Assembly: GCF_025854275.1 (NCBI RefSeq)
Contig: NZ_CP107567.1
Span: forward strand, 3,906,001 to 3,970,000
Direction of reading: 5' to 3'
DNA: 64,000 nt
Origin: Streptomyces peucetius
GTDB lineage: Bacteria > Actinomycetota > Actinomycetes > Streptomycetales > Streptomycetaceae
Below are positions 1 through 64,000 of the stretch, piece by piece. Position 1 is the stretch's first letter; every line of letters starts with the position of its first letter. The notes under the pieces were generated by a model. The model made no database searches, was not told the DNA's origin, and saw only the letters and a program-made list of their open reading frames with translations. The position numbers were made by a program, and so were the translations under genes.

Positions 1-678
1 CATTACGAGCAGCTGGCCCGCAAGGAGTCACCTTCCCTCTCCGTCGCAGGGGAGCTGCACATTGGGCATGCGGCGGCCACCCCGATCGAGCGCTCAGCGG
101 ACGCCGAGATGATCGTGGTCGGCCACCGGGGCGGTGGTGGGTTTCCACGGCTGCCGCTCGGCTCGGTGAGCTGGCAGGTGGCCACGCACGCCGAATGTCC
201 TGTCATCGTCGTGCGCCCTGACGGCACTGAGGACCTGCCGGACAACCGTGTCGTGGCTGGTGTGGACACCGATGAAGCTTCCCTTCAGGCGCTGGACGTG
301 GCCTACGAGGAAGCCGCGCTGCGTGACGCGCGCCTGGACATTGTCCACTGCGCAGTCCACATCGCCACGTCCCCCGCCGCGGCAGTCACCACGATGCCGG
401 TTGATTTCCCCGTGCCCAGGGGTGGGCCGCAGGAGTTCTTCGACGAGGAACTGGCCAAGCGTCGTGAGCGGTATCCCGATGTGGAGGCAAATTTCTGCAT
501 GAGGCACGTGCCGCCTGCCCCGCAACTTGTTGAAGCCTCCGGCAATGCCTGTCTTCTCGTTGTCGGCTCGCGTCGGCGCACCGGGGTGCGAAGGTTCCTG
601 CTCGGCTCGGTCAGCGGTGAGGTGCTGCACACCGCGCACTGCCCGGTCGCTGTGGTTCCTGTCCATGGCGACGCCTGA
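1..678 (+). CDS. Universal stress protein, tandem Usp domains (5' end outside window)
   Basis: The reading frame is open from base 1, so the N-terminus is missing; about 225 residues remain. Two Usp nucleotide-binding signatures are visible: VGHRGGGG followed by LGSVSWQVATHAECPVIVV in the first domain, and VGSRRRTG followed by LLGSVSGEVLHTAHCPVAVV in the second. This is the usual G-x2-G-x9-GS pattern of ATP-binding Usp domains. Tandem-domain Usp proteins of about 290 aa are common in actinobacteria and are cytoplasmic stress or dormancy proteins. The next gene starts about 50 bp downstream on the same strand. The ATG at 109 is internal to the first domain and is not the real start. Confidence 0.85.
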   Translation, partial: HYEQLARKESPSLSVAGELHIGHAAATPIERSADAEMIVVGHRGGGGFPRLPLGSVSWQVATHAECPVIVVRPDGTEDLPDNRVVAGVDTDEASLQALDVAYEEAALRDARLDIVHCAVHIATSPAAAVTTMPVDFPVPRGGPQEFFDEELAKRRERYPDVEANFCMRHVPPAPQLVEASGNACLLVVGSRRRTGVRRFLLGSVSGEVLHTAHCPVAVVPVHGDA

Positions 679-728
679 TCTCGTCGCGGGCTCGCGCCGA
701 CACGGGGGGAGTGAGAGGGAGTGCGGCT

Positions 729-2579
729 GTGGCCACGAATGAGCGGCGGTCCTTGGACAGGCAGGATGGCTACCTGCCCATCGCCGACCACGGGTTGATC
801 GGGGACGGTCGCGGCTCGGCCCTGGTCGGTCGCGACGGCGCGATCACCTTCATGTGCGTACCGCGCTTCGACTCGCCGCCCTTGTTCTGCGGCCTGCTCG
901 ACCGGCGCCGTGGCGGCCGCTTCCTCATGGCTCCGGATGACGTCCGGCACAGCACCCAGCGATACATTCACCACAGCGCGGTCCTGGTCACCGAGATGCG
1001 CACGCCGACCGGCATCGTCGAAGTGACCGATGCCTTCGCGCTGCACCCGGCGGCGCGGCTCGAGACGAACGGCCGGTCAGGGACCGGAAGACTGCTCCGC
1101 ACCGCTCGCGTCACGCACGGCGAGGTGAATCTCCACGTGTCCCTGCGACCTCGGGGAGGCGGACGGGTCACCCGCGCACCGCACGGCTGGCACGTGCAGT
1201 GCACGGCGCAGCAGCTGCCTCTTCACCTCACCTGCTCCCATGCCCTTGCCGGGCTCGACAGCACCATCGACATGACTGCCGGAGACCAGCTCTCACTCAC
1301 CCTCGGCTGGGAACCCACCACCAGCCCCGGGAACCACGACGCAGTCGACGCGGCTATGAGGCAGACCGTACGGGCGTGGCAGCGCTGGTCGGCCCACGTC
1401 GTACAAGCTGTGCCGCAACCCGAACTGGTACGACGCTCCGCCATCACCCTGAAGCTGCTGGACCACATGGACAACGGCGCCATTGTCGCAGCCCCCACCT
1501 CCTCACTGCCCGAGTGCATCGGCGGAGCGCGCAACTGGGACTACCGCTACGTCTGGATCCGCGACGCGGCATACGCGGTCTTCGCGCTACGCCGCATCGG
1601 TCTGCCGCAGGAGGCCGGGCGCTTCCTGCACTGGGCTCTGAGCACCGCCCAGTGGCAGGAGCAGCCCCTCGTCCTGTACGACGTCGACGGACGCCCCCCT
1701 GCCCCCGAGAGGATCGATCACGACTTGGAGGGCTACCGCCGCTCACCACCGGTGCGGTGGGGGAACGCCGCCGCGGAGCAGATCCAGCACGACATCTACG
1801 GGGAGATCCTGGACTGCGCGTTCCAGTGGTCCGCCACCGGCGGCACGCTGGGCAGCGAGCTCTGGCAGCGCCTGGCCCACCTCGCCCAGAAGGCCCGAAC
1901 CGCATGGAGCACACCCGATCACGGTATCTGGGAGGTAAGAACCCCCGGGCGGCCGTTCACGTACTCCGCCGCCATGTGCCAGGTCGCCCTCGACCGCGCC
2001 GCCCGTCTCGCGCACCGCCTTCACCTCCCGGGAGACGCCGATGCGTGGGCCAAGGAGGCCCACCACCTCACCGAACGCATCCTGAAAGAGGCGTGGGACG
2101 ACGCAACAGGAGCACTGACCGAACACCTGGGCACGGGCGGAGCCCTGGACAGTTCACTGCTGGCCCTTCCCCTGCGGCGCGTCCTACCGGCCGACCACCC
2201 CCGAATGATCGCAACCACGCGCGCCATCGCCGACCGGCTCGGCGCCGGCCAGGGACTGCTTCACCGATACCTTCCGCAGCAGTCCCCCGACGGCATCGAC
2301 CAGCCCGAAGGCGCATTCCTGCTGTGCAGCTTCTGGTTGGTCGACAACCTGGCCGGCCAGGGCCGCATCGACGAAGCCCACCAGCTCTTCGACCGACTGT
2401 GCTCCTACGCGAACCCGCTCGGACTGCTGCCCGAGGAGATCGACCCCACCACAGGCATGTTCCTGGGCAACTTCCCGCAAGGGCTCAGCCACGTCGGCCT
2501 CATCTCCAGTGCGGTCGTCCTGGCACGCACCCTCCGCGGAGACCGACCGGAATTGTCCACGCAAGCGTGGTTCAGCTGA
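729..2579 (+). CDS. Glycoside hydrolase family 15 (glucoamylase/trehalase-like) protein
   Basis: A 616-aa protein with the two-part GH15 layout: an N-terminal beta-sandwich region (about residues 10-240, opening DGYLPIADHGLIGDG) and a C-terminal (alpha/alpha)6 barrel. The signature ARNWDYRYVWIRDAAYA lies near residue 270 and LPEEIDPTTG near residue 570; acidic residues of this kind supply the catalytic pair in the family. There is no signal peptide, so it probably acts in the cytoplasm on trehalose or maltooligosaccharides; the substrate cannot be read from sequence. GTG 729 is preferred because GAGAGGGA lies 8 nt upstream; an in-frame GTG at 711 has poorer spacing. Confidence 0.85.
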   Translation: MATNERRSLDRQDGYLPIADHGLIGDGRGSALVGRDGAITFMCVPRFDSPPLFCGLLDRRRGGRFLMAPDDVRHSTQRYIHHSAVLVTEMRTPTGIVEVTDAFALHPAARLETNGRSGTGRLLRTARVTHGEVNLHVSLRPRGGGRVTRAPHGWHVQCTAQQLPLHLTCSHALAGLDSTIDMTAGDQLSLTLGWEPTTSPGNHDAVDAAMRQTVRAWQRWSAHVVQAVPQPELVRRSAITLKLLDHMDNGAIVAAPTSSLPECIGGARNWDYRYVWIRDAAYAVFALRRIGLPQEAGRFLHWALSTAQWQEQPLVLYDVDGRPPAPERIDHDLEGYRRSPPVRWGNAAAEQIQHDIYGEILDCAFQWSATGGTLGSELWQRLAHLAQKARTAWSTPDHGIWEVRTPGRPFTYSAAMCQVALDRAARLAHRLHLPGDADAWAKEAHHLTERILKEAWDDATGALTEHLGTGGALDSSLLALPLRRVLPADHPRMIATTRAIADRLGAGQGLLHRYLPQQSPDGIDQPEGAFLLCSFWLVDNLAGQGRIDEAHQLFDRLCSYANPLGLLPEEIDPTTGMFLGNFPQGLSHVGLISSAVVLARTLRGDRPELSTQAWFS

Positions 2580-2845
2580 CGCTACGGGGCTCCTGCCCAG
2601 CCCCTTCCGCAGAACCAGTGCTGCCGATGAACTCGCCGCTGAGTTTGCAGTGGATACGTCGAGCAGGCGGTGAACGATGTGCGACCAAGTGAGTGGTCGC
2701 AGCGCTACGGGCGCTCATCCTGCTGCGAGCCGCCAGTACCGCCAGCGTCACTCGAGTCGCCGGACGTTGCCGGCAAGTGGCCGCAGCCGTATCCGCGGTC
2801 CTGATCGCCGCTGCGCATGCACACGCTGACGGACTTGCTCCCTGG

Positions 2846-3427
2846 TTACAGGTGTGCGGCGATGGCGGGCATGAGGTCCTGGAACGTGCGCCCGTCCGCA
2901 GGGCTGCCGATGGCGGCCATCTGCCAGCCGGTCCCTGCACGGTGGACCTTGGCCATGACCTGGGCGGTGTAGCGGCCGCCGCCGGTGAGGGTGTAGCGGG
3001 CCAGCTCCTGGCCGGTGGTCTCGTCCAGCAGGCGGCAGAAGGCGCTGTCGACCTCCTCGAAGGTCTGGCCGGTGAACGAGTTCACCGTGAAGACGATCTG
3101 ATCGATGTGTACGGGGACACGCTGCAGATCCACGATGATCGACTCGTCGTCACCGCCCTGGCCCGCACCGCCGACCCGGTTGTCGCCGGTGTGGCGTACG
3201 GAGCCGTCGTCGCTGGTCAGGTGCTGGAAGAAGACGACGTCCACGGGCTGCTTGTCGGCGAAGAGCACCGCCGAGGCATCCAGGTCGACCTCGCGGGCGG
3301 TCATGCGCGCGAGGAACCCCTTGCGGGGCGCGGACTTCCAGCCCAGTCCCATCCGTACGACGCTGAGCGCGCCGCCGTCGGACTTGCTCAGGCTGATCTG
3401 CTGGCCCTTGGTCAGGTTCACGGACAT
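2846..3427 (-). CDS. terD: TerD-family stress protein (second gene copy)
   Basis: A 193-aa TerD-domain protein starting MSVNLTKGQQISLSK, as family members typically do. The calcium-site signatures are present: VDLDASAVLF near residue 48, and DDESIIVDL after HTGDN. TerD proteins bind Ca2+ and belong to tellurite, phage and stress resistance (Ter) systems; they are cytosolic or membrane-associated. It is the last gene of a three-gene minus-strand unit (terD, tatA-like, terD) with gaps of 76 and 43 nt. It differs from the upstream copy by an insert, APRKGFLARMTARE, before the first acidic motif. Probably co-transcribed from the promoter near 4445. Confidence 0.9.
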   Translation of the reverse strand: MSVNLTKGQQISLSKSDGGALSVVRMGLGWKSAPRKGFLARMTAREVDLDASAVLFADKQPVDVVFFQHLTSDDGSVRHTGDNRVGGAGQGGDDESIIVDLQRVPVHIDQIVFTVNSFTGQTFEEVDSAFCRLLDETTGQELARYTLTGGGRYTAQVMAKVHRAGTGWQMAAIGSPADGRTFQDLMPAIAAHL

Positions 3428-3470
3428 GACATGCCTCGCTGTTCGCTCGTGTGTGGTGGCTGTGGCCGGC

Positions 3471-3734
3471 TCAGGGCCGTGTGGGCCCGTCGCCCGTCGT
3501 GGTGCCGCCGCTGCCGTGCGGGCCGGTGTCGTCGACCTGTTGGCCCTGGATGACGCGGGGAGCCGACTGCTGTGTGCTGTCCGCCGTTTGCTCCTGTGCC
3601 TTCATCGCTTTGGCCTCGCTCTTGAGGATACGTGCCGCCTTGCCCGCGTTGCGGGCCAGGTCAGGGAGCTTCTTCGCGCCGAACACGATGAGGATGACGA
3701 TCAGGAGTATCGCGAGCTCGCTGAGTCCGAACAC
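3471..3734 (-). CDS. tatA: TatA/E-like twin-arginine translocase subunit
   Basis: An 87-aa protein with one N-terminal membrane helix (LSELAILLIVILIVFGAKKL), the FG hinge and an amphipathic helix (LPDLARNAGKAARILKSEAKA), followed by a Gln/Gly/Pro-rich disordered tail. This is the standard TatA architecture. Streptomyces normally carry tatA with tatC elsewhere, and no tatB or tatC lies here, so this is an extra copy. It sits between two terD genes on the same strand, which implies shared transcription with a stress function rather than housekeeping export. Whether it forms Tat pores or only stabilises the membrane, as phage-shock-type proteins do, cannot be told. Confidence 0.85.
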   Translation of the reverse strand: MFGLSELAILLIVILIVFGAKKLPDLARNAGKAARILKSEAKAMKAQEQTADSTQQSAPRVIQGQQVDDTGPHGSGGTTTGDGPTRP

Positions 3735-3810
3735 CTGTTTCCGCTCTCTCGAAGTGCCCGCAGGGCCCTTGAATGGATCGTTGACGCACGGTGCCGCGCC
3801 TGAGTGCAGG

Positions 3811-4386
3811 TCAGACGTTGACGCCGAAGTCGGCGGCGATGCCTGCGAGTCCGGAGGCGTAGCCCTGGCCGACGGCGCGGAACTTCCATTCGGCGCCGTT
3901 GCGGTAGAGCTCGCCGAAGACCATGGCGGTCTCGGTCGAGGCGTCCTCGGAGAGGTCGTAGCGGGCGAGTTCGGCGCCGCCGGCCTGGTTCACGACGCGG
4001 ATGAAGGCATTGCGGACCTGCCCGAAGCTCTGTCCGCGGGCCGTGGCGTCGTGGATGGAGACCGGGAAGACGATCCTGGCGATGTCGGCCGGTACGGCGG
4101 CCAGGTTCACCTTGATGGATTCGTCGTCGCCCTCGCCCTCACCGGTGAGGTTGTCGCCGGTGTGCTCGACCGAACCGTCGGGGCTGGTGAGGTTGTTGTA
4201 GAAGACGAATTGCTGGTCGGAGGCGACCTTTCCGGTCTCGTTCAGCAGCAGTGCGCTGGCGTCGAGGTCGAAGTCCGCGCCGGAGGTGGTGCGTACGTCC
4301 CAGCCCAGGCCGACCAGTACCGCGGCCAGGCCGGGCGCCTCCTTGCTCAGTGAAACGTTGCCGCCCTTGCCGAGGCTCACACCCAT
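3811..4386 (-). CDS. terD: TerD-family stress protein (first gene of operon)
   Basis: A 191-aa TerD protein starting [15 protein letters not shown]. It has the calcium-binding [11 protein letters not shown] motif near residue 37, the [17 protein letters not shown] loop, DDESIKVNL and the C-terminal [19 protein letters not shown] block, so it is full length. ATG 4386 is chosen because GGAAGGG lies 7 nt upstream; an in-frame ATG at 4404 would remove that ribosome-binding site. A 20-bp palindrome (4445-4464) lies 58 bp upstream and is repeated before the terB and 72-aa-protein genes, which predicts joint repression. Divergent from the BlaI-type repressor gene. Confidence 0.92.
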
Positions 4387-4444
4387 CTCGAATCCCTTCC
4401 CCATACGAGTCTTCGGATCGCCGGCCCGCGATGGGACCGATCAG

Positions 4445-4464
4445 AATCTACATCACTGTAGAAG
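4445..4464. promoter_or_regulatory. Predicted BlaI-type operator, site 1 (terD promoter)
   Basis: Read on the minus strand this is CTTCTACA-GTGA-TGTAGATT; the inner arms TCTACA/TGTAGA are perfect. It lies in the divergent region between terD and the BlaI-like gene. The CTACA/TGTAG core resembles BlaI/MecI/CopY operators (TACA/TGTA), but the spacer here is 4 bp rather than the usual 2 bp. The same 20-bp frame recurs at 7878 and 9250. Confidence 0.7.
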
Positions 4465-4670
4465 GTGTGTGGCTCCCATGCGTGTGACTGCCCGGATTCC
4501 TCCGGTCGGGGTGGGGTGTCTCCAAACTTTTGGTGCTCGTACGCTCGCGCGGCCTGTGACGAACAGCCCAACGCTGAGGGAACGCCGGCCTACGGCGGCA
4601 CCCCTTGCTCAGTACGATGAACCGCTCCAGCGCCAGGTGCGCGGGCCGGAGAGAACGGGAGGGAGACGGC

Positions 4671-5075
4671 ATGACGGGCCAGAACCAGGGCGGCGGCCCT
4701 CAGCAACCTCGCCGACGGGGCCAGGGCGAGCTGGAGGGCCAGGTGCTGGCAGCTCTGCGTGAGGCGCCGGGGCCGGTGAACACCGCGTGGGTGCAGGAGC
4801 GGCTCGGTGGCGATCTCGCCTACACCACCGTCATCACCATCCTGACCCGGCTGCATGCGAAGGGTGCCGTCTCTCGTGAGCGCGCGGGCCGGTCCTTCGA
4901 GTGGACGCCGACAGCGGACGAGGCGGGGCTCGCCGCCCTGCGGATGCGGAAGGTGCTGGACGCGGAGGCGGACCGGGAGGCGGTGCTCGCCAGCTTTGTG
5001 ACGGCGCTGCCTCCAGCGGACGAGCAACTGTTGCGGGACCTGCTGGCTCAAGCGACCGAGGAAGGGGAAGGCTGA
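4671..5075 (+). CDS. BlaI/MecI/CopY-family transcriptional repressor
   Basis: A 134-aa winged-helix protein. The segment ELEGQVLAALREAPGPVNTA, then VQERLGGDLAYTTVITILTRLHAKG (helix-turn-helix, about residues 30-55), then VSRERAGRSFEWTPT (wing) matches the BlaI/Penicillinase_R fold, and the acidic C-terminal helices would dimerise. Such repressors are released when a partner M56 metalloprotease cleaves them or triggers cleavage; that partner is encoded 4 nt downstream. GGGAGGGA precedes ATG 4671. A palindrome in the divergent upstream region, about 210 bp before the start, and two more upstream of neighbouring minus-strand genes are its predicted targets. The inducing signal is unknown. Confidence 0.88.
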   Translation: MTGQNQGGGPQQPRRRGQGELEGQVLAALREAPGPVNTAWVQERLGGDLAYTTVITILTRLHAKGAVSRERAGRSFEWTPTADEAGLAALRMRKVLDAEADREAVLASFVTALPPADEQLLRDLLAQATEEGEG

Positions 5076-5079
5076 CCGT

Positions 5080-6018
5080 ATGGGGGTCTTCGTCTTCCTT
5101 CCGCTCGTACTGCCCTTGAGCGCATGGCCGGTCGCGCGCCTGGCCGAGCAGCATCTGCATCCGCGCGCTGCCACCTGGCTGCTGTCGGCAGTCGCCGGCG
5201 TGCTCGCCGTGTGCAGCACGCTGTGCCTCGCGTTGCTCGTCGTGGTCGGTACGGCGCAACTGCCCGGCAATCCGCTGCCCGACGGCTGGTCCGATCCCGA
5301 GGTGCGGGAGGCGGTTCCGTACGACGAGGTCGCGGGCAAGGCGGCCATTCCCGCACTGATCGTCGTGCTCGCCTCGTGCTGCAGAACGGCATGGCGTCAC
5401 CACCGTGTACGGAGCAAGGCCGCCCAGGCGCTCTCCGCGCTGCCGCAGCGTTCGGTGGCGGTACTGCCTGATCGCACGCCGTACGCGTACGCGCTACCCG
5501 GCAGGCGAAGGGACCGGGGCCGGGTCGTGGTCACGACCGGCATGCTGTCCGGGCTGAAAGCGTCCGAGCGCCGGGCGCTGTTCGCGCACGAGCGGGCCCA
5601 TCTCGTCGGTCGTCATGACCGCTTCCTGCTGACAGTGCAGCTGGCTGCGCGGGCCAATCCATTCCTGAGGCCCTTGCGTACCGTGGTGACGTACACGGCG
5701 GAGCGGTGGGCGGACGAGGAGGCAGCCGCAGCGGTCGGCAGCCGGCGCGCGGTGGCACGCGCGATCGGCAAGGCAGGGCTGATCACGCGGGGGGCGCCCG
5801 TCGCGACGCTCGCCGGGTTCGCCGCCGTGGGACCCGTCCCGCGCAGGGTGGCGGCCCTGCTGGAACCGGCACCGGCGGCACACGTCTGGCCGCCGCTGTC
5901 GACCACGGTCGGCCTCGCCGCGTGGGGCGCCGCCGCCGGTACCACGGTCTCCGCCCTGTCGTCGGCGAACTCGGCGGTCACCTTGTTCTTCATCCTCAAG
6001 GCGGCCACGCCGCTGTAG
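5080..6018 (+). CDS. M56-family membrane metallopeptidase (BlaR1-like, no sensor domain)
   Basis: A 312-aa membrane protein with hydrophobic segments at about residues 1-20, 35-60, 85-105 and 265-300. The zinc motif HExxH appears as AHERAHLVGRHDR near residue 173, with a downstream glutamate run (ERWADEEAAAAVG) that fits the third ligand region. The family is that of BlaR1/MecR1, which signal to BlaI-type repressors, but there is no C-terminal penicillin-binding sensor, so the trigger is not deducible. Only 4 nt separate it from the repressor gene, so they are translationally linked. M56/BlaI pairs without a sensor domain are frequent in Streptomyces. Confidence 0.87.
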   Translation: MGVFVFLPLVLPLSAWPVARLAEQHLHPRAATWLLSAVAGVLAVCSTLCLALLVVVGTAQLPGNPLPDGWSDPEVREAVPYDEVAGKAAIPALIVVLASCCRTAWRHHRVRSKAAQALSALPQRSVAVLPDRTPYAYALPGRRRDRGRVVVTTGMLSGLKASERRALFAHERAHLVGRHDRFLLTVQLAARANPFLRPLRTVVTYTAERWADEEAAAAVGSRRAVARAIGKAGLITRGAPVATLAGFAAVGPVPRRVAALLEPAPAAHVWPPLSTTVGLAAWGAAAGTTVSALSSANSAVTLFFILKAATPL

Positions 6019-6076
6019 CCCGCCGCGTGCTTACGCTGGAACTGCGGCGTCTCGTGCCGGCGACAGGGGGAACGAC

Positions 6077-6220
6077 ATGGCAGGCAGCCACCGTTTCCAC
6101 CTCGACCAGGGAGGCCACTCCGTCACGGTCCAGCTCCGGCACGCACGCGGCGAAGTCGAAGTGCTGGTCGACGGCAAGGTGGCCGCGTACCGCAGGGGGC
6201 TCGGCAAGGCCCTTCCGTAG
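6077..6220 (+). CDS. Short protein of 47 aa, possibly a truncated gene
   Basis: ATG 6077 follows CAGGGGG with good spacing and gives MAGSHRFHLDQGGHSVTVQL and onward, ending VDGKVAAYRRGLGKALP. The sequence reads like the N-terminal beta-strands of a larger Streptomyces protein whose remainder is absent, so a truncated remnant is as likely as a real small protein. It is 58 bp downstream of the M56 gene on the same strand. No function is assigned. Confidence 0.5.
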   Translation: MAGSHRFHLDQGGHSVTVQLRHARGEVEVLVDGKVAAYRRGLGKALP

Positions 6221-6243
6221 AGCCCCTCTGCAGCAAGCGGGGG

Positions 6244-7089
6244 TCACTGGGCGGGGCGGCGGGGTTCATCGGCTCCTGTTGCCCGGATGAACCTGGTGAG
6301 GGCGGTCGTGTACTCGTGTGGGTGGGTTACGTGCGGGATGTGGCCCGCACCCTCGAAGATCTGGCGCCGTGCTTGCGGCATGGCAACGGCCAGCCGTTCC
6401 AGGACCGTGGAGAACCAGGGGGGACTTGCGGTGCCGCGGCTCAGCAGTACGGGCACGGTGCAGGCGGAGAGCCCGTCGAGGTCCAGTACGGCCCAGGACG
6501 GGTCGGTCTGTTCGTCCAGCCACGTCTGGGCGTGGGTCACGAACGTGTCACGAAGGGAAGCGGGCAGCTGGTCCCACATGCCAGGGCCCAAGGCCACCTC
6601 CTCGACGAACAGGCGTGCGCCCTGCTCGTTCTCGGCTTTGCGAAGGTGGTCCATCGCCGAGTCGGTGGAGGCCATGGTCGGGCGCAGCTGTGCCAGGGAG
6701 TCCGGGTCGTCGGCCACGACCCCCACCAGAGGGGGCTCGTGAACCGTGATGCTGCGGAACAGCTCGGGCCGGCGTGCGGCCAGGCCGAGGACGATCGACG
6801 CGCCGAAGGAGTTTCCGGCAACGTGTGCGGGGGCGCGGCCGAGCAGTTCGATCAGCGCCGCCAGGTCGTCCTCGTCCTGTCTCCGGGTGCCTTGGCCCGG
6901 CACGTTGCCGCTCTTGCCATGGCCGCGGCGGTCGTACGTGACCACGGTGAAGGACGCGCGCAGGTCGGCTTCGACAGCGGGCAGCCAGCTCTTGTGATCG
7001 TTCCACGAGCCGTGGACGAGTACGAGTGGCTCCCCGTCTCCAACGACCTCGTAGTAGAGATTCACACCGTCGGCGCGTACCTGTGGCAT
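6244..7089 (-). CDS. Alpha/beta-fold hydrolase
   Basis: A 281-aa hydrolase. The oxyanion segment LVLVHGSWNDHKSW and the YDRRGHGKSG loop are followed by the nucleophile elbow VAGNSFGASI (Ser near residue 110). The catalytic His is expected in GAGHIPHVTHP near residue 260, and an acid lies in between. ATG 7089 is selected because GAGGAG lies 9 nt upstream; the longer in-frame form from 7182 adds a non-conserved Arg/Gly-rich stretch. It is cytoplasmic with unknown substrate. It lies convergent with the M56 gene and upstream of nothing obviously related, so its membership in the Ter regulon is not supported by an operator. Confidence 0.88.
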   Translation of the reverse strand: MPQVRADGVNLYYEVVGDGEPLVLVHGSWNDHKSWLPAVEADLRASFTVVTYDRRGHGKSGNVPGQGTRRQDEDDLAALIELLGRAPAHVAGNSFGASIVLGLAARRPELFRSITVHEPPLVGVVADDPDSLAQLRPTMASTDSAMDHLRKAENEQGARLFVEEVALGPGMWDQLPASLRDTFVTHAQTWLDEQTDPSWAVLDLDGLSACTVPVLLSRGTASPPWFSTVLERLAVAMPQARRQIFEGAGHIPHVTHPHEYTTALTRFIRATGADEPRRPAQ

Positions 7090-7357
7090 GCCGCGAAACT
7101 CCTCGAAGGGAAGGGCGACGGGTTCCCTGGCGCCGCCACGCAGATCTCTATCAGCACCGTCCGGCGTCTCGGTCGCCGCCACGCCGCACCAGGGCCCCTC
7201 GCAGGCCGGGGCGTTGCGGATGCCCTGGTCCAGCGCCTTTCGATGCGCAGCTATGACAGTGCCGTCATTTCTCCTCAGTATCCACCGGTCGGCTGATCGC
7301 CACCTGCCTCCGCAACCTGTCGACCAACGCTGTTCCTGGAGATGAACGAAGCCGGCC

Positions 7358-7813
7358 TCAGAGGTCGAACTCGTGCGGCGGCAGGTCGAGGGTGTAGCAG
7401 GCTTCGCGGACGACGGCCTGCTCGGTCTTGTCGAAGTCGCCGTCGGCGCCGCCGATGACGATGCCGATCTGGATGACGGCGCGCGCCTCGGCGGGCTTCT
7501 TCTTCGCCTTGGCGATCTCCTGCATGACGCTGACCTTGCCGAAGTCGAAGTCGGCGGTCAGCTTGTTCAGGTTGTCGTCGAAGCGGCGCTGGAGGTCGTC
7601 GGCGGGAAAGTTCTGCAACACCTCATTGGTGGCGATCAGTTGCGCCACCCGGCGCCGCTCCGACGGGTCGATCGTGCCGTCGGCCGCGGCGACCAGGGCG
7701 CACATCGCCATGGAGGCGTCACGGAAGGCGCCGCTCTTCAGATCGTTCTTCTTCGCCACGAGCTGGGTCTGCATCGTCGATGCGGATTCCTTGATGCGGT
7801 CCCACAGGGCCAT
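7358..7813 (-). CDS. terB: TerB-family tellurite-resistance protein
   Basis: A 151-aa all-helical TerB protein starting MALWDRIKESASTMQTQLVA. The metal-binding acidic patches AAADGTIDPSERRRVAQLI (about residue 42) and GGADGDFDKTEQAVVREAC (about residue 120) are the two family hallmarks. TerB acts with TerD-type proteins at the membrane in stress or tellurite resistance. A 20-bp palindrome (7878-7897) sits upstream of the start, and a perfect 15-bp hairpin lies between palindrome and start codon. It is therefore predicted to be controlled together with terD by the BlaI-type repressor. Confidence 0.92.
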   Translation of the reverse strand: MALWDRIKESASTMQTQLVAKKNDLKSGAFRDASMAMCALVAAADGTIDPSERRRVAQLIATNEVLQNFPADDLQRRFDDNLNKLTADFDFGKVSVMQEIAKAKKKPAEARAVIQIGIVIGGADGDFDKTEQAVVREACYTLDLPPHEFDL

Positions 7814-7834
7814 GAGAACTCCGTATGTGTCAGG

Positions 7835-7872
7835 GGCGGTCCGGGCCGGACGGGGGGCCGGCCCGGACCGCC
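7835..7872. terminator. Strong hairpin between operator and terB
   Basis: A perfect 15-bp stem (GGCGGTCCGGGCCGG pairing with CCGGCCCGGACCGCC) with an 8-nt loop. It lies after the spo0M-like gene and its downstream operator but before terB, so it may end the upstream transcript or act as a structured terB leader. There is no clear U-tract. Confidence 0.55.
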
Positions 7873-7877
7873 ATCTT

Positions 7878-7897
7878 CTTCTACAGTGATGTAGAAG
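7878..7897. promoter_or_regulatory. Predicted BlaI-type operator, site 2 (terB promoter)
   Basis: CTTCTACA-GTGA-TGTAGAAG is a perfect 8-bp inverted repeat around a 4-bp spacer. Spacer and left arm are identical to site 1 read on the minus strand. It lies 64 bp upstream of terB. Confidence 0.72.
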
Positions 7898-7920
7898 TTA
7901 CCAGGGTCGGCGCCGGCGTC

Positions 7921-8931
7921 TCAGCCTTCGCCGCCCTCGTCCTCGTCGCCTTCGAAGAAGTCGCCGACTTCGTCGACGACTTCGGCCGCGACCATTCCAC
8001 CGACGACGCCGACCGCGAGGCCGGCCGCGCCCGCTGCGACGACGGTTCCCATGCCGGGGCCGGACCGGTGCCCATGACCCTCGTTGTGATGCTTGTCGTC
8101 GTGGTGGCCGCCGTGATGGGTGTCGCCGTGTCCGTACGAGGAGTGGCTGCCGTAGCTGGAGCGGTGCTCGACGAGGCGGCGCACCCAGCTGTCCACCTCG
8201 GCGTTCCAGTCGGTGTGCTCGATGCCGTGCTGGCTGACGGTGAAGCGGGTCAGTGCGTCATGACCGTCGGTGAACGGCCCGCCGCGCTTGTCGGCCTCCA
8301 GGACGACCTCCATGCCGCCCGGGGTCGCGAGGAAGGTCACCTCGATCTCGTTGACGGCGTGGGCGTACTGCGGCGGGGGTGTCAGCTCGATCTCCTGGTA
8401 GAAGGACAGCTGCTGCCCGGTGCCGCCGATGCGGCCGTATTCGAGGTCCGCGGACCTGAACCCGAAGCCGGTCTGGCCGAACGCCTCCAGGATCGCCTCC
8501 TGGACGGGCAGTGGCCGCACGGAGAGGGCGTCGAGGTCACCTTTGTCCTTGGCGCCGGCGACACCGAGCTCGGTGCGTACGCCGAGGACGATCCCCAGCG
8601 GCTGCCCGTGCAGCACGCTGATCGGGGTCTCCCACGGGAGCGTCACCGTGAACGGCACGCTGCGTTGCTCACCTTCGGCGAGGCGGAAGCCGCCCCCGAC
8701 GCCGAACCGTTCGAAGACGACGGCTCCGTCGTGCTCCCCGTCGTCGGTCTCCGCCTCGACGCGGGCCACCAGCTCCAACGTGATGTGTTCGATGTCGAAG
8801 TCGGCGTTGCCTCCCCTGAGGTGGACTTCCCCGGTGAGGCTGCCGCCGGGCGGCACGGCGCCCGATGTCAGGATCGTGTCCACGGCTGGGCCGCCGACGC
8901 CGATCGAGCCGAGCAGGCGTTTGAACACCAT
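7921..8931 (-). CDS. Spo0M-like sporulation/stress protein (arrestin fold)
   Basis: A 336-aa protein starting MVFKRLLGSIGVGGPAVDT, the conserved Spo0M opening. The arrestin-like region covers about residues 1-250 (PPGGSLTGEVHLRGG, PFTVTLPWETPISVLHGQ, FFQ-type EIELTPPP). A His-rich stretch near residue 275 (HGDTHHGGHHDDKHH) precedes a short hydrophobic segment (AAGAAGLAVGVVGGM) and an acidic tail. Spo0M in Bacillus modulates sporulation phosphorelay and cell shape; homologues in actinobacteria lie near ter genes. ATG 8931 uses AAGGAG upstream; the GTG at 8943 would overlap that site. It follows the 72-aa gene by 78 bp and probably shares its operator (9250-9269). Confidence 0.85.
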   Translation of the reverse strand: MVFKRLLGSIGVGGPAVDTILTSGAVPPGGSLTGEVHLRGGNADFDIEHITLELVARVEAETDDGEHDGAVVFERFGVGGGFRLAEGEQRSVPFTVTLPWETPISVLHGQPLGIVLGVRTELGVAGAKDKGDLDALSVRPLPVQEAILEAFGQTGFGFRSADLEYGRIGGTGQQLSFYQEIELTPPPQYAHAVNEIEVTFLATPGGMEVVLEADKRGGPFTDGHDALTRFTVSQHGIEHTDWNAEVDSWVRRLVEHRSSYGSHSSYGHGDTHHGGHHDDKHHNEGHGHRSGPGMGTVVAAGAAGLAVGVVGGMVAAEVVDEVGDFFEGDEDEGGEG

Positions 8932-9009
8932 CGTGGCGTTCACTCCTTCGTGATGCGTGGTGCTTGCGTAACGCCGCCGTCATCCCTTATCGGGGCGGCG
9001 GTCCGGTGA

Positions 9010-9228
9010 CTACTTCGCTGCGCCCAGGGCGGCCAGCGCCTGCGCCCAGCGGACGTACTTGAGGTCGGCGAGGTCGGCTACTGTCTCGACGCCGAACGCC
9101 TCCTTGAGAAGCTCACCGTCCCGGTCCGACACCCCCTTGAGTGCGGCGACCGGTGCGGCAAGAACATCGGCGAGCGGCTTGTCCGCCCACGCCTTGTCCA
9201 GAACCTTGCCCAGATCGATCGACGTCAC
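9010..9228 (-). CDS. 72-aa helix-hairpin-helix-like protein in Ter cluster
   Basis: A 72-aa protein, MTSIDLGKVLDKAWADKPLA and onward, whose middle (PVAALKGVSDRDGELL, then AFGVETVADLADL) looks like a helix-hairpin-helix motif. It has no membrane segment. It is first in a minus-strand unit with the Spo0M-like gene, and a 20-bp operator lies only 21 bp upstream of its start, overlapping the expected promoter and leader. That makes it a predicted tightly repressed member of the BlaI/Ter regulon. Function unknown. Confidence 0.8.
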   Translation of the reverse strand: MTSIDLGKVLDKAWADKPLADVLAAPVAALKGVSDRDGELLKEAFGVETVADLADLKYVRWAQALAALGAAK

Positions 9229-9249
9229 GGCTACCTCCTGAAGGGCGAT

Positions 9250-9269
9250 CTTCTACATTCGCGTAGAAG
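9250..9269. promoter_or_regulatory. Predicted BlaI-type operator, site 3
   Basis: CTTCTACA-TTCG-CGTAGAAG pairs 7 of 8 positions per arm with a 4-bp spacer, the same 20-bp frame as sites 1 and 2. It lies 21 bp upstream of the 72-aa gene and the downstream spo0M-like gene. Confidence 0.68.
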
Positions 9270-9399
9270 CATAGGGGTGCTCGTATCGAACGAGGGGCGA
9301 ATCCCGGCCTTTCATGGGCACGTCCTGAAACAGCCGCCCGGGTGCGCGGGCGGCACCCCGGGCGTACTTCTCCTGCCGGAAGTGTGGACGGCGTGATGT

Positions 9400-10406
9400 C
9401 GCAGGACACCGTCGAACCCCACGCGCAGCCGGCCGGCCCTCTGGCGCACGAGCAGGCCGCAGAAGAACAGCGGTCATCACCAGTGCACCGCTGGTGAGGA
9501 ACAGTTCGTCCGGAGCCGCAGCATGGAAGAGTGATCCTCCTCTGTAGGCGACATCGCCCACGACCAGGTTGAGGGCGTCGAGACAGTTCCCGCCGATGAT
9601 GGCCGCGACGGCCAGGGTCACGGCCCCACGGCGCACCGCGGCGATGGACGTGACGGTCTCCGGGAGTGCGTTGACCACTCCCATGAACACCGCACCGACG
9701 AGCCCCGCACTCAGACCAGTGCGTTCCACGAGGCTCTCAGCGGCACGGGCCACGGCCCACCCGCTGACCATGACGAGGATGGCAACGGCGGTGAACTCCG
9801 TCCACAGTCGCCGGCTGCTGCGAGCCGCCAGGGCGTCGTCGCCGGTGTCGTCGGCGGGGACGTCCGCCAGCGTGTCCTTGGTGCGGACCGCTCGCCACAT
9901 GGGCGCCACCTGCCCGCGTACGAGCCGCAGGCCACCCCAGTACAGAGCCACCATGGCGACAGACGCCGGGTGCACCCCCAGCACGGTCACGCCCGGACTG
10001 AACGTGGCCATCAGCGCGATGCCCAGCAGCACGATGAGCAGGCAGCCGAACATCATGTTCTGCAGCGAAGCGGCAGCATGCTCCAGGTTGGACTCCCGGT
10101 CAAACGCGTCTGCCACGGCGATCGCCACGGTCTGCGCGGCGATTCCGCCTACGGCATTGCTGTACGCGAGCTGCGGTTGATCCGCAGCTGCGCTGACGCC
10201 GTCATCACGACGCCGGACAAAGACGTGACCAGGCCGAACAGCACGGCCCCGAGAAACGCCTCGCCCCAGCCCGTCCGATCGGCCAACAGGTCTCCCACAC
10301 CCGCCAGCCGAACACTGCAGACCACGGTGACGCCCGTGGCCACAAGGAAGACACCGATGCTCCAGCCCAACGGCCACAGCTCATCCAGGAATGCGGGCAC
10401 GATCAT
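9400..10406 (-). pseudogene. Frameshifted Ca2+/Na+:cation antiporter (CaCA, YrbG-like)
   Basis: The N-terminal part (start 10406, MIVPAFLDELWPLGW to about GVVMTASAQLR near 10195) and the main part, read in another frame (NAVGGIAAQTVAIAVADAF to GGNCLDALNLVVGD), together match the duplicated membrane repeat of calcium/cation antiporters. The second alpha-repeat appears as GVVNALPETVTSIAAVRRG. A second frame change near 9470 is needed to reach the expected C-terminal helix (LLVRQRAGRLRVGFDG), after which the sequence is degenerate. Two frame breaks indicate a pseudogene unless the assembly contains indels. It lies divergently beyond operator 3 and is not obviously part of that regulon. Confidence 0.7.
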
Positions 10407-10559
10407 CCTTCAGACGAGTCCGGGGGACGTCAGGGTCGGGCATCTACCCCGGCTTCCTCTTCTTAGTGCGTGCTTGCCGCTGCTGTTGCGTGCTCGCGTA
10501 TCACCCTTCAGGTGACCGATGCGACCGTGACGGACAGGGCCGACATCCCCGGCAGCGTT

Positions 10560-10969
10560 CTCGCTGAGCTGATCAGCGCCTTCGGGCTCGGAGAGGTGTG
10601 GGAGAGTACGCCCCGACGTGGGTCGCCGAGCGCGGTCTCTCCGCCACTACGGACGAGTTGTACCGCCGCTTGCTGCGGTTGCACGTCCTTCCCGTCTTCG
10701 GCGCCCTGAACCTGGATGAAGATCACCCCGCCGGCGGTTCCCTCCTGGAGGCGGAGCGTCTGGCGGCCACAGGTGCCACGACCGTCGCCAAGTCCTACCG
10801 CCTGCTCAAGGCGATCACGGAGATCGCGACCGACGACGAGCTGGTCCGCCGAAACCCGTGCCGGATCAAGGGCGCCGGCAGCGAGAAGCCAAGGGGGCGC
10901 CTTGTATGGGCTGTTTCGCGCCGCCATGCCTTTGAGGAGGCGATGCCACCAGTCCGACCCGGGAGGTGA
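10560..10969 (+). pseudogene. Tyrosine integrase remnant (core-binding domain only)
   Basis: The translation EYAPTWVAERGLSATTDELY, LHVLPVFGALNLDE and ATTVAKSYRLLKAI...RRNPCRIKGAG is the SAM-like N-terminal core-binding domain of Streptomyces integrases. The central segment must be read with compensating frame shifts near 10715-10760 (ITPPAVPSW is in another frame). The sequence stops after AMPP, before any catalytic R, HxxR or Tyr box, so the gene is dead. It is a scar of an earlier integrated element, on the chromosome side of the tRNA-Gly fragment at 11152. Confidence 0.75.
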
Positions 10970-11115
10970 CGCAGGTCATGCGAAGGTAATCTCGGGATCC
11001 GCGAGAGATACTGGCGTCATGTGCTGCGAGTGGTGCGCACAGGCCCTCTGGACAGGGCATTCCGGCGAGTTAGGGCACGCTGAGGGCGCGACAGGTCGAA
11101 AGAGGTCTAGACAAC

Positions 11116-11152
11116 AAAGAAGGCCCGGGCCGCTGGCCTGGAGCTTTCTCTT
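11116..11152. terminator. Hairpin downstream of tRNA-Gly fragment
   Basis: Imperfect stem AGAAGGCCCGGGCC/GGCCTGGAGCTTTCT directly after the 3' end of the tRNA-Gly fragment on the minus strand, in the position expected of a tRNA terminator. Confidence 0.5.
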
Positions 11153-11196
11153 GGAGCGGGTGACGGGAATCGAACCCGCGCTCTGAGCTTGGGAAT
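11152..11196 (-). other. 3' half of tRNA-Gly(CCC): attachment-site remnant
   Basis: On the minus strand the sequence from the anticodon loop (TTCCCAA) through the T-arm (GCGGGTTCGATTCCCGT) to CACCCGC-TCC-A matches the 3' half of a tRNA-Gly(CCC), including CCA. No 5' half (GCGGGTG acceptor, D-arm) precedes it, so it is not a gene. A 3' tRNA duplicate of this kind is the distal att site left by an integrative element; by geometry the element lay at higher coordinates. Confidence 0.72.
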
Positions 11197-11305
11197 CACC
11201 GCGCCTCTGGGCGTAGTTGGCCACCTGACCAGCGGCTACGGGTGCCAGGGCGAAGCCTTGAGCTCTCCCTGGCACCCGCTGTTGACCCTGGTTTACCGAC
11301 CTGTC

Positions 11306-11323
11306 GGGCACGGATCGGGCACG
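11306..11323. repeat. GGGCACG-N4-GGGCACG direct repeat (possible integrase arm sites)
   Basis: Two GGGCACG boxes in direct orientation with an 11-bp period, about 110 bp from the tRNA-Gly fragment. The same arrangement is seen at 17138-17155 and 17573-17590. Arm-type integrase sites are a reasonable guess because the AICE has a comparable direct repeat next to its own att site. Confidence 0.5.
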
Positions 11324-11407
11324 GACGTGCACACGGAACACGCAGAACTGGGCTGCTCTCAGGCGGCCGTGGGCGTACCGTCGGCCTGATCGCTTGGGGG
11401 GGAGGCT

Positions 11408-11785
11408 GTGTTGTACGCGCACGAGGTGATCCTGAACGAACTCGCACAAGGGCTCAGATCCACGGCTGAGGGTGTCGAGTGGTTCGAGAGCCTGCCGGAG
11501 GATGACCAGCGCAAGGTCTTGCACGCGCTGGTGCTGTTCTGCGGGCAGGCCCGTGCCCGAGAGGACGACGTTCCGGAGAGCATCTCGCGTTCTGGAGTCC
11601 GCCCTACCCACACCCCTGCGGTGATGCTCACGAAGTGGCGCTTCGGGATGGAACACCTTCCGGCTTATGAACTCACCAAGTCATTTCGCCTGCTCGTCGC
11701 CCTCTTCGGGATCGCTGACACTCGCAGGCGGACGCTGCACTGCGCCGACGGATGCGGTCACGAGTGGCACAACTTGTCGGCTTAG
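11408..11785 (+). CDS. DUF5958-family protein
   Basis: A 125-aa soluble protein. The pattern LNELAQGLRSTAEGVEWFE, RPTHTPAVM, then KSFRLLVALFGIAD and a C-terminal CADGCGHEWHNLS (Cys/His pair) matches what I recall of DUF5958, a Streptomyces accessory family of unknown function. GTG 11408 follows GGGGGGAGG. It is the first gene inside the putative tRNA-Gly element, behind the GGGCACG repeats, and stands alone on its strand. Confidence 0.72.
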   Translation: MLYAHEVILNELAQGLRSTAEGVEWFESLPEDDQRKVLHALVLFCGQARAREDDVPESISRSGVRPTHTPAVMLTKWRFGMEHLPAYELTKSFRLLVALFGIADTRRRTLHCADGCGHEWHNLSA

Positions 11786-12042
11786 TCGAAGGATTCGCGT
11801 AGGGCTTCTTCCTACCCTGGGGTCTTGCCGGGGATCTTGGCGACCTGCGCTTCCGCTGGTCCGGGGGCTGCTTGGGCGTCCCTTGCCAGTCGACATTTGT
11901 CGTCGTTGGCCGCCTCCGATCGGCCTCGGACGGCCCAGAGACGGCCTGGAGTAGCCCGAGTAGCCGGGCGGATGACCTGCTCCTGTGTCGTAGTGGAGGG
12001 ATACGGTGCAGCCACGTTGAGCATTGCGTTTGGGGAGGGGCC

Positions 12043-12801
12043 TTGGGAGCCAAGACCGGTCTGCTCGTGTACGCCGACGGCGATGTGCCCGGCCTGCTGC
12101 GGCACGTGGGCGCGGCGGATCCGGAGCTGACGTCCGTGATGGTTCGGCATCTCAATCCGGGGTGCGAGATCGAGGAGAGCGAGGGCTCGGACCTGTACGA
12201 CGGCGTGTATCCGCCGGATGGAGCGACCTATGCCGCAAGCTGGCCCGGCGTGGACATCGTCTGCGACCGGCGCGTAATGATCGATTCCCCGTCACAGCTC
12301 CCGGAGCATCTCGTCGCGGCGAGTGCCGGCCGACGGTTGGTCCTGCACGCCATGCACAGCGTGGTCGACTGGCTGGCGTTCGCGCTGTGGGAGGACGGAC
12401 GTCTCATCCGGTCGCTGAGCCTGTCACCGGACCACGGGATCATCGAGAACATCGGGGAGCCGCTCTCCTTCGAACTCCCCTACTGGGCCGGGGATCGTCC
12501 GGCGGACATCATTCCGTGGCCGGGCGAGGAAGAGGAGCCGTACGCACTGCCCTTCCATCCTCTGGAGCTCGGCGAAGACGCGCTGCGTGCGCTCTGCGGC
12601 TTCATCCAGGAGGGCATGCCGGAGCCGGGGGACGTCGACGCGGAGAACATCGAACTCCATGGCTTCCTCGTACGGGATTCGAACGGCCCCGACCCGGCCG
12701 AGAAGGAAGCGGAGATGCGCAGAGCAGTGGAGGCGATGGGACCGCCGCGGGTCTACACGATGGGATCCGACGGCGTGCTGATCGAGCAGGACGGCCTCTA
12801 G
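12043..12801 (+). CDS. DUF6928-like hypothetical protein
   Basis: A 252-aa acidic protein from TTG 12043 (GGGGAGGGG just upstream). It opens LGAKTGLLVYADGDVPGLLR and contains an aromatic/acidic core (SVVDWLAFALWEDGRLIRSL, FELPYWAGDRPAD). The opening matches a Streptomyces family I recall as DUF6928; the function is unknown. No signal peptide or membrane helix. It is convergent with the GntR regulator downstream and probably an accessory gene of the island. Confidence 0.65.
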   Translation: MGAKTGLLVYADGDVPGLLRHVGAADPELTSVMVRHLNPGCEIEESEGSDLYDGVYPPDGATYAASWPGVDIVCDRRVMIDSPSQLPEHLVAASAGRRLVLHAMHSVVDWLAFALWEDGRLIRSLSLSPDHGIIENIGEPLSFELPYWAGDRPADIIPWPGEEEEPYALPFHPLELGEDALRALCGFIQEGMPEPGDVDAENIELHGFLVRDSNGPDPAEKEAEMRRAVEAMGPPRVYTMGSDGVLIEQDGL

Positions 12802-12817
12802 CTCGGCATCGCTCCCG

Positions 12818-13573
12818 CTATCGGCTGATGGGGATCTCGTAGACGATCTCGCACAGAGCAGCGGGCACGACGATGTCCGCTGTCTCCACGGGCTGTCCCT
12901 CGTCGCTGTAGTACGTCCGCCGGATGTGTGTGACCAAAGCAGCCTTGTGGATGCCGAGGAGTGACGCCTCCTCGGCATCGGCATGCCGCGGCTCCGGCTG
13001 CTCCACGGCGTGGCTGACCGTGATGCCGATCTCGGCCATCCGTTCCACGACTCCCGCCCCGGCGAGCGGCCCTCCCTCGGGGAGGACGACGAGCGTGCCG
13101 GCGGTGAGGTCGTACGGCTCCCAGCTCGTCGAGAGCTGTACGGGCTTGCCGTCGGCGAGGAACTCGTACACGGTGCGGACGCACAGGTCGCCTTCGCCGA
13201 TGCCGAGCCGCGTCGCGATCTCGGCCGGCGCCGGGACCTTGGCCTCGGTGCGGCTCTCCCAGTCCCCCTGCTTGCCCGCGGCCTTCATGTCCGCGCGGAA
13301 CGGGGAACTGCCGCGCTGCTCGCGCGCCGTAGAGCGGACCACTCGTACCCGCCGACGAGGTTCGGCGACGTACGTGCCGGAACCTGCGCGGCCTTCCAGC
13401 ACTCCCTGGGAGATCAGTAGCTCCTGCGCCCGGCGGACCACGTTCTCGCCGACGCCGCATTCCTGAGCGATCTGGGCACGCGAGGGGAGGCGATCTTCCG
13501 GCGTCCACTCGTGCTCCGCGATCCGCCGCCGCAGTACGTCGGCGATGCGGAGATAAGGAGGCTGCTCAGGCAT
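12818..13573 (-). CDS. GntR-family regulator with UTRA domain
   Basis: A 251-aa regulator. The N-terminal winged helix (about residues 5-70: LPSRAQIAQECGVGENVVRRAQELL, GRAGSGTYVA) is followed by a UTRA ligand-binding domain (about 90-245: LCVRTVYEFLADGKPVQLST, THIRRTYYSDEGQPVETADI). Two CTAGT-N2-ACTAG palindromes lie between its start and the divergent gene at 13654, implying autoregulation and control of the small-protein operon. Regulators of this HutC/FarR-like class are typical of Streptomyces integrative elements (KorSA relatives). The ligand is unknown. Confidence 0.9.
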   Translation of the reverse strand: MPEQPPYLRIADVLRRRIAEHEWTPEDRLPSRAQIAQECGVGENVVRRAQELLISQGVLEGRAGSGTYVAEPRRRVRVVRSTAREQRGSSPFRADMKAAGKQGDWESRTEAKVPAPAEIATRLGIGEGDLCVRTVYEFLADGKPVQLSTSWEPYDLTAGTLVVLPEGGPLAGAGVVERMAEIGITVSHAVEQPEPRHADAEEASLLGIHKAALVTHIRRTYYSDEGQPVETADIVVPAALCEIVYEIPISR

Positions 13574-13582
13574 ATGGAAAAT

Positions 13583-13613
13583 CTAGTCCACTAGCTCTAA
13601 TCTAGTTAACTAG
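13583..13613. promoter_or_regulatory. Tandem GntR operators CTAGT-N2-ACTAG
   Basis: Two perfect 12-bp palindromes, CTAGTCCACTAG (13583-13594) and CTAGTTAACTAG (13602-13613), with centres 19 bp apart. They lie in the divergent promoter region between the GntR gene (start 13573) and the small gene at 13654, so one dimer pair could control both. Confidence 0.75.
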
Positions 13614-13653
13614 CTTCACGTAAAGTGATCGCCTGGCGACGGAGGCTCCCCCT

Positions 13654-13932
13654 GTGTCCGCTTCGGAAGTGAGGGCCGAGTCCATCGCCGCCCGGTTATC
13701 CGCCGTCGGCCTCGCCGTTCGCGTGGAAGCGCACGCCCGACACACATCGATCGAAGCGGAGGTGACGGAACCGCTTCCCCCGGAGTCATGGCGGGAGGTC
13801 TTGGAAGTCTTGGCGGAGGCCGATCGATTCGGGCTTCTCGCCAGCAGCTTGAACGGCCGCACCCTATGGGCCGCCATACATGAAGCGGTCCCCGCGACGG
13901 GCGATGTCCGGGGACCTGGCCATCAGCGATAG
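13654..13932 (+). CDS. Small conserved hypothetical protein (92 aa)
   Basis: GTG 13654 follows GGAGG. The 92-aa soluble protein (MSASEVRAESIAARLSAVGL; PESWREVLEVLAEADRFGLL) has an alpha/beta character and no recognised motif. It is the first gene of a tightly packed unit extending to 15742 that includes a second GntR regulator, and the GntR operators lie just upstream. Confidence 0.72.
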   Translation: MSASEVRAESIAARLSAVGLAVRVEAHARHTSIEAEVTEPLPPESWREVLEVLAEADRFGLLASSLNGRTLWAAIHEAVPATGDVRGPGHQR

Positions 13933-13944
13933 GAGCTGATCAGC

Positions 13945-14241
13945 GTGCTCAACCGTATCCGCCGTGCCGTCTCGCGAACCAGAGTGCGGTACTTCCCGAA
14001 GGGCCGGCACCGCCGCTCCTTAACCCCTGCCCAGCCGACCGTCGCCCCCCTCGGGATCTCCCACGGGCCGACGCTCCTCATGGGCCAGCGCCGAGACCGT
14101 GAGGATGTTCTTGTAGGCGAGGAGACCGCACTCGTCCGCCCGTACGTGCTGGCCAGCGAGGAGAACGCCAGGCGGCGCTCGACCGCACCTCACGAGCGCT
14201 TCGCCCACTACACCTGTTTCGTGCCGGCAGGGGCTCTCTGA
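13945..14241 (+). CDS. Small conserved hypothetical protein (98 aa)
   Basis: GTG 13945 starts 12 bp after the preceding stop. The 98-aa basic protein has a central ETALVRPYVLASEENARR block, a pattern I associate with many Streptomyces accessory loci, and an Arg-rich N-terminus. Its stop overlaps the ATG of the next gene (TGATG), so translation is coupled. No function can be assigned. Confidence 0.65.
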   Translation: MLNRIRRAVSRTRVRYFPKGRHRRSLTPAQPTVAPLGISHGPTLLMGQRRDREDVLVGEETALVRPYVLASEENARRRSTAPHERFAHYTCFVPAGAL

Positions 14242-14444
14242 TGCCTCCTCGTCAGCAGACTCGCGTGACGCACGGGTCGGCCGTCCCCTACCGGTCGAGC
14301 TCGTGCCGGATCGGTACGCACCGCGAGTGCGCTCAGTCCTCCCCCGCAACAGCACCGGTCGGGGTCCCCGTCGTCTACGAAGCCTGCGATTGCTCATGCC
14401 ATACGGCAGTCGACCGCGGCACACCCACGGAGGTGACCCCGTGA
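14241..14444 (+). CDS. Small Cys/His-containing protein (67 aa)
   Basis: ATG 14241 overlaps the previous stop and its TGA overlaps the next GTG (GTGA). The 67-aa product ends in a CRIGTHRECAQSS...EACDCSCHTA pattern whose Cys/His spacing could bind a metal ion, though it is not a standard zinc ribbon. It lies in the centre of the translationally coupled small-protein operon. Confidence 0.6.
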   Translation: MPPRQQTRVTHGSAVPYRSSSCRIGTHRECAQSSPATAPVGVPVVYEACDCSCHTAVDRGTPTEVTP

Positions 14445-14704
14445 GGGGATGGGCACCCAGCGGCGCGCTGGCCGCCAACGTCGAGATCACCTCGGCCAGC
14501 GTGCAGCGTGGCGACGTTCTCCAGATCGGGGGCCAGCCTTGCCGTGTGGCCGACCTCTTCCAACTGCCGAGTGGGGCCAAGCGGCTTCATTTCGAGTCGG
14601 GTGAACTGCTGACCATGCACTCCCGAACCCGCCTCGTCGCCCTGCGGATGCTGAGAGGCGGTGATCCACTCCGTGCCTTCTCGCCGCCACGTCATCGCCG
14701 ATGA
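14441..14704 (+). CDS. Small conserved hypothetical protein (87 aa)
   Basis: GTG 14441 overlaps the previous stop by four bases. The product (MRGWAPSGALAANVEITSAS, QRGDVLQIGGQPCRVADLFQ, AKRLHFESGELL) has the feel of a small SH3- or KOW-like beta-barrel. Its last 44 nt overlap the start of the second GntR gene in a different frame. This tight organisation argues for a selected operon rather than random frames. Confidence 0.68.
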   Translation: MRGWAPSGALAANVEITSASVQRGDVLQIGGQPCRVADLFQLPSGAKRLHFESGELLTMHSRTRLVALRMLRGGDPLRAFSPPRHRR

Positions 14705-15404
14705 CCTCCGGAACGAGATTGCGACCGGTCGCATCAAGACCGGCGAACGTCTCCCCTCTGAGGCGGAGCTCGCCTCCCGCTACGCGGTCAGCACACCGAC
14801 GCTGCGGAGCGCCCTCGCCGTCCTCCAGGGCGAAGGGCTCGTCGAGAAGATTCACGGCAAGGGGAACTTCGTCCGCAACCCCCTGCGCAGAATCACGTAC
14901 GTCGGCGGCGGTTGCCTGTCCAGCGTGCGAACCATGGCTGACCCCGCCCTCGAAGTCACGATCCGCACGAACAGTCTCCGGGCGCAGGGGGACCTCGCCG
15001 CCCTGCTCAAGGTCTCGGCAAGCAGTCCGCTGACCGAGTTCCGCTGCCTCAGCCACGACGGGGAATCTCCGCACAGCCTTGCCCGGATCTACGTTCCTCG
15101 CGACCTGGCACCAGCCAACGTGCCCAGCCCGTCACCCTGGTGCAAGGGGACGGAAGCGGAGCTGACGGCGCTCTTCCCCCGACTGGCGTACGTCCAAGAG
15201 ACGGTCAGTGCCCGCCTCCCGACACCGGAAGAAGTGGCGACGCTTCGGATCAGCTCAGCCCTGGCCGTTCTCGCGATCACCCGGGTCGCGGCCGACGTCA
15301 CCGGGCGCGTGATCGAGGCCGCGCTCCTGGTGCTCCCCGGCGACCGCGCCAACGCGGTCTTCACTACACACCACATGACCGAAGAGAGAGGGCTGGAAGG
15401 ATGA
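14661..15404 (+). CDS. Second GntR-family regulator (UTRA-type)
   Basis: A 247-aa protein. The winged helix (about residues 8-72: LRNEIATGRIKTGERLPSEA, AVSTPTLRSALAVLQGEGL, IHGKGNFVRNP) is followed by a UTRA-like domain ending ALAVLAITRVAADVTGRVIEAALL. GTG 14661 has GAGAGG immediately upstream and lies inside the preceding gene. No palindrome comparable to the CTAGT boxes is seen before it, so it is probably transcribed from the 13.6-kb promoter. Two UTRA regulators in one small operon is unusual. Confidence 0.88.
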   Translation: MIHSVPSRRHVIADDLRNEIATGRIKTGERLPSEAELASRYAVSTPTLRSALAVLQGEGLVEKIHGKGNFVRNPLRRITYVGGGCLSSVRTMADPALEVTIRTNSLRAQGDLAALLKVSASSPLTEFRCLSHDGESPHSLARIYVPRDLAPANVPSPSPWCKGTEAELTALFPRLAYVQETVSARLPTPEEVATLRISSALAVLAITRVAADVTGRVIEAALLVLPGDRANAVFTTHHMTEERGLEG

Positions 15405-15742
15405 CGACTCACAGCGAACTGCGCCTCCTCCCGTGGGCCGGCCCTGAGGGCAAGCCCTGCTACCTGAGCACCGACGACAGCGACGGTCACCTGTCCCGCC
15501 TAGCCGACCACACCGAAGCGGTGCAGCTCGGCATGGCGGCGGGACTCCTTGAGCACGCGTCAGAAGCGCTCCACGATGCAGAGCCGGAAGAGCTCCGGCT
15601 CCTAGCGACAATGCTGACGGGAGCGCTCCGGGCCACGCTCCGCGTGGCGACAAGCCGCGGCCACCGCCTAGCGACACGAGACCTGGCCGCTCGCGACGGA
15701 GACGACGAGGGCCCTCGGCTGCCGGCGTCGGCTTTCGGATAG
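15401..15742 (+). CDS. Small conserved hypothetical protein (113 aa)
   Basis: ATG 15401 overlaps the GntR stop (ATGA) with GGAAGG just upstream. The 113-aa product (LRLLPWAGPEGKPCYLSTDD, LADHTEAVQLGMAAGLLEHA, LRLLATMLTGALRATLRVA) is helical and soluble, and resembles small proteins commonly placed downstream of GntR regulators in Streptomyces. It is the last gene of the operon; a strong terminator follows at 15764. Confidence 0.68.
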   Translation: MTTHSELRLLPWAGPEGKPCYLSTDDSDGHLSRLADHTEAVQLGMAAGLLEHASEALHDAEPEELRLLATMLTGALRATLRVATSRGHRLATRDLAARDGDDEGPRLPASAFG

Positions 15743-15763
15743 CCGCAACGCACAGCCAACAAC

Positions 15764-15802
15764 GAAGAGAAGCCCCGGGCTTACAGCCTGGGGCTTCTCT
15801 TC
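15764..15802. terminator. Intrinsic-type terminator of the GntR/small-protein operon
   Basis: GAAGAGAAGCCCCGGGC pairs with GCCTGGGGCTTCTCTTC around a 5-nt loop, a 17-bp stem with one G-T pair. Confidence 0.8.
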
Positions 15803-16519
15803 TTGGACCGGTACGCCATTTGCTGGGTGAGCTGGGGCGACACCCGCTTTGTAAGTTCGCTCCATCCGCGGCAGACACACGAAGTCAGGCGGTTGCATCG
15901 TCTACCGGCAGCTACGCAGGACCGCTGACATCCGCCACTGTTGATGTCAGCGGTGGATGTCAGCCCGCGCCACGAACGCTGGACTCAGCCCGGCACTGCT
16001 GCACCCGTCATCAAGGCGAAGCAAGCCCCGCCAACGACGCCTTCACAGAAGCCAGCAACCATCTGTCGACCAGCAACCATCAGGGAAGCCACCATAGCCA
16101 TCACCCTCTCGCACACGGTCTGAGACGTTCCGGCACGGTTGGAGCGAGCAACGCGACGGCACACAAGTGCCACGAGTGCACACAGTCCGGAACCCAGCAG
16201 TGCTGGGCTCAGTCCAGCGTCGCGTCAGTATCGCAGCAATGGATCCAGCCTTGTCCAGGCCTGATTGTTGCCACGCCGGCGGTGGCTTGCCTTGCATGGT
16301 GGACTTCTTCGTCCCGAAGCAACTTGGGTGGGGACTCTGCCTTGGACCGGTGTGTCTCTCAGCTGCGCCGATGGTCCGCAGACGTTCGCCCTCGTCCGCC
16401 GCTGTTCGTTGGCGTTGTCACGCAGTTAGACACTCATCCATCGCCGCTGCTCCTCACCCGACGCTTGAGGTCCTCACCGACAGGACCGGCGAGATGCTGA
16501 CCAGGTGGGGCCGGCGGAT
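15803..16519. other. Non-coding stretch with a GCTGACATCC repeat cluster
   Basis: No frame here shows coding character or a ribosome-binding site. The only clear structure is at 15924-15964: GCTGACATCC facing GGATGTCAGC, with a third direct copy of GATGTCAGC between them. The rest appears to be eroded accessory DNA between the operon terminator and the Imm10-like gene. Confidence 0.5.
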
Positions 16520-16939
16520 TCAGACTCCGATCACGATCGGCAGCGCGTCGGGTCGGCCGTAGGCGAGGATGCGCGTGAGTGCCTCTGTCATGCGAGCTAT
16601 GTCCTCGGCTGGCGCATGCAGGACTGCCTCCACTACCGGGTCATCCAAGTACAGGTCTTCGAGGTATGCGGGGTCGAATGTGACCCGCAGGACATTCCCT
16701 TCCAGCTCCACCGTGCGCACGCATCCGTACGCGGTGTTCTGGTCGGGAGTGACAACGCAGTACGAGTCGCAGCCGGTGCGGATGTCCTGTTCGTCTGGTT
16801 CCTCGAAGCCACCTTGAAACTCGAGCGCGAAGCTCTCTTCGTCTTCTGACTCGGCAACGCCGGCAGTCGGGACGTAGATGTCCGGCGGCTGCTTCTCCTG
16901 CCACCCGTAGGCGATGTTCGCAATAAATCTGTATGTCAC
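16520..16939 (-). CDS. Imm10-family immunity protein (orphan)
   Basis: A 139-aa acidic protein from GTG 16939. The blocks ESFALEFQGGFEEPDEQD, DSYCVVTPDQNTAYGCV and AEDIARMTEALTRILAYG correspond to what I recall of Imm10, a family that neutralises contact-dependent or polymorphic toxins. No toxin gene or RHS/WXG-type gene is visible beside it, so it would be an orphan immunity gene protecting against relatives. Two repeat-delimited small genes lie downstream on the opposite strand. Assignment is by pattern memory only. Confidence 0.62.
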   Translation of the reverse strand: MTYRFIANIAYGWQEKQPPDIYVPTAGVAESEDEESFALEFQGGFEEPDEQDIRTGCDSYCVVTPDQNTAYGCVRTVELEGNVLRVTFDPAYLEDLYLDDPVVEAVLHAPAEDIARMTEALTRILAYGRPDALPIVIGV

Positions 16940-16973
16940 ACGCGTGTTCTACCAGGCTGCGGCTGACCCTCAG

Positions 16974-17155
16974 AGGTCGGTGGAGTCTCAATGGTCGAGC
17001 CAAGCGGGGCCAGCCTGCTCTGCTGCCCTTGTTTGGGAGACCACGGATGCGGATGGCTCGCTGGGGGTTCTCTGACCTGCGCCCCACTGGCTGAACGACC
17101 GCTGTTCCCCGTGGTTCCCGCTGCTGCGGTTCACACCGGGCACGCCTCGGGCACG
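16974..17155. repeat. Repeat A: ~185-bp imperfect direct repeat before a small gene
   Basis: It begins AGGTCGGTGGAGTCTCAATG and ends with GGGCACG-CCTC-GGGCACG. It aligns along its length with repeat B (17404-17590), including GATGCGGATG, CTGACCTGCG and GTTCCCCGTGG in the same order. A small membrane-protein gene follows at 17214. Confidence 0.68.
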
Positions 17156-17213
17156 TACATGGTGGCCGATCCACCAACTCTCCTATGCTGTGTCGGCCTG
17201 AGTGGGGGGCTCC

Positions 17214-17396
17214 ATGCACGGACGAACCGTTCTGATCGCGGGTGGCTGCATCGCCATCGGCGCGGCCTGCGTCGCGTTGCTGTACTTCGCGGTGCCCAGC
17301 GTTCCCCTGGCGCTCGCTGTCGTCATCGGGTTCTGGCCCAGTGTGCTGATTCTTGTGCGGCAGCGCTTGCGGGGCACATCTCGCGACCGGGACTGA
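17214..17396 (+). CDS. Small membrane protein (60 aa) in repeat-delimited cassette
   Basis: ATG 17214 follows a G-rich ribosome-binding site. The 60-aa product has two predicted helices (VLIAGGCIAIGAACVALLYF and VPLALAVVIGFWPSVLILV) and a basic tail (RQRLRGTSRDRD). It is framed by repeat A upstream and repeat B, which starts 7 bp after its stop. Function unknown; a holin, immunity or toxin-like role cannot be excluded or supported. Confidence 0.6.
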   Translation: MHGRTVLIAGGCIAIGAACVALLYFAVPSVPLALAVVIGFWPSVLILVRQRLRGTSRDRD

Positions 17397-17403
17397 CGCA
17401 CCA

Positions 17404-17590
17404 AGGTCGGTGGAGTCTCAATGACTGAGTCAAGCATCGTCGGCCAGGCGTGGAGCACTTCTTTGGAAGACGCCGTATGCGGATGCCTGCTGGCCTGCGG
17501 ACACGCTGACCTGCGAGGGAGCGGGGTTGTGGCTGTCGTTCCCCGTGGCTCCCCTTTGGGCTCCGGTTGATCGGGCACGCGAAGGGCACG
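17404..17590. repeat. Repeat B: second copy of the ~185-bp direct repeat
   Basis: It starts AGGTCGGTGGAGTCTCAATG, identical to repeat A for 20 bases, and ends GGGCACG-CGAA-GGGCACG (17573-17590). A 110-aa gene starts 13 bp later. Confidence 0.68.
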
Positions 17591-17603
17591 CGATGCTGAC
17601 GTC

Positions 17604-17936
17604 ATGACACGTGATCGGCTCGCCGCCGCCTTGGCTCTGAATGGCAGCGGCTCGGCGCGGGAAGCTCGCACCCTGTTGCTCGACGGTGCTGACTTCACCT
17701 GGCTGTCGGACGGGCACAAGACGATCTCCGCGCACAGGTTCTGGGACACATGGTCCTGGCGACTTGAAGTGATGCGCGACACAGGCGTCACGCCACGGTC
17801 GGGGCTTGCCGAGGCTGTTGATCAGCTTCGAGCCGCTGGTGATACTCAAACGCATCTCGCCACCATCGTGGGGACTGGGGGCCGGTTCACGGTCTTTCTC
17901 TCGGCCGATCTGGCGACCTGCATTGCCTGCATGTGA
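17604..17936 (+). CDS. Hypothetical protein (110 aa) in repeat-delimited cassette
   Basis: ATG 17604 gives a soluble 110-aa protein (MTRDRLAAALALNGSGSARE, DGADFTWLSDGHKTISAHRF, GLAEAVDQLRAAGD). I recognise no family. It lies between repeat B and the 166-bp inverted-repeat element, whose GGTCGGTGGAG end begins 23 bp after the stop. The arrangement repeats that of the preceding gene. Confidence 0.55.
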   Translation: MTRDRLAAALALNGSGSAREARTLLLDGADFTWLSDGHKTISAHRFWDTWSWRLEVMRDTGVTPRSGLAEAVDQLRAAGDTQTHLATIVGTGGRFTVFLSADLATCIACM

Positions 17937-17959
17937 GCGGAGCGGTGGGCAGGGATCAA

Positions 17960-18126
17960 GGTCGGTGGAGCGGCTTTGGGCGGGAGCTGCCATGGGGCGA
18001 GAGATCGGGGCCCGTACGCTGGTCAGCGAAATCGGGCAGTCTGTGGACCTGCCCGCTCAAGCCCGATGTGGGCCCCGATCTTCGAGGCTCGCCCCATGGT
18101 GGCTGCCTAAAGCCGTGGAGCCGACC
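17960..18126. repeat. 166-bp inverted-repeat element, copy 1 (MITE-like)
   Basis: Termini GGTCGGTGGAGCGGCTTT and, inverted, GGTCGGCTCCACGGCTTT. Long imperfect arms continue with GCCATGGGGCGAG and ATCGGGGCCC on both sides. The centre holds a perfect hairpin, CGGGCAG...CTGCCCG. Near-identical copies occur at 43695-45545 (split by IS1380) and, truncated, at 40681. Confidence 0.78.
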
Positions 18127-18178
18127 GCCCCAGCCACAGCGGGCCCCTCCACCGTCAACCCTTCGCCGTTTCGGCGTG

Positions 18179-18239
18179 CGGCCGGCGGGTCGGGTCGCGC
18201 CGGGCGAAGACAGTGGCGCGGGCCGACCCGCCGGGCCGC
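18179..18239. terminator. Long GC-rich inverted repeat downstream of the Nudix gene
   Basis: GCGGCCGGCGGGTCGG pairs with CCGACCCGCCGGGCCGC around a ~28-nt internal region that itself contains CGCGCC/GGCGCG. It lies past the 3' end of the minus-strand Nudix gene and could terminate it. Confidence 0.5.
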
Positions 18240-18290
18240 GCGCTGCCGCGCCGTGCGCGGCAGAAGCGCCTTGATCGAGTAGAGAAACTC

Positions 18291-18746
18291 TTACCGCGCT
18301 TGGATCAACTGCTTGCCGTCATGGCTCCGGACATGGGGCCCGTGCCCGTCCAGCGCATCAAGCAGGCGCACCGCGTAGACCTCGGCCATCCGCTCTCGGA
18401 CCTCATCAGGAGTGAGCCAGTCAACTGCCGTTGACTCTGCAGAGGTTCGTTCAACACCGCCGGACGGCTTGCATCGGAAGACCAGGGCGACGATGCCACG
18501 CGTCGTGTTCTTGTAGACCCCGGTGAGCTCGTCCACCTCGACCCGGATGCCCGTTTCTTCCCAGACCTCGCGGGCCACTCCGTCTTCCGGGGCCTCGGTG
18601 AGCTCGAGCACGCCGCCCGGGAGCTCCCACGTTCCGTTGTCGGCTCGGCGGATCGCCAGGAGTCGCCCGTCCTCGCGCACGACTGCTCCCGCGACGGACA
18701 CGGAGTGCAGTGGCGTTGACTGGGTCTCTCGGGCGCTGTTACTCAT
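18291..18746 (-). CDS. Nudix hydrolase (Pif-like) of the integrative element
   Basis: A 151-aa protein from ATG 18746. The Nudix box is complete (GGVLELTEAPEDGV then AREVWEETGI, matching G-x5-E-x7-REUxEExGU). In pSAM2 the immunity factor Pif, which blocks redundant transfer between element carriers, is a Nudix protein encoded beside korSA; this gene sits divergently beside a KorSA-like gene, so the same role is likely. The operator ACTCATGTACAGGAGC overlaps its start codon, and no Shine-Dalgarno sequence is seen, so the message may be leaderless and directly repressed. Confidence 0.82.
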   Translation of the reverse strand: MSNSARETQSTPLHSVSVAGAVVREDGRLLAIRRADNGTWELPGGVLELTEAPEDGVAREVWEETGIRVEVDELTGVYKNTTRGIVALVFRCKPSGGVERTSAESTAVDWLTPDEVRERMAEVYAVRLLDALDGHGPHVRSHDGKQLIQAR

Positions 18747-18756
18747 GTACAGGAGC
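18741..18756. promoter_or_regulatory. KorSA-type operator 1
   Basis: ACTCATGTACAGGAGC, the same 16-bp motif as the sites at 19609 and 19645, lies between the divergent Nudix and GntR genes. Confidence 0.68.
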
Positions 18757-18776
18757 ATAGGAGAGTGAGAAGGACT

Positions 18777-19556
18777 ATGGGAACAGCCGTAGGAGGTGGG
18801 AGGGCCGTACCTCGGTACGTTCAGATCGCCGACGAGATCATTCAGCAGATCCGGGCAGGCGTCCTCAAGCCTGGTGACCTGGTGCCGAGTGAATCCGAGC
18901 TGGTGGAGCGCTATGGCGTTTCCGGCGGCACCATTCGTAAGGCCATGGTGGAGGTCCGGGCCAGCGGGCTCGTGGACACCCGCCACGGCAAGGGCTCGAT
19001 CGTGAAGGACCGGCCGCCCGTGCGGCTGCGCTCCTCGGACCGGTTCCGGGCCTCGCATCGCCGCGGCGGTAAGGCCGCGTATCTGGCCGAGTCGGCCCAG
19101 TCCGGCGCCACGGCCAAAGTGAGCGTCCTCTACATCGGCCCGATGGAAGCCCCCGAGGACATCACCGAAAGGCTCGACGTTCCCGCCGGCACTCAGGTCC
19201 TCGCCAGGCGGCGGCTCTACTTCCGCAACGGCGTCCCCGTCGAGACGGCCACCTCGTACCTGCCGTGGGACGTGGTCAAGGACATCCCCGAACTGTTCGC
19301 CGAGAACCCCGGCCCCGGCGGCATCTACGCCCGCCTGGAGGACGACGGCCATACCTTCGCCGAGTTCGTCGAGACGCTGACAGCGCGCCCGGCCGCCAAG
19401 GCTGAGGCATCCGAACTGGCGCTGAGCCCCGGCGCACCCGTCGTGCACCTCCTCCGTAACGCAGTCACCGAAGCTGGTCGCGTGGTGGAGGTCTGCGACA
19501 CCCTCATGGCCGCTGACCAGTTCGTTTTCGAGTACCGCATCCCCGCGGCCGACTGA
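18777..19556 (+). CDS. KorSA-like GntR/UTRA repressor of the integrative element
   Basis: A 259-aa GntR regulator. The winged helix is at about residues 10-75 (QIADEIIQQIRAGVLKPGD, VSGGTIRKAMVEVRASGL, TRHGKGSIVKD); the UTRA domain is at about 100-255 (RRLYFRNGVPVETATSYLP, GAPVVHLLRNAVTEAGRVVE). In pSAM2 KorSA represses its own promoter and pra, keeping the element integrated. Matching 16-bp motifs lie before this gene, over the Nudix start and twice before the tra operon. ATG 18777 (GAAGGA upstream) is used; GTG 18765 is possible. Confidence 0.88.
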   Translation: MGTAVGGGRAVPRYVQIADEIIQQIRAGVLKPGDLVPSESELVERYGVSGGTIRKAMVEVRASGLVDTRHGKGSIVKDRPPVRLRSSDRFRASHRRGGKAAYLAESAQSGATAKVSVLYIGPMEAPEDITERLDVPAGTQVLARRRLYFRNGVPVETATSYLPWDVVKDIPELFAENPGPGGIYARLEDDGHTFAEFVETLTARPAAKAEASELALSPGAPVVHLLRNAVTEAGRVVEVCDTLMAADQFVFEYRIPAAD

Positions 19557-19608
19557 CGCTCGCTCAACTCTTCTCAACCCGCCGGGACTTCTTCGCCCTG
19601 GCGGGTTG

Positions 19609-19660
19609 ACTCATGTATAGGAGTCGTGCACTCTTCTTCCTGTCACTCATATACATGAGT
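19609..19660. promoter_or_regulatory. KorSA-type operators 2 and 3 before the transfer operon
   Basis: ACTCATGTATAGGAGT (19609-19624) and ACTCATATACATGAGT (19645-19660, perfect 6-bp arms). Centres are 36 bp apart, and they lie 35-85 bp before the GTG at 19695. A TTGACT at 19605-19610 overlapping site 2 is a possible -35 box. Confidence 0.72.
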
Positions 19661-19694
19661 GACAGAGTCCAGCACTTCTAGAGGAGTGATCTCT

Positions 19695-20051
19695 GTGCGT
19701 CAGATCCCCGTCGACACCTCCGCCGCCTCCGTGATGGTGGCCCAGCCCCCGCAGCCCAAGGTGAAGGACCGCCGTACCGGCGAGCGCGCGATGGACGCCG
19801 AGTCCGGTGCCGCGCTGTCGACCGTGGACGTGATGTTCGCGGCGAACGGCGAGGTGGAGATCCTGACCGTGACCGTGCCGGAGAACAGCATCTCCGGTGA
19901 GCTGGTCATGGGTACGCCGGTCGCGATCACGGGCCTGATCGCCCGGCCGTGGGAGAACGAGTTCAACGGGCAGCGCCGTCACGGCATCGCCTTCCGCGCC
20001 GTCGCCGTCACGTCGCTGGTCGAGTCCGCCGCGAAGCCGAAGGCGGCCTGA
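19695..20051 (+). CDS. SCO3933-family regulatory protein of the integrative element
   Basis: A 118-aa soluble protein from GTG 19695 (GAGGAG 8 nt upstream). It starts MRQIPVDTSAASVMVAQPPQ and contains VDVMFAANGEVEILTVTVPE and GLIARPWENEFNGQRRHGIA, a conserved pattern in proteins placed directly before the FtsK-like transfer gene of AICEs and commonly called SCO3933-family. Its stop lies 2 bp before the tra start. It is predicted to be under KorSA-type control from the two operators upstream. Confidence 0.75.
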   Translation: MRQIPVDTSAASVMVAQPPQPKVKDRRTGERAMDAESGAALSTVDVMFAANGEVEILTVTVPENSISGELVMGTPVAITGLIARPWENEFNGQRRHGIAFRAVAVTSLVESAAKPKAA

Positions 20052-20053
20052 CA

Positions 20054-21412
20054 ATGACCGGCTTCACGGTCGCGCTCCTGGTGGTCGTCGCCGTCGCGGG
20101 TCTCCTGCGGTGGCGGCGCCCCGCCTGGTACTGGTTGACCTTCGGCGTCACCCTCGCCGTGCTGCGGGTCCTGGTCCGCTACACCTCGGTCATGGAAGCG
20201 TGCGGGCTGACCGTCCCGCCACCGCGCTGGCGGCTCGCCATCGCCCGAATGGCCGGCCGCCCGGCTCCCGAGTCGCGTGCACCGCGCATCCTGCGGCTCC
20301 GCCCGACCCGTACCGGCCTGGTGCTACGGCTGGGGCTTCGACCTGGTCAGGACGCCTTCGACGTGGCCGCCTCGTGCGACCGGCTTCGGCACTCGTTCGC
20401 CATGTACGGCGTCACCTCGCGTGAGATCCGCTCGGGTGTGGTCGAGCTGCGGATGACCGGCTACGACGTCCTGGCCCGGGTGCAGATGCCCGCCAAGCTC
20501 GACGGCGTGCCGATGCGCGTTCCTGTGGCTCTGCGCGAGGACGGAGCCGTCCACTACCGCGACTACCGCACCTGCCCGCACGCCCTGACCGTCGGGGCCA
20601 CGAAGTCCGGCAAGTCCGTCTACCAGCGCAACCTGGTCGCCGAACTCGCCGCCGAAAACGTGGCCTTGGTCGGCATCGACTGCAAGCAAGGAGTGGAGCT
20701 GTTCCCACTGGCCCGCCGGTTCTCCGCGCTGGCCGACAACCCCGACACCGCCGCCGACCTCCTCGACGCACTCGTCACGCACATGGAGGGCGTCTACCAA
20801 CTGATCCGCGCCGACCAGCGCATCACCGCCGACATCCCCGACGCAGAGATCGCAGCCGACATCTGGGACCTCCCGGCCCATTTGCGGCCGACCCCGATCG
20901 TCCTGCTCGTCGACGAGGTCGCCGAACTCGCCCTGTTCGCCACCAAGGAAGAGGAGAAGCGCCGGGACCGCATCATCACCGCGCTCGCCCGCCTCGCCCA
21001 GCTCGGCCGCGCCGCCGGCATCTATCTGGAGATCTGCGGACAGCGCTTCGGCTCCGAACTCGGCAAGGGCATCACCATGCTCCGCGCCCAGCTCACCGCC
21101 CGCACCGCCCACCGCGTCAACGACGAAACCTCCGCCAACATGGCCTTCGGCGACATCGCCCCCGACGCCGTCCTGGCCGCCATCTCCATCCCGACCGACA
21201 CACCCGGCCTCGCCGTCACCGGCGACTCGACCGGCGGCTGGGCCCGCATCCGCACCCCACACACCTCGATGCGCCAGGCCGTCAACGCCTGCAACCGGCA
21301 CGCCCACCGCACCCCCGAGCTGCCCAGCCTCGCCGCCTTCCGGCCCGAGCTGCCGCCCACGGTCTCGCTCGTCAAAATCCCGGCCCAGGCAGAGGCACCC
21401 GCCTCCGCCTGA
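20054..21412 (+). CDS. tra: TraSA-type FtsK/SpoIIIE DNA translocase (conjugal transfer)
   Basis: A 452-aa protein with one or two N-terminal membrane helices (VALLVVVAVAGLLRW) and a RecA-like motor. Walker A is GATKSGKSVYQ near residue 184 and Walker B is IVLLVDEVAELAL near residue 284. One hexameric FtsK-like protein moves double-stranded DNA between Streptomyces hyphae, which distinguishes AICE transfer from type IV secretion. It is shorter at the C-terminus than chromosomal FtsK and no gamma winged-helix domain is obvious. Starts 2 bp after the preceding stop. Confidence 0.92.
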   Translation: MTGFTVALLVVVAVAGLLRWRRPAWYWLTFGVTLAVLRVLVRYTSVMEACGLTVPPPRWRLAIARMAGRPAPESRAPRILRLRPTRTGLVLRLGLRPGQDAFDVAASCDRLRHSFAMYGVTSREIRSGVVELRMTGYDVLARVQMPAKLDGVPMRVPVALREDGAVHYRDYRTCPHALTVGATKSGKSVYQRNLVAELAAENVALVGIDCKQGVELFPLARRFSALADNPDTAADLLDALVTHMEGVYQLIRADQRITADIPDAEIAADIWDLPAHLRPTPIVLLVDEVAELALFATKEEEKRRDRIITALARLAQLGRAAGIYLEICGQRFGSELGKGITMLRAQLTARTAHRVNDETSANMAFGDIAPDAVLAAISIPTDTPGLAVTGDSTGGWARIRTPHTSMRQAVNACNRHAHRTPELPSLAAFRPELPPTVSLVKIPAQAEAPASA

Positions 21413-21501
21413 CCCGCCCCCGCATCCCGGTCGGCGCGACCACCTCGCACCAGCTCCCTACCCCCGCCATGCCCAAAACGCCCTGCAAAGGAGGTGAAGA
21501 C

Positions 21502-22164
21502 ATGACCCGCTCACTCCGCATCGACGCCGTCCTGGTGCAAGCCGTGATCGCCGGGGCCCTGTCCTTCGCCCACCTGCACGACCTCGCCGCCGCTGCCGGA
21601 CAGACCGGATGGAAGGCATGGGCCTACCCCGTCTCCGTCGACCTGCTCCTGGTCGCCGCCTGGCGCCGCCTCCGCAACGACGGACCCTCCCGGCTCGCCT
21701 GGTGCTGGTTCCTGATCGCCCTGGTCGCCTCACTCGGCGCGAACGTCGCCAGCGCCGGATTCCTCGACCTCCAGCACCCACCCGCCTGGCTGCGCTTCGG
21801 CATCGCGGGATGGCCCGCCCTCGCCTTCCTCGGCGGCACCCTCCTCGCCCACTCACCCGCCGCGACCGACCCCGCCCATGACTCGGAGCCGACTCCCGAG
21901 CCGGTCGAGGTCGTGCCGGCCGAAGCCGCCCCCGCCTCTGAGCCCGAGCCGGTCGAACCTTCGGAACCTGCTCCGGCCCTGACCGCCGCTGAGCCTGCTG
22001 TCGCTCCGGCTCCGCCGGTCCCGGCCGCGCTGGTCGACCACGCCCGCAAGGTCGCCGACGACCACCACGCCCGGACCGGCACACCCATCGACACCGACAC
22101 CCTGCGCGCCCGCCTCGGCGTCCCCGCCCCGATGGCCGACGCCATCGCCGCCCAACTCGCCTGA
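21502..22164 (+). CDS. SpdB-like DUF2637 membrane protein (plasmid spread)
   Basis: A 220-aa protein from ATG 21502 with an exemplary ribosome-binding site (AAAGGAGGTG). Four hydrophobic segments (about residues 8-30, 42-58, 68-90, 100-118; VDLLLVAAWRRLRNDG, LIALVASLGANVASAGFLDL) fit DUF2637. A Pro/Glu/Ala-rich linker and a C-terminal helical tail (ARLGVPAPMADAIAAQLA) with helix-turn-helix-like character follow. Spd proteins assist spreading of the element between hyphal compartments after the Tra step. Confidence 0.82.
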   Translation: MTRSLRIDAVLVQAVIAGALSFAHLHDLAAAAGQTGWKAWAYPVSVDLLLVAAWRRLRNDGPSRLAWCWFLIALVASLGANVASAGFLDLQHPPAWLRFGIAGWPALAFLGGTLLAHSPAATDPAHDSEPTPEPVEVVPAEAAPASEPEPVEPSEPAPALTAAEPAVAPAPPVPAALVDHARKVADDHHARTGTPIDTDTLRARLGVPAPMADAIAAQLA

Positions 22165-22182
22165 CTAGGAAGGGAGAAACCC

Positions 22183-22377
22183 GTGACCCGTGACCCCGCC
22201 GGCCTGACCGCCGCCGACTACCTCGACAGCGCCCGCGAGATGACCGCCGCTGACCGGCCCTACCTCGCCCACCTGCTCGCCGAGGAAGCCGCCCAGCTCA
22301 CCAACGACCAGGCCACCGCCGCCGGTATCCGCGCCACCTACCCCGACCCGACGACCACCCGAACGGAGAGCGACTGA
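22183..22377 (+). CDS. Small AICE hypothetical protein (64 aa)
   Basis: GTG 22183 follows GGAAGGGAG. The product (LTAADYLDSAREMTAADRPY, LLAEEAAQLTNDQATAAGIR) is helical and acidic. It lies in the spd segment, 18 bp after the SpdB-like gene and 1 bp before the next gene. No family recognised. Confidence 0.65.
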   Translation: MTRDPAGLTAADYLDSAREMTAADRPYLAHLLAEEAAQLTNDQATAAGIRATYPDPTTTRTESD

Positions 22378-22378
22378 C

Positions 22379-22573
22379 ATGCCCGCCCGCGACCACTTCC
22401 ACTCCGTCATGCGGATCGGCCCCGTACAGGTCGGCACCCACCGCGACCGGCACGGCCGCACCAAGCACGCCGCCGTCTGCACCGCCGACCGCTGCGGCTG
22501 GTCCGCCGACTTCTCCAACTCCTCGGCCGCCCAGTTCGCCGCCCGCACCCACCGCTGCCGCATCTCCGACTGA
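22379..22573 (+). CDS. Mobile element transfer protein, Cys/His-containing (64 aa)
   Basis: ATG 22379. The 64-aa product (FHSVMRIGPVQVGTHRDRHG, AVCTADRCGWSADFSNSSAA, ARTHRCR) has a C-x5-C...H-x-C pattern that could hold zinc. It matches the small proteins commonly annotated as mobile element transfer protein in AICEs. It is part of the closely spaced spd cluster; its role is inferred only from position. Confidence 0.7.
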   Translation: MPARDHFHSVMRIGPVQVGTHRDRHGRTKHAAVCTADRCGWSADFSNSSAAQFAARTHRCRISD

Positions 22574-22589
22574 ACGGGAGAACACCGCC

Positions 22590-22748
22590 ATGGACGTTCC
22601 GCTCTGGCTCACCCTGATCGTCGTCGGCGCCCTCGGCATCAAGCTCATCCGCCCGCCCTGGTGGCTCGTCGCCGTGCTCCTCCTCGGCGGCTTCCTCCTC
22701 GCCGACAGCCTCCTCGCCCCCGTCATCGACACCGCCATCAGCAAGTAG
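22590..22748 (+). CDS. Small membrane protein (52 aa) of the spd cluster
   Basis: ATG 22590 after AACGGGAGAACACC. The 52-aa product is almost wholly hydrophobic (LTLIVVGALGIKLI, WWLVAVLLLGGFLLADSLL) with two membrane helices. Small membrane proteins of this size are usual in AICE spd regions and are thought to form part of the spreading machinery. It lies 16 bp after and 25 bp before its neighbours on the same strand. Confidence 0.68.
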   Translation: MDVPLWLTLIVVGALGIKLIRPPWWLVAVLLLGGFLLADSLLAPVIDTAISK

Positions 22749-22773
22749 CCCACCGCAGAAAGGAGAAGCACTC

Positions 22774-23109
22774 ATGTTCCGACCGAAGATCCCCACCATG
22801 CCGACCCCGACCGGCATCGTCACCCCGCCCGCCGTCGAGCCGACCGCGATCGTCCAGCACACCCCCGCCCCGGCCCCGGTCCCCGTCGCCCCGGCGGCAC
22901 CGGCGGCACCGGCGGCACCGGCCCGGCCCACGGTCCAGCTCACCCCCGGCACCGCGCTCGCCCTCGTCGGTGGCGGCACCGCTGTCGTCCTGGTCGTCGG
23001 CGCGGTCCTGGTCTCGATGCTCCTGGCGGTCGCCGTCACCGCGGCCTCGGTCGCCGTGTGCGCGCTCGTCGTCCGCTCGCTGATCGCCTCCGAGTACAAG
23101 CGCCGCTGA
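22774..23109 (+). CDS. SpdD-like protein
   Basis: A 111-aa protein from ATG 22774 (GAAAGGAG upstream). A Pro/Ala/Val-rich N-terminal half (residues 1-55; the DNA carries a short CCGGCGGCA reiteration) precedes a hydrophobic C-terminal half (ALVGGGTAVVLVVGAVLVSM, LAVAVTAASVAVCALVV) and a basic end, KRR. This layout is that of SpdD proteins of Streptomyces plasmids and AICEs, which assist intra-mycelial spread. Confidence 0.75.
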   Translation: MFRPKIPTMPTPTGIVTPPAVEPTAIVQHTPAPAPVPVAPAAPAAPAAPARPTVQLTPGTALALVGGGTAVVLVVGAVLVSMLLAVAVTAASVAVCALVVRSLIASEYKRR

Positions 23110-23200
23110 CCGGCCCCCGGGGCGGTCTCAACCGCCAAGTCTCGCCCGCCCCGGAAGCCGTGCCCCAACCCATCGCAAAGGACAAGAAGGGACACCCATC

Positions 23201-23392
23201 ATGGCCCAGCCCACCACCGCCGCGCGGGTCTGCTCGAACTGCGACGGCTTCCCCACCGTTCGCGTGACCCTCGGCGGCCGCGACCGACACGGCAACCTGC
23301 GCACCATCACCGTCCACTGCCCGGCCTGCCACGGCACCGGCGCCCGCCTCGTCCGCCGGCCGATCCCCGCCCGCATCGGGGTGGCCGCGTGA
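23201..23392 (+). CDS. Zinc-ribbon-like small AICE protein (63 aa)
   Basis: ATG 23201. Two Cys pairs, CSNC near residue 11 and CPAC near residue 41, with HGTG after the second, form a DnaJ-like zinc-ribbon pattern. It overlaps the RepSA start by 4 bp (GTGA), so the two are translationally coupled. A role in replication or transfer is inferred from this position only. Confidence 0.7.
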   Translation: MAQPTTAARVCSNCDGFPTVRVTLGGRDRHGNLRTITVHCPACHGTGARLVRRPIPARIGVAA

Positions 23393-24768
23393 CTGACACC
23401 GCCACTGCGGCGGGCCTGGACCCGGCCACCCTGCACGACGTCCTCCGGGTGGCCGGGTCCCCCGGCTTCGACCGCTGGAAAGACCAGATCCACCGCACCG
23501 GCGGCTGCTCCGACCCCATCCACCTCACCGGCTGGACCCTCGCCAAAGACCGCACCACCGGCGAGACTCTGCGCCGCTACTCCACCGACACCGAACCGGA
23601 CGGACGGCTCCGCGTCGCCTGCGGCAACCGCCGCGCCTCCCGCTGCCCCACCTGCGCCTACACCTACGCCGGAGACACCTACCACCTCATCCGCGCCGGG
23701 CTCGCGGGCGACGAGTCCAAGGACATCCCCGCCACCGTGCGCGACCACCCGCGCGTCTTCGCCACCCTCACCGCACCCTCGTTCGGCCCGGTCCACAACC
23801 GCCCGGACCGTGGCGTCTGCCGCTGCGGCACCCGCCACCCCGAGGATGATCCCGCCCTGGGCACCGCCATCGACCCGACCACCTACGACTACGCGGGCAC
23901 GGTCCTGTTCAACAACCACGCCGGACAGCTCTGGCAGCGCTTCACCACCCGCCTGCGCCGCGAGATCGCCGCCCGCGCCGGACTCACCCAACGCGAACTC
24001 AAAGACGCCCTGCGCCTCTCGTACGGCAAGGTCGCCGAGTTCCAGAAGCGCGGAGCGATCCACTTCCACGCCGTGATCCGCCTCGACGGACCAGACGGCC
24101 CCGACACCGCCCCGCCGTCCTGGGCCACGGTGCAGCTGCTCGACGACTCCATCCGCGCCGCCGTCGCCCACTCCTACACCTCGATCACCGTCCCGGCCGC
24201 CGGAGACCAGCCCCGCCGGCCTTTCCGCTGGGGCACCCAGCTCGACATCCGACCCGTCAAAGCCTTCGGCGACGGGACGGACATCACCGAACAGGCCGTC
24301 GCCTCCTACGTCGCCAAGTACGCCACCAAAGCCGCCGAGACGACCGGCAGCCTCGACCGACGCATCGGCAACCGGGAAGTACTCGACCTCCTGGACGTGC
24401 CCGACCACCCCCGCCGCCTCATCGAAGCCTGCCTCGACCTCGCACCCCTCTACCCGGATCGGAAGCTGGGCGCCTGGGCTCACATGCTCGGCTTCCGCGG
24501 CCACTTCTCCACCAAATCCCGCCGCTACTCCACCACCCTCGGCGCGCTGCGCCAGATCCGCGCCGACTACCGCGCCGCCCAGGAACACGACGCCCTCGGC
24601 GACCCGGACACCGTCCTCGTCCTCGCCTCCTGGGAGTACGCCGGCCACGGCCACACCCCCGGCGAATCCGCCCTCGCCGCCACCATTGCCCGCGACATCC
24701 AACTCAACCGCGAAACCGCCCGCGAAGCCCTGCAAGACCAACTCGCCCTGGAAGGAGTCACCGCATGA
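23389..24768 (+). CDS. repSA: RepSA-type replication initiator
   Basis: A 459-aa protein from GTG 23389. A Cys-rich N-terminal region (CGNRRASRCPTCAYTYAGDT, CRCGTRH) is followed by the HUH-type segment EFQKRGAIHFHAVIRLD near residue 220 and the downstream VASYVAKYATKAAE. pSAM2 RepSA initiates rolling-circle replication of the excised element; this length and layout fit. The zinc-ribbon gene overlaps its start and xis overlaps its stop (ATGA), forming a rep-xis-int unit. The double-strand origin was not located. Confidence 0.88.
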   Translation: MTDTATAAGLDPATLHDVLRVAGSPGFDRWKDQIHRTGGCSDPIHLTGWTLAKDRTTGETLRRYSTDTEPDGRLRVACGNRRASRCPTCAYTYAGDTYHLIRAGLAGDESKDIPATVRDHPRVFATLTAPSFGPVHNRPDRGVCRCGTRHPEDDPALGTAIDPTTYDYAGTVLFNNHAGQLWQRFTTRLRREIAARAGLTQRELKDALRLSYGKVAEFQKRGAIHFHAVIRLDGPDGPDTAPPSWATVQLLDDSIRAAVAHSYTSITVPAAGDQPRRPFRWGTQLDIRPVKAFGDGTDITEQAVASYVAKYATKAAETTGSLDRRIGNREVLDLLDVPDHPRRLIEACLDLAPLYPDRKLGAWAHMLGFRGHFSTKSRRYSTTLGALRQIRADYRAAQEHDALGDPDTVLVLASWEYAGHGHTPGESALAATIARDIQLNRETAREALQDQLALEGVTA

Positions 24769-24971
24769 CCACCACCGTGATCGAGCGGAAGTGGCACACC
24801 ACCGCTGAGGTCGCCGACATGCTCGGCTTCGGCCTCTCCAAGACCAAGATGCTCGTGCTCACGGGGGAGATCCGCTCCGTGAAGGTCGGCCGCAACCGCC
24901 GCATCCTCCCGGTCTGGGTGGACGAGTACGTCGAGCGCGTCACCACTGACGCCGAAGGGTGGGCTGCATGA
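24765..24971 (+). CDS. xis: Excisionase (MerR-like helix-turn-helix)
   Basis: A 68-aa protein from ATG 24765, overlapping the rep stop. The segment WHTTAEVADMLGFGLSKTKM followed by VKVGRNRRILPVWVDEYV is the winged helix of AICE excisionases, which bend DNA and direct Int toward excision. It overlaps int by 4 bp (ATGA), so both are made together. Confidence 0.88.
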   Translation: MTTTVIERKWHTTAEVADMLGFGLSKTKMLVLTGEIRSVKVGRNRRILPVWVDEYVERVTTDAEGWAA

Positions 24972-26194
24972 GCGGCAAGCGCGGCAACGGGGAAGGCTCC
25001 ATCTACCCCTACAAGAACGGCTACGCGGCCTACGTCTGGGTCACCAAGCCGGACGGCAAGCGGGCCCGGAAGTACGCCTACGGCAAGACCCGCGAAGAGG
25101 TCCACGACAAGTGGCTCAAGCTCCACGCCGAAGCGAAGAAGGGCCCGGTGCAGACCGCGCACCGGACGCTCGCCGCTTTCCTCGCCTACTGGCTGGACTC
25201 AATCGTGAAGCCCAACCTCGCCCCGCTGTCGTACGTCTCGTACGAGGGGTACGTACGGCTCTACATCGGCCCGTACCTCGGTGCGAAGCGGCTGGACAAG
25301 CTGACTGTGCGGGACGTGCGCGAGTGGCTGACGAAACTGGCGACCGTCTGCCAGTGCTGCGCCCAGGGCAAGGACGCGAAGCGGGAGCCCAACCGCCGTA
25401 AGTGCTGCGCGGTCGGGGACTGCTGCGAGTCGTACCCGTCCCGGCGGGTGATCCAGGGTTCCCGCGATGCGCTGCGGGCCGCGCTCACCCATGCGGTCGC
25501 CGAGGAGGAGATCAGCAAGAACGTGGCCTCCCTGGTGAAGGTGCCCAAGCCCCGCCGCCGCCGGATCAAGCCCTGGTCGGTCGCCGAGGCGGGCCAGTTC
25601 CTCACCGACGCCGCTGCCCGCGATGACCACCTCTTCGCGGCCTGGGTGCTCGTGCTCTGCCTCGGGCTGCGCCGGGGGGAGGTGTTGGGCCTGACGTGGA
25701 AGTCCGTCGACTTCGAGACCGGGGAGCTGTACGTCGACCACCAGATCCAGCGCGCCGGGCGTCAGATCCTCCACCGGGAGACCAAGACCGAGGACTCCGA
25801 CGACTTCCTGCCCCTGCCGGCACTCTGCCTCAAGGCCCTACGGATGCGCCGCGCCCAGCAGCTCGGAGACCGGAAGGCTGCCGGGGAGCTCTGGCAGGAC
25901 ACTCACGGACTGATCTTCACCACGAAGTACGGCACCCCGATCGAGCCGGGCAACCTCACCCGTATGTTCGCCCTTCGGGCCTGCCGCGCCGGTCTGCGGG
26001 CAATCCCGCTGCGGAACACCCGGCACACGTGCAGTTCGCTCCTGGTCGCCCTCAAGGTCCACCCGAAGGTGGCACAGCGCATCCTGCGGCACTCGCAGAT
26101 CGCCATGACGATGGAGGTCTACGCCGAAGCGAGCGAGGAAGCTGTACGGGCCGCGATCGGCAAGCTGTCCGACGCGATGGGCGGTACCGGCTGA
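24968..26194 (+). CDS. int: Tyrosine site-specific integrase of the AICE
   Basis: A 408-aa integrase from ATG 24968. An arm-binding N-terminus (GNGEGSIYPYKNGYAAYVWV), a core-binding domain with a Cys-rich insert (CQCCAQGKDAKREPN, KCCAVGDCCES) found in several AICE integrases, and the catalytic domain follow in order. Catalytic boxes: Arg in LCLGLRRGEVLGL, RNTRHTCSS, ILRHSQIAMT, and the Tyr in MEVYAEAS. The usual His of the HxxR box is Arg here (RNTR). The gene ends about 90 bp before tRNA-Arg(ACG), its presumed target, with a TGCTGTACT direct repeat between. Confidence 0.92.
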   Translation: MSGKRGNGEGSIYPYKNGYAAYVWVTKPDGKRARKYAYGKTREEVHDKWLKLHAEAKKGPVQTAHRTLAAFLAYWLDSIVKPNLAPLSYVSYEGYVRLYIGPYLGAKRLDKLTVRDVREWLTKLATVCQCCAQGKDAKREPNRRKCCAVGDCCESYPSRRVIQGSRDALRAALTHAVAEEEISKNVASLVKVPKPRRRRIKPWSVAEAGQFLTDAAARDDHLFAAWVLVLCLGLRRGEVLGLTWKSVDFETGELYVDHQIQRAGRQILHRETKTEDSDDFLPLPALCLKALRMRRAQQLGDRKAAGELWQDTHGLIFTTKYGTPIEPGNLTRMFALRACRAGLRAIPLRNTRHTCSSLLVALKVHPKVAQRILRHSQIAMTMEVYAEASEEAVRAAIGKLSDAMGGTG

Positions 26195-26210
26195 CAGCAG
26201 TCGGCGCGGT

Positions 26211-26231
26211 TGCTGTACTTCTCTGCTGTAC
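26211..26231. repeat. TGCTGTACT direct repeat beside int (arm-type sites)
   Basis: TGCTGTACT-TCTC-TGCTGTAC, a 13-bp period, lies between the int stop and the tRNA-Arg att site. The same repeat (TGCTGTACT-CCAC-TGCTGTACT) lies at 38971-38992 inside the tRNA-Ser island, supporting a role as integrase arm-binding sites. Confidence 0.6.
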
Positions 26232-26243
26232 GCCCCAACGCGA

Positions 26244-26272
26244 GAGGCCCCCGGATCATCTCCGGGGGCCTC
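26244..26272. terminator. Terminator between int and tRNA-Arg
   Basis: GAGGCCCCCGGA and TCCGGGGGCCTC form a perfect 12-bp stem with a 5-nt loop; usable from both sides. Confidence 0.82.
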
Positions 26273-26282
26273 TGGCCTGCTG

Positions 26283-26355
26283 TGCACTCGGCAGGATTCG
26301 AACCTGCAACCTTCTGATCCGTAGTCAGATGCTCTATCCGTTAAGCTACGAGTGC
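26283..26355 (-). tRNA. tRNA-Arg(ACG), AICE attachment site
   Basis: On the minus strand a full cloverleaf is readable: acceptor GCACTCG/CGAGTGC, D-arm GCTTAACGGATAGAGC, anticodon loop CTACGGA (ACG) and T-arm GCAGGTTCGAATCCTGC. CCA is not encoded. The int gene lies on its 3' side, consistent with the AICE having integrated in the 3' half and rebuilt the tRNA. Confidence 0.93.
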
Positions 26356-26499
26356 TTGTGCTTCCCGGGCTTTTCTGCCCGGTCGGCGTTGCGGGAACAA
26401 CATTACATGACCTGCGCCGCGACGCGAAATCCATTAGCCACACCCCGTCTGACCTGCACAAACACCCGAACGAGTGCATGTGCGCGGGCCCCGGGAACG

Positions 26500-26533
26500 A
26501 CCGAAGCCCCGGCCGGATGGCCGGGGCTTCGGT
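26500..26533. terminator. Terminator of tRNA-Ser(GCT)
   Basis: ACCGAAGCCCCGGCC pairs perfectly with GGCCGGGGCTTCGGT around a GGAT loop, just past the 3' end of the minus-strand tRNA. Confidence 0.85.
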
Positions 26534-26543
26534 GATCAGCTGG

Positions 26544-26634
26544 CGGAGGCGGAGGGATTTGAACCCTCGATGGGCTTTAAGACCCAAACCGCATTAGCAG
26601 TGCGGCGCCATAGACCGGACTAGGCGACGCCTCC
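26544..26634 (-). tRNA. tRNA-Ser(GCT)
   Basis: Class II tRNA on the minus strand: acceptor GGAGGCG/CGCCTCC, anticodon loop CTGCTAA (GCT), long variable arm and T-arm GAGGGTTCAAATCCCTC. CCA is encoded at 26541-26543. Confidence 0.93.
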
Positions 26635-26836
26635 AGCACACCCGCGCGTGCGGATGTTGCGTGCAGATGATGACACAGCCCAGTGGCGTGTCACCAATCG
26701 CCGTCCACGGTACTAGGCACCGGGGCCGGAGAGCAAAGCATCTGCGGTTGCGCAACGCCGCGGCGTGAGCAGCGTTAGACATGCCGGGGGCCGGTCGCGG
26801 CCCCCGGCCGGAGACCGATGACCTTCAGGAGCCCCC

Positions 26837-27283
26837 ATGCTTCGCAGCCTCGCCCTCACCGCCACCGCGTCCGCCGCCGCGCTGGCCGCGGCCGTGCCCG
26901 CCACGGCAGCCGCCGCGTCGCCGCTGCCCCTCCCCCTGCCGCTGCTGGAGAGAACCGACCGGCTGACCGTGATCGTCTCCGCGACGGGCAACACCCGGAC
27001 GGACGGCAGGTACGAGCTGGAGTGCAACCCCGACGGCGGGACGCACCCGGTGGCCGAGGCGGCATGCGACCGGCTCGAGGAGCTCTCCCAGGGGCAGCAG
27101 GACCCGTTCGCCCCGGTGCCGACGGAACGGATGTGCACCCAGCAGTCCGGCGGGCCGGCCACCGCGCGGGTCACCGGAACATGGCAGGGACGGCACGTCG
27201 ACGCCACCTTCAACCGGAGCAACGGTTGCGAGATCTCACGCTGGCAGACCCTCGAGCCGGTACTGCCGAACACCCGGTCATAG
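26837..27283 (+). CDS. Subtilisin-inhibitor-like (SSI) secreted protein
   Basis: A 148-aa precursor from ATG 26837 with a signal peptide (hydrophobic core ALTATASAAALAAAVPATA, likely cut after AAAA/AAAS near residue 27). The mature part has the SSI pattern: LECNPDGGTHPVAEAACDRL, then MCTQQSGG and VTGTWQGRHVDATFNRSNGC, with four Cys forming the two disulfides. SSI proteins inhibit extracellular subtilisin-like proteases, with specificity set by P1. By alignment with classic SSI (MCPM/V) the P1 residue here is Gln. Monocistronic, downstream of the tRNA pair. Confidence 0.88.
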   Translation: MLRSLALTATASAAALAAAVPATAAAASPLPLPLPLLERTDRLTVIVSATGNTRTDGRYELECNPDGGTHPVAEAACDRLEELSQGQQDPFAPVPTERMCTQQSGGPATARVTGTWQGRHVDATFNRSNGCEISRWQTLEPVLPNTRS

Positions 27284-27452
27284 ACCGACGGCGCAAGCCA
27301 TGCGCACACAACCTTGGTGAGAGCTCCCCCTCATCCGCCGTCCCGGCCACCGTCACTGCCCTTAGACTCCCTTCAGTGACAGGCCGAGGCCCGAGGGGCA
27401 GGATGGGACAGGCCGTCCGCAATACGCAGTGGGTCAGGGAGGAACCGTCGTC

Positions 27453-30400
27453 GTGAGCAGCAGGCCATCCCGAGGCGCTGCTCGCCTCGCAGCCATACTC
27501 GACGCCCTCCCGGACGGGCTCGTCCTCGTCAACGCCAACGGCACGGTCGTCAACGCCAACACCATCGCGCTCGAGCTGTTCGAGACGCCGGGCACAGCCC
27601 TGGTCGGACGTGGTCTGCTCGATCTGCTGCCCGAGTTCGACTCCCGGCTGATCCCGGGCTCGATGCGCCGGCCCGACGCCGCCGACCACCGGGGGCGTAC
27701 GAAGCCCACCCGCATGATCGCGCGGCGCACGGACGGCGGCGAGTTCCCCGTCGAGGTGACCAGCGCGAGCCTGGAGGACGGGCGCGAGGCCTACGACTCG
27801 TACAACGCGTACACCGGCGACGAGCTGCTGATGCTGGTGGTCCGGGACCTGTCGGGCACCGTGGACACCGAGGCCGAGCTGGCGCGTTCGCAGCGGCAGA
27901 CGGAGATGATCCTCCGCGCCGCGTCCGAGGGCGTCGTGGGCACGGACACCGACGGGCGGGTCGTGCTCGTCAACCCGGCCGCCGCGCAGATCCTCGGCTT
28001 CCGCGCCAGCGACCTGGGCGGCCAGGAGCTGCACCCGCTGATCCTCCACTCGCGGGCGGACGGCGAGCCGTTCCCGTACGCGGAGTCGCCGCTGGCCGAC
28101 ACCCTCAAGTCCGGGCGCAAACACCGGGTGCGCGGCCAGGTGCTCTGGTCGAAGAGCGGTGAAAAGGTCTCCGTGGACCTGACGACCGCACCGGTCCGCG
28201 ACGGCGACCAGCTCGTCGGTGCGGTGATGACCTTCACCGACCGCCGGCCGTACGAGGAGCAGGCACGGAAGCACGCCGCGGAGCTCGCGGAGACCACGGA
28301 GAGGCTCACCACCGAGCTCGCGGAAACGACTGAGCGGCTCACCACCGAACTCGAAGCCGTGACCGAGCGGCTCACGGCCGAGCTCAGTGCCACGCGGGAG
28401 CAGTACGAGGCCGAACTCGCCGACAAGGCGGACCGCTACACCGCCGCGCTGGAGAGCGGCGACGAGCGGTACGCCGAGCTGACCGCCCGGCACGCCCAGC
28501 TGACCGCCGTGCTGGGGGAGTCGCTGCGCGGCCCGCTGGAGCAGCTGCGCTCCGAGTTGGGCGCGCTGGCGGCCGACCCGGCCGGGCAGCTGTGGCCGGA
28601 GGCGAACCAGATCCTGCACCATCTGGCCGCCGGTTACGCCCGGATGACGACGCTTGTCGACAATGTGCTCGGCTACCAGCGGCTCGATACGGGCGCCGAG
28701 CAGCTCTCGAAGTCCACCGTGCTGCTCGACGCGGTCGTGACGGCCGGCGTCGAGGGCGCGATCGAACTCATCGGGCCGGGACGGGCACAGTTCGCCGTGC
28801 ACGCGCCCCCGATCGAGGCCGAGGTCGACGGAGCCCGACTGGCCACGGCACTCGCGCACCTGGTCGCGGACGTGGTCGGCGTCGACTCGACAGGCAAGGC
28901 CAAGCTGCCGCCCGGTGGCGGATACGTGGACTCGACCGTCGTGGTCGCGGCCGCCCAGCGCGGCGACGTCGTACGGATCGAGGTGCGCGGGCCGTTCGCG
29001 GGTGGCGACCCGGTGCACGAGCCGATCGTGCGCGGGATCGTACGGGCCCACGGCGGTGTGCTGCAGACGCACGAGGTGCCGGGCATGACCGGCAGCGCGT
29101 ACGTGCTCGAGGTGCCGCTCGGAGAGGGAGCCGGGGCCGTCGCGCCTCCCGCGCCCGACGCCGGCCGGATGCCCGCCCTGCCCGCCCAGCAGTCGTCCGA
29201 GCCGTCCGGCCCCGTTGCGGTCGCGGCGGCGCCCGCCGGCCCCGTGGCGGTCGCCGCGAACGCCACGAGCGGTGGCGGTGGCCGGCGACGGGCACGTCGC
29301 GCCTCCACGGACGCCTTCCTGGAGAGCCCCGTGGCCATGGAGGACCCGATGGCGGCGCCGCCGACCGGGCGGCGCCGCGCGGCACAACAGCCGGACGCGG
29401 AGCTCATTCCCGCCCAGGACACCGGCAGGAGCACGGACAGGCGCACGGGCGAGCGCACAGGCAACAGCGGTGGGACCGGACGCCGGCGCGGCCGCCCCAG
29501 CCCGGCCGAGAACTCCGCCGTGGCCCTGCAGCCCGCGGAGGGCTCCGTGGTGACGGCCGCAGAAGGCGTCGGCGGGCGGGCCGCGCTCGGGGAGACCGTG
29601 CCGCCGCAGGGCGTGCCGGTCGACGTCCACGGCATCCAGTCCGCGCCGTCGGCGCGGCGTGCGCGCAGGGCCGTGGAGAGCGGTCTGCCCAGGCCGTCCG
29701 AGCCCCAGAACGCGCTGACCAGCCAGAACGCGCAGGAGCCCCAGGGAGCACGGGAAACCCCGGACACCCCGGACACCCCGAACATGCAGCCCCAGCCGCA
29801 GCACCTGCCGCAGCCCACCGGCCGGCGGGCCAGGCGGGCGCTGGCAGCGGCTCCGGTCGAGGTCGAGAGCGGGGCGCCGCGCACGGCGTTCGCCCTTCCG
29901 CCCGCGGAGGCCGACAGGGCACCTGCCGGAGCGGCCGCGGCCGATTCCACGGCGGAGCGGCACGACGCCGTGGCCGGTGACCCGGACACCCGGCACCACA
30001 CACCGCCGCAGCAGCACCCGGTTCCGACGGGGCGCAGGCGCGCCCGCAACCAGGCGCAGCCTCCCGTACAGCCCCAGCCGCAGGACTCCGCCGAGGCGCC
30101 GGCGGGTCCGGCCGGGCCGGCTGCTCACGTCCCACACCCGGCTGCCGGTCCCGTGGACCAGGGGCAGGACGGCGGCACGGGCGGCACCGGCACGTCAGCC
30201 GCACCCGCCGCCGCGAGGCCGGTCTCCGACACCGGGTCCGTATCGCTGCCTCTGCCGCCCGCGGCACCGGTCCCTGCCGAGCCGCAGGCCCCGGCCGAGG
30301 CACCGGTGCCGGTACAGGCCGAGGCGCACGAGCAGCCGCAGCCCCTGCCGCAGCCGCAGCCACAGCCGCATGCGGAAGAGGCCCCGCAGCCCGCAGCGGA

Positions 30401-31574
30401 GACGCCCCGGCCGGCGGTCGCGCGGGTCGCGCAGCCCCTGCCCGAGGAGCAGCCGGTGCCGGCCGACTCCACACAGGGCCGTGCCTTCAGCGTGCGCACC
30501 CTGGGGCAGGGCGTGCCCTTCGCCCAGCACCTCACGCAGCAGCAGAACCAGACGCTCGGATCGGGCCGCCGCAGGAAACTGGGCACGCGTCCGGACGCCG
30601 AACCTCCCGAGCCCACCGGCCGCGCCCACCCGCAGCCCACGGCCGCGCCCACGCCCGCCCCGGTGCCGCCCGCCGCGCAGCAGAGCGGCCCCCGGCTGCC
30701 CGCGGACCTGGTGGACAGCCGCTCGGAGGGCCGGGCCTACGCGATAGGAGCCCCGGACGAGGGCGCGGAGGGGCCGGAGCCGCTCGACGGACCCGGCGGC
30801 GCGGTCGAGGTGGCCAACCGGCCGCAGCCGCAGCCCGTGGACGACGAACTGCCCCCGGAGCCGCTGGACAACCCGCGCCGGCTTCTGGTGTGGCCGGCTC
30901 CCGACGTCTCCACCCAGCAGGCGCTGAGCAACCGCGGCTACCGGCCCGTGGTCGTGCATTCGCGCGAGGAGGTCGACGCGCAGATCGCGGCGTTCCCCGC
31001 CGCGCTGTTCGTGGACCCTCTCACCGGGCCGATCACCAGGACCGCCCTTCAGTCCCTGCGCCAGGCCGCCGTCGCCGCCGAGGTTCCGGTGCTGGTGACC
31101 GCGGGTCTCGGGCAGGCCACGCGGGAGGCCGCGTACGGCGCCGATCCGGCCGTACTGCTCAAGGCGCTGGCGCCACGCGACAGCGAGCAGCACCCGTCGC
31201 GCGTGCTGCTGATCGAGGAGCACGAGGAGATCGCCCTCGCGCTGACGTCCACGCTCGAGCGGCGCGGTATGCAGGTGGCGCGGGCCGGGGCCGACGCGGA
31301 CGCGGTCACCCTCGCCACGCAGATGCGGCCGAACCTCGTGGTGATGGACCTGATGCAGGTGCGCCGCCGGCGCGCCGGGATCATCGACTGGCTGCGCGCG
31401 AACGGCCAGTTGAACCGTACTCCGCTGGTCGTCTACACCTCGGCCGGCCTCGACCCGGCCGAGCTGCCACGACTGTCGTCGGGGGAGACGGTGCTCTTCC
31501 TCGCGGAGCGCTCGACGAGCAACGAGGTGCAGGCGCGCATCGTGGACCTGCTGGCGAAGATCGGCACCAACTGA
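27453..31574 (+). CDS. PAS-PAS-pseudokinase-receiver multidomain signalling protein
   Basis: A 1373-aa protein from GTG 27453 (GGGAGGA upstream). Two PAS domains occupy about residues 10-140 and 150-260. A coiled coil of TERLTTELAE-like repeats (about 265-350) leads to a kinase-like core whose dimerisation helix reads GESLRGPLEQL, without the phosphoacceptor His of SHELRTPL-type motifs. The ATPase region (RIEVRGPF, RAHGGVLQTHEVPG) is also degenerate. A ~500-residue Pro/Gln/Ala-rich linker follows, then two receiver-like domains, the last with VVMDLM (Asp) and VVYTSAG. It is likely a cytoplasmic scaffold or pseudokinase. The antisense frame over its middle is a shadow. Confidence 0.82.
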   Translation: MSSRPSRGAARLAAILDALPDGLVLVNANGTVVNANTIALELFETPGTALVGRGLLDLLPEFDSRLIPGSMRRPDAADHRGRTKPTRMIARRTDGGEFPVEVTSASLEDGREAYDSYNAYTGDELLMLVVRDLSGTVDTEAELARSQRQTEMILRAASEGVVGTDTDGRVVLVNPAAAQILGFRASDLGGQELHPLILHSRADGEPFPYAESPLADTLKSGRKHRVRGQVLWSKSGEKVSVDLTTAPVRDGDQLVGAVMTFTDRRPYEEQARKHAAELAETTERLTTELAETTERLTTELEAVTERLTAELSATREQYEAELADKADRYTAALESGDERYAELTARHAQLTAVLGESLRGPLEQLRSELGALAADPAGQLWPEANQILHHLAAGYARMTTLVDNVLGYQRLDTGAEQLSKSTVLLDAVVTAGVEGAIELIGPGRAQFAVHAPPIEAEVDGARLATALAHLVADVVGVDSTGKAKLPPGGGYVDSTVVVAAAQRGDVVRIEVRGPFAGGDPVHEPIVRGIVRAHGGVLQTHEVPGMTGSAYVLEVPLGEGAGAVAPPAPDAGRMPALPAQQSSEPSGPVAVAAAPAGPVAVAANATSGGGGRRRARRASTDAFLESPVAMEDPMAAPPTGRRRAAQQPDAELIPAQDTGRSTDRRTGERTGNSGGTGRRRGRPSPAENSAVALQPAEGSVVTAAEGVGGRAALGETVPPQGVPVDVHGIQSAPSARRARRAVESGLPRPSEPQNALTSQNAQEPQGARETPDTPDTPNMQPQPQHLPQPTGRRARRALAAAPVEVESGAPRTAFALPPAEADRAPAGAAAADSTAERHDAVAGDPDTRHHTPPQQHPVPTGRRRARNQAQPPVQPQPQDSAEAPAGPAGPAAHVPHPAAGPVDQGQDGGTGGTGTSAAPAAARPVSDTGSVSLPLPPAAPVPAEPQAPAEAPVPVQAEAHEQPQPLPQPQPQPHAEEAPQPAAETPRPAVARVAQPLPEEQPVPADSTQGRAFSVRTLGQGVPFAQHLTQQQNQTLGSGRRRKLGTRPDAEPPEPTGRAHPQPTAAPTPAPVPPAAQQSGPRLPADLVDSRSEGRAYAIGAPDEGAEGPEPLDGPGGAVEVANRPQPQPVDDELPPEPLDNPRRLLVWPAPDVSTQQALSNRGYRPVVVHSREEVDAQIAAFPAALFVDPLTGPITRTALQSLRQAAVAAEVPVLVTAGLGQATREAAYGADPAVLLKALAPRDSEQHPSRVLLIEEHEEIALALTSTLERRGMQVARAGADADAVTLATQMRPNLVVMDLMQVRRRRAGIIDWLRANGQLNRTPLVVYTSAGLDPAELPRLSSGETVLFLAERSTSNEVQARIVDLLAKIGTN

Positions 31575-31590
31575 GGTCCTCGGGGACGCC

Positions 31591-31755
31591 GCAGAACGGC
31601 GCAGGGCGGCGAACGCCGACCGGGCAGCCGCAGAACGGCGCAGGGCGGCGAACGCCGACCGGGCAGCCGCAGAACGGCGCAGGGCGGCGAACGCCGACCG
31701 GGCAGCCGCAGAACGGCGGAGGGCGGCCGGGCAGGCGCAGAACGGCGGAGGCTCG
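31591..31755. repeat. 39-bp tandem repeat array
   Basis: Three exact 39-bp units (each starting GCAGAACGGCGCAGGGCGGC; 31591, 31630, 31669) and two shorter degenerate units follow the stop codon of the signalling gene. It lies between two convergent genes, just before a shared terminator. The unit contains no palindromic repeat/spacer structure and is not a CRISPR. Confidence 0.88.
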
Positions 31756-31775
31756 GGAAGCCTCCGGAACGGCGA

Positions 31776-31801
31776 GGGCCGGCGGTCGTGACCGCCGGCC
31801 C
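31776..31801. terminator. Bidirectional terminator
   Basis: GGGCCGGCGGTC-GT-GACCGCCGGCCC, a perfect 12-bp stem between convergent genes. Confidence 0.85.
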
Positions 31802-31830
31802 CTCTTCCGTTTCCGTCAGTGCGCCGTCGG

Positions 31831-33477
31831 CTACAGCTCGGTGACGTCGAGCTCGCCGTCCGCGTACTGCCTGCGGATGACCTTCTTGTCGAACTTGCCG
31901 ACGCTCGTCTTCGGCACCGTCGGCACCACCGCCCAGCGCTCGGGCAGCTGCCACTTGGCGATCTTCCCGGCGAGGAACGTCCTCAGCGTCTCGTAGTCCG
32001 CCGTGGAGCCCTCCTTCAGCACCACGGTCGCCAGCGGACGCTCGCCCCACTTCTCGTCGGGTACGGCGACGACCGCCGCCTCCGCGACGTCCGGGTGCGC
32101 CATGAGCGCGTTCTCCAGCTCGACGCTGGAGATCCACTCGCCGCCCGACTTGATGACGTCCTTGGCCCGGTCGGTCAGCGTCAGATAGCCGTCGCTGCTG
32201 ATCACGCCGACGTCACCGGTCTTCAGCCAGCCGTCTTCGCTGAACTTGTCCCCCGGCCGGAAGTCCTCGCCGCCCGCACCGCCGTAGTACGCACCGGCGA
32301 TCCAGTTGCCGCGCACCTCCAGCTCGCCGGCCGACTCGCCGTCCCACGGCAGCAGGTCTCCACCGGGACCGACCAGGCGCGCCTCCACGCCGGCCGGGAA
32401 GCGGCCCTGCGTGATGCGGTACGGCCACTCCTCCTCCGCGCTCAGCCCGGCGGGCGGGTGTGCCATCGTGCCGAGCGGCGAGGTCTCCGTCATGCCCCAG
32501 GCGTGGCAGAGCCGCACACCGAGCTTGTCGTACGCCTCCATGAGGGACGGCGGGCACGCGGCCCCGCCGATGGTGACCTGCCGCATGGAGGACAGGTCGC
32601 GGGGGTTGGCGGTGACCTCCGCGAGCAGTCCTTGCCAGATGGTGGGGACCGCCGCGGCGTGCTGGGGCCTCTCCCGCTCGATCATCTCGGCGAGCGGCGC
32701 GGGCTGCAGGAAGCGGTCCGGCATCAGCATGTTGATGCCGGTCATGAACGTGGCGTGCGGCAGTCCCCAGGCGTTCACATGGAACTGGGGGACGACCACG
32801 AGGGTCGTGTCCTTGTCGGTCAGCCCCATCGACTCGGCCATGTTGACCTGCATGGAGTGCAGGAAGATCGAGCGGTGGGAGTAGACGACGCCCTTGGGGT
32901 CGCCCGTCGTACCGGACGTGTAGCACATCGCCGCTGCGGCGCGCTCGTTCAGCTCGGGCCAGTCGTAGGTGGTCGGGCGGCCGGCGATCAGCTCCTCGTA
33001 CTCGTGGACCTGCGCCTCCGTGTCGGCGAGGAGCGAGCGGTCACCCGGACCGGAGACGACGATGTGCTCGATCGTCGGCAGGTGGGGGAGCAGCGGCGCC
33101 AGCAGCGGCAGCAGCGAACCGTTGACGATCACGGCGCGGTCGGCGGCGTGGTTGACGATCCAGACCAGCTGCTCGGCGGGCAGGCGGAGGTTGAGTGTGT
33201 GGAGCACGGCACCCATGGAGGGGATCGCGAAGTACGCCTCGACATGCTCGGCGTTGTTCCACATGAGGGTGGCGACTCTCTCGTCACCGTCGATGCCGAG
33301 CTCGTCGCGCAGGGCGTTGGCCAGCTGGGTGGCCCGCCGGCCGGCTTCGGCGAAGGTACGGCGCTGCGGCTCGGCCTCGCCGGTCCAGGTGGTGATCTGC
33401 GACTTGCCGTGGATCGTCATCCCATGCTGAAGGATGCGGGTCACAGTCAGCGGTACGTCCTGCATGGTGCTCAGCAC
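31831..33477 (-). CDS. Medium/long-chain acyl-CoA synthetase (AMP-forming, FadD-type)
   Basis: A 548-aa ANL-family enzyme that activates fatty acids to acyl-CoA via acyl-AMP. Motifs in order: the P-loop [13 protein letters not shown] near residue 180, [13 protein letters not shown] near 325, WLKTGDVG near 415, [14 protein letters not shown] near 435 and the C-terminal catalytic Lys in [11 protein letters not shown] near 525. GTG 33477 is chosen for GGGAGG 6 nt upstream; a longer form from 33537 lacks a ribosome-binding site. Palindrome CATACC-N4-GGTATG lies 59 bp upstream, suggesting a TetR-type fatty-acid regulator. Confidence 0.93.
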
Positions 33478-33536
33478 GGCGTCCTCCCGGTGGGCGCTAG
33501 CGCTACGTGGCAGAAAAGGTGGGTAGATTCTGCGCA

Positions 33537-33552
33537 CATACCACGCGGTATG
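33537..33552. promoter_or_regulatory. Palindrome CATACC-ACGC-GGTATG upstream of fadD-like gene
   Basis: A perfect 6-bp inverted repeat with 4-bp spacer, in the promoter position of the acyl-CoA synthetase gene. A second palindrome, TACCC-AG-GGGTA, follows at 33557-33568. Likely a TetR-family site; the regulator gene is not in the window. Confidence 0.6.
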
Positions 33553-33655
33553 TCACTACCCAGGGGTAATGAAACGCCGTACTTCACCGCGCAACACTGC
33601 ACAACAGCGCACACGCCCCGCCACCGGGACACGCCCGGATGCGGAAACCGGACCG

Positions 33656-34210
33656 TCAGCGGACCGGTGCGAGCTCCGGGTCCTCCCGGAGCTTGCCGAG
33701 CGCCCGCGACACGGCACTCTTGACCGTACCGATCGACACCCCGAGCACCTCCGCCGTCTGCGCCTCGCTCAGGTCCTCGTAGTAACGGAGCACGACCATC
33801 GCCCGCTGGCGGTCCGGCAGCTTCATCACCGCGCGCCACATCGCGTCGTGCAGCGCCTGCTGCTCCGCGGGGTCGACGGCCGGTCCGGTCTCCTGCTCCG
33901 GCAGCTCGTCGCAGACGAACTCGTCCACCTTGCGCTTGCGCCACTGCGACGTGCGCGTGTTCAGCAGGGCGCGGCGGACGTATCCGTCGAGCGCCCGGTG
34001 GTCCTCGATCCGCTCCCAGGCGACGTACGTCTTCGTCAGCGCCGTCTGGAGCAGGTCCTCCGCGTCGCTCGGGTTCGAGGTGAGCGACCGTGCGGTGCGC
34101 AGCAGTACGGGCCCCCGCGCCCGTACGTACGACGAGAAGGAGGTGTAGGGCGTGTACGACGGCACCGGCGCGGCGGCCTTGGAAGCGCTCGTACAGACTG
34201 GCGTGGTCAT
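33656..34210 (-). CDS. SigE-family ECF RNA polymerase sigma factor
   Basis: A 184-aa ECF sigma factor from ATG 34210. Region 2: PSDAEDLLQTALTKTYVAWE; region 4: MKLPDRQRAMVVLRYYEDLS followed by the helix-turn-helix QTAEVLGVSIGTVKSAVSRA. The N-terminus FSSYVRARGPVLLRTARSL is typical of the SigE-70 group abundant in Streptomyces. No anti-sigma gene adjoins it. The short intergenic gaps on both sides contain no clear autoregulatory promoter. Confidence 0.9.
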   Translation of the reverse strand: MTTPVCTSASKAAAPVPSYTPYTSFSSYVRARGPVLLRTARSLTSNPSDAEDLLQTALTKTYVAWERIEDHRALDGYVRRALLNTRTSQWRKRKVDEFVCDELPEQETGPAVDPAEQQALHDAMWRAVMKLPDRQRAMVVLRYYEDLSEAQTAEVLGVSIGTVKSAVSRALGKLREDPELAPVR

Positions 34211-34333
34211 GGCTCCACGCTAGAAGCGCCCCCGCTGTCGCGGATCGGCCCCAGGTCCCGAAGCGTTGTCCCCCTCAGGTTGTAGGGCCGACGGGAGCCG
34301 CACCTCCTGAAGGTGGAGGACACCCCCAGGGGC

Positions 34334-35503
34334 CTACCCGGGAGCGGCCCCGAGAACCAGTCCCGACGTCGGCACACCGGTGCCCGCGGTGACCAGCGCG
34401 GTGGCCGCGCCCGGTATCTGGTTCACCGACGTGCCGCGCAGCTGTCTGACCGCTTCCGCGATGCCGTTCATCCCGTGCAGATACGCCTCTCCCAGCTGCC
34501 CTCCATGGGTGTTGAGCGACAGCACGTCACCGGCCACGAAGTCGGCCCCCTCACCGGGCCCGCAGAAGCCGAACTCCTCCAGCTGCATCAGCACGAACGG
34601 AGTGAAGTGGTCGTAGATGATCCCCACGTCGATGTCGGCCGGGGCGAGCCCCGAGGTCCGCCACAACTGCCGGGCGACGACCCCCATCTCGGGCAGGCCG
34701 GTCAGCTCGTCCCGGTAGAAGCTGGTCATCTGCTCCTGGGCACGGCCGGCACCCTGCGCCGCGGCGAGCACCACCGCCGGCGGGCGTGGCAGGTCACGGG
34801 CCCGCTCCACACTGGTGACGACGAGCGCCTGGCCGCCGTCGGTCTCCTGGCAGCAGTCCAGCAGCCGCAGCGGTTCCACGATCCACCGGGAGGCGGCGTG
34901 GTCGGCCGGGGTGATCGGGCGGCCGTGGAAGTACGCCGCGGGATTGGTGGCCGCGTGACGCCGGCCGGTGACGGCGACATGACCGAAGGCGTCGGGCGTC
35001 AGCCCGTACACGTGCAGATAGCGACGGGCGGCCATCGCGACCCAGGACGCGGGGGTGAGCAGCCCGAACGGAAGGTTCCAGCCGAGCGCCGCGCCCTCCG
35101 CGGACGGTTCACGATGCTGCACACCGGAACCGAAACGCCGGCCGGAGCGCTCGTTGAACGCCCGGTAGCAGACAACGACATCGGCGACCCCGGCGGCGAT
35201 CGCCAGCGCGGCCTGCTGCACGGTGGCGCAGGCCGCACCCCCTCCGTAGTGGACCCGGGAGAAGAACGACAGTTCCCCGATGCCCGCGGCCTGCGCGACG
35301 GTGATCTCAGGGCTGGTGTCCATGGTGAACGTGACCATGCCGTCCACGTCCGCGGGGGAGAGGCCGGCATCGTCCACCGCCGCCCGTACGGCCTCGACGG
35401 CGAGCTTCAGCTCACTGCGCCCGGAGTCCTTCGAGAACTCGGTCGCCCCGATGCCGACGACGGCCGCCCTGCCGCCGAGCGCGTCCCGGTCGCGGATGGT
35501 CAC
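34334..35503 (-). CDS. Thiolase-fold lipid-transfer protein, Ltp2-like (aldolase candidate)
   Basis: A 389-aa SCP2-type thiolase homologue from GTG 35503. The N-terminal AVVGIGATEFSKDSGRSELK and C-terminal THGGQLGEAYLHGMNGIAEA with VTAGTGVPTSGLVLG are characteristic, whereas the nucleophilic Cys context of true thiolases is replaced by HYGGGAACATVQQA. In cholesterol-degrading actinobacteria Ltp2 is a retro-aldolase that forms a complex with the DUF35 part of ChsH2; here the DUF35/MaoC genes lie directly upstream and overlap by 4 bp (GTGA). A steroid or bile-acid side-chain substrate is an inference. Confidence 0.82.
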   Translation of the reverse strand: MTIRDRDALGGRAAVVGIGATEFSKDSGRSELKLAVEAVRAAVDDAGLSPADVDGMVTFTMDTSPEITVAQAAGIGELSFFSRVHYGGGAACATVQQAALAIAAGVADVVVCYRAFNERSGRRFGSGVQHREPSAEGAALGWNLPFGLLTPASWVAMAARRYLHVYGLTPDAFGHVAVTGRRHAATNPAAYFHGRPITPADHAASRWIVEPLRLLDCCQETDGGQALVVTSVERARDLPRPPAVVLAAAQGAGRAQEQMTSFYRDELTGLPEMGVVARQLWRTSGLAPADIDVGIIYDHFTPFVLMQLEEFGFCGPGEGADFVAGDVLSLNTHGGQLGEAYLHGMNGIAEAVRQLRGTSVNQIPGAATALVTAGTGVPTSGLVLGAAPG

Positions 35504-35934
35504 ACGCCTTCCTCCGGTTCCGCCGGTTCCTGGAATTCCTTCGGGAGCGTGACCGTCACCGTGCCGGTGACATGGTTGCCGAGACTGTTGGCGCCGACGA
35601 TCCGGACCTCGGCGGTCGTGCCGTCGAACGCGCCGACCATGCCGCTCAGCACCATCGTGTCGCCCGGGTGGTTGGGGGCGCCGAGCCGTATCGCCACCTT
35701 GCGCAACACGGCCCGCTCCCCGAAGAAGTCGGTGACGTACCGGCCCACCAGACCGTTCGTCGTCAGGATGTTCATGAAAATGTCCGGAGAGCCCTTCTCC
35801 TTGGCGAGCTCCGCGTCGTGGTGCACATCCTGGAAGTCGCGCGAGGCGATGGCTCCGGCGACGATCAGCGTCCGGGTCACCGGCACGGCGAGGGAAGGCA
35901 GCGCCGTCCCGGCACCGAGGGGGCCGCGTTCCAT
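35500..35934 (-). CDS. MaoC-like hydratase, ChsH1-like
   Basis: A 144-aa single hot-dog domain protein from ATG 35934 (GGAGGTG upstream). The hydratase-type segment ASRDFQDVHHDAELAKEKGS contains the Asp and His positions used by MaoC hydratases; FGERAVLRKVAIRLGAPNHP and IVGANSLGNHVTGTV complete the fold. It starts 1 bp after the ChsH2-like stop, and its stop overlaps the Ltp2-like start. ChsH1 pairs with the MaoC half of ChsH2 to hydrate short side-chain enoyl-CoAs, and the gene order supports that pairing. Confidence 0.82.
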   Translation of the reverse strand: MERGPLGAGTALPSLAVPVTRTLIVAGAIASRDFQDVHHDAELAKEKGSPDIFMNILTTNGLVGRYVTDFFGERAVLRKVAIRLGAPNHPGDTMVLSGMVGAFDGTTAEVRIVGANSLGNHVTGTVTVTLPKEFQEPAEPEEGV

Positions 35935-35935
35935 G

Positions 35936-36835
35936 TCAGCCGACACCTCCTTGTACGCCCCGGAAGACCGGCAGCTCGAACTCACCGTCGATGCGGCTGA
36001 ATTCCAGCTCCACCGGCATCCCGACCCGCACCCTGTCGGGAGGGATCCCCACCACGTTGCTGACGATCCGCACCCCCTCTGCCAGCTCGATCAGCCCCAC
36101 CGCGAACGGGGGGTCGAACGCCGGGAACGGCGGATGGTGCATGACCACGTAGGAGAAGACGCTTCCCGAGCCGCTCGCCTCCACCGTGTCCCAGTCCGGC
36201 GATCCGCAGCGGCCGCACCCGGGCAGCCACGGGAAACGCAGCGTTCCGCACCCGCCGCAGCGCTGGATGAGCAGCCGGTGCTCGGCCACTCCCTCCCAGA
36301 AGCCCGCGTTGTCCCTGTTGACGACCGGGCGCGGGCGGCTTCCCTTCGGCTTCCGGGCCCGGGGCGTGTATTTGAGGATCCGGAAGCGATGTGTGCCCGC
36401 CGGCTCGCCGCCCGCCCGTACGTCCATCCGCGTGGTGATGAAGTAACCCGTGCCCAGCTTGGTCGTCTTGCGCTCGGACACGGACTCGATCACCGCGTCG
36501 TAGGTGACCCGGTCCCCCGGCCGCAGCGGCCGCAGATACTCCTGCTCGCAGTCGGTCGCCACCACCGAGGTGTAACCGGCGCCGTCGAGCAGCTCGAACA
36601 GCTCGTCCTGCGCCGCGGCCCGGCCGGTGTGACCCGACAGACCACCCATCGTCCAGACCTGGAGCATCGTCGGCGGGGCGACGGCGTCCGGCCCGGCATA
36701 CGCCGGGTTGCCGTCCCCCATCGCCTCGCACCAGTGCCTGATCATCGGCTCGTTGACGCGATCCTTGCCGACGCCCGAGGTCGCGGCGGCCCGCCCCTCG
36801 TACGTCTTCAGCCGTGCGTACAACTCGTCGGTCAC
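35936..36835 (-). CDS. MaoC + DUF35 fusion protein, ChsH2-like
   Basis: A 299-aa two-domain protein from GTG 36835. The N-terminal MaoC-like domain (about residues 1-165: VNEPMIRHWCEAMGDGNPAY, EQEYLRPLRPGDRVTYD) is followed by a C-terminal DUF35 domain (about 170-298) with a four-Cys zinc ribbon (CGGCGTLRFPWLPGCGRCG) and OB-fold (GSGSVFSYVVMHHPPFPAFD). In Mycobacterium ChsH2 has this same fusion: the MaoC half works with ChsH1 and the DUF35 half holds Ltp2. First gene of the three-gene operon; palindrome CTGAC-N5-GTCAG lies about 30 bp upstream. Confidence 0.86.
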   Translation of the reverse strand: MTDELYARLKTYEGRAAATSGVGKDRVNEPMIRHWCEAMGDGNPAYAGPDAVAPPTMLQVWTMGGLSGHTGRAAAQDELFELLDGAGYTSVVATDCEQEYLRPLRPGDRVTYDAVIESVSERKTTKLGTGYFITTRMDVRAGGEPAGTHRFRILKYTPRARKPKGSRPRPVVNRDNAGFWEGVAEHRLLIQRCGGCGTLRFPWLPGCGRCGSPDWDTVEASGSGSVFSYVVMHHPPFPAFDPPFAVGLIELAEGVRIVSNVVGIPPDRVRVGMPVELEFSRIDGEFELPVFRGVQGGVG

Positions 36836-36863
36836 CGCTCCCCCTTCCGCCCCTCTGCAGAAC

Positions 36864-36878
36864 CTGACTGTCCGTCAG
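36864..36878. promoter_or_regulatory. Palindrome CTGAC-N5-GTCAG upstream of the ChsH2-like operon
   Basis: CTGACTGTCCGTCAG, 28 bp before the GTG at 36835, placed to overlap the promoter. Resembles TetR-type operators of fatty-acid or steroid genes; the regulator is not in the window. Confidence 0.5.
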
Positions 36879-37035
36879 CTCCCTGTTGGATGTCAAGGTC
36901 GCGAGCGCCAACCCCACCGTCCGCACCCGCCCCCGACGCCTCCCCGAGCCCCTTGGCTACGCCTGGGCGGCGGCGCCCCCAAGCACCGCCGCGCAGACGA
37001 TCGTCCCCTTGCTCAGCCTCCCCTCGGGCCGGCCG

Positions 37036-37341
37036 TCACCACAGCGGCCAGAAGTTCACGGTCACGTTGTCCTGGTCGATGACCGTGAAACCGAGTCCGC
37101 CGGCGCCGGCGGTACTGCTCTGAATACTGGCGCCGGACCCGGTCGCCGACTGCTGGGTGGTGGACGAGTTGCCGAAGTTGCTGCCGCCGACGCCGCTGCC
37201 GGTGATCGTCGCCACCGACGCGTTCGACCCGTCGTCCGCGAAGCCGCCGTTGTCCGCCTGGGCGACCCCGCCGAGCAGGGAGAACGCGAGGGGCAGGGCG
37301 GCGGCAACGGCGAGAACGCGGGCGGAACGGATGCTTGCCAT
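37036..37341 (-). CDS. Small secreted Gly/Ser-rich protein (101 aa)
   Basis: ATG 37341 has GGAGGAA 7 nt upstream. A clear signal peptide (SARVLAVAAALPLAFSLLGG, cut after AQA near residue 29) precedes a 72-residue mature chain rich in Gly, Ser, Thr, Asn and Gln (GSGVGGSNFGNSSTTQQSA) and ending VTVNFWPLW. It lacks the Cys pair and chaplin motif, and is too short for a rodlin. Low-complexity secreted proteins of this kind may coat the cell wall; the function is unknown. Monocistronic. Confidence 0.78.
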   Translation of the reverse strand: MASIRSARVLAVAAALPLAFSLLGGVAQADNGGFADDGSNASVATITGSGVGGSNFGNSSTTQQSATGSGASIQSSTAGAGGLGFTVIDQDNVTVNFWPLW

Positions 37342-37645
37342 GTCATTCCTCCATGAACGGGAACTGCTCAAGTGCTGCGGACTCCGGGGCGGTTGGCCAT
37401 CCGCACCCGACTCGATCACGACGTCGCGAGATCAGAATTGCCCACGCGATCCCCGGCGAACCACCCTGGAAGGGGCGATTCGCTCGCAAGCGTGAGGACA
37501 TGTCGATAAACCCCCTCATTACCCCCGGCGTGTCACCGAGCAACAGAACACGCGAGCCGCGCCACGCCCGGGATGAAGCGTTTCTGCACCTTTTGCGACA
37601 CCCTCCCCTCTTCCTTTATTCGAACTCCTGTACGAACATAGACCC
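37342..37645. other. Divergent intergenic region
   Basis: No gene seen. It must carry promoters for the secreted protein (minus strand) and the Prim-Pol gene (plus strand). No palindrome or terminator stands out. Confidence 0.5.
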
Positions 37646-38515
37646 ATGGCCATCACTGCCCGGCAGACCGCCACCCTGGCCCTCGCCCACGCTCTCTCCG
37701 CCGCGGAGCGCGGGCTCCCCGTCATCCCCCTGTCCGCCACCAAACTCCCCGCCCTGCGCTCCCCCCACCGTGGTGATCCGGACCCGGTCCTGTGCCGAGG
37801 CGAATGCGGGCTCCCGGGCCACGGCGTCCACGACGCCATCACCGACCCGGCGGGCGTGCGCGCTCTGTTCGCGGCCGCCCCGTGGGCCACGGGCTACGGC
37901 ATCGCGTGCGGGCGTCCACCGCACCACCTGATCGGCATCGACCTCGACACCAAGTCGTCGACCGACTCCATGGCCGAGCTGCAACACCTGGCGCTGCGCC
38001 ACCTGTTCACCATCCCGGAGACGGTCACGGTCCTCACCCCGAGCGGTGGGCGCCACCTCTGGCTCACCGGCCCACCCGACACGGTCGTCCCCAACTCGGC
38101 CGGCCGGCTCGCCCCCGGCATAGACGTCCGCGGCACCGGCGGCTACCTCGTCGGCCCGGGCTCGGTCACCGCCCACGGCGCCTACCGCCTGGCCCCCGGC
38201 ACGGCGCACCTCCCGCCGGCCCCCTGCCCCCGCGCCCTCCTGCGCCTGATCACACCCCCCGCGCGCCCCCGCTCCAGGCGGGGACCGGCCCACGGAGACG
38301 GACACGGGCTGGTCCAGTTCGTCCTCGGGGCTCAGGAGGGCCAGCGCAACACCCGGCTGTTCTGGGCGGCCTGCCGTGCCTACGAGAACGGTCTCGGCGA
38401 CACCCTGACGGCCGCCCTCACCGACGCGGCGGTCCACGCCGGCCTCACAGAACGCGAGGCCGAGGCCACCATCGCCTCCGCCGCCCGCCTCACCACGGGC
38501 CGCGGCACCCGCTGA
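37646..38515 (+). CDS. Bifunctional DNA primase/polymerase (Prim-Pol domain) protein
   Basis: A 289-aa archaeo-eukaryotic primase-type protein from ATG 37646. The Prim-Pol domain (about residues 15-200) has the metal-binding DxD in HLIGIDLDTKS near residue 97 and the downstream TPSGGRHLWL near residue 134. A zinc-like Cys pair (CRGECGLPGHG) lies near residue 50, and the C-terminal helical part (QEGQRNTRLFWAACRAYENG) is of the primase C-terminal type. No helicase domain is present. It lies just outside the tRNA-Ser island, but Prim-Pol genes are common on mobile elements, so an old element origin is possible. Confidence 0.85.
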   Translation: MAITARQTATLALAHALSAAERGLPVIPLSATKLPALRSPHRGDPDPVLCRGECGLPGHGVHDAITDPAGVRALFAAAPWATGYGIACGRPPHHLIGIDLDTKSSTDSMAELQHLALRHLFTIPETVTVLTPSGGRHLWLTGPPDTVVPNSAGRLAPGIDVRGTGGYLVGPGSVTAHGAYRLAPGTAHLPPAPCPRALLRLITPPARPRSRRGPAHGDGHGLVQFVLGAQEGQRNTRLFWAACRAYENGLGDTLTAALTDAAVHAGLTEREAEATIASAARLTTGRGTR

Positions 38516-38658
38516 CCCGGCCCGCCCGGTGTCGACCGCGCACGCGGCCTCCGCACCGGGGGTCGTCACGGTCGAGCCCGACGCCGAAACGAGGCCCGTC
38601 GGGGTGAGGCCCGGCAAAGCCGGCTGCACAGCTCACCGGACCCGGGCCCCGGACACGC

Positions 38659-38697
38659 GAACGGCCCCTGACCGGGTCTCCTGGTCAGGGGCCGTTC
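38659..38697. terminator. Terminator downstream of tRNA-Ser 3' fragment
   Basis: GAACGGCCCCTGACC pairs perfectly with GGTCAGGGGCCGTTC. Nearly the same hairpin follows the intact tRNA-Ser(TGA) at 46755, so the duplicated segment extends beyond the tRNA. Confidence 0.85.
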
Positions 38698-38701
38698 CGC
38701 C

Positions 38702-38760
38702 TGGCGGTGGGTGTGGGATTTGAACCCACGGTGACTCGCGCCACGACGGTTTTCAAGACC
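38702..38760 (-). other. 3' half of tRNA-Ser(TGA): left att site of the island
   Basis: The minus strand reads GGTCTTGAAAACC (anticodon loop), variable arm, T-arm GTGGGTTCAAATCCCAC, acceptor ACCCACC and CCA. Homology with the intact gene at 46797 starts at the anticodon stem; the 5' half is absent. It is therefore the distal copy left by integration. Confidence 0.85.
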
Positions 38761-39156
38761 AGTCCACCTACCGTCCAAACAACGCACTGACCTCGACAGA
38801 CGACCCGCGCCGCCCTCATCACGGGGTCTTCCTGGCCAGAGGTTGGCCACGATGAGCCGCCCAGGCACCACGCCCCCCAATACGAACTACCGGCGGCACG
38901 GTCATTGCGGTCCAAGACGCTGGTCGTGCGGTCACTGGGGCCATTTGTGGTCGGTCGCGGTCGCGGTGGTTGCTGTACTCCACTGCTGTACTGTGCCGCA
39001 TTGGAACCGTTCCGGCAGTTTTTCGCTTACCTGATCACCTGCCGGACACCCCTCTTCATGAATGCTTCATGAAAGCGCGATGTAGTGGCCCTTGACCTGG
39101 GAGGGTGAAGCAACCATCACACGGTCCCTTCACCCTCCTGCAACCGGCCACTCAGG
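38761..39156. other. Non-coding left end of the tRNA-Ser island
   Basis: No gene seen; the short open frames lack ribosome-binding sites. It carries the TGCTGTACT direct repeat (38971-38992) and probably marks where an integrase gene used to be. Confidence 0.5.
38971..38992. repeat. TGCTGTACT direct repeat (arm-type sites of a lost integrase)
   Basis: TGCTGTACT-CCAC-TGCTGTACT, 13-bp period, preceded by CGGTGGT. It matches the repeat beside the AICE int (26211-26231) in sequence, spacing and distance class from the att site. Confidence 0.6.
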
Positions 39157-39633
39157 CTATGTGTGCTCCCACTTGCCCGAGCCGCCCGCCTCTACGAGGC
39201 CCCCTCCCGCGGCCACGCCGTTGAACTGGCCAACCGGTAGGCCGTCGCTCCTGAACCAGTTCGCCTGAAGCAGGCCACCGCCTACATCGACACCCTGCAC
39301 GTGTACCGAGGTGACGTCCTGGAAGAACGCGTCCCAACTGTCGTAGGCCGTGTACATGAACCCGACGGAGCTGCCGAAGTAAGCAGGGCCGCCCCAGATG
39401 GTGTGGTCGTACAGCCATGGTTGGCCGTCCGGCGTGACCTGCACTTTGCCCCAGACTGCGATCTTCACGTCTGCCGTCGCACCGATCGGTGCAGGCACAG
39501 AGGCGCTAGCCAGCTTCTCCAGGAAGCTTTCCACCTCACTTGCCCCGACTCGAACACCCAGGGCGTTCATCGTGGCCTGCTGCGCAAGAGACTGCGTGGG
39601 GCCGAGTTCTTCTCTAGTGAGAGTTTGAGTCAT
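39157..39633 (-). CDS. Vap-like beta-barrel protein (Rhodococcus VapA-type fold)
   Basis: A 158-aa protein from ATG 39633 (AAAGGA upstream). The N-terminal 55 residues are helical (MTQTLTREELGPTQSLAQQA). The C-terminal ~100 residues (VGFMYTAYDSWDAFFQDVTS, LLQANWFRSDGLPVGQFNG, VEAGGSGKW) resemble the end of Rhodococcus equi Vap proteins, where an aromatic-D/R-S-x-G strand is followed by G-rich strands and a terminal GGGSGTW. No signal peptide is present, unlike R. equi VapA. It is the only gene in the left part of the tRNA-Ser island. The match is from memory of VapA and needs a structure search. Confidence 0.5.
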   Translation of the reverse strand: MTQTLTREELGPTQSLAQQATMNALGVRVGASEVESFLEKLASASVPAPIGATADVKIAVWGKVQVTPDGQPWLYDHTIWGGPAYFGSSVGFMYTAYDSWDAFFQDVTSVHVQGVDVGGGLLQANWFRSDGLPVGQFNGVAAGGGLVEAGGSGKWEHT

Positions 39634-39954
39634 GGTCAGTCCTTTCTCTGGCGTGATCGGATACCTGGCCAGTCGGATAACTGGTTCATGGGTGCCCTAA
39701 GTCAAACCAGGCCAGGAAGATGCCCGGACAGGAGGCGTCTGCGCAGATGAGAAGTTGTCGGCCACTCCCTGACAAGAAAATATAAACCTGCTCAGGTAGG
39801 CGACTCGGCCCCGACATCCATTCTTAGGCCGATGACCCGGATCCGCAATTCGGGGGATTGATTAACGCATCAATAGAATATGTAACTTTCTCGACCTGGA
39901 ACACGGGAAGCACCATCGAAGGCGGTCGCTGTCAACGTGACTCAGCGGATCCAA
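39634..39954. other. AT-richer non-coding stretch of the island
   Basis: No gene seen. It is visibly lower in GC than the flanks. It includes the Vap-like promoter region and a palindrome, TTGAT-N6-ATCAA (39858-39873). Confidence 0.5.
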
Positions 39955-40270
39955 CGCGGAACTGAAGGTGAGCGAGCGGGCGCGCCTGAAGGAACTCGAA
40001 CGACGCAATCACGAGCTGGAGACGGGAGTTACCTTCCTGGAATAGCGGCAGCGTACTTCACGAAAGATCCCTGATAGCAGGCAAGTACGCGTTTCATCGG
40101 CGAGATATGGCTAGACACCCAGGAGTGCGCGCACAGCGTCGAGTTCATGTGGCGTCGACTCGGCGTATCCAGATCTCACTACTATGACTGGCGATCCCAC
40201 CCGGAATCCGCGACGGCCCAACGGCGCGTCGAACTGAAGCTGCTCATAAAGAAAGCCTTCGGCATGTCCG
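39955..40270 (+). pseudogene. Decayed IS3-family remnant (end of orfA, start of orfB)
   Basis: The frame reads AELKVSERARLKELERRNHE, then a stop replaces the expected FLKK continuation. Out of frame by one base follows LDTQECAHSVEFMWRRLGVS and YYDWRSHPESATAQRR, ending at a stop after MSDGA. This is the same OrfA/OrfB junction as in the element at 40812-41880, but mutated and on the opposite strand. Confidence 0.75.
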
Positions 40271-40680
40271 ACGGCGCCTGACAACGGCTGACCAAATGAG
40301 TGGATCGGTCCTGGTTGCCGAGTCCGGGACGGGAGTTGAGCGTTCGGTCCGGTGTGGTTGCAGTCGAGCCGTCTCCAAGTTTGGCGATAAGGGAAAGCTT
40401 GTCCGCAGTGATCAGTACGCGGAATTGTCCTTCCGTGTCTCATCGGGTCGTACATGGCGGATGGGGTACGCCGGCGCGCTCTCGACCTGGGTGAAATTAA
40501 TGTTTAGCGCGGAATCGCGCTTGACTACGTGAGATGAGTGGAAACTAAATGTGGAGCATGCTGACCCACATGCCTGTGGGTGACGAATCGGACGCGTCCG
40601 TACCTCCGAATGGATGAGCTGCGAATAGTGGGTCAAACGGCAGGAGGGTGCGACTGGCTGGCCGGCTGGTGTAGGGACAA
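40271..40680. other. Non-coding stretch between IS3 remnant and repeat copy 2
   Basis: No convincing gene; open frames are short and lack ribosome-binding sites or known motifs. Base composition is mixed, in keeping with decayed insertion DNA. Confidence 0.45.
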
Positions 40681-40811
40681 GGTCGGCGGAGCGGCTTTGG
40701 GGTGGCGCTGCTTTGGTGGCCCCGTAAGCTTCCGGCGCATCGGGCAGTCTGTGGACCTGCCCGGTAAAGCACAACGTTGGGCGGTGAGGGGCCTCGCGTA
40801 TTCCGGACAGG
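40681..40811. repeat. 166-bp inverted-repeat element, copy 2 (truncated)
   Basis: It starts GGTCGGCGGAGCGGCTTTGG and keeps the central CGGGCAGTCTGTGGACCTGCCCG hairpin as in copy 1, but the right arm is diverged and ends at the IS3 boundary near 40812. Confidence 0.68.
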
Positions 40812-40827
40812 TGTCCGACCGTTGATT

Positions 40828-41712
40828 TCACGCGGCGATTCGCAACTTCTCGTACTCGGTGTGGACTTCGCATGGAGGGCGGTAACCCACCGCCGGGTGG
40901 AGGCGTTTGCGATTATACCAGAATTCGATGTAGCGAGTGATGTCCTGCCGGGCGGCCTCGCGGGTCAGATAAGTCACTCTTGATACACGCTCGTTCTTCA
41001 GGGCGCCGAAGAATGATTCGGCCATGGCGTTGTCGAAACAGATTACGGTGCGGCCGGAAGATCTGCGGAGCCCGAGCCGGTCGAGCGTCTTCCCGAACTC
41101 CGCTGACATGTAGTTGCTTCCGCGGTCGGAGTGAAATATCGCACCGGCCGAGAGGATCCTATTGCGTGCCGCGTTGCGGATCGCCCTGGATATCAACGGG
41201 GTTTGGTAGTGATCGTCCATGGCATAACCGATGACTTCCTTCGTGCAGCAGTCGATGACCGTTGCGAGGTACGGCCAGCCTTCCCCGGTCGCGATGTAAG
41301 TGATATCGCCGACGAGTTTTTCACCGGGTGCGTCAGCGGTGAAGTTGCGGCCGACGAGGTCCGGCATTTGGGCGGCCGTGGCCTTGGTGAGGTTGAACCT
41401 CCTCGGCCTCGGCTGGCAGGGCACCAGGCCCAGCTCGCGCATGAGCCGGCGGACCAGTTCCAGGCCCGCGGTGACGCCCCAGCGGTCCATCTGGGCATGG
41501 ATGCGCCGGTGGCCGTAAGTGCCGTCGGACATGTCGAGGGCTTTCTCGACGAGCCGTTTCAGTTCGTCGCGCCGCTGGGCCGTTGCGGATTCCGGGCGGG
41601 ATCACCAGTCGTAGTAGCCGGATCTGGAGACGCCGAGCCGGCCGCACATGAACTCGACGCTGTATGCGTACTCCTCGGTGTCGAGTCGCATCTCGTCGAT
41701 GAACTCGTACTT
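40828..41712 (-). pseudogene. IS3 OrfB transposase with in-frame stop
   Basis: Reading from KYEFIDEMRLDTEEYAYSV through RLGVSRSGYYDW, a TGA at 41604-41602 replaces the CGA (Arg) seen in the decayed copy, then SRPESATAQRRDELKRL continues in frame. The integrase core is complete: DITYIATGEGWPYLATVID (Asp), FHSDRGSNY (Asp) and NAMAESFFGALKNE (Glu). Without suppression the transposase is inactive. The ATG at 41532 would yield a DDE domain without its N-terminus. Confidence 0.82.
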
Positions 41713-41717
41713 GCTTG

Positions 41718-41880
41718 CTACCGGGGGTCCTTCGCGAAGTACGCTGCGGCTTTCTTCAGGAAGGTAACTTCCATCTCCAGTTCGCGGTTGCGTCGTTCGA
41801 GTTCCTTCAGGCGCGCTCGCTCGTTCACCGTAAGTTCCGCATCGGGAGCCGGTTCCTGCTGCCTGGCCTTGTCTTTAGCT
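41718..41880 (-). pseudogene. IS3 OrfA fragment (C-terminal half)
   Basis: The frame AELTVNERARLKELERRNRE then LEMEVTFLKKAAAYFAKDPR-stop is the leucine-zipper end of OrfA. The helix-turn-helix half is missing at the 41880 junction. Confidence 0.78.
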
Positions 41881-42516
41881 CGTGAGTCCGGGAATGCGGA
41901 GATCTCCGGTTGGGCGCACGAGATGCGTGCCTGGTTCGCCCTGACGACCGGTGACTACCGCGGCATCCTCGCGGCGTCCCAGGCCGGGACGGAGTCGGCT
42001 CCCGCGCATGGCGTGGCCGTGCAGCTCGCCGCCCAGGAGGCGAAGGGTTGGGCGAGGCTGGGTGACCGGCGACAGACCGAGGTGGCGTTGGACCGGGGGC
42101 GCAAGCTCCTCGAGGGGATGCCGTATCCCGAGAACCTGGATCACCACTTTGTGGTGGACCCGGCGAAGTTCGACTTCTACGCGATGGACTGTTATCGGCT
42201 GCTCGGAGAGGACCGGTTCGCCGAGAACCTCGCCCATGAGGTGATCCGGGCGGGTACCGACTTCGACGGGTCCGAGCGATCGCCGATGCGCATGGCGGAG
42301 GCGAGGATCACGCTGGGCGTGGTCGCAGCCAGGCAGGGTGACCTGGACCAGGCCGTGAACTACGGCGAGTGGGCGCTGAAGGGCGACCGGCAGTCCCTGC
42401 CGTCCCTGCTCATGGTCAGCCGCGAGCTGGCAGCGATCGTCAATCGGGACTTCGCCAATGAGTCGACGGGCCGGGAGTACCTGGATCACCTGACCGCGCT
42501 GAGTCGCGCAAGCTAA
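41881..42516 (+). pseudogene. C-terminal part of a TPR-containing transcriptional regulator
   Basis: About 210 codons with TPR-like helical repeats (AHEMRAWFALTTGDYRGILA, AAQEAKGWARLGDRRQTEVA, PAKFDFYAMDCYRLLG, AEARITLGVVAARQGDLDQA). The text matches the C-terminal part of Streptomyces helix-turn-helix/TPR regulators, but no start codon or DNA-binding domain remains because the IS3 scar abuts it. Probably a dead gene. Confidence 0.75.
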
Positions 42517-42587
42517 GTGTTCGCCAACGGACTCTGCACCAAGAGCGGTTGCCCAATGGCCTGCGGCAAGCGGCTAGGTTCAGCGCC

Positions 42588-43058
42588 ATGATCACTCAGA
42601 TAGTGACGCTCGTCGGCGTCCTCATTGGTGCCCTGACCTCATTTCTGGCCACGAGCATGGCCGAGCGTGCCCGGCACCAACGGGCCATGACGACCCGCTG
42701 GGACGAACGCAAGCTCGACACGTACATCGAGTACGCCTCATGCGTGAAAGAAATATCCAGTACCGCGAAACGGGCCCGGCAAGCGGTGGCGGGAACGGAG
42801 ACGCACACAGAATATTTCGCAGCGATGGAGGCGGCCGAGCTGAGGCGCTCGGTGCTCTTCGAGACCTTGGTGCTCCTGGCCTCGCCAGCAGCGATCAAGG
42901 CCGCCCACGAGGTCAACCTCGTCCTATGGCAGGAGGAGATCGCGACTCGCAACAACGACGGCATGCCGGTGCAGGGGGATCTGGTGGCCCTGATGAACGC
43001 CTACCACGAACAGGCCCGGATCGATCTGGGCATTCCCCGCAGCGCCTGGCAGCAGTAA
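42588..43058 (+). CDS. Hypothetical membrane-anchored protein (156 aa)
   Basis: ATG 42588 gives MITQIVTLVGVLIGALTSFL, one N-terminal helix, followed by a helical, charged cytoplasmic domain (AERARHQRAMTTRWDERKLD, EYASCVKEISSTAKRARQAV). Single-helix proteins of this kind with a coiled cytoplasmic part are frequent in Streptomyces accessory DNA; function unknown. The Shine-Dalgarno sequence is weak. A 72-bp gap separates it from the truncated regulator. Confidence 0.62.
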   Translation: MITQIVTLVGVLIGALTSFLATSMAERARHQRAMTTRWDERKLDTYIEYASCVKEISSTAKRARQAVAGTETHTEYFAAMEAAELRRSVLFETLVLLASPAAIKAAHEVNLVLWQEEIATRNNDGMPVQGDLVALMNAYHEQARIDLGIPRSAWQQ

Positions 43059-43233
43059 GACCTGTTACAGGTTTCTCTACCTCGATCAAGTCACCGCGCA
43101 CAGCGCGGTGCGGCCCGCCCTCAGCGGGCGGGGCCGACATCTGTCTTCGCCCGGTCGACCCTCGCCCGCAGGCGGGCCGCAATGGCGCAACAGGCACTTC
43201 CGTGGACGATCACGCTCAGCCAGGCTGCATTGC

Positions 43234-43677
43234 ATGGGGACCAGCCACTCACAGCCAATCATCCGCGTCACGTTCACCGACTTCCTGCCGGATCCAGACG
43301 ATGATGACTGCCTGCGTCGGGCCGTCAACGTTGCCGCTGACCTGATCACCTTCGAAGACGACCATGCCGTTCTGTGGCTCGCAGGAGTCGAATCCGGCCG
43401 GTATCCGCTGTCCGACATCGCCACCCTCGCTCCGGCAGAGCTACGTGGCGGCGTCCGCCAGCCCAAGGACCCCGCAGCTGTGCGCGCCAAGTATCCCAAT
43501 GCTTACCAGCCCTGGTCGCCAGAAGACGAAGAGCGCCTGCTTGCCATGTACCGCGATGGTTCGAAGGACCCGGCCGACCTGGCCGCGGAGTTCGGCCGGC
43601 AACCCAGCGCCATCCGTCGACTGGCCAAGCTGGGGCTTGAGCACCTGGCTGCGGGCGAGGCCACGGCAGAGGTGTAG
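43234..43677 (+). CDS. Protein with C-terminal Myb/SANT-like helix-turn-helix
   Basis: A 147-aa protein from ATG 43234. An alpha/beta N-terminal half (IIRVTFTDFLPDPDDDDCLR, DHAVLWLAGVESGRYPLSDI) precedes a C-terminal domain (about residues 90-140: PWSPEDEERLLAMYRDGSKD, AEFGRQPSAIRRLAKLGL) with the spacing of a Myb/SANT-type DNA-binding domain. No partner gene is evident. Upstream in-frame codons to 43108 are Arg/Gly-rich and unlikely to be translated. The IS1380-carrying repeat copy starts 18 bp downstream. Confidence 0.62.
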   Translation: MGTSHSQPIIRVTFTDFLPDPDDDDCLRRAVNVAADLITFEDDHAVLWLAGVESGRYPLSDIATLAPAELRGGVRQPKDPAAVRAKYPNAYQPWSPEDEERLLAMYRDGSKDPADLAAEFGRQPSAIRRLAKLGLEHLAAGEATAEV

Positions 43678-43694
43678 GCAACAGTGGCTGAGGC

Positions 43695-43714
43695 GGTCGG
43701 CTCCACGGCTTTAG
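43695..43714. repeat. 166-bp inverted-repeat element, copy 3, left piece
   Basis: GGTCGGCTCCACGGCTTTAG, identical to the inverted right end of copy 1; the last four bases, TTAG (43711-43714), are the target duplication of the inserted IS1380. Confidence 0.78.
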
Positions 43715-45396
43715 CCTCCCCCTTTCGCTTCGAGTGGTTGAGCTGGGGTGATGGCGGAGGACTGGTGCTGTCGGGCCCTGGTCGGTGAGTGGGCATGGCT
43801 TGGGCCCGACGCTCGGGCCGGGCTCTCCAACGGGTTCCTTGGTGGTGGGCGGGCAGGGACAGTGCAGCAGGTCAGGTGGCTGGTCGCGGTAGTGCCGTGA
43901 GGCGCGCGAAGGCGTTGATGAGTTCGTGCCGCCAGGGCCAGGCCGCGGCGATCCGCAGGCGAAGGCGGCGGCCGCCGCGAGTGATGCGGGCGGCTGCGTG
44001 CAGCAGCCGGTAGCGCAGCTTCTTCGGCTCGGCGGTGGCCAACTCTCCTTCCAGCAGCAGGGTCTGGGCCCAGGCGAGCAGGTCGGTGGCGGCCAGTGAC
44101 AGCTCCAGCCACGCTTGGTTGAGGGTGAAGTGGCGGGAGGGAAAGCGGCCGAAGCCGGTGGTCTTTCCGCAGCGGATGCGGTCCTCGACGCGTGCGTGCG
44201 CTCGGTGGCGGACCTCCAGGTGTTGCAGCGAGCCTTCGCCGTAGGGGGTGTCGGTCAGGAAGACCTGGTGGCGCATGCCCTCGTCGAGGTCGAACACGGA
44301 CAGTTGGGCGCCGGGGTGCGGGCGCTCGCGGCGGACGATGATCCGGGTGCCATCGGGGTAGCCGTCCAGGTCGACCATGCCGGTCAGCTCGGCGACCTCG
44401 GCGCCGGTGCGCAGGGTGCCGTCTTGCTCCAGCGCGGGGTGCCAGACCTCATCGGGCAGGGCGCGGATCGCGCGGCGGACCGGTTCGGTGACGGGATGTC
44501 CGACCGAGAAGGATGTGTGGACGCCTCGGGCGCGCAGGGCCCGCAGGTGGGCCAGGAACGCTTTGGCTCCTCCGGCGCTGTCGGTGCGGACGAGGATGGG
44601 GGTGCCGTGGCGGCGGTCGTCGGGGATCTGGGCGAGCGCCGCATCGAGGACGGTGATGTGGTCGGCGGCGGTGTTGGCGCCGGCGTTTCCTGGCCGCAGC
44701 AGTCCGGCCAGGGCTTCGCCGGTGTTGTCCAGGAAGCACAACAGCGGGTGGTAGCCGAAGCCCCGCTTGTAGGTGGCTGCGGCCTGCTCTTTCTCGGAGT
44801 GGCAGGTGACCAGGGTGGCATCCATATCAATGACCAGCCCGGGCAGGTCCCGCCCGCCGGCCTGGGCCGCGGGTATGCCGCTGTCTGTCTCGGCGGCCTG
44901 CAGCCAGGCGACCTCGCGCGCTGCAGCTCGGGCCGTGCGCAGCGCTGCCAGTGCCGTGTGGTCGATGCCGGCCAGGAGGCGCCAGGCGGTCGGGGTAGAG
45001 GCCACCGGGCCGAACACCTCGGCCTGGTCACGCAGTAGGGCCAAGTCGGCGATGGCTTCGCCGCCGTCCGCGAGCATCACCGCCACGTCTACCGCGATCC
45101 TGCCCGGGTTGTGTCCGGTGCCGCGTGGCCGCAGGCGGCGCAGCGCGTCGGTGAACGCGTCGGTCAGGCCGGTGGCGTCAGCGAGATCGGCCAGCAGACG
45201 GGAACCGGCATGGGCGACCACCCCGTGGCCGTCGGCCGAGACGACGAGCTTGGGGCGCGACCCGGTAGTGTGCACGCAGAAAGTGCCTTCCTGCTGGGAT
45301 GACAGAGACCTTCGACAAGCCTCATCTTCCCAGCTCAGAGGGCACTTTCGCGTTTCCGGTCAAGATCCGGACACGGCGGCAAGTGAAACGCGCAGG
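43715..45396 (-). mobile_element. IS1380-family insertion sequence, complete
   Basis: 1682 bp. The left end CCTCCCCCTTTCGCTT and inverted right end CCTGCGCGTTTCACTT agree as CCT-C-C-TTTC-CTT at 12 of 16 positions. It is flanked by TTAG on both sides (43711-43714 and 45397-45400), a 4-bp duplication as expected for this family. Removing it and one TTAG restores the 166-bp element exactly. Confidence 0.88.
43872..45275 (-). CDS. IS1380-family transposase
   Basis: A 467-aa DDE transposase from GTG 45275. It begins with a typical IS1380 N-terminus (KLVVSADGHGVVAHAGSRLL, PRGTGHNPGRIAVDVAVMLA). The first catalytic Asp lies in LPGLVIDMDATLVTCHSEKE near residue 150 and the second in TPILVRTDSAGGAKAFLAH near residue 228; the C-terminal part (HFTLNQAWLELSLAATDLLA) is complete. 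There is no frameshift, so the element may be active. It occupies nearly all of the insertion sequence. Confidence 0.92.
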   Translation of the reverse strand: MHTTGSRPKLVVSADGHGVVAHAGSRLLADLADATGLTDAFTDALRRLRPRGTGHNPGRIAVDVAVMLADGGEAIADLALLRDQAEVFGPVASTPTAWRLLAGIDHTALAALRTARAAAREVAWLQAAETDSGIPAAQAGGRDLPGLVIDMDATLVTCHSEKEQAAATYKRGFGYHPLLCFLDNTGEALAGLLRPGNAGANTAADHITVLDAALAQIPDDRRHGTPILVRTDSAGGAKAFLAHLRALRARGVHTSFSVGHPVTEPVRRAIRALPDEVWHPALEQDGTLRTGAEVAELTGMVDLDGYPDGTRIIVRRERPHPGAQLSVFDLDEGMRHQVFLTDTPYGEGSLQHLEVRHRAHARVEDRIRCGKTTGFGRFPSRHFTLNQAWLELSLAATDLLAWAQTLLLEGELATAEPKKLRYRLLHAAARITRGGRRLRLRIAAAWPWRHELINAFARLTALPRPAT

Positions 45397-45400
45397 TTAG

Positions 45401-45545
45401 GCAGCCACCATGGGGCGAGCCTCGAAGATCGGGGCCCACATCGGGCTATTGCGGGCAGGTCCAGAGACTGCCCGAGTCGCGGGAAGCTTACGGGCCCCGA
45501 TCTCTCGCCCCATGGCAGCTCCCGCCCAAAGCCGCTACACCAACC
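45401..45545. repeat. 166-bp inverted-repeat element, copy 3, right piece
   Basis: Reverse orientation relative to copy 1 and nearly identical to it in both arms (CATGGGGCGAG, GATCGGGGCCC). It ends CCGCTACACCAACC. The central hairpin reads GGGCAGGTCCAGAGACTGCCC. Confidence 0.8.
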
Positions 45546-45773
45546 TCCGAGGGTCAGCCTCGGGACTCAGACGACCGCCAGGCGGAGACGCAGGCAGCCC
45601 TTAGAGCGACCCCGACGAGACGAGCCCGGTGGAAAAAAGAGTCAATGTCAACTTAAGGCACGTTTATCTCTCTAGCGTGGGGTAATCGTGACGAGGGCAG
45701 CGCCGATCTTGACGCAGTCTTTCTCCGTGGAGTGCACCAAGTGCTTCGCACCACCAAGGAAGGGATGCATGCC

Positions 45774-46058
45774 ATGTCCACTTCGGACCCCACCCCCGGC
45801 CGCCGCACCAGCGCCGACCCAGGGACACGTCGCCTGACTACAGAGACGAAGTCGGCCCTGAAGACGACGGAATTCTTCGTCTACATCGCCTGCGTGATCG
45901 CCGTTCTGATCGCCTCCATGGTCGTGGGCACCGAAGACAACCACGTCGACTACTTCCGTGCCGACCGCGCCTGGCTGTACATCGTGTTTCTGACCGTCGG
46001 CTACATGATCAGCCGAGGACTGGCCAAGTCCGGAAGCCGCGACCACTACGACTCCTGA
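45774..46058 (+). CDS. Small membrane protein (94 aa)
   Basis: ATG 45774 with AAGGAAGGG upstream. A disordered N-terminus (STSDPTPGRRTSADPGTRRL) leads to two membrane helices (EFFVYIACVIAVLIASMVVG and AWLYIVFLTVGYMISRGLA) and a polar end (KSGSRDHYDS). I recall very similar proteins in many Streptomyces, so this may be a retained gene rather than island cargo. Function unknown. Confidence 0.75.
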   Translation: MSTSDPTPGRRTSADPGTRRLTTETKSALKTTEFFVYIACVIAVLIASMVVGTEDNHVDYFRADRAWLYIVFLTVGYMISRGLAKSGSRDHYDS

Positions 46059-46295
46059 GCCGTCGGCAACCCGTTAAACCAGCGGCCGACACGCAAGAAG
46101 CCGTGATGCATGGCTTGCAATGGCCAGCACACCCCGCCTCCACGGGCAGGCGGGTGATCCCGGGAAGGCCGCGGTCACCACTGACGTGAGTTGGCCCCAG
46201 GAATCAAGGTAACTGCGTAACGAACCGCCCCCGCCTGTAGTCGACGGGGGCGACCCAACGCCAGACGGTTGCGGCGCGTAGGACGGGACCTACCC

Positions 46296-46517
46296 TCAGT
46301 GCTTGGCGATGGCCATACCGAGGAAGATTCCCACCACCAGCGCGGCGCTGCCCGTGGCCATCACGGCCCACGTTCCGCTTTGGGTAGCGGCGAATGTAGA
46401 GGTCATCCCTGCCTGCGTCGCCGCCTGAGTCGCCTGCGCTCCCGCCATGGCGGCCTCCTGCACCGCCAGACCCGTCTCCAGCTTCTGGACTTTGCTCTCC
46501 ATCTCAGATGTCTCCAT
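46296..46517 (-). CDS. Small tail-anchored helical protein (73 aa)
   Basis: ATG 46517 with GAGAGGAA upstream. A coiled-coil-like N-terminus (METSEMESKVQKLETGLAVQ) and an Ala/Thr/Gln-rich middle (AGAQATQAATQAGMTSTFAA) precede a C-terminal membrane helix (VMATGSAALVVGIFLGMAI). Such tail-anchored low-complexity proteins have no assigned role. It is convergent with the preceding membrane-protein gene and lies between it and the tRNA. Confidence 0.65.
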   Translation of the reverse strand: METSEMESKVQKLETGLAVQEAAMAGAQATQAATQAGMTSTFAATQSGTWAVMATGSAALVVGIFLGMAIAKH

Positions 46518-46754
46518 CGTGCGGTTCCTCTCTGCCGTTGTGTTGTGCCGACTTGATGTCGGCATCCGCATCGATCCGTTCCCCGTTGCAGCGATGCGGT
46601 GACGAAGGGAAGCCGTGGAGCACCCGTTTGCCCACCAGGCGAGACGGCCCTGGTCATGGCCGGGGTGGTACAAGACGCGGCCGTGCCCCTACCGTGCCCG
46701 TTCAGTATGGAAACAGCGGGGAACAGCGGTAGCCGGCAGACAACGCTCAAGCGG

Positions 46755-46789
46755 ACGGCCCCTGACCGTGTTGCCTGGTCAGGGGCCGT
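46755..46789. terminator. Terminator of tRNA-Ser(TGA)
   Basis: ACGGCCCCTGACC pairs with GGTCAGGGGCCGT around a 9-nt loop; the same hairpin follows the tRNA fragment at 38659. Confidence 0.85.
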
Positions 46790-46796
46790 TCATCTG

Positions 46797-46883
46797 CGGT
46801 GGGTGTGGGATTTGAACCCACGGTGACATCGCTGCCACGACGGTTTTCAAGACCGTTCCCTTAGGCCGCTCGGGCAACCCACC
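46797..46883 (-). tRNA. tRNA-Ser(TGA), reconstituted att site
   Basis: Class II tRNA on the minus strand: acceptor GGTGGGT/ACCCACC, D-arm GCCCGAGCGGCC, anticodon loop CTTGAAA (TGA), variable arm and T-arm GTGGGTTCAAATCCCAC. No encoded CCA, whereas the fragment at 38702 has CCA and a different variable arm, so this 3' half was brought in by the island. Confidence 0.93.
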
Positions 46884-46978
46884 CACGCCCCGCCTCACCT
46901 GCTGCGGAGCGGGTACAGACTACCGGGCCGACGTCGTCGGGCGCAGCAGCGTTCCGGGACGGGGGTGTGTGGGGTGGG

Positions 46979-48565
46979 TCAGCTGTCGCCCTTGCGTTCG
47001 CCGAGGACGAGCTCCACCTTGTGGGACTTGCCGTCCCGTTCGTAGGTCATGGCGACCTTGTCGCCCGGCTTGTGGGTCCAGATCTCGCTGATCAGGGTCG
47101 GTCCGCTGTCGATCGGCTTGCCGTTGAACCTGGTGATGAGGTCGCCCGGCTTGAGCCCGGCCTCCGCGGCCGGACCGTTCGGGGTCACTGCCGGGGTGCC
47201 GCCCGCGCCCTCTTCCGTGATGCGCGCGCCCGAGCCCTGCTCGGACATGTCGACCGTGGCGCCGATCACCGGGTAGACCGGCTGGCCCGTCTTGATCAGC
47301 TGAGCCGCGACCGTCTTCGCCTGGTTGATCGGGATGGCGAACCCGAGGCCGATGGAGCCGGCCTGGGTCTGGCCGAAGCCGCCGTTGCCCGCCGACTGGA
47401 TGGCCGAGTTGATGCCGATGACCGCGCCCCGCGAGTCCAGCAGCGGGCCGCCGGAGTTGCCCGGGTTGATCGACGCGTCGGTCTGCAGCGCGCTCATGTA
47501 CGAGTTCTTGCCGCTCGAGCCGTCGCCGGAGGCGACCGGGCGGTTCTTGGCGCTGATGATGCCGGTGGTGACGGTGTTGGACAGCCCGAAGGGCGCGCCG
47601 ATCGCGATGGTCGAGTCCCCGACCGCGACCTTCTCGGAGTCGCCGAGGGGCAGCGGGTCGATGCCGGAGGGGGTGTTCTTCAGCTTCAGGACGGCCACGT
47701 CGTAGCCTTGGGCCCGGCCGACCACTTCGGCGTCGTACTTCTTGCCGTCGGAGAAGATCACCGACAGGGTGCCGCCCTCTGCCGCGGAGGCCACCACATG
47801 GTTGTTGGTGAGGATGTGGCCTTCCTTGTCGAAGACGAAGCCGGTGCCCGTGCCGCCCTCGCCCTCCGCGCCCTCGATGCCCGCGCCGCCCGACTTCGCC
47901 TCGATCGTGACCACGCTGGGCAGTGCGTTCGCCGCGACCGCGGCGACCGTGCCCGGGTCGCGCTTGAGGCTCTGCGGGGTGGTCGCGGAGACCGTGGTCG
48001 AGCTGGAGCCGTTGTCGTTGCGCTCGGCCGCCCAGTAGCCGACGCCGCCGCCGACACCACCGGCGACGAGCGCCGCCGCGAGGACCGTGGCCGCCAGGCC
48101 GCCGGCGCGCTTCCGCCGGGGCTGCTGCGCCGGTGCCGGCGCTCCCCAGGCAGGACCGCCGCTGCCGCCTCCGTAAGAGGGGAGCGTGGGCGGCGGCGGG
48201 GGCCAGCCGCCACCGGCGTGGTGGGCAGTCGCGGGAGCGCCGGCCGGAGCCGGCGCGGGCGGCGGGGTCTCGCCGCCGTGGACGGGGATCGGCGCCGTGG
48301 CGGCGTCGGGCCCGGGGGAGTGGCCGGGCTGTTCCGGCGAGGCCCCCGTCGGTCCGTGCGGAGGCGGGGAGGGGTGGGAGGCGGCGGAATCCGCCGTTCC
48401 GGGTGCTGGATCGCGTGCCGGGTCGTGTGCCGCCTGCGCCGCCTGTGCCGCGTCGTGCGAGCCGGTTCCCGGCTCCGGGGACGGCGATCCCTCGGGAGCG
48501 GCGCCCGGCACAGGAGGTACGGACGGGGCGGCCGGGACCGCGTTGCCCTCGTTCTCGGTGCTCAC
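46979..48565 (-). CDS. HtrA/DegP-type membrane-anchored serine protease with PDZ domain
   Basis: A 528-aa protein from GTG 48565 (GAGGAGA upstream). A Pro/Gly/Ala-rich cytoplasmic N-terminus (about 1-150), one membrane helix (LAATVLAAALVAGGVGGGVG), a trypsin-like domain and a C-terminal PDZ domain follow in order. The catalytic triad is visible: His in ILTNNHVVAS, Asp in GYDVAVLKL and Ser in INPGNSGGPLL. The PDZ part includes AAEAGLKPGDLITRFNGKPI. It acts outside the membrane in envelope protein quality control, as do other actinobacterial HtrA proteins. Transcribed toward the tRNA-Ser gene. Confidence 0.93.
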   Translation of the reverse strand: MSTENEGNAVPAAPSVPPVPGAAPEGSPSPEPGTGSHDAAQAAQAAHDPARDPAPGTADSAASHPSPPPHGPTGASPEQPGHSPGPDAATAPIPVHGGETPPPAPAPAGAPATAHHAGGGWPPPPPTLPSYGGGSGGPAWGAPAPAQQPRRKRAGGLAATVLAAALVAGGVGGGVGYWAAERNDNGSSSTTVSATTPQSLKRDPGTVAAVAANALPSVVTIEAKSGGAGIEGAEGEGGTGTGFVFDKEGHILTNNHVVASAAEGGTLSVIFSDGKKYDAEVVGRAQGYDVAVLKLKNTPSGIDPLPLGDSEKVAVGDSTIAIGAPFGLSNTVTTGIISAKNRPVASGDGSSGKNSYMSALQTDASINPGNSGGPLLDSRGAVIGINSAIQSAGNGGFGQTQAGSIGLGFAIPINQAKTVAAQLIKTGQPVYPVIGATVDMSEQGSGARITEEGAGGTPAVTPNGPAAEAGLKPGDLITRFNGKPIDSGPTLISEIWTHKPGDKVAMTYERDGKSHKVELVLGERKGDS

Positions 48566-48871
48566 AGCTCTCTTCTCCTCAGGTTCCACGTCCGTCTCCG
48601 GCCGGCGGACATCCGCACGGGCCGGTACCGGGTCACGTCGGGGCTTCCGCTTCACACGTGTCCGCGGTCAGCTTTTCCCACAGCACGTCAGGCCACTGTA
48701 AGCAGGACCTGTGTGTATCCCGGCAATCCTTCACTTCCGGCATAACGGGCGCACCTTCACGGCGTCCATCGGGTCACCCGATGGCCCGTCCCGATTGTCC
48801 GCCCCGGTTGCCGACCGGTTCTTTCGATGCCCGCGCACACGTCTACCCCATGGCGGTGACACCATGACGCC
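48566..48871. other. Divergent intergenic region
   Basis: No gene seen. It holds the promoters of the HtrA-type protease and the glycerophosphodiesterase; I see no strong palindrome. Confidence 0.45.
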
Positions 48872-49672
48872 GTGACCCAAGCACGGCAGCACAGCATTCA
48901 GGTCGTCGCCCACCGCGGCGCATCGGAAGACGCACCCGAGCACACCCTGGCCGCCTACCGCAAGGCGATCGAGGACGGCGCCGACGCCCTCGAGTGTGAT
49001 GTACGGCTCACTGCCGACGGTCATCTGGTCTGCGTCCACGACCGTCGCGTCAACCGCACGTCCAACGGGCGGGGCGCGGTCTCCGCCCTCGAACTCGCGG
49101 AGCTCGCCGCCCTCGACTTCGGGTCCTGGAAGGACGCGGTGGAGAGCCCCGACTGGCGTGACCCGTCCCTCACCTCCGTGCTCACCCTGGAGCGCCTGCT
49201 GGAGCTGGTGGCCGATTCCGGTCGCCGTGTCGAGCTGGCCATCGAGACGAAACATCCCACGCGCTGGGCCGGGCAGGTCGAGGAGCGGCTGCTGCACCTG
49301 CTCGGGCGCTTCGGCCTGGCCGCACCGGCGTCCCCGGACGACTCCACGGTACGCGTCATGAGCTTCTCCGCCCGCTCCCTGCACCGGATCGCGGCGGCCG
49401 CACCCGGCCTCCCCACCGTGTACCTGATGCAGTTCATGACACCCCGGATGCGGGACGGGCGGCTGCCGGGCGGCGCGCGGATCGCCGGTCCCGGCATCCG
49501 GATCGTGCGCAACCATCCCGGCTACGTGGACCGGCTCCACCGCAGCGGCCACCGCGTCCATGTGTGGACCGTCAACGAGCCGGAGGACGTCGAGCTCTGC
49601 GCGCGGCTGGGTGTGGAGGCCATCATCACCAATCGCCCCAGGCAGGTGCTGTCCCAGCTGGGCCGGCTCTGA
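48872..49672 (+). CDS. Glycerophosphodiester phosphodiesterase
   Basis: A 266-aa GDPD-family TIM-barrel enzyme from GTG 48872. The family signature VVAHRGASEDAPEHTLAAYR (catalytic His), then ADALECDVRLTADGHLVCVH (Glu and Asp metal ligands, second His) and VHVWTVNEPEDVELCARLG near the end are intact. It hydrolyses glycerophosphodiesters to glycerol-3-phosphate and an alcohol. There is no signal peptide, so it is cytoplasmic. Monocistronic. Confidence 0.92.
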   Translation: MTQARQHSIQVVAHRGASEDAPEHTLAAYRKAIEDGADALECDVRLTADGHLVCVHDRRVNRTSNGRGAVSALELAELAALDFGSWKDAVESPDWRDPSLTSVLTLERLLELVADSGRRVELAIETKHPTRWAGQVEERLLHLLGRFGLAAPASPDDSTVRVMSFSARSLHRIAAAAPGLPTVYLMQFMTPRMRDGRLPGGARIAGPGIRIVRNHPGYVDRLHRSGHRVHVWTVNEPEDVELCARLGVEAIITNRPRQVLSQLGRL

Positions 49673-49848
49673 TCCGACCTGCCCCCGGCACCCCTCGAAC
49701 GGTCCGGGGCCGCCTCGCCGGGAGTGCACCGGCGCGTTCGGTACCTGCTCGATCGTGTCGAGTGCGTCACTGCTGTCCCCTTGGCCGGTTTCCGGTCCAG
49801 TCCATTGGGGCATTCACACCGTGGCGTGGGGCGAAGGAGGTCTCGGGG

Positions 49849-50361
49849 GTGGCGTTTGTGGTGGCACAGGAGGTGCCCACGTCGTCGAGCATGGCCGTAC
49901 CCCATGGCCCTGCGGGCGTGGGCAAGGCGCGACACATGATGCGCGAGCAGCTGTTCCGCAGCGGTGTGTCGGAATCGGTCGTCGACGATGCAGTGCTGAT
50001 CCTTTCCGAACTGCTCAGCAATGCGTGCAGGCACGGCAGACCGCTGGGACACGGGGACGCGGGCGACGGTGACGTACGGGCCGCATGGCGGGTGGACAAG
50101 GCAGGGCGGCTCACGGTCGAGGTGACGGACGGAGGCGGTCCGACCCGACCTGTTCCGGCCACGCCCTCGGTCACCGCACGGGGTGGCCGTGGGCTCAACA
50201 TCATCAGCGCGCTGGCACAGGAGTGGGGCGTACGCGACAGCGCCACCGGTGAGGTCACGGTGTGGGTGATCGTCACCGAAGGGCACCGCCGCGAGGATTT
50301 CGCCGCGCGCGTCGCCGGCCCCTCGTTCAACTTCGCGGACGCCTTCGACGACCTGGACTGA
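49849..50361 (+). CDS. ATP-binding anti-sigma-factor-type protein (HATPase_c_2)
   Basis: A 170-aa RsbW/SpoIIAB-like domain from GTG 49849 (GAAGGAGG 8 nt upstream). The N-box LILSELLSNACRHG, G1 box EVTDGGGP and G2 box GGRGLNIISALA are clear, whereas no phosphoacceptor His domain is present. Streptomyces carry many such orphan kinases that bind sigma factors or anti-anti-sigma partners; no partner gene adjoins this one. Confidence 0.85.
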   Translation: MAFVVAQEVPTSSSMAVPHGPAGVGKARHMMREQLFRSGVSESVVDDAVLILSELLSNACRHGRPLGHGDAGDGDVRAAWRVDKAGRLTVEVTDGGGPTRPVPATPSVTARGGRGLNIISALAQEWGVRDSATGEVTVWVIVTEGHRREDFAARVAGPSFNFADAFDDLD

Positions 50362-50578
50362 CGCGGAGGGCGGGCCGGACCCCGTCGTCGGCCTTCGGCT
50401 CCAGGTGTGGCCACGACCAGCGGCCCCGGAGCCGACGCGGAGGCAACGGCACGAACGGCGAGACCCGCCGGAGCGCCGACGCGGCGAGCGCCTCGGGCCC
50501 GCTGCTCCCCCATGACGGCGGCGTACGGCTAGGCTCGCGCCCGACACAGCACCGCCGCAATCGGGAGAAAGCCACACC

Positions 50579-51571
50579 ATGGCCAAGAAGCGCCCCCAGA
50601 CGAAGGCGACGAAGCCTCAGCTCAAGAACGGGGCCCGCGCCGCAGGCGTCAATGAGCCGGTTCCGGTCGTGGGAGCCCGCGAGCCCTGCCCCTGCGGCTC
50701 CGGCCGCCGCTACAAGGCGTGTCACGGCCGGGCCGCCTCGCATGCCGTGACCGAACTGGTCCAGCGCCCCTTCGAGGGGCTTCCGGGCGAGTGCGACTGG
50801 GTGGCCCTGCGCGAGCTGGTACCCGCCGCGACCGTCGCACTCACCCTGAAGGGCGGTCTTCCTGAGGGCGTGCCTTCCGTGACGCTCGCGACGGTCCTGC
50901 CGATGGCCTGGCCCGCCCTGCGCCGCGAGGACGGTTCGGTCCTGCTCGGGCTGCAGAACGACACCCCCTCCGGTGACCTCAGCCGCGACCTCGCCGGCAC
51001 CCTGCAGCGGGCTCTCACGGCCGACCCGGGCACACCGGTCACCACCGGGACGGCCGCGGCCGACGGCGTCCGGCTGCAGGACCTGCTCGACCCGGACGCC
51101 GCTTTCGAGCCGACCGTCCACTCCGGCTTCGAATTCTGGGTGCCGGGGTCGGCCGAGCAGGCCTCCCCCGACGTGGCCGCCTCCCTCGAGCGTGCCAACG
51201 CGGCAGCCATCCCGACCGTGAAGCTCTCGGGCGTCGATGCCGCCTATTGGTGCGAGACCCCGGAGAAGAACCACCTCCGCTGGGTCATGCCGCACCCGGA
51301 GGAGCAGCTGCTCGACGCCCTGGCCAGGCTGCACGCCGCGGGCGGTTCGTCGCTCGGTGAGGGGACCCGGCTGGTGGGCTCCTTCCGTGCGCACGGGCTG
51401 ATGGTTCCGGTGTGGGACCTGCCGACCACGATGGGCGCCGAGGACTGCGAGAAGCCCGCCGCCGAGTTCGCCGAGCGGCTGTCCGCCGCCCTGGAGAGCG
51501 ACGCTCCGCTGACCGCGGAGGAACGCCGTGCGCGCGGCGGTCTCACCAACCGCCAGGTGACGCTCAGCTGA
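50579..51571 (+). CDS. DUF5926-family protein with N-terminal SEC-C motif
   Basis: A 330-aa protein from ATG 50579. A basic N-terminus (MAKKRPQTKATKPQLKNG) is followed by a SEC-C zinc motif (PCPCGSGRRYKACHG near residue 40) and a large acidic domain (FEGLPGECDWVALRELVPAA, FEFWVPGSAEQASPDVA, AYWCETPEKNHLRWVMPHPE). This is the usual layout of DUF5926 in actinobacteria. SEC-C modules are found in SecA and ribosome- or membrane-associated proteins; the role here is unknown. Confidence 0.82.
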   Translation: MAKKRPQTKATKPQLKNGARAAGVNEPVPVVGAREPCPCGSGRRYKACHGRAASHAVTELVQRPFEGLPGECDWVALRELVPAATVALTLKGGLPEGVPSVTLATVLPMAWPALRREDGSVLLGLQNDTPSGDLSRDLAGTLQRALTADPGTPVTTGTAAADGVRLQDLLDPDAAFEPTVHSGFEFWVPGSAEQASPDVAASLERANAAAIPTVKLSGVDAAYWCETPEKNHLRWVMPHPEEQLLDALARLHAAGGSSLGEGTRLVGSFRAHGLMVPVWDLPTTMGAEDCEKPAAEFAERLSAALESDAPLTAEERRARGGLTNRQVTLS

Positions 51572-51696
51572 GAGTGACGATTACCGCCGGGCGTCGGGTG
51601 ACACCAGTCACAACTCGCTCATTCGGAAGGTAAATCCCTGTCCGAATACGAGAGATCGAATTTGCGAACCGCAGATCTCTTGTTACGGTTCTAGAA

Positions 51697-51736
51697 GCCC
51701 GGTCGCTGGTGCATCCCCCGTCGCCAGCGACCGGGC
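51697..51736. terminator. Terminator between convergent genes
   Basis: GCCCGGTCGCTGG pairs perfectly with CCAGCGACCGGGC, 14-nt loop, followed by GTTTCC. Confidence 0.82.
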
Positions 51737-51764
51737 GTTTCCATTTCGCGACACCTCAGTCGCC

Positions 51765-52427
51765 TCAACGGCCCCCGCGCTGTGGGGAGTTGCTCCCCGA
51801 TCGCAGCAGGAGCGGCCCGTCACCCGTTCCGTCGTGAGCGGCGAACTCAGCCACTGCCGAGTAGGCGGAAGCGGCCCCGCGCGAAGGCTCACGAGGAGTT
51901 TCGCAAGTACGTGGCTCGTCGCCCGCCTCTGCATCGCAGTTGGTCTGCACAGTACGTCCGCCCGGTGCCATCAGAGTGAGTACGGACGTCAATTTCTCGC
52001 CGGTCGCATTGCGGTAATAGGTGCGGGCCCAGGTCAGACCACCGCGCGTCAGTACGCAGGTCTGCGCCTCGACGCCACCGGGAGAGGCGAGTTCCGGCCC
52101 ACATCGGGACATCGTCCGTGCGGAGGTGCCGCCGGACGCTTCGCCCGTGCCTCGTTCGCCGATACGGGAGGCCCCGTCCGCCCCGGCGTGCGCGTCACCC
52201 GGACTGTCCGACCCGGCCGGGTCCGCACCGCCGTCGCCGGTGACGGCACCGAGCCCTGGCAGCAGGGCGGCGTCTGCGTCCGGGACCCCGCCCTCCGCCC
52301 GAGCGGCAGGGCCCTGCCCGGACCGGCCCACCGGTGTCGGCGTTCCCGCCGGTCCCGCGGACGCGGCGAGCGGGACCAGCGTGGCAGTGACCACCACTGC
52401 GGCGAGCCCGATAATGCGGAGATTCAT
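51765..52427 (-). CDS. Secreted hypothetical protein (220 aa)
   Basis: ATG 52427 gives a signal peptide (LRIIGLAAVVVTATLVPLAA, cut after ASA) and a Gly/Asp/Ala-rich linker. The C-terminal portion has three or more Cys (SRCGPELASPGGVEAQTCVL, TVQTNCDAEAGDEPRTCETP) and an aromatic segment, WARTYYRNATGEKLTSVL. It is probably disulfide-bonded and extracellular. No family recognised; convergent with the DUF5926 gene. Confidence 0.72.
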   Translation of the reverse strand: MNLRIIGLAAVVVTATLVPLAASAGPAGTPTPVGRSGQGPAARAEGGVPDADAALLPGLGAVTGDGGADPAGSDSPGDAHAGADGASRIGERGTGEASGGTSARTMSRCGPELASPGGVEAQTCVLTRGGLTWARTYYRNATGEKLTSVLTLMAPGGRTVQTNCDAEAGDEPRTCETPREPSRGAASAYSAVAEFAAHDGTGDGPLLLRSGSNSPQRGGR

Positions 52428-52627
52428 CGGGCACCTGCCGGCTGCGGGAAATTCGTCACGACGGGCCGAAGATATCCGGGGAGTACGGGCGCACGGCCGA
52501 CCGCGCGCCCAATTCCGTGACAACCGGGCCCAGCTGCTACCCGTACGAGTGACGGCGGCGCACCGATGTGCCCCGGCCCGGACCCGGCGAAGAGACCGGA
52601 TCCGGCCCGCCGGAGCGAGCCGGAGGG

Positions 52628-53413
52628 TCAGTACGTGAGCCGGCTGCTGCCGTCCCCCGCCTCCGGCGGATGGAGCCCGCCGGGCGCACCGCTCGCGCTC
52701 GCCTCGACGAGTGCGTCGACGACCGCTTCCACGTCCGGCAGCCAGGGCGCGGCGGAACCGGGCAGCGGTGCCCTCTCCCACCGGACCTGCCCCTTGCCGG
52801 TCTCCGAGGGCGGCAGCACCAGATAGCCGCCGCTGCCGTGGAAGCGCAGGGAGCTGGGCACGCAGTCCTTGACGAAGAGCAGTTCGCCGAGTTGTTCCAG
52901 GGTGTACGGCGCCACCAGCAGCGACCACCGGGTGGGGGTGGCGACGACCGGTCCGAGTCGCATGTCCATCCGGTCCAGCGTCGCCAGCGCGCGGGATGCG
53001 GCGACCGCGGGCAGGCTCACGGCGCACGGCGCGCGGTCGTCGCCGGTCGAGCCGGCTGCCCGGGTCGGGCCTCCGGTGGCCAGCACGATCGGCGCGGTGG
53101 GGCGGTTGGTCCACCACCAGCGGATCATCCGCTCGTCGGTGGTCGCGGCGAGGATGCCGGGGTCGAAGGGGTGTGCGCCGGGCACGACGCACTCGGGGTC
53201 GGGGCAGGCGCACCCACGCTCGCCGCGGCTGCCGCGGTTTGCGCGTCCTCTGCCCTGGTCCGCCGGCCGGTCACCGCCCGCCGCTTTCAGTCCAACACCG
53301 GGAAGTACGGGCCATTGCCACTCGACAGCGCAGGTCAGCGCCGCTTCGAGCTGAACAGGCCCCTTCTTGCGCCGGTACCGGAGCCTGCGTCGCCTTCCGA
53401 GGATCTCGCGCAT
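52628..53413 (-). CDS. Prim-Pol-like (bifunctional primase/polymerase N-terminal) protein, probably non-catalytic
   Basis: A 261-aa protein from ATG 53413 (AAAGGA upstream). The sequence LTCAVEWQWPVLPGV, GCACPDPECVVPGAHPFDPG, IRWWWTNRPTAPIVLATGG and HGSGGYLVLPPSETGKGQVR follows the N-terminal Prim-Pol pattern of Streptomyces chromosomal proteins. The catalytic acidic pair seen as IDLD in the protein at 37646 is not present, so a regulatory or DNA-binding role is likelier. Upstream in-frame codons are not conserved-looking. Confidence 0.72.
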   Translation of the reverse strand: MREILGRRRRLRYRRKKGPVQLEAALTCAVEWQWPVLPGVGLKAAGGDRPADQGRGRANRGSRGERGCACPDPECVVPGAHPFDPGILAATTDERMIRWWWTNRPTAPIVLATGGPTRAAGSTGDDRAPCAVSLPAVAASRALATLDRMDMRLGPVVATPTRWSLLVAPYTLEQLGELLFVKDCVPSSLRFHGSGGYLVLPPSETGKGQVRWERAPLPGSAAPWLPDVEAVVDALVEASASGAPGGLHPPEAGDGSSRLTY

Positions 53414-53940
53414 GAGCGCTCGTTCCTTTCCGTTGAACGCCGGGGTCCACATCACATCTGGTGTGCCGCTTTTCACTGTGCGTACAGGTGCGCGTACTGA
53501 TCGGCGTTTCATCGCCCTTGCCCGTGGCATGGGCGCCCCCTGTCGCATAGGCGACAGGATCGTCGCCCGGGGGCCGAACGTGGGCTGTAGTCCATTAAAC
53601 GCGTGGCGAGGGGTGGCGCGCGCCTGGCGCTTGCCGTCCCGCTGTAGTTCTTCCCCGCCACTCGGGGATGAGGCGTGGCCTGCGGCTGTTAGGACGCCGC
53701 GGCGCACCGCCAGGTTCCGGGACGCTTTCAACTGCCCCTGGACATCACCGTTCAGGTACCCAGCACGCTTGCGATGACGCTTCTCCCGAAGACCTTCGCC
53801 CTGGGAGACCCCCGCCGAACGCCTTCAGTCGACACCGATCGACCGCCATCACATGTATTTTTCGGCCAAGTTAGCAGGTGCCGGCCCGCCTCGCGGACAC
53901 CATCAGTCCCACCGGAACAGTGCTGGACATCACCTTACGT
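53414..53940. other. Long divergent intergenic region with palindrome
   Basis: No gene supported. CCTGTCGC-ATAG-GCGACAGG (53539-53558) is a perfect 8-bp inverted repeat about 125 bp before the Prim-Pol-like gene and is a candidate operator or hairpin. The promoter of the phosphatase gene should lie near 53850-53930. Confidence 0.5.
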
Positions 53941-55473
53941 GTGCGTGTAGATGTGGATGCATTGATAGCGGCGCAGAATGACATGGGGGTTTGCGATGCT
54001 ATTGAGCGAAACGCACCTGCCGGAAAGCCGGCTGCCATGAGCGCCCCTCACCTGCCGAAAGTGGCTGGAATCGACTCTACGGTTCCTGCCCCCGCGCACA
54101 ATTCCGCACCCATGCCCGCACCTCCCGCGGCCGGAGCCGTACTTCAGGACCGGCTGGCCGGCTGGGTCTCCGACCTCACCACGCTCCACGAACTCACCGA
54201 GCGGCTGATCAGGACCGGCACGCTCGACGACGCTCTCGACGAACTGCTCGGCGCGGGCGCCGCGCTCGTCGGCGCCCCCCGCGGTCTCGTGGTGCTCGAA
54301 CCGGACCGGCACACCGCACGCGACAGCCCCCTCGACGACGACCCCGGCCCGGGCCTCGCCAAAGGTCTGGGCCTGAGCCGCTCCGACCTCGGCCACATCG
54401 AGACGGTGCCGCGCGGCGCGACGGCCCACGGCCGCATCCTCGACGGCAGTCACGGCACCCGCAGCGGCCGCGGCGGCCACAGCGCTCCGGCCGGCGTCCC
54501 CGGCCCCGTCGCCCACCCCGATCTCTTCGCCGACGACTCGCTCGACCCCCTCCACCGCGAGGTCGCCACCCGCCTCGGCTACGCGGCCAGTTACACCGTT
54601 CCACTGGCGACCGAGGAGTCGGGCACGCTCGGCGCCGCCGTGTGGCTGTACGACGAACCGGCCACCCCCGTCGAGCGCCAGTGCCACCTGGTCGGCCTCT
54701 ACACGCGCTACGCCACCGAGCATCTGGCCCGCCTGCGCGAGCTGGAGCAGGCCCGCTCCACCGTCGCGACCGTCGCCGAGGAACTGCTGCCCAGCCGGCT
54801 GCCGCGGGTCCCCGGCGTCCAGCTCGCCGCCCGGCACCACACGGGCCCGCTCGGCGGGGGCGACTGGTACGACGCGCTGCCGCTGCCGGAGGGCGCTCTG
54901 GGCCTCGCGGCCGGGTCGGTCAGCGGCGGCGGCCCGAGCGCGCTCGCCGCGATGGGACGGCTGCGGGCGTCCCTGCGGGCGTACGCGGTGATGGAGGGAG
55001 AGGATCCGGTCGCCGTCCTGTCCGACCTCGAGCTGCTGCTGCGTCTCACCGAACCCGCGCGCACGGCGACCGCGCTGTTCGGGTACGCCGAACCGGCCGA
55101 ACGGAAGATCGTGCTCGCCGGGGCGGGCCACGCGCCACCGCTGGTGACCGGCGAGCAGCGCACCGAGTTCGTCGAGACGTCGCTGTCGGCCCCGCTCGGG
55201 ATGCTCGCGTGCTGGGAGGCGCCGAGCGTGGACCTGTGCGTCCAGCCGGGAGAAACGGTGCTGCTGTACACGGACGGACTGCTGCGGCGCACCGGCGAAC
55301 CGATGGACCGTGCCTTCGCCAGGCTCCACTCGGCGGCGGCGAGCGTGCCCCGGGCGCTGCGCGGCGACCCCGCCTCGATCGCCGACCACGTGCTGCGCAC
55401 GGTGCTTCCCGGAGGCCCGGACGCTGCCGGCAGCGGGGAGGACATCGTCCTGCTTGCTGCCCGTTTCGACTGA
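53941..55473 (+). CDS. PP2C/SpoIIE-type protein phosphatase with GAF domain
   Basis: About 510 aa. A GAF-like domain (about residues 60-260: LHELTERLIRTGTLDDALDE, ATRLGYAASYTVPLA) precedes a SpoIIE/PPM phosphatase domain (about 290-505: LPSRLPRVPGVQLAARHHTG, GGGDWYDALPLPEGALGLA, VLAGAGHAPPLV, ETVLLYTDGLLRR, EDIVLLAARFD). The metal-binding Asp in GGDWYD and the Asp in YTDGLL are present. Such phosphatases dephosphorylate anti-anti-sigma proteins. The start is uncertain: GTG 53941 is used, ATG 53983 or GTG 53878 are alternatives, and none has a Shine-Dalgarno sequence. Confidence 0.85.
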   Translation: MRVDVDALIAAQNDMGVCDAIERNAPAGKPAAMSAPHLPKVAGIDSTVPAPAHNSAPMPAPPAAGAVLQDRLAGWVSDLTTLHELTERLIRTGTLDDALDELLGAGAALVGAPRGLVVLEPDRHTARDSPLDDDPGPGLAKGLGLSRSDLGHIETVPRGATAHGRILDGSHGTRSGRGGHSAPAGVPGPVAHPDLFADDSLDPLHREVATRLGYAASYTVPLATEESGTLGAAVWLYDEPATPVERQCHLVGLYTRYATEHLARLRELEQARSTVATVAEELLPSRLPRVPGVQLAARHHTGPLGGGDWYDALPLPEGALGLAAGSVSGGGPSALAAMGRLRASLRAYAVMEGEDPVAVLSDLELLLRLTEPARTATALFGYAEPAERKIVLAGAGHAPPLVTGEQRTEFVETSLSAPLGMLACWEAPSVDLCVQPGETVLLYTDGLLRRTGEPMDRAFARLHSAAASVPRALRGDPASIADHVLRTVLPGGPDAAGSGEDIVLLAARFD

Positions 55474-55592
55474 TTCCTCACACTCCTTCGGGTCATCTTC
55501 CGGCCACACATACGATGGAGAGGTCCCCCGTGCCGACCCGGCAGAGGGGCCAGAGTCGTAACGGTCAAGGCCGACAAGCCCAGGAGGCACAC

Positions 55593-57083
55593 GTGGCTGA
55601 GGAGCTCACCCCGGCGGAATCCGAACTGGCTGCTGACGCAGCGGGCACGGAGGGCGAGGAGCAGCCGATCAAGCAGCGCAAGAACGGCCTGTACCCGGGC
55701 GTGTCCGACGAGCTGGCCGAGAACATGAGCACCGGCTGGGCCGACACCGAGCTGCACGGCCTCGAGCCGATCCCGCAGGCGGAGCAGACCGCCGCCCGGC
55801 GCGCCGCGCTCTCCGCCCGCTACCCCGGCGAGCGCCTGGTGATCCCCGCGGGCAACCTGAAGACCCGCTCGAACGACACCGAGTACAGCTTCCGTGCCTC
55901 CACCGAGTACGCGTACCTGACCGGCGACCAGACGGAGGACGGCGTCCTGGTGCTGGAGCCCCGGGGCGAGGGCCACTCCGCCACCATCCATCTGCTGCCG
56001 CGCTCCAACCGTGAGAACGGCGAGTTCTGGCTGTCGGGCCAGGGCGAGCTGTGGGTGGGCCGCCGCCACTCCCTCGCGGAGGCCGAGCAGCTGCTGGGCA
56101 TTCCCGCCGAGGACGTCCGTGAGCTGGCCGGCAAACTCAGCGAGGCCACCGGCCCGGTACGGGTCGTGCGCGGCCACGACGCCGCGATCGAGGCGGCGCT
56201 GACCGACAAGGTCACCGCCGAGCGCGACGAGGAACTGCGCGTCTACCTCTCCGAGGCCCGGGCCGTGAAGGACGCGTTCGAGATCGGCGAACTGCAGAAG
56301 GCGTGCGACTCCACCGCCCGCGGCTTCGAGGACGTCGTCAAGGTCCTGGACAAGGCCGAGGCCACCAGCGAGCGCTACATCGAGGGCACGTTCTTCCTGC
56401 GCGCCCGCGTCGAGGGCAACGACATCGGCTACGGCTCCATCTGTGCCGCCGGTCCGCACGCCACCACCCTCCACTGGGTGCGCAACGACGGCCCGGTCCG
56501 CTCCGGCGACCTGCTGCTGCTGGACGCCGGTGTGGAGACCCACACCCTCTACACCGCGGACATCACCCGCACGCTGCCCATCAGCGGCCGCTACACCGAG
56601 CTCCAGCGCAAGATCTACGACGCGGTCTACGAGGCCCAGGAGGCGGGCATCGCGGCCGTGCGGCCGGGCGCCAAGTACCGCGACTTCCACGACGCCGCGC
56701 AGCGGGTCCTCGCGACGAAGCTCGTCGAGTGGGGCCTGGTCGAGGGCCCCGTGGAGCGGGTGCTGGAACTGGGTCTGCAGCGCCGCTGGACCCTGCACGG
56801 CACCGGCCACATGCTCGGCATGGACGTCCACGACTGTGCCGCCGCGCGCACCGAGGCGTACGTCGACGGCACGCTGGAGCCCGGGATGTGCCTGACCGTC
56901 GAGCCCGGTCTGTACTTCCAGGCCGACGACCTGACCGTGCCCGAGGAGTACCGGGGCATCGGCGTCCGGATCGAGGACGACATCCTCGTCACGAAGGACG
57001 GCAACAGGAACCTGTCGGCGGCGCTGCCGCGCCGGGCCGACGAGGTCGAGGCGTGGATGGCCTCGCTCAAGAACGACAAGTAG
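55593..57083 (+). CDS. pepP: Xaa-Pro aminopeptidase (aminopeptidase P family, M24)
   Basis: A 496-aa protein from GTG 55593 (CAGGAGG upstream). The N-terminal AMP_N domain (about 50-200: STEYAYLTGDQTEDGVLVLE) is followed by the pita-bread M24 domain. All five metal ligands are visible: Asp in LLLLDAGVET, Asp in TADITRTLP, His in HGTGHMLGMDVHD, Glu in LTVEPGLYF and Glu in GVRIEDDILV. It removes N-terminal residues preceding proline; cytoplasmic. Larger in-frame extensions upstream overlap the phosphatase gene and are spurious. Confidence 0.94.
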   Translation: MAEELTPAESELAADAAGTEGEEQPIKQRKNGLYPGVSDELAENMSTGWADTELHGLEPIPQAEQTAARRAALSARYPGERLVIPAGNLKTRSNDTEYSFRASTEYAYLTGDQTEDGVLVLEPRGEGHSATIHLLPRSNRENGEFWLSGQGELWVGRRHSLAEAEQLLGIPAEDVRELAGKLSEATGPVRVVRGHDAAIEAALTDKVTAERDEELRVYLSEARAVKDAFEIGELQKACDSTARGFEDVVKVLDKAEATSERYIEGTFFLRARVEGNDIGYGSICAAGPHATTLHWVRNDGPVRSGDLLLLDAGVETHTLYTADITRTLPISGRYTELQRKIYDAVYEAQEAGIAAVRPGAKYRDFHDAAQRVLATKLVEWGLVEGPVERVLELGLQRRWTLHGTGHMLGMDVHDCAAARTEAYVDGTLEPGMCLTVEPGLYFQADDLTVPEEYRGIGVRIEDDILVTKDGNRNLSAALPRRADEVEAWMASLKNDK

Positions 57084-57111
57084 GCGCACGGCCCCGGGGA
57101 GGGCGCGCGGC

Positions 57112-57573
57112 TCACGACACGTCGAGCAGCGCGTCCTCTCGCCATTTGAGGACCTTGTCGAAACTCACGACGGCGCCGCGGCCGGGCGTGCTGCGGACGT
57201 GGACATGGTCGGCGAGCTGCTCGATCAGGCACAGCCCCCGGCCGCTCTCGGCCGTGGCGGGCGACAGCGTGGCCGCGCGGCCGCACAGGACACCGCGGCT
57301 CGCGGGGAACCCGGGACCCGAGTCGGCCACCTCGATACGGCACCTCTCGCCGTCCAGGTAGGCCGTCACGCGGTACGCCCGGGACGCCTCGTCGGTGTCG
57401 CGGGCGCCGCCGTGCTCCACGGCGTTCGCACACGCCTCGGTCAGTGCGACCGACAGGTCGTAGGAGATGTCCGGATCGACGCCCGCGGTCTCCATGGTGC
57501 CGAGCAGCAGACGCCGGGCGAGCGGCACGCTCGCAGCCTCGCGCCGCAAATGGAGGGACCACCAGATGCTCAT
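57112..57573 (-). CDS. ATP-binding anti-sigma-factor-type protein (HATPase_c_2)
   Basis: A 153-aa RsbW-like protein from ATG 57573. N-box VALTEACANAVEHGG; G1 IEVADSGPGFP; G2 ESGRGLCLIEQLADHV; C-terminal GRGAVVSFDKVL. It belongs to the large Streptomyces set of orphan serine kinase/anti-sigma domains and lies convergent with pepP. The PP2C phosphatase at 53941 is a possible functional partner by family, but the two are not in one operon. Confidence 0.87.
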   Translation of the reverse strand: MSIWWSLHLRREAASVPLARRLLLGTMETAGVDPDISYDLSVALTEACANAVEHGGARDTDEASRAYRVTAYLDGERCRIEVADSGPGFPASRGVLCGRAATLSPATAESGRGLCLIEQLADHVHVRSTPGRGAVVSFDKVLKWREDALLDVS

Positions 57574-57765
57574 GCTCCAGCCTCCTGGCCGCGGCTCGAC
57601 ATACCGATACGTATTGCCCCCCGGCACGCTCCGTAAGCGCACCGTCGCAGTGGCGGCCCTCGTTCGGCGGATGCACATTTCCCGCCCGCCGGTGTATGTC
57701 GGCAAACGGGATCTTCCGGACCTGCCGTACGGGCGCCGCGACCGCAGTGCGATGATGAGCCGGCC

Positions 57766-58548
57766 ATGTCGTCCCTACGCCACGCACGCGCCGGAGCCGG
57801 TCTGCGGCTGCTGAGGGCCGCGGTGTTCACCGCGGTCTGCGTCGTGCTGTCCGGGACGGGACATGTGCTGGCCGCCTGCCGGGCCGTCCCTCTGTGGACC
57901 CTTGTCCTGGGCTTCGTCGGGGTCTTCGTCGTGGTCACGCCCTTCGCGGGCCGGGAGCGTTCACTGCCCGCCATCGCCGGGGTGCTCACCGCCGGACAGC
58001 TCGGTCTGCACACGCTCTTCGCGGCCGGCCAGGGCAGTCTGCGGATGGCCCCGACGGCCGACGACACCCTGATCCGGATGGCCGCGAAGCTGGTGTGCGG
58101 GGCGGGCGCCTCCGCCATGAGCCCCGCCGACGCCCGCCGCATCGTCACGCTGGCGGGCATCGACCCGGACGCGCACATGGCGCACACGCACACCGCGGAC
58201 GCCCTGGCCGCTCCGGAGCTGCTGCCGACCCTGCCCATGCTGCTCGGGCACCTGCTGGCCGCGGTCGCCACCGGGCTGGTGCTGCGCCGCGGTGACGCCG
58301 CGCTGCTGAGACTGATCCGGCTGTCGGCCGAATCCGCCCACGAGGCCGTCCAGACGGCGTGGCTGCGCCCGCTGCGCGCGGCACTCGTCCTCGTACAGGC
58401 TCTGCGTGCCGGGCTTCGGGTGACGCCCGGAGCCGGGCCGTGTCACGCGCCGGCCGCGGACGGGCCTCCACCGCCGCGTGCGGGCCAGGAACTTCAGCAC
58501 ACGGTGATCAGGCGCGGGCCGCCGCCCGTATTCGTCCTCAGCGCCTGA
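57766..58548 (+). CDS. Integral membrane protein preceding the copper operon
   Basis: A 260-aa protein from ATG 57766 with about five hydrophobic segments (LRAAVFTAVCVVLSGTGHVL, LWTLVLGFVGVFVVVTPFAG, AGVLTAGQLGLHTLFAAGQ, LLPTLPMLLGHLLAAVATGL). A His/Met-containing loop (AHMAHTHTADAL) in the middle could bind copper. The C-terminus is a basic, Pro-rich tail. It lies about 95 bp upstream of the YcnI gene on the same strand, so a copper-handling role is inferred from context and the His-rich loop. Confidence 0.75.
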   Translation: MSSLRHARAGAGLRLLRAAVFTAVCVVLSGTGHVLAACRAVPLWTLVLGFVGVFVVVTPFAGRERSLPAIAGVLTAGQLGLHTLFAAGQGSLRMAPTADDTLIRMAAKLVCGAGASAMSPADARRIVTLAGIDPDAHMAHTHTADALAAPELLPTLPMLLGHLLAAVATGLVLRRGDAALLRLIRLSAESAHEAVQTAWLRPLRAALVLVQALRAGLRVTPGAGPCHAPAADGPPPPRAGQELQHTVIRRGPPPVFVLSA

Positions 58549-58642
58549 CGCGGCCCACTCGACGGGAGTGGTGCCGCGGTGCCCGCGCACATCTGTGCGC
58601 CGACGGCACGCCACACCACTTCTCACCGTGGAGCTTTCTGTC

Positions 58643-59386
58643 ATGAACGTTTCCCGTATCGCCGCCGCGTCCGCCGTCGCCGCCGGCGCCGTGATGATGT
58701 TCTCCGGCGCCGCATCCGCACACGTCGGCGTCCAGCCGCAGGGCGAGGCCGCCAAGGGCGGTTACGCGGTCGTCAACGTCAAGGTGCCCAACGAGCGCGA
58801 CAACGCCTCGACGATCAAGGTCGAGATCAACCTGCCCTCCGAGCACCCCCTGTCGTCGGTGATGCCGCAGCCGGTGCCCGGCTGGAAGGTCGAGGTCGAC
58901 AAGTCCAAGCTGGACAAGCCGCTCGACGTGCACGGGAAGAAGATCACCGAAGCGGTCACGAAGGTCACCTGGACCGCCGACGGCACGAAGATCGGACCCG
59001 GCGAGTTCCAGCAGTTCCCGCTGTCGCTGGGCCGGCTGCCCGAGGACGCCGACCAGCTCGTCTTCAAGGCCATCCAGACGTACGACAACAAGGAGGTCGT
59101 GCGCTGGATCGAGGAGCCCACCGAGGGCGGCGAGGAGCCCGAGTCGCCCGCCCCGGTCCTCAAGCTGTCGGCCGCCGCCGACGACCACCACGGCGCGGCA
59201 GCGACCGGCGCCGCCGCCAAGGACGACGCGAAGGCCGCCGCCGGTCACGAGGAGGAGGCGAAGCCCCGGGCCGCCTCCGGCGCCAGCAGCGACTCGACGG
59301 CCCGCATCCTTGGTGTGGTCGGCATTCTCGTCGGTGCAGCGGGCGTGGCCTTCGGCGTCCTCGCCGGCCGCCGCCGCTCGGCCTGA
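58643..59386 (+). CDS. YcnI/DUF1775 copper-binding protein
   Basis: A 247-aa membrane-anchored protein from ATG 58643 (GTGGAG upstream). The signal peptide ends ...SGAASA, so the mature chain starts with His (HVGVQPQGEA), the copper-coordinating residue of YcnI domains; GWKVEVDKSKL supplies the conserved Trp. The DUF1775 domain spans about residues 28-165. A disordered His/Ala/Lys linker (DDHHGAAATGAAAKDDAKAA) and a C-terminal helix (GVVGILVGAAGVAFGVLAG) follow. It binds extracytoplasmic copper for delivery to partners in the operon. Confidence 0.9.
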   Translation: MNVSRIAAASAVAAGAVMMFSGAASAHVGVQPQGEAAKGGYAVVNVKVPNERDNASTIKVEINLPSEHPLSSVMPQPVPGWKVEVDKSKLDKPLDVHGKKITEAVTKVTWTADGTKIGPGEFQQFPLSLGRLPEDADQLVFKAIQTYDNKEVVRWIEEPTEGGEEPESPAPVLKLSAAADDHHGAAATGAAAKDDAKAAAGHEEEAKPRAASGASSDSTARILGVVGILVGAAGVAFGVLAGRRRSA

Positions 59387-59423
59387 CCTGCCCGTTACCG
59401 AACCCGTTCCGAAAGAGAAACCC

Positions 59424-60125
59424 ATGCACAACCCCAAGAGCGACGGGGAGCCCCGCCGCAGCCGGCGAGCGCCGCTGATCGTGACGCTCGCCGTCACGGC
59501 CGCGTTCGCCGCCGTGGCGGGTGTCGCCGTCTCCCAGAACAACGACGGCGACACCGGCAGCCCCGTCGTCCAGGCCTCCGCCGAGGCGAAGACCGAGCCC
59601 TCGACCGTGCTCAGCCGGCCGTTCACCAAGCCGGACCTGGTGCTGACCGACACCAGCGGCAAGGAGTACGACCTGCGCAAGGAGACCAAGGGCAGGCCCA
59701 CGCTGATCTACTTCGGCTACACGCACTGCCCCGACGTCTGTCCCCTGACGATGAGCAACCTCGCCATCGCGAAGAAGCAGCTGCCCGAGGCCGACCAGGA
59801 GAAGCTCCAGGTCGTCTTCGTCACCACCGACCCCGAGCGGGACACCCCGGCCGAGCTCGGCAAGTGGCTGCCCAGCGCGGGCGACCCGTCCTTCGTCGGA
59901 CTGACCGGTGACTTCGCGACCATCCAGGCGGGCGCGCGGCAGATCGGCATCGGCATCGACGCCCCGAAGAAGGAGAAGGACGGCACCGTCGTGTCCATGC
60001 ACGGCGCCCAGGTCGTCGCCTTCTCCCCGAAGACCGACCAGGGCTACGTCCTCTACGGCGAGGACACCACCGCCGACGAATGGGCCGCGGACCTCCCGAA
60101 GCTGATCAAGGGCGAGAAGCCGTGA
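59424..60125 (+). CDS. sco: Sco-family copper chaperone (SCO1/SenC/PrrC)
   Basis: A 233-aa protein from ATG 59424. One N-terminal membrane anchor (PLIVTLAVTAAFAAVAGVAV) leads to an extracytoplasmic thioredoxin fold. The copper site is complete: FGYTHCPDVCPLTMSN (CxxxC) near residue 100 and the distal His in VSMHGAQVVAF near residue 193. In Streptomyces lividans Sco supplies copper to cytochrome c oxidase and affects development through GlxA. Its stop overlaps the next start by 4 bp (GTGA). Confidence 0.94.
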   Translation: MHNPKSDGEPRRSRRAPLIVTLAVTAAFAAVAGVAVSQNNDGDTGSPVVQASAEAKTEPSTVLSRPFTKPDLVLTDTSGKEYDLRKETKGRPTLIYFGYTHCPDVCPLTMSNLAIAKKQLPEADQEKLQVVFVTTDPERDTPAELGKWLPSAGDPSFVGLTGDFATIQAGARQIGIGIDAPKKEKDGTVVSMHGAQVVAFSPKTDQGYVLYGEDTTADEWAADLPKLIKGEKP

Positions 60126-60574
60126 GGCGACGCACCCCGCTCGCCGCGGTCACAGCGGTCGCGCTCGGCGCCGGCCTCGCGCTGGCGGGCTGCTCGGCCG
60201 GCGACGGGCCCGAATTGAAGGTCAGCGGCGCGTTCATGCCCCAGCCCGTCGGCGACATGGCGGCCGGTTTCCTGACCGTCGAGAACGACGGCGACGGCGC
60301 GGACGAGCTCACCTCGGTCACCAGCACCATCTCCGACGACATCACGATCCACGAGACGAAGAACCAGAAGATGCGGGAGGTGAAGTCCTTCGGCATCCCG
60401 GCCGGCGGCGAGCTCGACCTCGAACGCGGTGGCAGTCACATCATGTTCATGGCGCTCAAGCAGCAGCCGAAGCAGGGCGACACGGTCTCCATCGAGCTGC
60501 ACTTCGAGAAGTCGGACCCCATCAAGGTCGAACTTCCCGTGAAGGAGACCACCCACAACCCGCAGAAGCACTGA
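60122..60574 (+). CDS. PCuAC/ECuC extracellular copper chaperone lipoprotein
   Basis: A 150-aa lipoprotein from GTG 60122. The signal and lipobox (GAGLALAGC near residue 23) are followed by the PCuAC domain with the copper motif H-M-x10-M-x21-H-x-M partly recognisable (ITIHETKNQKMREV, then GGSHIMFMALKQ). In S. lividans the homologous ECuC hands copper to Sco; the translational overlap with sco fits that pairing. A C-terminal HNPQKH may add a ligand. Confidence 0.9.
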   Translation: MRRRTPLAAVTAVALGAGLALAGCSAGDGPELKVSGAFMPQPVGDMAAGFLTVENDGDGADELTSVTSTISDDITIHETKNQKMREVKSFGIPAGGELDLERGGSHIMFMALKQQPKQGDTVSIELHFEKSDPIKVELPVKETTHNPQKH

Positions 60575-60596
60575 GCACCGAGGGACTGATCATCCG

Positions 60597-62546
60597 ATGA
60601 CAGCCACCGCCCCGCGCTTCGGCCGGTCCCCGGTCCGGGCACTGCTCGCCCTGACCGTGCTGGTCGGCACGCTCCTCGGCGCGCTGCTGGCCGGCGCGGG
60701 CCCCGCGTCGGCACACGCCGCGCTCACCGGGAGCAATCCGGAGGACGGGGCGGTGGTGGCCACCGCGCCCAAGGAGGTCACCCTCACCTTCTCCGAACAG
60801 ATCGCCATGGGCGACGACTCGATCCGGGTCCTCGAACCGAGCGGCAAACGCGCCGACAAGGCCGAGGTCCGCGACCTCGGCACCGGCGGCACCGTCACCT
60901 ACGGCGTCGCCCTGCGCCCCGGTCTGCCGGACGGCACCTACACCGTCGCCTGGCAGGCCGTCTCCGCCGACAGCCATCCCGTCTCCGGAGCCTTCACCTT
61001 CTCCATCGGCGCGCCCTCGAAGACCGAGGTCGCGCTGCCCGAGGAGGAGGCCGGCGGCGGGGTCGTCGGCTTCCTCTACGACGTCGCGCGCTACGTCGCG
61101 TACGGCGGCTTCGTCCTCCTCGTCGGCGGCGCGGCCTTCGTCCTGCTGTGCTGGCAGCGGGGCGCCGCGGTACGAGCCGTGCAGCGCCTCGTCGTCCAGG
61201 GCTGGGCGGCCATGACCGCGTCCACCCTCGCGCTGCTGCTCCTGCGCGGCCCCTACACCGGCTCCGGCGAGCTCGGGGACGTCCTCGACCTCGGCGCGCT
61301 GGGGCCGGTCCTCGAGACGAAGACGGGCGCGGCGCTCGTCTCGCGGCTGCTGCTGCTCGGCGCGGCCGCTCTGTTCGTGGCCGTCCTGTTCGGCGCCTTC
61401 GCGAAACGTGAGGACGCCGGCGAGAAGAAGGACCTGACCTTCGGGCTGGCCGTCGGCGGCACGGTAGTCGCGGCCGGGATCGCCGCGACCTGGGCACTGT
61501 CCGAACACGCCTCGACCGGTATCCAGTCGGCCGTCGCGATGCCCGTCGACGTACTGCACCTGCTGGCCGTGGCGGTCTGGCTCGGCGGCCTGGCCACCCT
61601 GCTGACCGCCCTCCACCGGTCACCGGCGATCGAACGCCGGGCGGTCCGGCGGTTCTCCGCCGCCGCCTTCACCAGCGTGGTCGTGCTCGCCGCGACCGGG
61701 CTCTACCAGTCCTGGCGGCAGGTCGGCTCGTTCTCGGCGCTGACCGGCACCCGGTACGGGCAGCTGCTGCTGATCAAGGTGGGGCTGGTCGCCGTCATGG
61801 TCGGCGTGGCCTGGGTCTCGCGTCGCTGGACCAGGCAGCTCGCCGAGGTCCCGGAGGCCGCCACCGCGAAGAAGGCGGAGGGAACCACGGAGGAAGAGGC
61901 GGAAGAGAGGGAAGAGGGGGACGAGTCGGTCGCGGGCTCCGCCGACGCCGCCGCCGGCCCTGCCGCCGACCCGAAGCGCGCGGCCCAACTCGCCCGGCAG
62001 CAGGCCGCCGTGGCGACCGCCGAACGCAAGCGGAACCGTGACGCGGACAACGAGCGTTCCGGACTGCGGCGTTCCGTGCTGGTGGAGACCGGTGTCGCCG
62101 TGGTCCTGCTGGCCGTGACGACCGTGCTCACGTCCACCGAGCCGGGCCGTACGGAGGAGCAGGCCGCCAAGGCCGGTGACTCCCGGGCCGCCGCGGAGGC
62201 TGCAGGGCCGGCGGAGCTCGAGATGCCGTTCGACACCGGCGGCGAGAACGGCAGGGGAACCGTGCGGCTCACCCTCGACCCGGCGCTGTCCGGCGGCAAC
62301 GACCTGCACCTGTGGATCGAGTCACCGGACGGCAAGGCGCTGGACGCCCCGGAGGTGAAGGTCTCCTTCACCCTGAAGACCAAGCAGATCGGCCCGCTGC
62401 CCATCACCCCCGACCGCATCAGCGCGGGACACTGGACCGCGAGCACCGTCCAGATCCCGATGCCGGGCGACTGGCAGATCAAGGTGACCGTGCGGACCTC
62501 GGACATCGACCAGACGACCATCGACGAGAACATCAAGATCGGCTGA
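60597..62546 (+). CDS. CopC-CopD fusion copper protein with C-terminal extracellular domain
   Basis: A 649-aa membrane protein from ATG 60597. After the signal peptide the mature protein begins His-Ala (SAHAALTGSNPEDGAVV), the CopC copper ligand; further CopC signatures are LTFSEQIAMGDDSIRVLE and AVSADSHPVSGAFTFSIG. The CopD part contributes about eight helices (about residues 145-420), split by a long Glu/Ala-rich cytoplasmic loop (residues 430-480). The C-terminal region (MPFDTGGENGRGTVRLTLDP, WIESPDGKALDAPEVKVSF) is a YtkA/FixH-like extracellular domain. It probably imports copper for the operon. Confidence 0.92.
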   Translation: MTATAPRFGRSPVRALLALTVLVGTLLGALLAGAGPASAHAALTGSNPEDGAVVATAPKEVTLTFSEQIAMGDDSIRVLEPSGKRADKAEVRDLGTGGTVTYGVALRPGLPDGTYTVAWQAVSADSHPVSGAFTFSIGAPSKTEVALPEEEAGGGVVGFLYDVARYVAYGGFVLLVGGAAFVLLCWQRGAAVRAVQRLVVQGWAAMTASTLALLLLRGPYTGSGELGDVLDLGALGPVLETKTGAALVSRLLLLGAAALFVAVLFGAFAKREDAGEKKDLTFGLAVGGTVVAAGIAATWALSEHASTGIQSAVAMPVDVLHLLAVAVWLGGLATLLTALHRSPAIERRAVRRFSAAAFTSVVVLAATGLYQSWRQVGSFSALTGTRYGQLLLIKVGLVAVMVGVAWVSRRWTRQLAEVPEAATAKKAEGTTEEEAEEREEGDESVAGSADAAAGPAADPKRAAQLARQQAAVATAERKRNRDADNERSGLRRSVLVETGVAVVLLAVTTVLTSTEPGRTEEQAAKAGDSRAAAEAAGPAELEMPFDTGGENGRGTVRLTLDPALSGGNDLHLWIESPDGKALDAPEVKVSFTLKTKQIGPLPITPDRISAGHWTASTVQIPMPGDWQIKVTVRTSDIDQTTIDENIKIG

Positions 62547-62552
62547 ACCACC

Positions 62553-63821
62553 GTGACAACCGGAACATCTGTGACCACTGCGGACGACGCACCCGACGAC
62601 GGCATCTCCAGGCGACGGCTGCTCAGCACCGCGGGCGCCGCCGGCGCGACCGGTCTGCTGCTGGGGGCGGCGGGCGGTGCCACGGCGTACGCGGTGGCGG
62701 AGGAGGACCCGGCGGAACTGGCCACCGTGGGGTCCACCAGCGTCGCGTTCCACGACCGCCCGCACCAGGCCGGCATCACGGAGCCGCAGCAGGCGCACGG
62801 GCATCTCGTCGCCTTCGACCTCGCGCCCGGCGCCGGGCGCAAGGAAGCCGCCGCGCTGATGCGGCGCTGGTCGGTGCTGGCGGGCGAACTGATGGCGGGC
62901 AGGCCGGCGGGCGACGGTGACACCGGCGTGGCGCTCGACGCCGGGCCGTCCTCGCTGACCGTCACCTTCGGTTTCGGCCGCTCCTTCTTCGACCGCACGT
63001 CCCTGGTGGCGCAACGCCCGGCCGGCCTCGACCCGCTGCCGTCGTTCTCCTCCGACCACCTGGACGCCAGGCGGTCGAACGGCGATCTGTGGGTGCAGAT
63101 CGGCGCGAACGACGCGCTCGTCGCCTTCCACGCGCTGCGGGCGGTCCAGAAGGCGGCGGGCGGGGCGGCCGGGGTCCGCTGGCAGATGAACGGCTTCAAC
63201 CGCTCACCGGGCGCCACCGCGCAGCCGATGACCGCACGCAACCTGATGGGCCAGATCGACGGCACCGGAAATCCGAAGCCGTCGGAGCCCGATTTCGACC
63301 AGCGCGTCTTCGTACCGTCCGGCGGGGAGCACCCCTGGCTCGAAGGCGGGTCCTACGCGGTCGTACGCCGCATCCGGATGCTGCTCGACGACTGGGAGAA
63401 GCTCTCCCTGCACAAGCAGGAGCGGGTCATCGGCCGGCGGAAGTCCGACGGCGCCCCGCTGACGGGCGGCACCGAGACGACCGAGCTCGCGCTCGACGCG
63501 ACCGGACCCGACGGAAGGCTCGTCATTCCCGACAACGCGCACGCCCGTATCTCCGCACCCGAGCAGAACGGCGGCGCCGCGATGCTGCGGCGGCCCTTCT
63601 CCTTCCACGACGGGATCGGCCCCGACGGCACGCCCGACGCCGGCCTCCTTTTCGTCTGCTGGCAGGCCGATCCGCTGCGCGGCTTCGTACCGGTGCAGCG
63701 CAAACTGGACCGAGGGGACGCGCTCTCCCCGTTCATCCGGCACGAGGCGAGCGGGCTCTTCGCGGTCCCGGGCGCGCCCAGGAAGGGCGAGTACGTGGGG
63801 CAGGGTCTGCTGGAAGCATGA
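62553..63821 (+). CDS. dtpA: Tat-exported DyP-type heme peroxidase (DtpA-like)
   Basis: A 422-aa protein from GTG 62553 (GTG 62571 also possible). A twin-arginine signal (ISRRRLLSTAGAAGATGLLL) is followed by the DyP fold with the distal GxxDG motif (NLMGQIDGTGNPKP) and the heme-ligand region (NAHARISAPEQNG; RRPFSFHDGIG). In S. lividans DtpA is a Tat substrate needed to mature the copper oxidase GlxA, and its gene lies in the same copper operon as sco, ecuC and copCD, as here. Starts 6 bp after copCD. Confidence 0.93.
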   Translation: MTTGTSVTTADDAPDDGISRRRLLSTAGAAGATGLLLGAAGGATAYAVAEEDPAELATVGSTSVAFHDRPHQAGITEPQQAHGHLVAFDLAPGAGRKEAAALMRRWSVLAGELMAGRPAGDGDTGVALDAGPSSLTVTFGFGRSFFDRTSLVAQRPAGLDPLPSFSSDHLDARRSNGDLWVQIGANDALVAFHALRAVQKAAGGAAGVRWQMNGFNRSPGATAQPMTARNLMGQIDGTGNPKPSEPDFDQRVFVPSGGEHPWLEGGSYAVVRRIRMLLDDWEKLSLHKQERVIGRRKSDGAPLTGGTETTELALDATGPDGRLVIPDNAHARISAPEQNGGAAMLRRPFSFHDGIGPDGTPDAGLLFVCWQADPLRGFVPVQRKLDRGDALSPFIRHEASGLFAVPGAPRKGEYVGQGLLEA

Positions 63822-63853
63822 TGGGCGCCATCCGGGCCCATTAGGGTGACGGT

Positions 63854-64000
63854 ATGTCGGCCACGCGCTTCACCTATCTCGGTCCCGAGGGCACCTTCAC
63901 CGAAGCCGCCCTGCGCACGCTCCCGGAAGCCGCCACCCGGGAGCTCGTCCCGATGGTCTCCGTGCCGACGGCGCTCGACGCCGTACGGGCCGGGGAGGCC
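63854..64000 (+). CDS. pheA: Prephenate dehydratase (3' end outside window)
   Basis: ATG 63854 opens MSATRFTYLGPEGTFTEAAL, the typical N-terminal signature of the prephenate dehydratase substrate domain (YLGPEGTFTEAA), and remains open to the window end (49 codons). The enzyme converts prephenate to phenylpyruvate for phenylalanine synthesis. It begins 32 bp after the DyP gene but is probably a separate housekeeping unit. Confidence 0.9.
   Translation, partial: MSATRFTYLGPEGTFTEAALRTLPEAATRELVPMVSVPTALDAVRAGEA

Follow-up and report, generated by a model that had tools for sequence, protein, structure and literature searches.

The window analysed here, a 64-kb stretch of the Streptomyces peucetius chromosome, contains a cluster in which genes for Ter, TatA-like and Spo0M proteins surround a BlaI-type repressor gene, and this raises the question of whether the repressor controls its neighbours and through which operators. 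To our knowledge, the inducers of Ter and Spo0M proteins are poorly known. On the plus strand, the repressor gene (4671..5075; PF03965, 81.9 bits with a cut-off of 22.6) is followed by a gene for a membrane zinc protease (5080..6018). The minus strand encodes TerD (3811..4404; PF02342), a TatA-like protein (3471..3734; PF02416), a second TerD (2846..3427; PF02342), TerB (7358..7813; PF05099), Spo0M (7921..8943; PF07070), and a conserved 72-amino-acid protein (p72, 9010..9228), which is predicted to be helical and to which no Pfam family matched at E<=0.001. The names TerD, TatA, TerD, BlaI, TerB, and Spo0M given in the original prediction all scored above their Pfam cut-offs.

The same prediction described three palindromes, located 21-65 bp upstream of minus-strand units, and both the sites and their distances were borne out. 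Allowing up to 3 mismatches, CTTCTACANNNNTGTAGAAG has three matches in the window, compared with 0.02 expected, and none of 100 shuffles of the window reached at least three. The first match (4445..4464, two mismatches) lies 40 bp from the terD start at 4404, the second (7878..7897, no mismatch) 64 bp upstream of the terB start at 7813, and the third (9250..9269, one mismatch) 21 bp upstream of the p72 start at 9228, with spo0M following; no strand is assigned to any of them. The site at 4445 is also located 206 bp upstream of blaI, a target that the prediction did not mention. The second operator overlaps an extended -10-like element, TGG-TAACTT (7895..7903, minus strand), and the third overlaps the -10-like TATGCT (9268..9273, minus strand), the positions of both being deduced from a class consensus together with the sequence. 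A sigma-70 promoter scan over 2600-10600 found no promoter. As for RNA structure in the terB leader, some single sequences gave a strong fold, but only 4 pairs were obtained on a 19-sequence alignment, and this candidate was rejected.

The half-sites are short, and at 3 mismatches the genome contains 12 palindrome places compared with 5 for a reversed control, as would be seen if the matches reflected chance or base composition. The window counts speak against such an artefact, as do the reversed controls, which gave no match across 199 Streptomyces genomes (1 mismatch allowed), none across 1.4 Mb from 80 loci selected for this BlaI (up to 2 mismatches), and a match in just 3 of 394 genomes of a class-wide scan. 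We regard a chance origin as negligible.

The 8.05-Mb genome contains four exact copies of the core TCTACA-N4-TGTAGA, each inside one of two clusters, namely the one in the window and a similarly wired blaI-protease-ter-spo0M copy at 0.82 Mb, which carries the same kind of sites. The motif is thus confined to blaI clusters rather than scattered. Two one-mismatch matches to the core outside the clusters (212699 and 7444903) were judged to be due to chance, the reversed control giving three. The classical TACANNTGTA was rejected as an operator, since its 3 genomic matches all lie outside the two clusters and its reversed control has 17. No TACA-N0-6-TGTA was found in the loci of the three other good BlaI paralogs of this genome. 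The BlaI in the window is 95% identical to its paralog at 0.82 Mb, and the window palindromes probably serve as operators of the latter too. Hence, while comparison supports a BlaI-controlled Ter-Tat-Spo0M regulon, in that the site tracks BlaI and precedes blaI, terB, terD, tatA, and p72-spo0M, the system is not self-contained as predicted, and three sites are not the full count. Sites facing CNNM-type genes in other genomes also contradict a self-contained system.

To follow the site across the genus, we sampled 199 Streptomyces genomes, calling the site at 1 mismatch and the BlaI orthologue, present in 118 of them, at a cut of our own choosing. The site was found in 75 of the 118 genomes with the orthologue but in only 4 of the 81 without it (P=1e-18, a value that is too small because the genomes are related), and thus tracks the BlaI orthologue. 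A different, unlinked regulator of Ter and Spo0M genes could also own the palindrome, with blaI as merely one among many targets. However, site presence depends on BlaI once terB is taken into account, and not vice versa. Among genomes with a close terB, the site occurs in 64 of 98 with the orthologue and 2 of 26 without; in genomes lacking a close terB, the counts are 11 of 20 and 2 of 55. Once BlaI is accounted for, terB has no effect (P=0.45 and 0.59). Furthermore, in three of the four site-positive genomes without the orthologue, the site lies upstream of a BlaI that is 46-48% identical, and in seven genomes it is placed 23-72 bp before the match to a BlaI of 45-51% identity. Scans around these more distant repressors, covering three loci of 3 kb and one of 10 kb, turned up no cluster gene apart from BlaI and the protease.

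The operator precedes terB in all 20 sampled BlaI-plus genomes. Degraded sites, seen in 5 of 20 sampled BlaI-minus genomes, also argue against an unlinked regulator. In favour of one, blaI is just one of many genes behind the sites, and genome G136 retains sites before terB and spo0M, with a best BlaI not above 34% identity. Another genome, G102, has a good terB site, yet its closest BlaI is only 51% identical. Overall, we find an unlinked owner of the site improbable and favour the BlaI lineage. The 1-mismatch site is missing from 43 of the 118 BlaI-plus genomes; 34 of these have a close terB, and a weaker match was present in all 20 of the 34 that were inspected. The sites in six genomes of family f18 (five of genus g47 and one of g64, among the 394) were set aside, as no BlaI or ter gene was found at the one site inspected per genome (L130-L135), which is placed inside a long open frame.

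The 4-bp spacer, noted in the prediction as unlike the classical 2-bp BlaI spacer, is a consistent feature. In the 80 BlaI loci, at up to 2 mismatches, N4 was counted 108 times, N2 never, and any other spacer 0-5 times. Half-site positions 3-8 are constant at 94-100% over 113 sites, a figure biased upward by the selection of sites at up to 2 mismatches. Only 4 of the 113 sites fall within called genes, although a crude gene caller assigned 81% of the bases to coding sequence, and 99 are followed within 350 bp by a cluster-type gene. The genes behind the sites are blaI, terB, terD, tatA, the 72-aa gene, spo0M, and CNNM-type genes, with blaI within 350 bp downstream in 24 cases by position. In 15 of the 80 loci, six of these 15 being shorter than 12 kb, a search allowing up to 3 mismatches found no site, and no matrix score of at least 20 was found in 10 of the 80. 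Three of 29 motif loci (L022, L024, and L026) have no cluster gene near the motif.

The protease gene is placed 3-12 bp behind blaI in 59 counted pairs. The label of M56 peptidase fits the BlaR1/M56-like predicted architecture but not the Pfam profiles, as at E<=0.001 the protein matches only Peptidase_M48 (PF01435) and not M56. Predicted helices span residues 2-25, 28-59, 80-119, and 276-309, the last of which falls partly below pLDDT 50, and the model places an HExxH...E gluzincin within this four-helix membrane part, between helices 3 and 4. Residues H170, E171, H174, and E208 are invariant in 20 proteases, but the best-conserved stretch of the protein, 30 residues long (54-83), surpasses even the zinc region in conservation. 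No Pfam match to a C-terminal penicillin-binding sensor domain was obtained in the 312-aa protein, and the model ends at the last helix.

The best solved-structure match of the window BlaI is 2g9w (E 6.6e-12), which we take to be BlaI of Mycobacterium tuberculosis, the entry title reading "conserved hypothetical protein". Phe108 is invariant among eight BlaI proteins, and a weak alignment (1sd4, E 0.16) pairs Ser107-Phe108 with N101-F102 of Staphylococcus aureus BlaI. A weak match to the CopY_TcrY profile (23.7 bits, cut-off 121.95) favours a BlaI that binds the site but answers, like CopY, to a metal or a ligand, with the protease serving another role. However, the window BlaI has no Cys and hence no CXC metal motif, and the tight pairing of the two genes, the invariant HExxH residues, and Phe108 also speak against this alternative. 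We therefore consider ligand or metal control unlikely.

It is probable that BlaI proteins of a subfamily recognising an N4 operator keep a membrane-stress regulon repressed and that a BlaR1-like protease would relieve the repression. Sequence comparisons support the operators, their spacing, their target genes, and their dependence on the BlaI lineage, while relief by a sensor-less protease is argued by analogy, and promoter overlap, dimer binding, proteolysis, and the signal are inferred from positional evidence or by reference to the BlaI/BlaR1 family. The palindromes would be the operators of the repressor at 4671-5075, a BlaI dimer binding CTTCTACA-N4-TGTAGAAG, where it would overlap or abut the -10 region and silence blaI-protease, terD-tatA-terD, terB, and p72-spo0M. 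The protease may sense an envelope signal, most likely via the conserved loop that joins transmembrane helices 2 and 3, and then cut BlaI near Ser107-Phe108, which would allow joint expression of the repressor and all units.

In BlaR1, the extracellular loop EL1 is a pseudo-ligand seated in the attached penicillin-binding domain. Since the window protease has no such domain, loop 54-83, placed like EL1, may conceivably be a relocated sensor that docks in trans into a cellular enzyme, for example a penicillin-binding protein, or itself binds a lipid or an ion. If this contact were lost or altered, the protease would become active and induce the Ter, Spo0M, TatA, and CNNM-type proteins as an envelope-damage response; we offer this as a speculative idea of low probability.

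A literature search that covered few subscription papers found no published account of this BlaI/Ter/Spo0M regulon. Judged from the conserved sites, many Streptomyces have a repressor and membrane protease switch for poorly understood stress genes, including Ter and Spo0M. With the repressor, the operator, and a receptor-like protease all defined, the inducing signal becomes testable, and an operator reporter could read it. A BlaI subfamily whose operator has a 4-bp spacer also makes target prediction possible in the genomes that carry the orthologue, and a BlaR1-like protease without a sensor domain is described.

The system resembles BlaI-BlaR1 and MecI-MecR1 of Staphylococcus and Bacillus in the repressor domain family and its adjoining membrane gluzincin, in the TACA/TGTA half-sites (here by sequence only), in the site before the repressor gene, and perhaps also in the Phe at the weakly aligned cleavage position. 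The loop between helices 2 and 3 sits where BlaR1 has EL1 (PMC9834060), a comparison that rests on helix order because the sequence search from the protease alignment did not reach BlaR1. The system differs in the N4 rather than N2 spacer, in the lack of a penicillin sensor domain on the protease, and in its Ter, Spo0M, TatA, and CNNM-type targets. The CopY/CopR copper repressors share the repressor superfamily and the half-site core, but have the operator RNYKACANNTGTMRNY with an N2 spacer and metal control via CXC motifs (PMC7253601), whereas the window BlaI has N4-spaced sites and no Cys. M. tuberculosis BlaI, reported to bind Rv1303 and Rv2151c promoter fragments (PMC12565901), is likewise an actinobacterial BlaI with targets beyond beta-lactamase. 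Finally, the cluster shares the TerB and TerD domains (PF05099, and PF02342 twice) with the Ter stress proteins, but here they occur alongside Spo0M, TatA, p72, and CNNM-type genes behind sites linked to BlaI.

All three copies of the predicted palindrome were found in the window, against 0.02 expected by chance, and each lies within the predicted 21-65 bp of a gene unit. Relative to CTTCTACA-N4-TGTAGAAG, operator 1 (4445-4464) has two mismatches and lies 40 bp ahead of terD-tatA-terD, operator 2 (7878-7897) matches fully and lies 64 bp ahead of terB, and operator 3 (9250-9269) has one mismatch and lies 21 bp ahead of the ORF for a 72-aa protein, p72 (9010-9228, minus strand), which is followed by spo0M. 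Pfam matches in the cluster were two TerD, TatA, BlaI (PF03965; 4671-5075, plus strand), TerB and Spo0M, while p72 had no match in the Pfam search of the window proteins. Of 405 candidates examined, 383 were relatives of p72, so its family is conserved; the 120 listed were mostly from Streptomyces. The protein is predicted to be all-helical (structure model, pLDDT 75). Operator 3 is overlapped by the 3' end of a sodium/calcium-exchanger-like gene (9253-10406, minus strand), which looks split into two overlapping frames (9253-10377 and 10149-10406).

A whole-genome scan, suggested as a check, showed that the exact core TCTACA-N4-TGTAGA is not scattered: its four occurrences in the 8.05 Mb genome all fall within two clusters. 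With one mismatch the core occurs eight times, six of them inside the clusters (control, three), and with up to three mismatches the palindrome occurs in 12 places versus five for the reversed pattern. The second cluster, at 0.82 Mb, contains p72, spo0M, terB, a GlsB-like gene, the protease gene, blaI, terD, tatA and terD, and is a copy of the window cluster, with 95% identity in BlaI and 92% in the protease. The operators at terB and at terD-blaI are 19/20 identical between the copies, compared to 77% and 79% for the remaining intergenic DNA; the p72 operator was uninformative, since the automatic alignment broke within it. The second cluster (locus L011) is adjoined by four DUF21/CBS-like (CNNM-like) genes (4682-9538, minus strand). 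Ahead of these genes lie the site at 9827 and, near 9671, a degenerate palindrome with an N5 spacer. A nearby ORF (15338-16807, minus strand) is transposase-like by eye, a possible route of the duplication.

Scanning other Streptomyces genomes, the other check suggested, identified the site with at most one mismatch in 79 of 199, and the reversed control in none. Among 29 further loci fetched by motif alone, 26 had a cluster-type gene inside about 1.5 kb and three did not. Across 394 genomes of the class, eight outside Streptomyces had the site (reversed control, 3/394): in two of family f17 it precedes a BlaI-protease pair, and six of family f18 look unrelated. In 80 loci selected for BlaI (the best 80 of 562 relatives), 108 sites with at most two mismatches had the N4 spacer, versus 0, 4, 0, 1, 5, 1, 2 and 0 for spacers of 0, 1, 2, 3, 5, 6, 7 and 8, which bears out the noted departure from the classical 2-bp spacer. 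Such sites occurred in 62 of the 80 loci, rising to 65 with three mismatches and 70 at a matrix score of at least 20. Together with the window and the second copy, these loci provided 113 sites, of which four are within called genes and 99 have a labelled gene at most 350 bp downstream: terB (34), blaI (24), terD (20), p72 (18), CNNM-type (13), spo0M (12) and tatA (5), with unlabelled genes in 18 cases; one site may face two genes. These neighbourhood counts lean toward cluster genes, since BlaI served to choose the loci and cluster proteins to label them, with a crude gene caller; the 199-genome scan, the motif-only loci and the comparisons of BlaI with terB and of terB upstream regions are free of that choice. 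In four loci a small gene begins 39-99 bp past a site (L074 14274, L081 12038, L086 11656 and L087 14930); the four genes are related and, judged solely by eye, ArsR-like.

The site was present in 75 of 118 Streptomyces genomes with a close BlaI orthologue (E of about 1e-43 or better), versus four of the remaining 81 (Fisher P 1e-18, too small since the genomes are related). Among genomes with a close terB the numbers were 64/98 and 2/26, and among those without it 11/20 and 2/55; terB had no effect either given BlaI (P 0.45) or without it (P 0.59; likewise too small). In three of the four exceptions (G038, G080 and G103), the site lies 62, 23 and 44 bp ahead of a match to a 46-48% identical BlaI. 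The fourth, G136, is the sole genome with sites in which no BlaI exceeds 34%; this one-contig genome keeps operators at spo0M and terB (L156, 6580 and 7603), suggesting recent loss or another regulator. The arrangement of G038, G080 and G103 recurs in G014, G102 and, from a different family, G349 (L147) and G487 (L146). Of the cluster genes, L047, L146, L147 (3 kb each) and L159 (10 kb) yielded only those for BlaI and the protease.

Upstream regions of terB were sampled in 20 of 34 BlaI-plus genomes without a one-mismatch site and 20 of 26 BlaI-minus genomes. All 20 of the former contain an operator 21-66 bp upstream (score at least 22.8), versus seven of the latter at a score of at least 15. 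Five of these seven (G003, G005, G056, G066 and G115) have a 61-65% identical BlaI, just below the cut, and the others are G102 (51%) and G011 (52%, degraded site, score 15.4). Degraded palindromes 41-74 bp upstream of terB (scores 2.9-15.4) in G011, G080, G085, G089 and G164 seem to be relics that outlasted a lost orthologue. The remaining nine BlaI-minus genomes score -9.4 or lower, one on a shortened stretch.

In the terB class (33 distinct sites), the 5' end of the operator is spanned by TGn-TAnnnT, which arises from a CTGnTA pattern; the window site follows it (CTGGTAACTT) and the second-copy site departs from it (TTGACAGCTT). At this end, most sites of the p72 and spo0M classes show TATGCT. 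Because both sequences resemble -10 elements, the repressor may act by blocking RNA polymerase at the operator. A sigma-70 promoter scan of the cluster region found no promoter. The terB leader (7814-7877, minus strand) folds into a strong hairpin (-37.6 kcal/mol, z -4.16); z was -2.69 or lower in four of six leaders folded singly, and a consensus fold of 19 kept only four pairs.

Literature searches on BlaI, M56, Ter, Spo0M and tellurium resistance in Streptomyces and actinobacteria showed no report of such a regulon among the titles listed, and the available text of PMC8780764 has nothing on a BlaI-Ter-Spo0M regulon. A peptidase does lie beside BlaI as predicted (5080-6018, plus strand), but its only Pfam match is M48 rather than M56. 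Its residues H170, E171, H174 and E208 are the same in all 20 sequences compared. Four membrane-length helices are modelled (mean pLDDT 73), at 2-25, 28-59, 80-119 and 276-309; confidence is low in part of the fourth, and the zinc region falls between it and the third. The most conserved 30-mer is 54-83 (0.951, versus 0.908 for the zinc-site region 163-216; 19 sequences, excluding the divergent L047). This stretch is placed like EL1 of BlaR1 (residues 56-96), which, in the available text of PMC9834060, lies between transmembrane helices 2 and 3 and protrudes on the outer side; by sequence, the protease and BlaR1 gave no match. We file the protease as BlaR1-like in working and do not class it in M56. 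The same text places BlaI cleavage between Asn101 and Phe102, to which Ser107-Phe108 of the window BlaI aligns in a weak alignment with the S. aureus protein (E 0.16). For the BlaI/CopY operator, the available text of PMC7253601 has TACANNTGTA, with a refined form of 16 bases in the case of CopY; because its putative operators have a 4-bp instead of a 2-bp spacer, the window repressor is filed as a variant within the BlaI superfamily.
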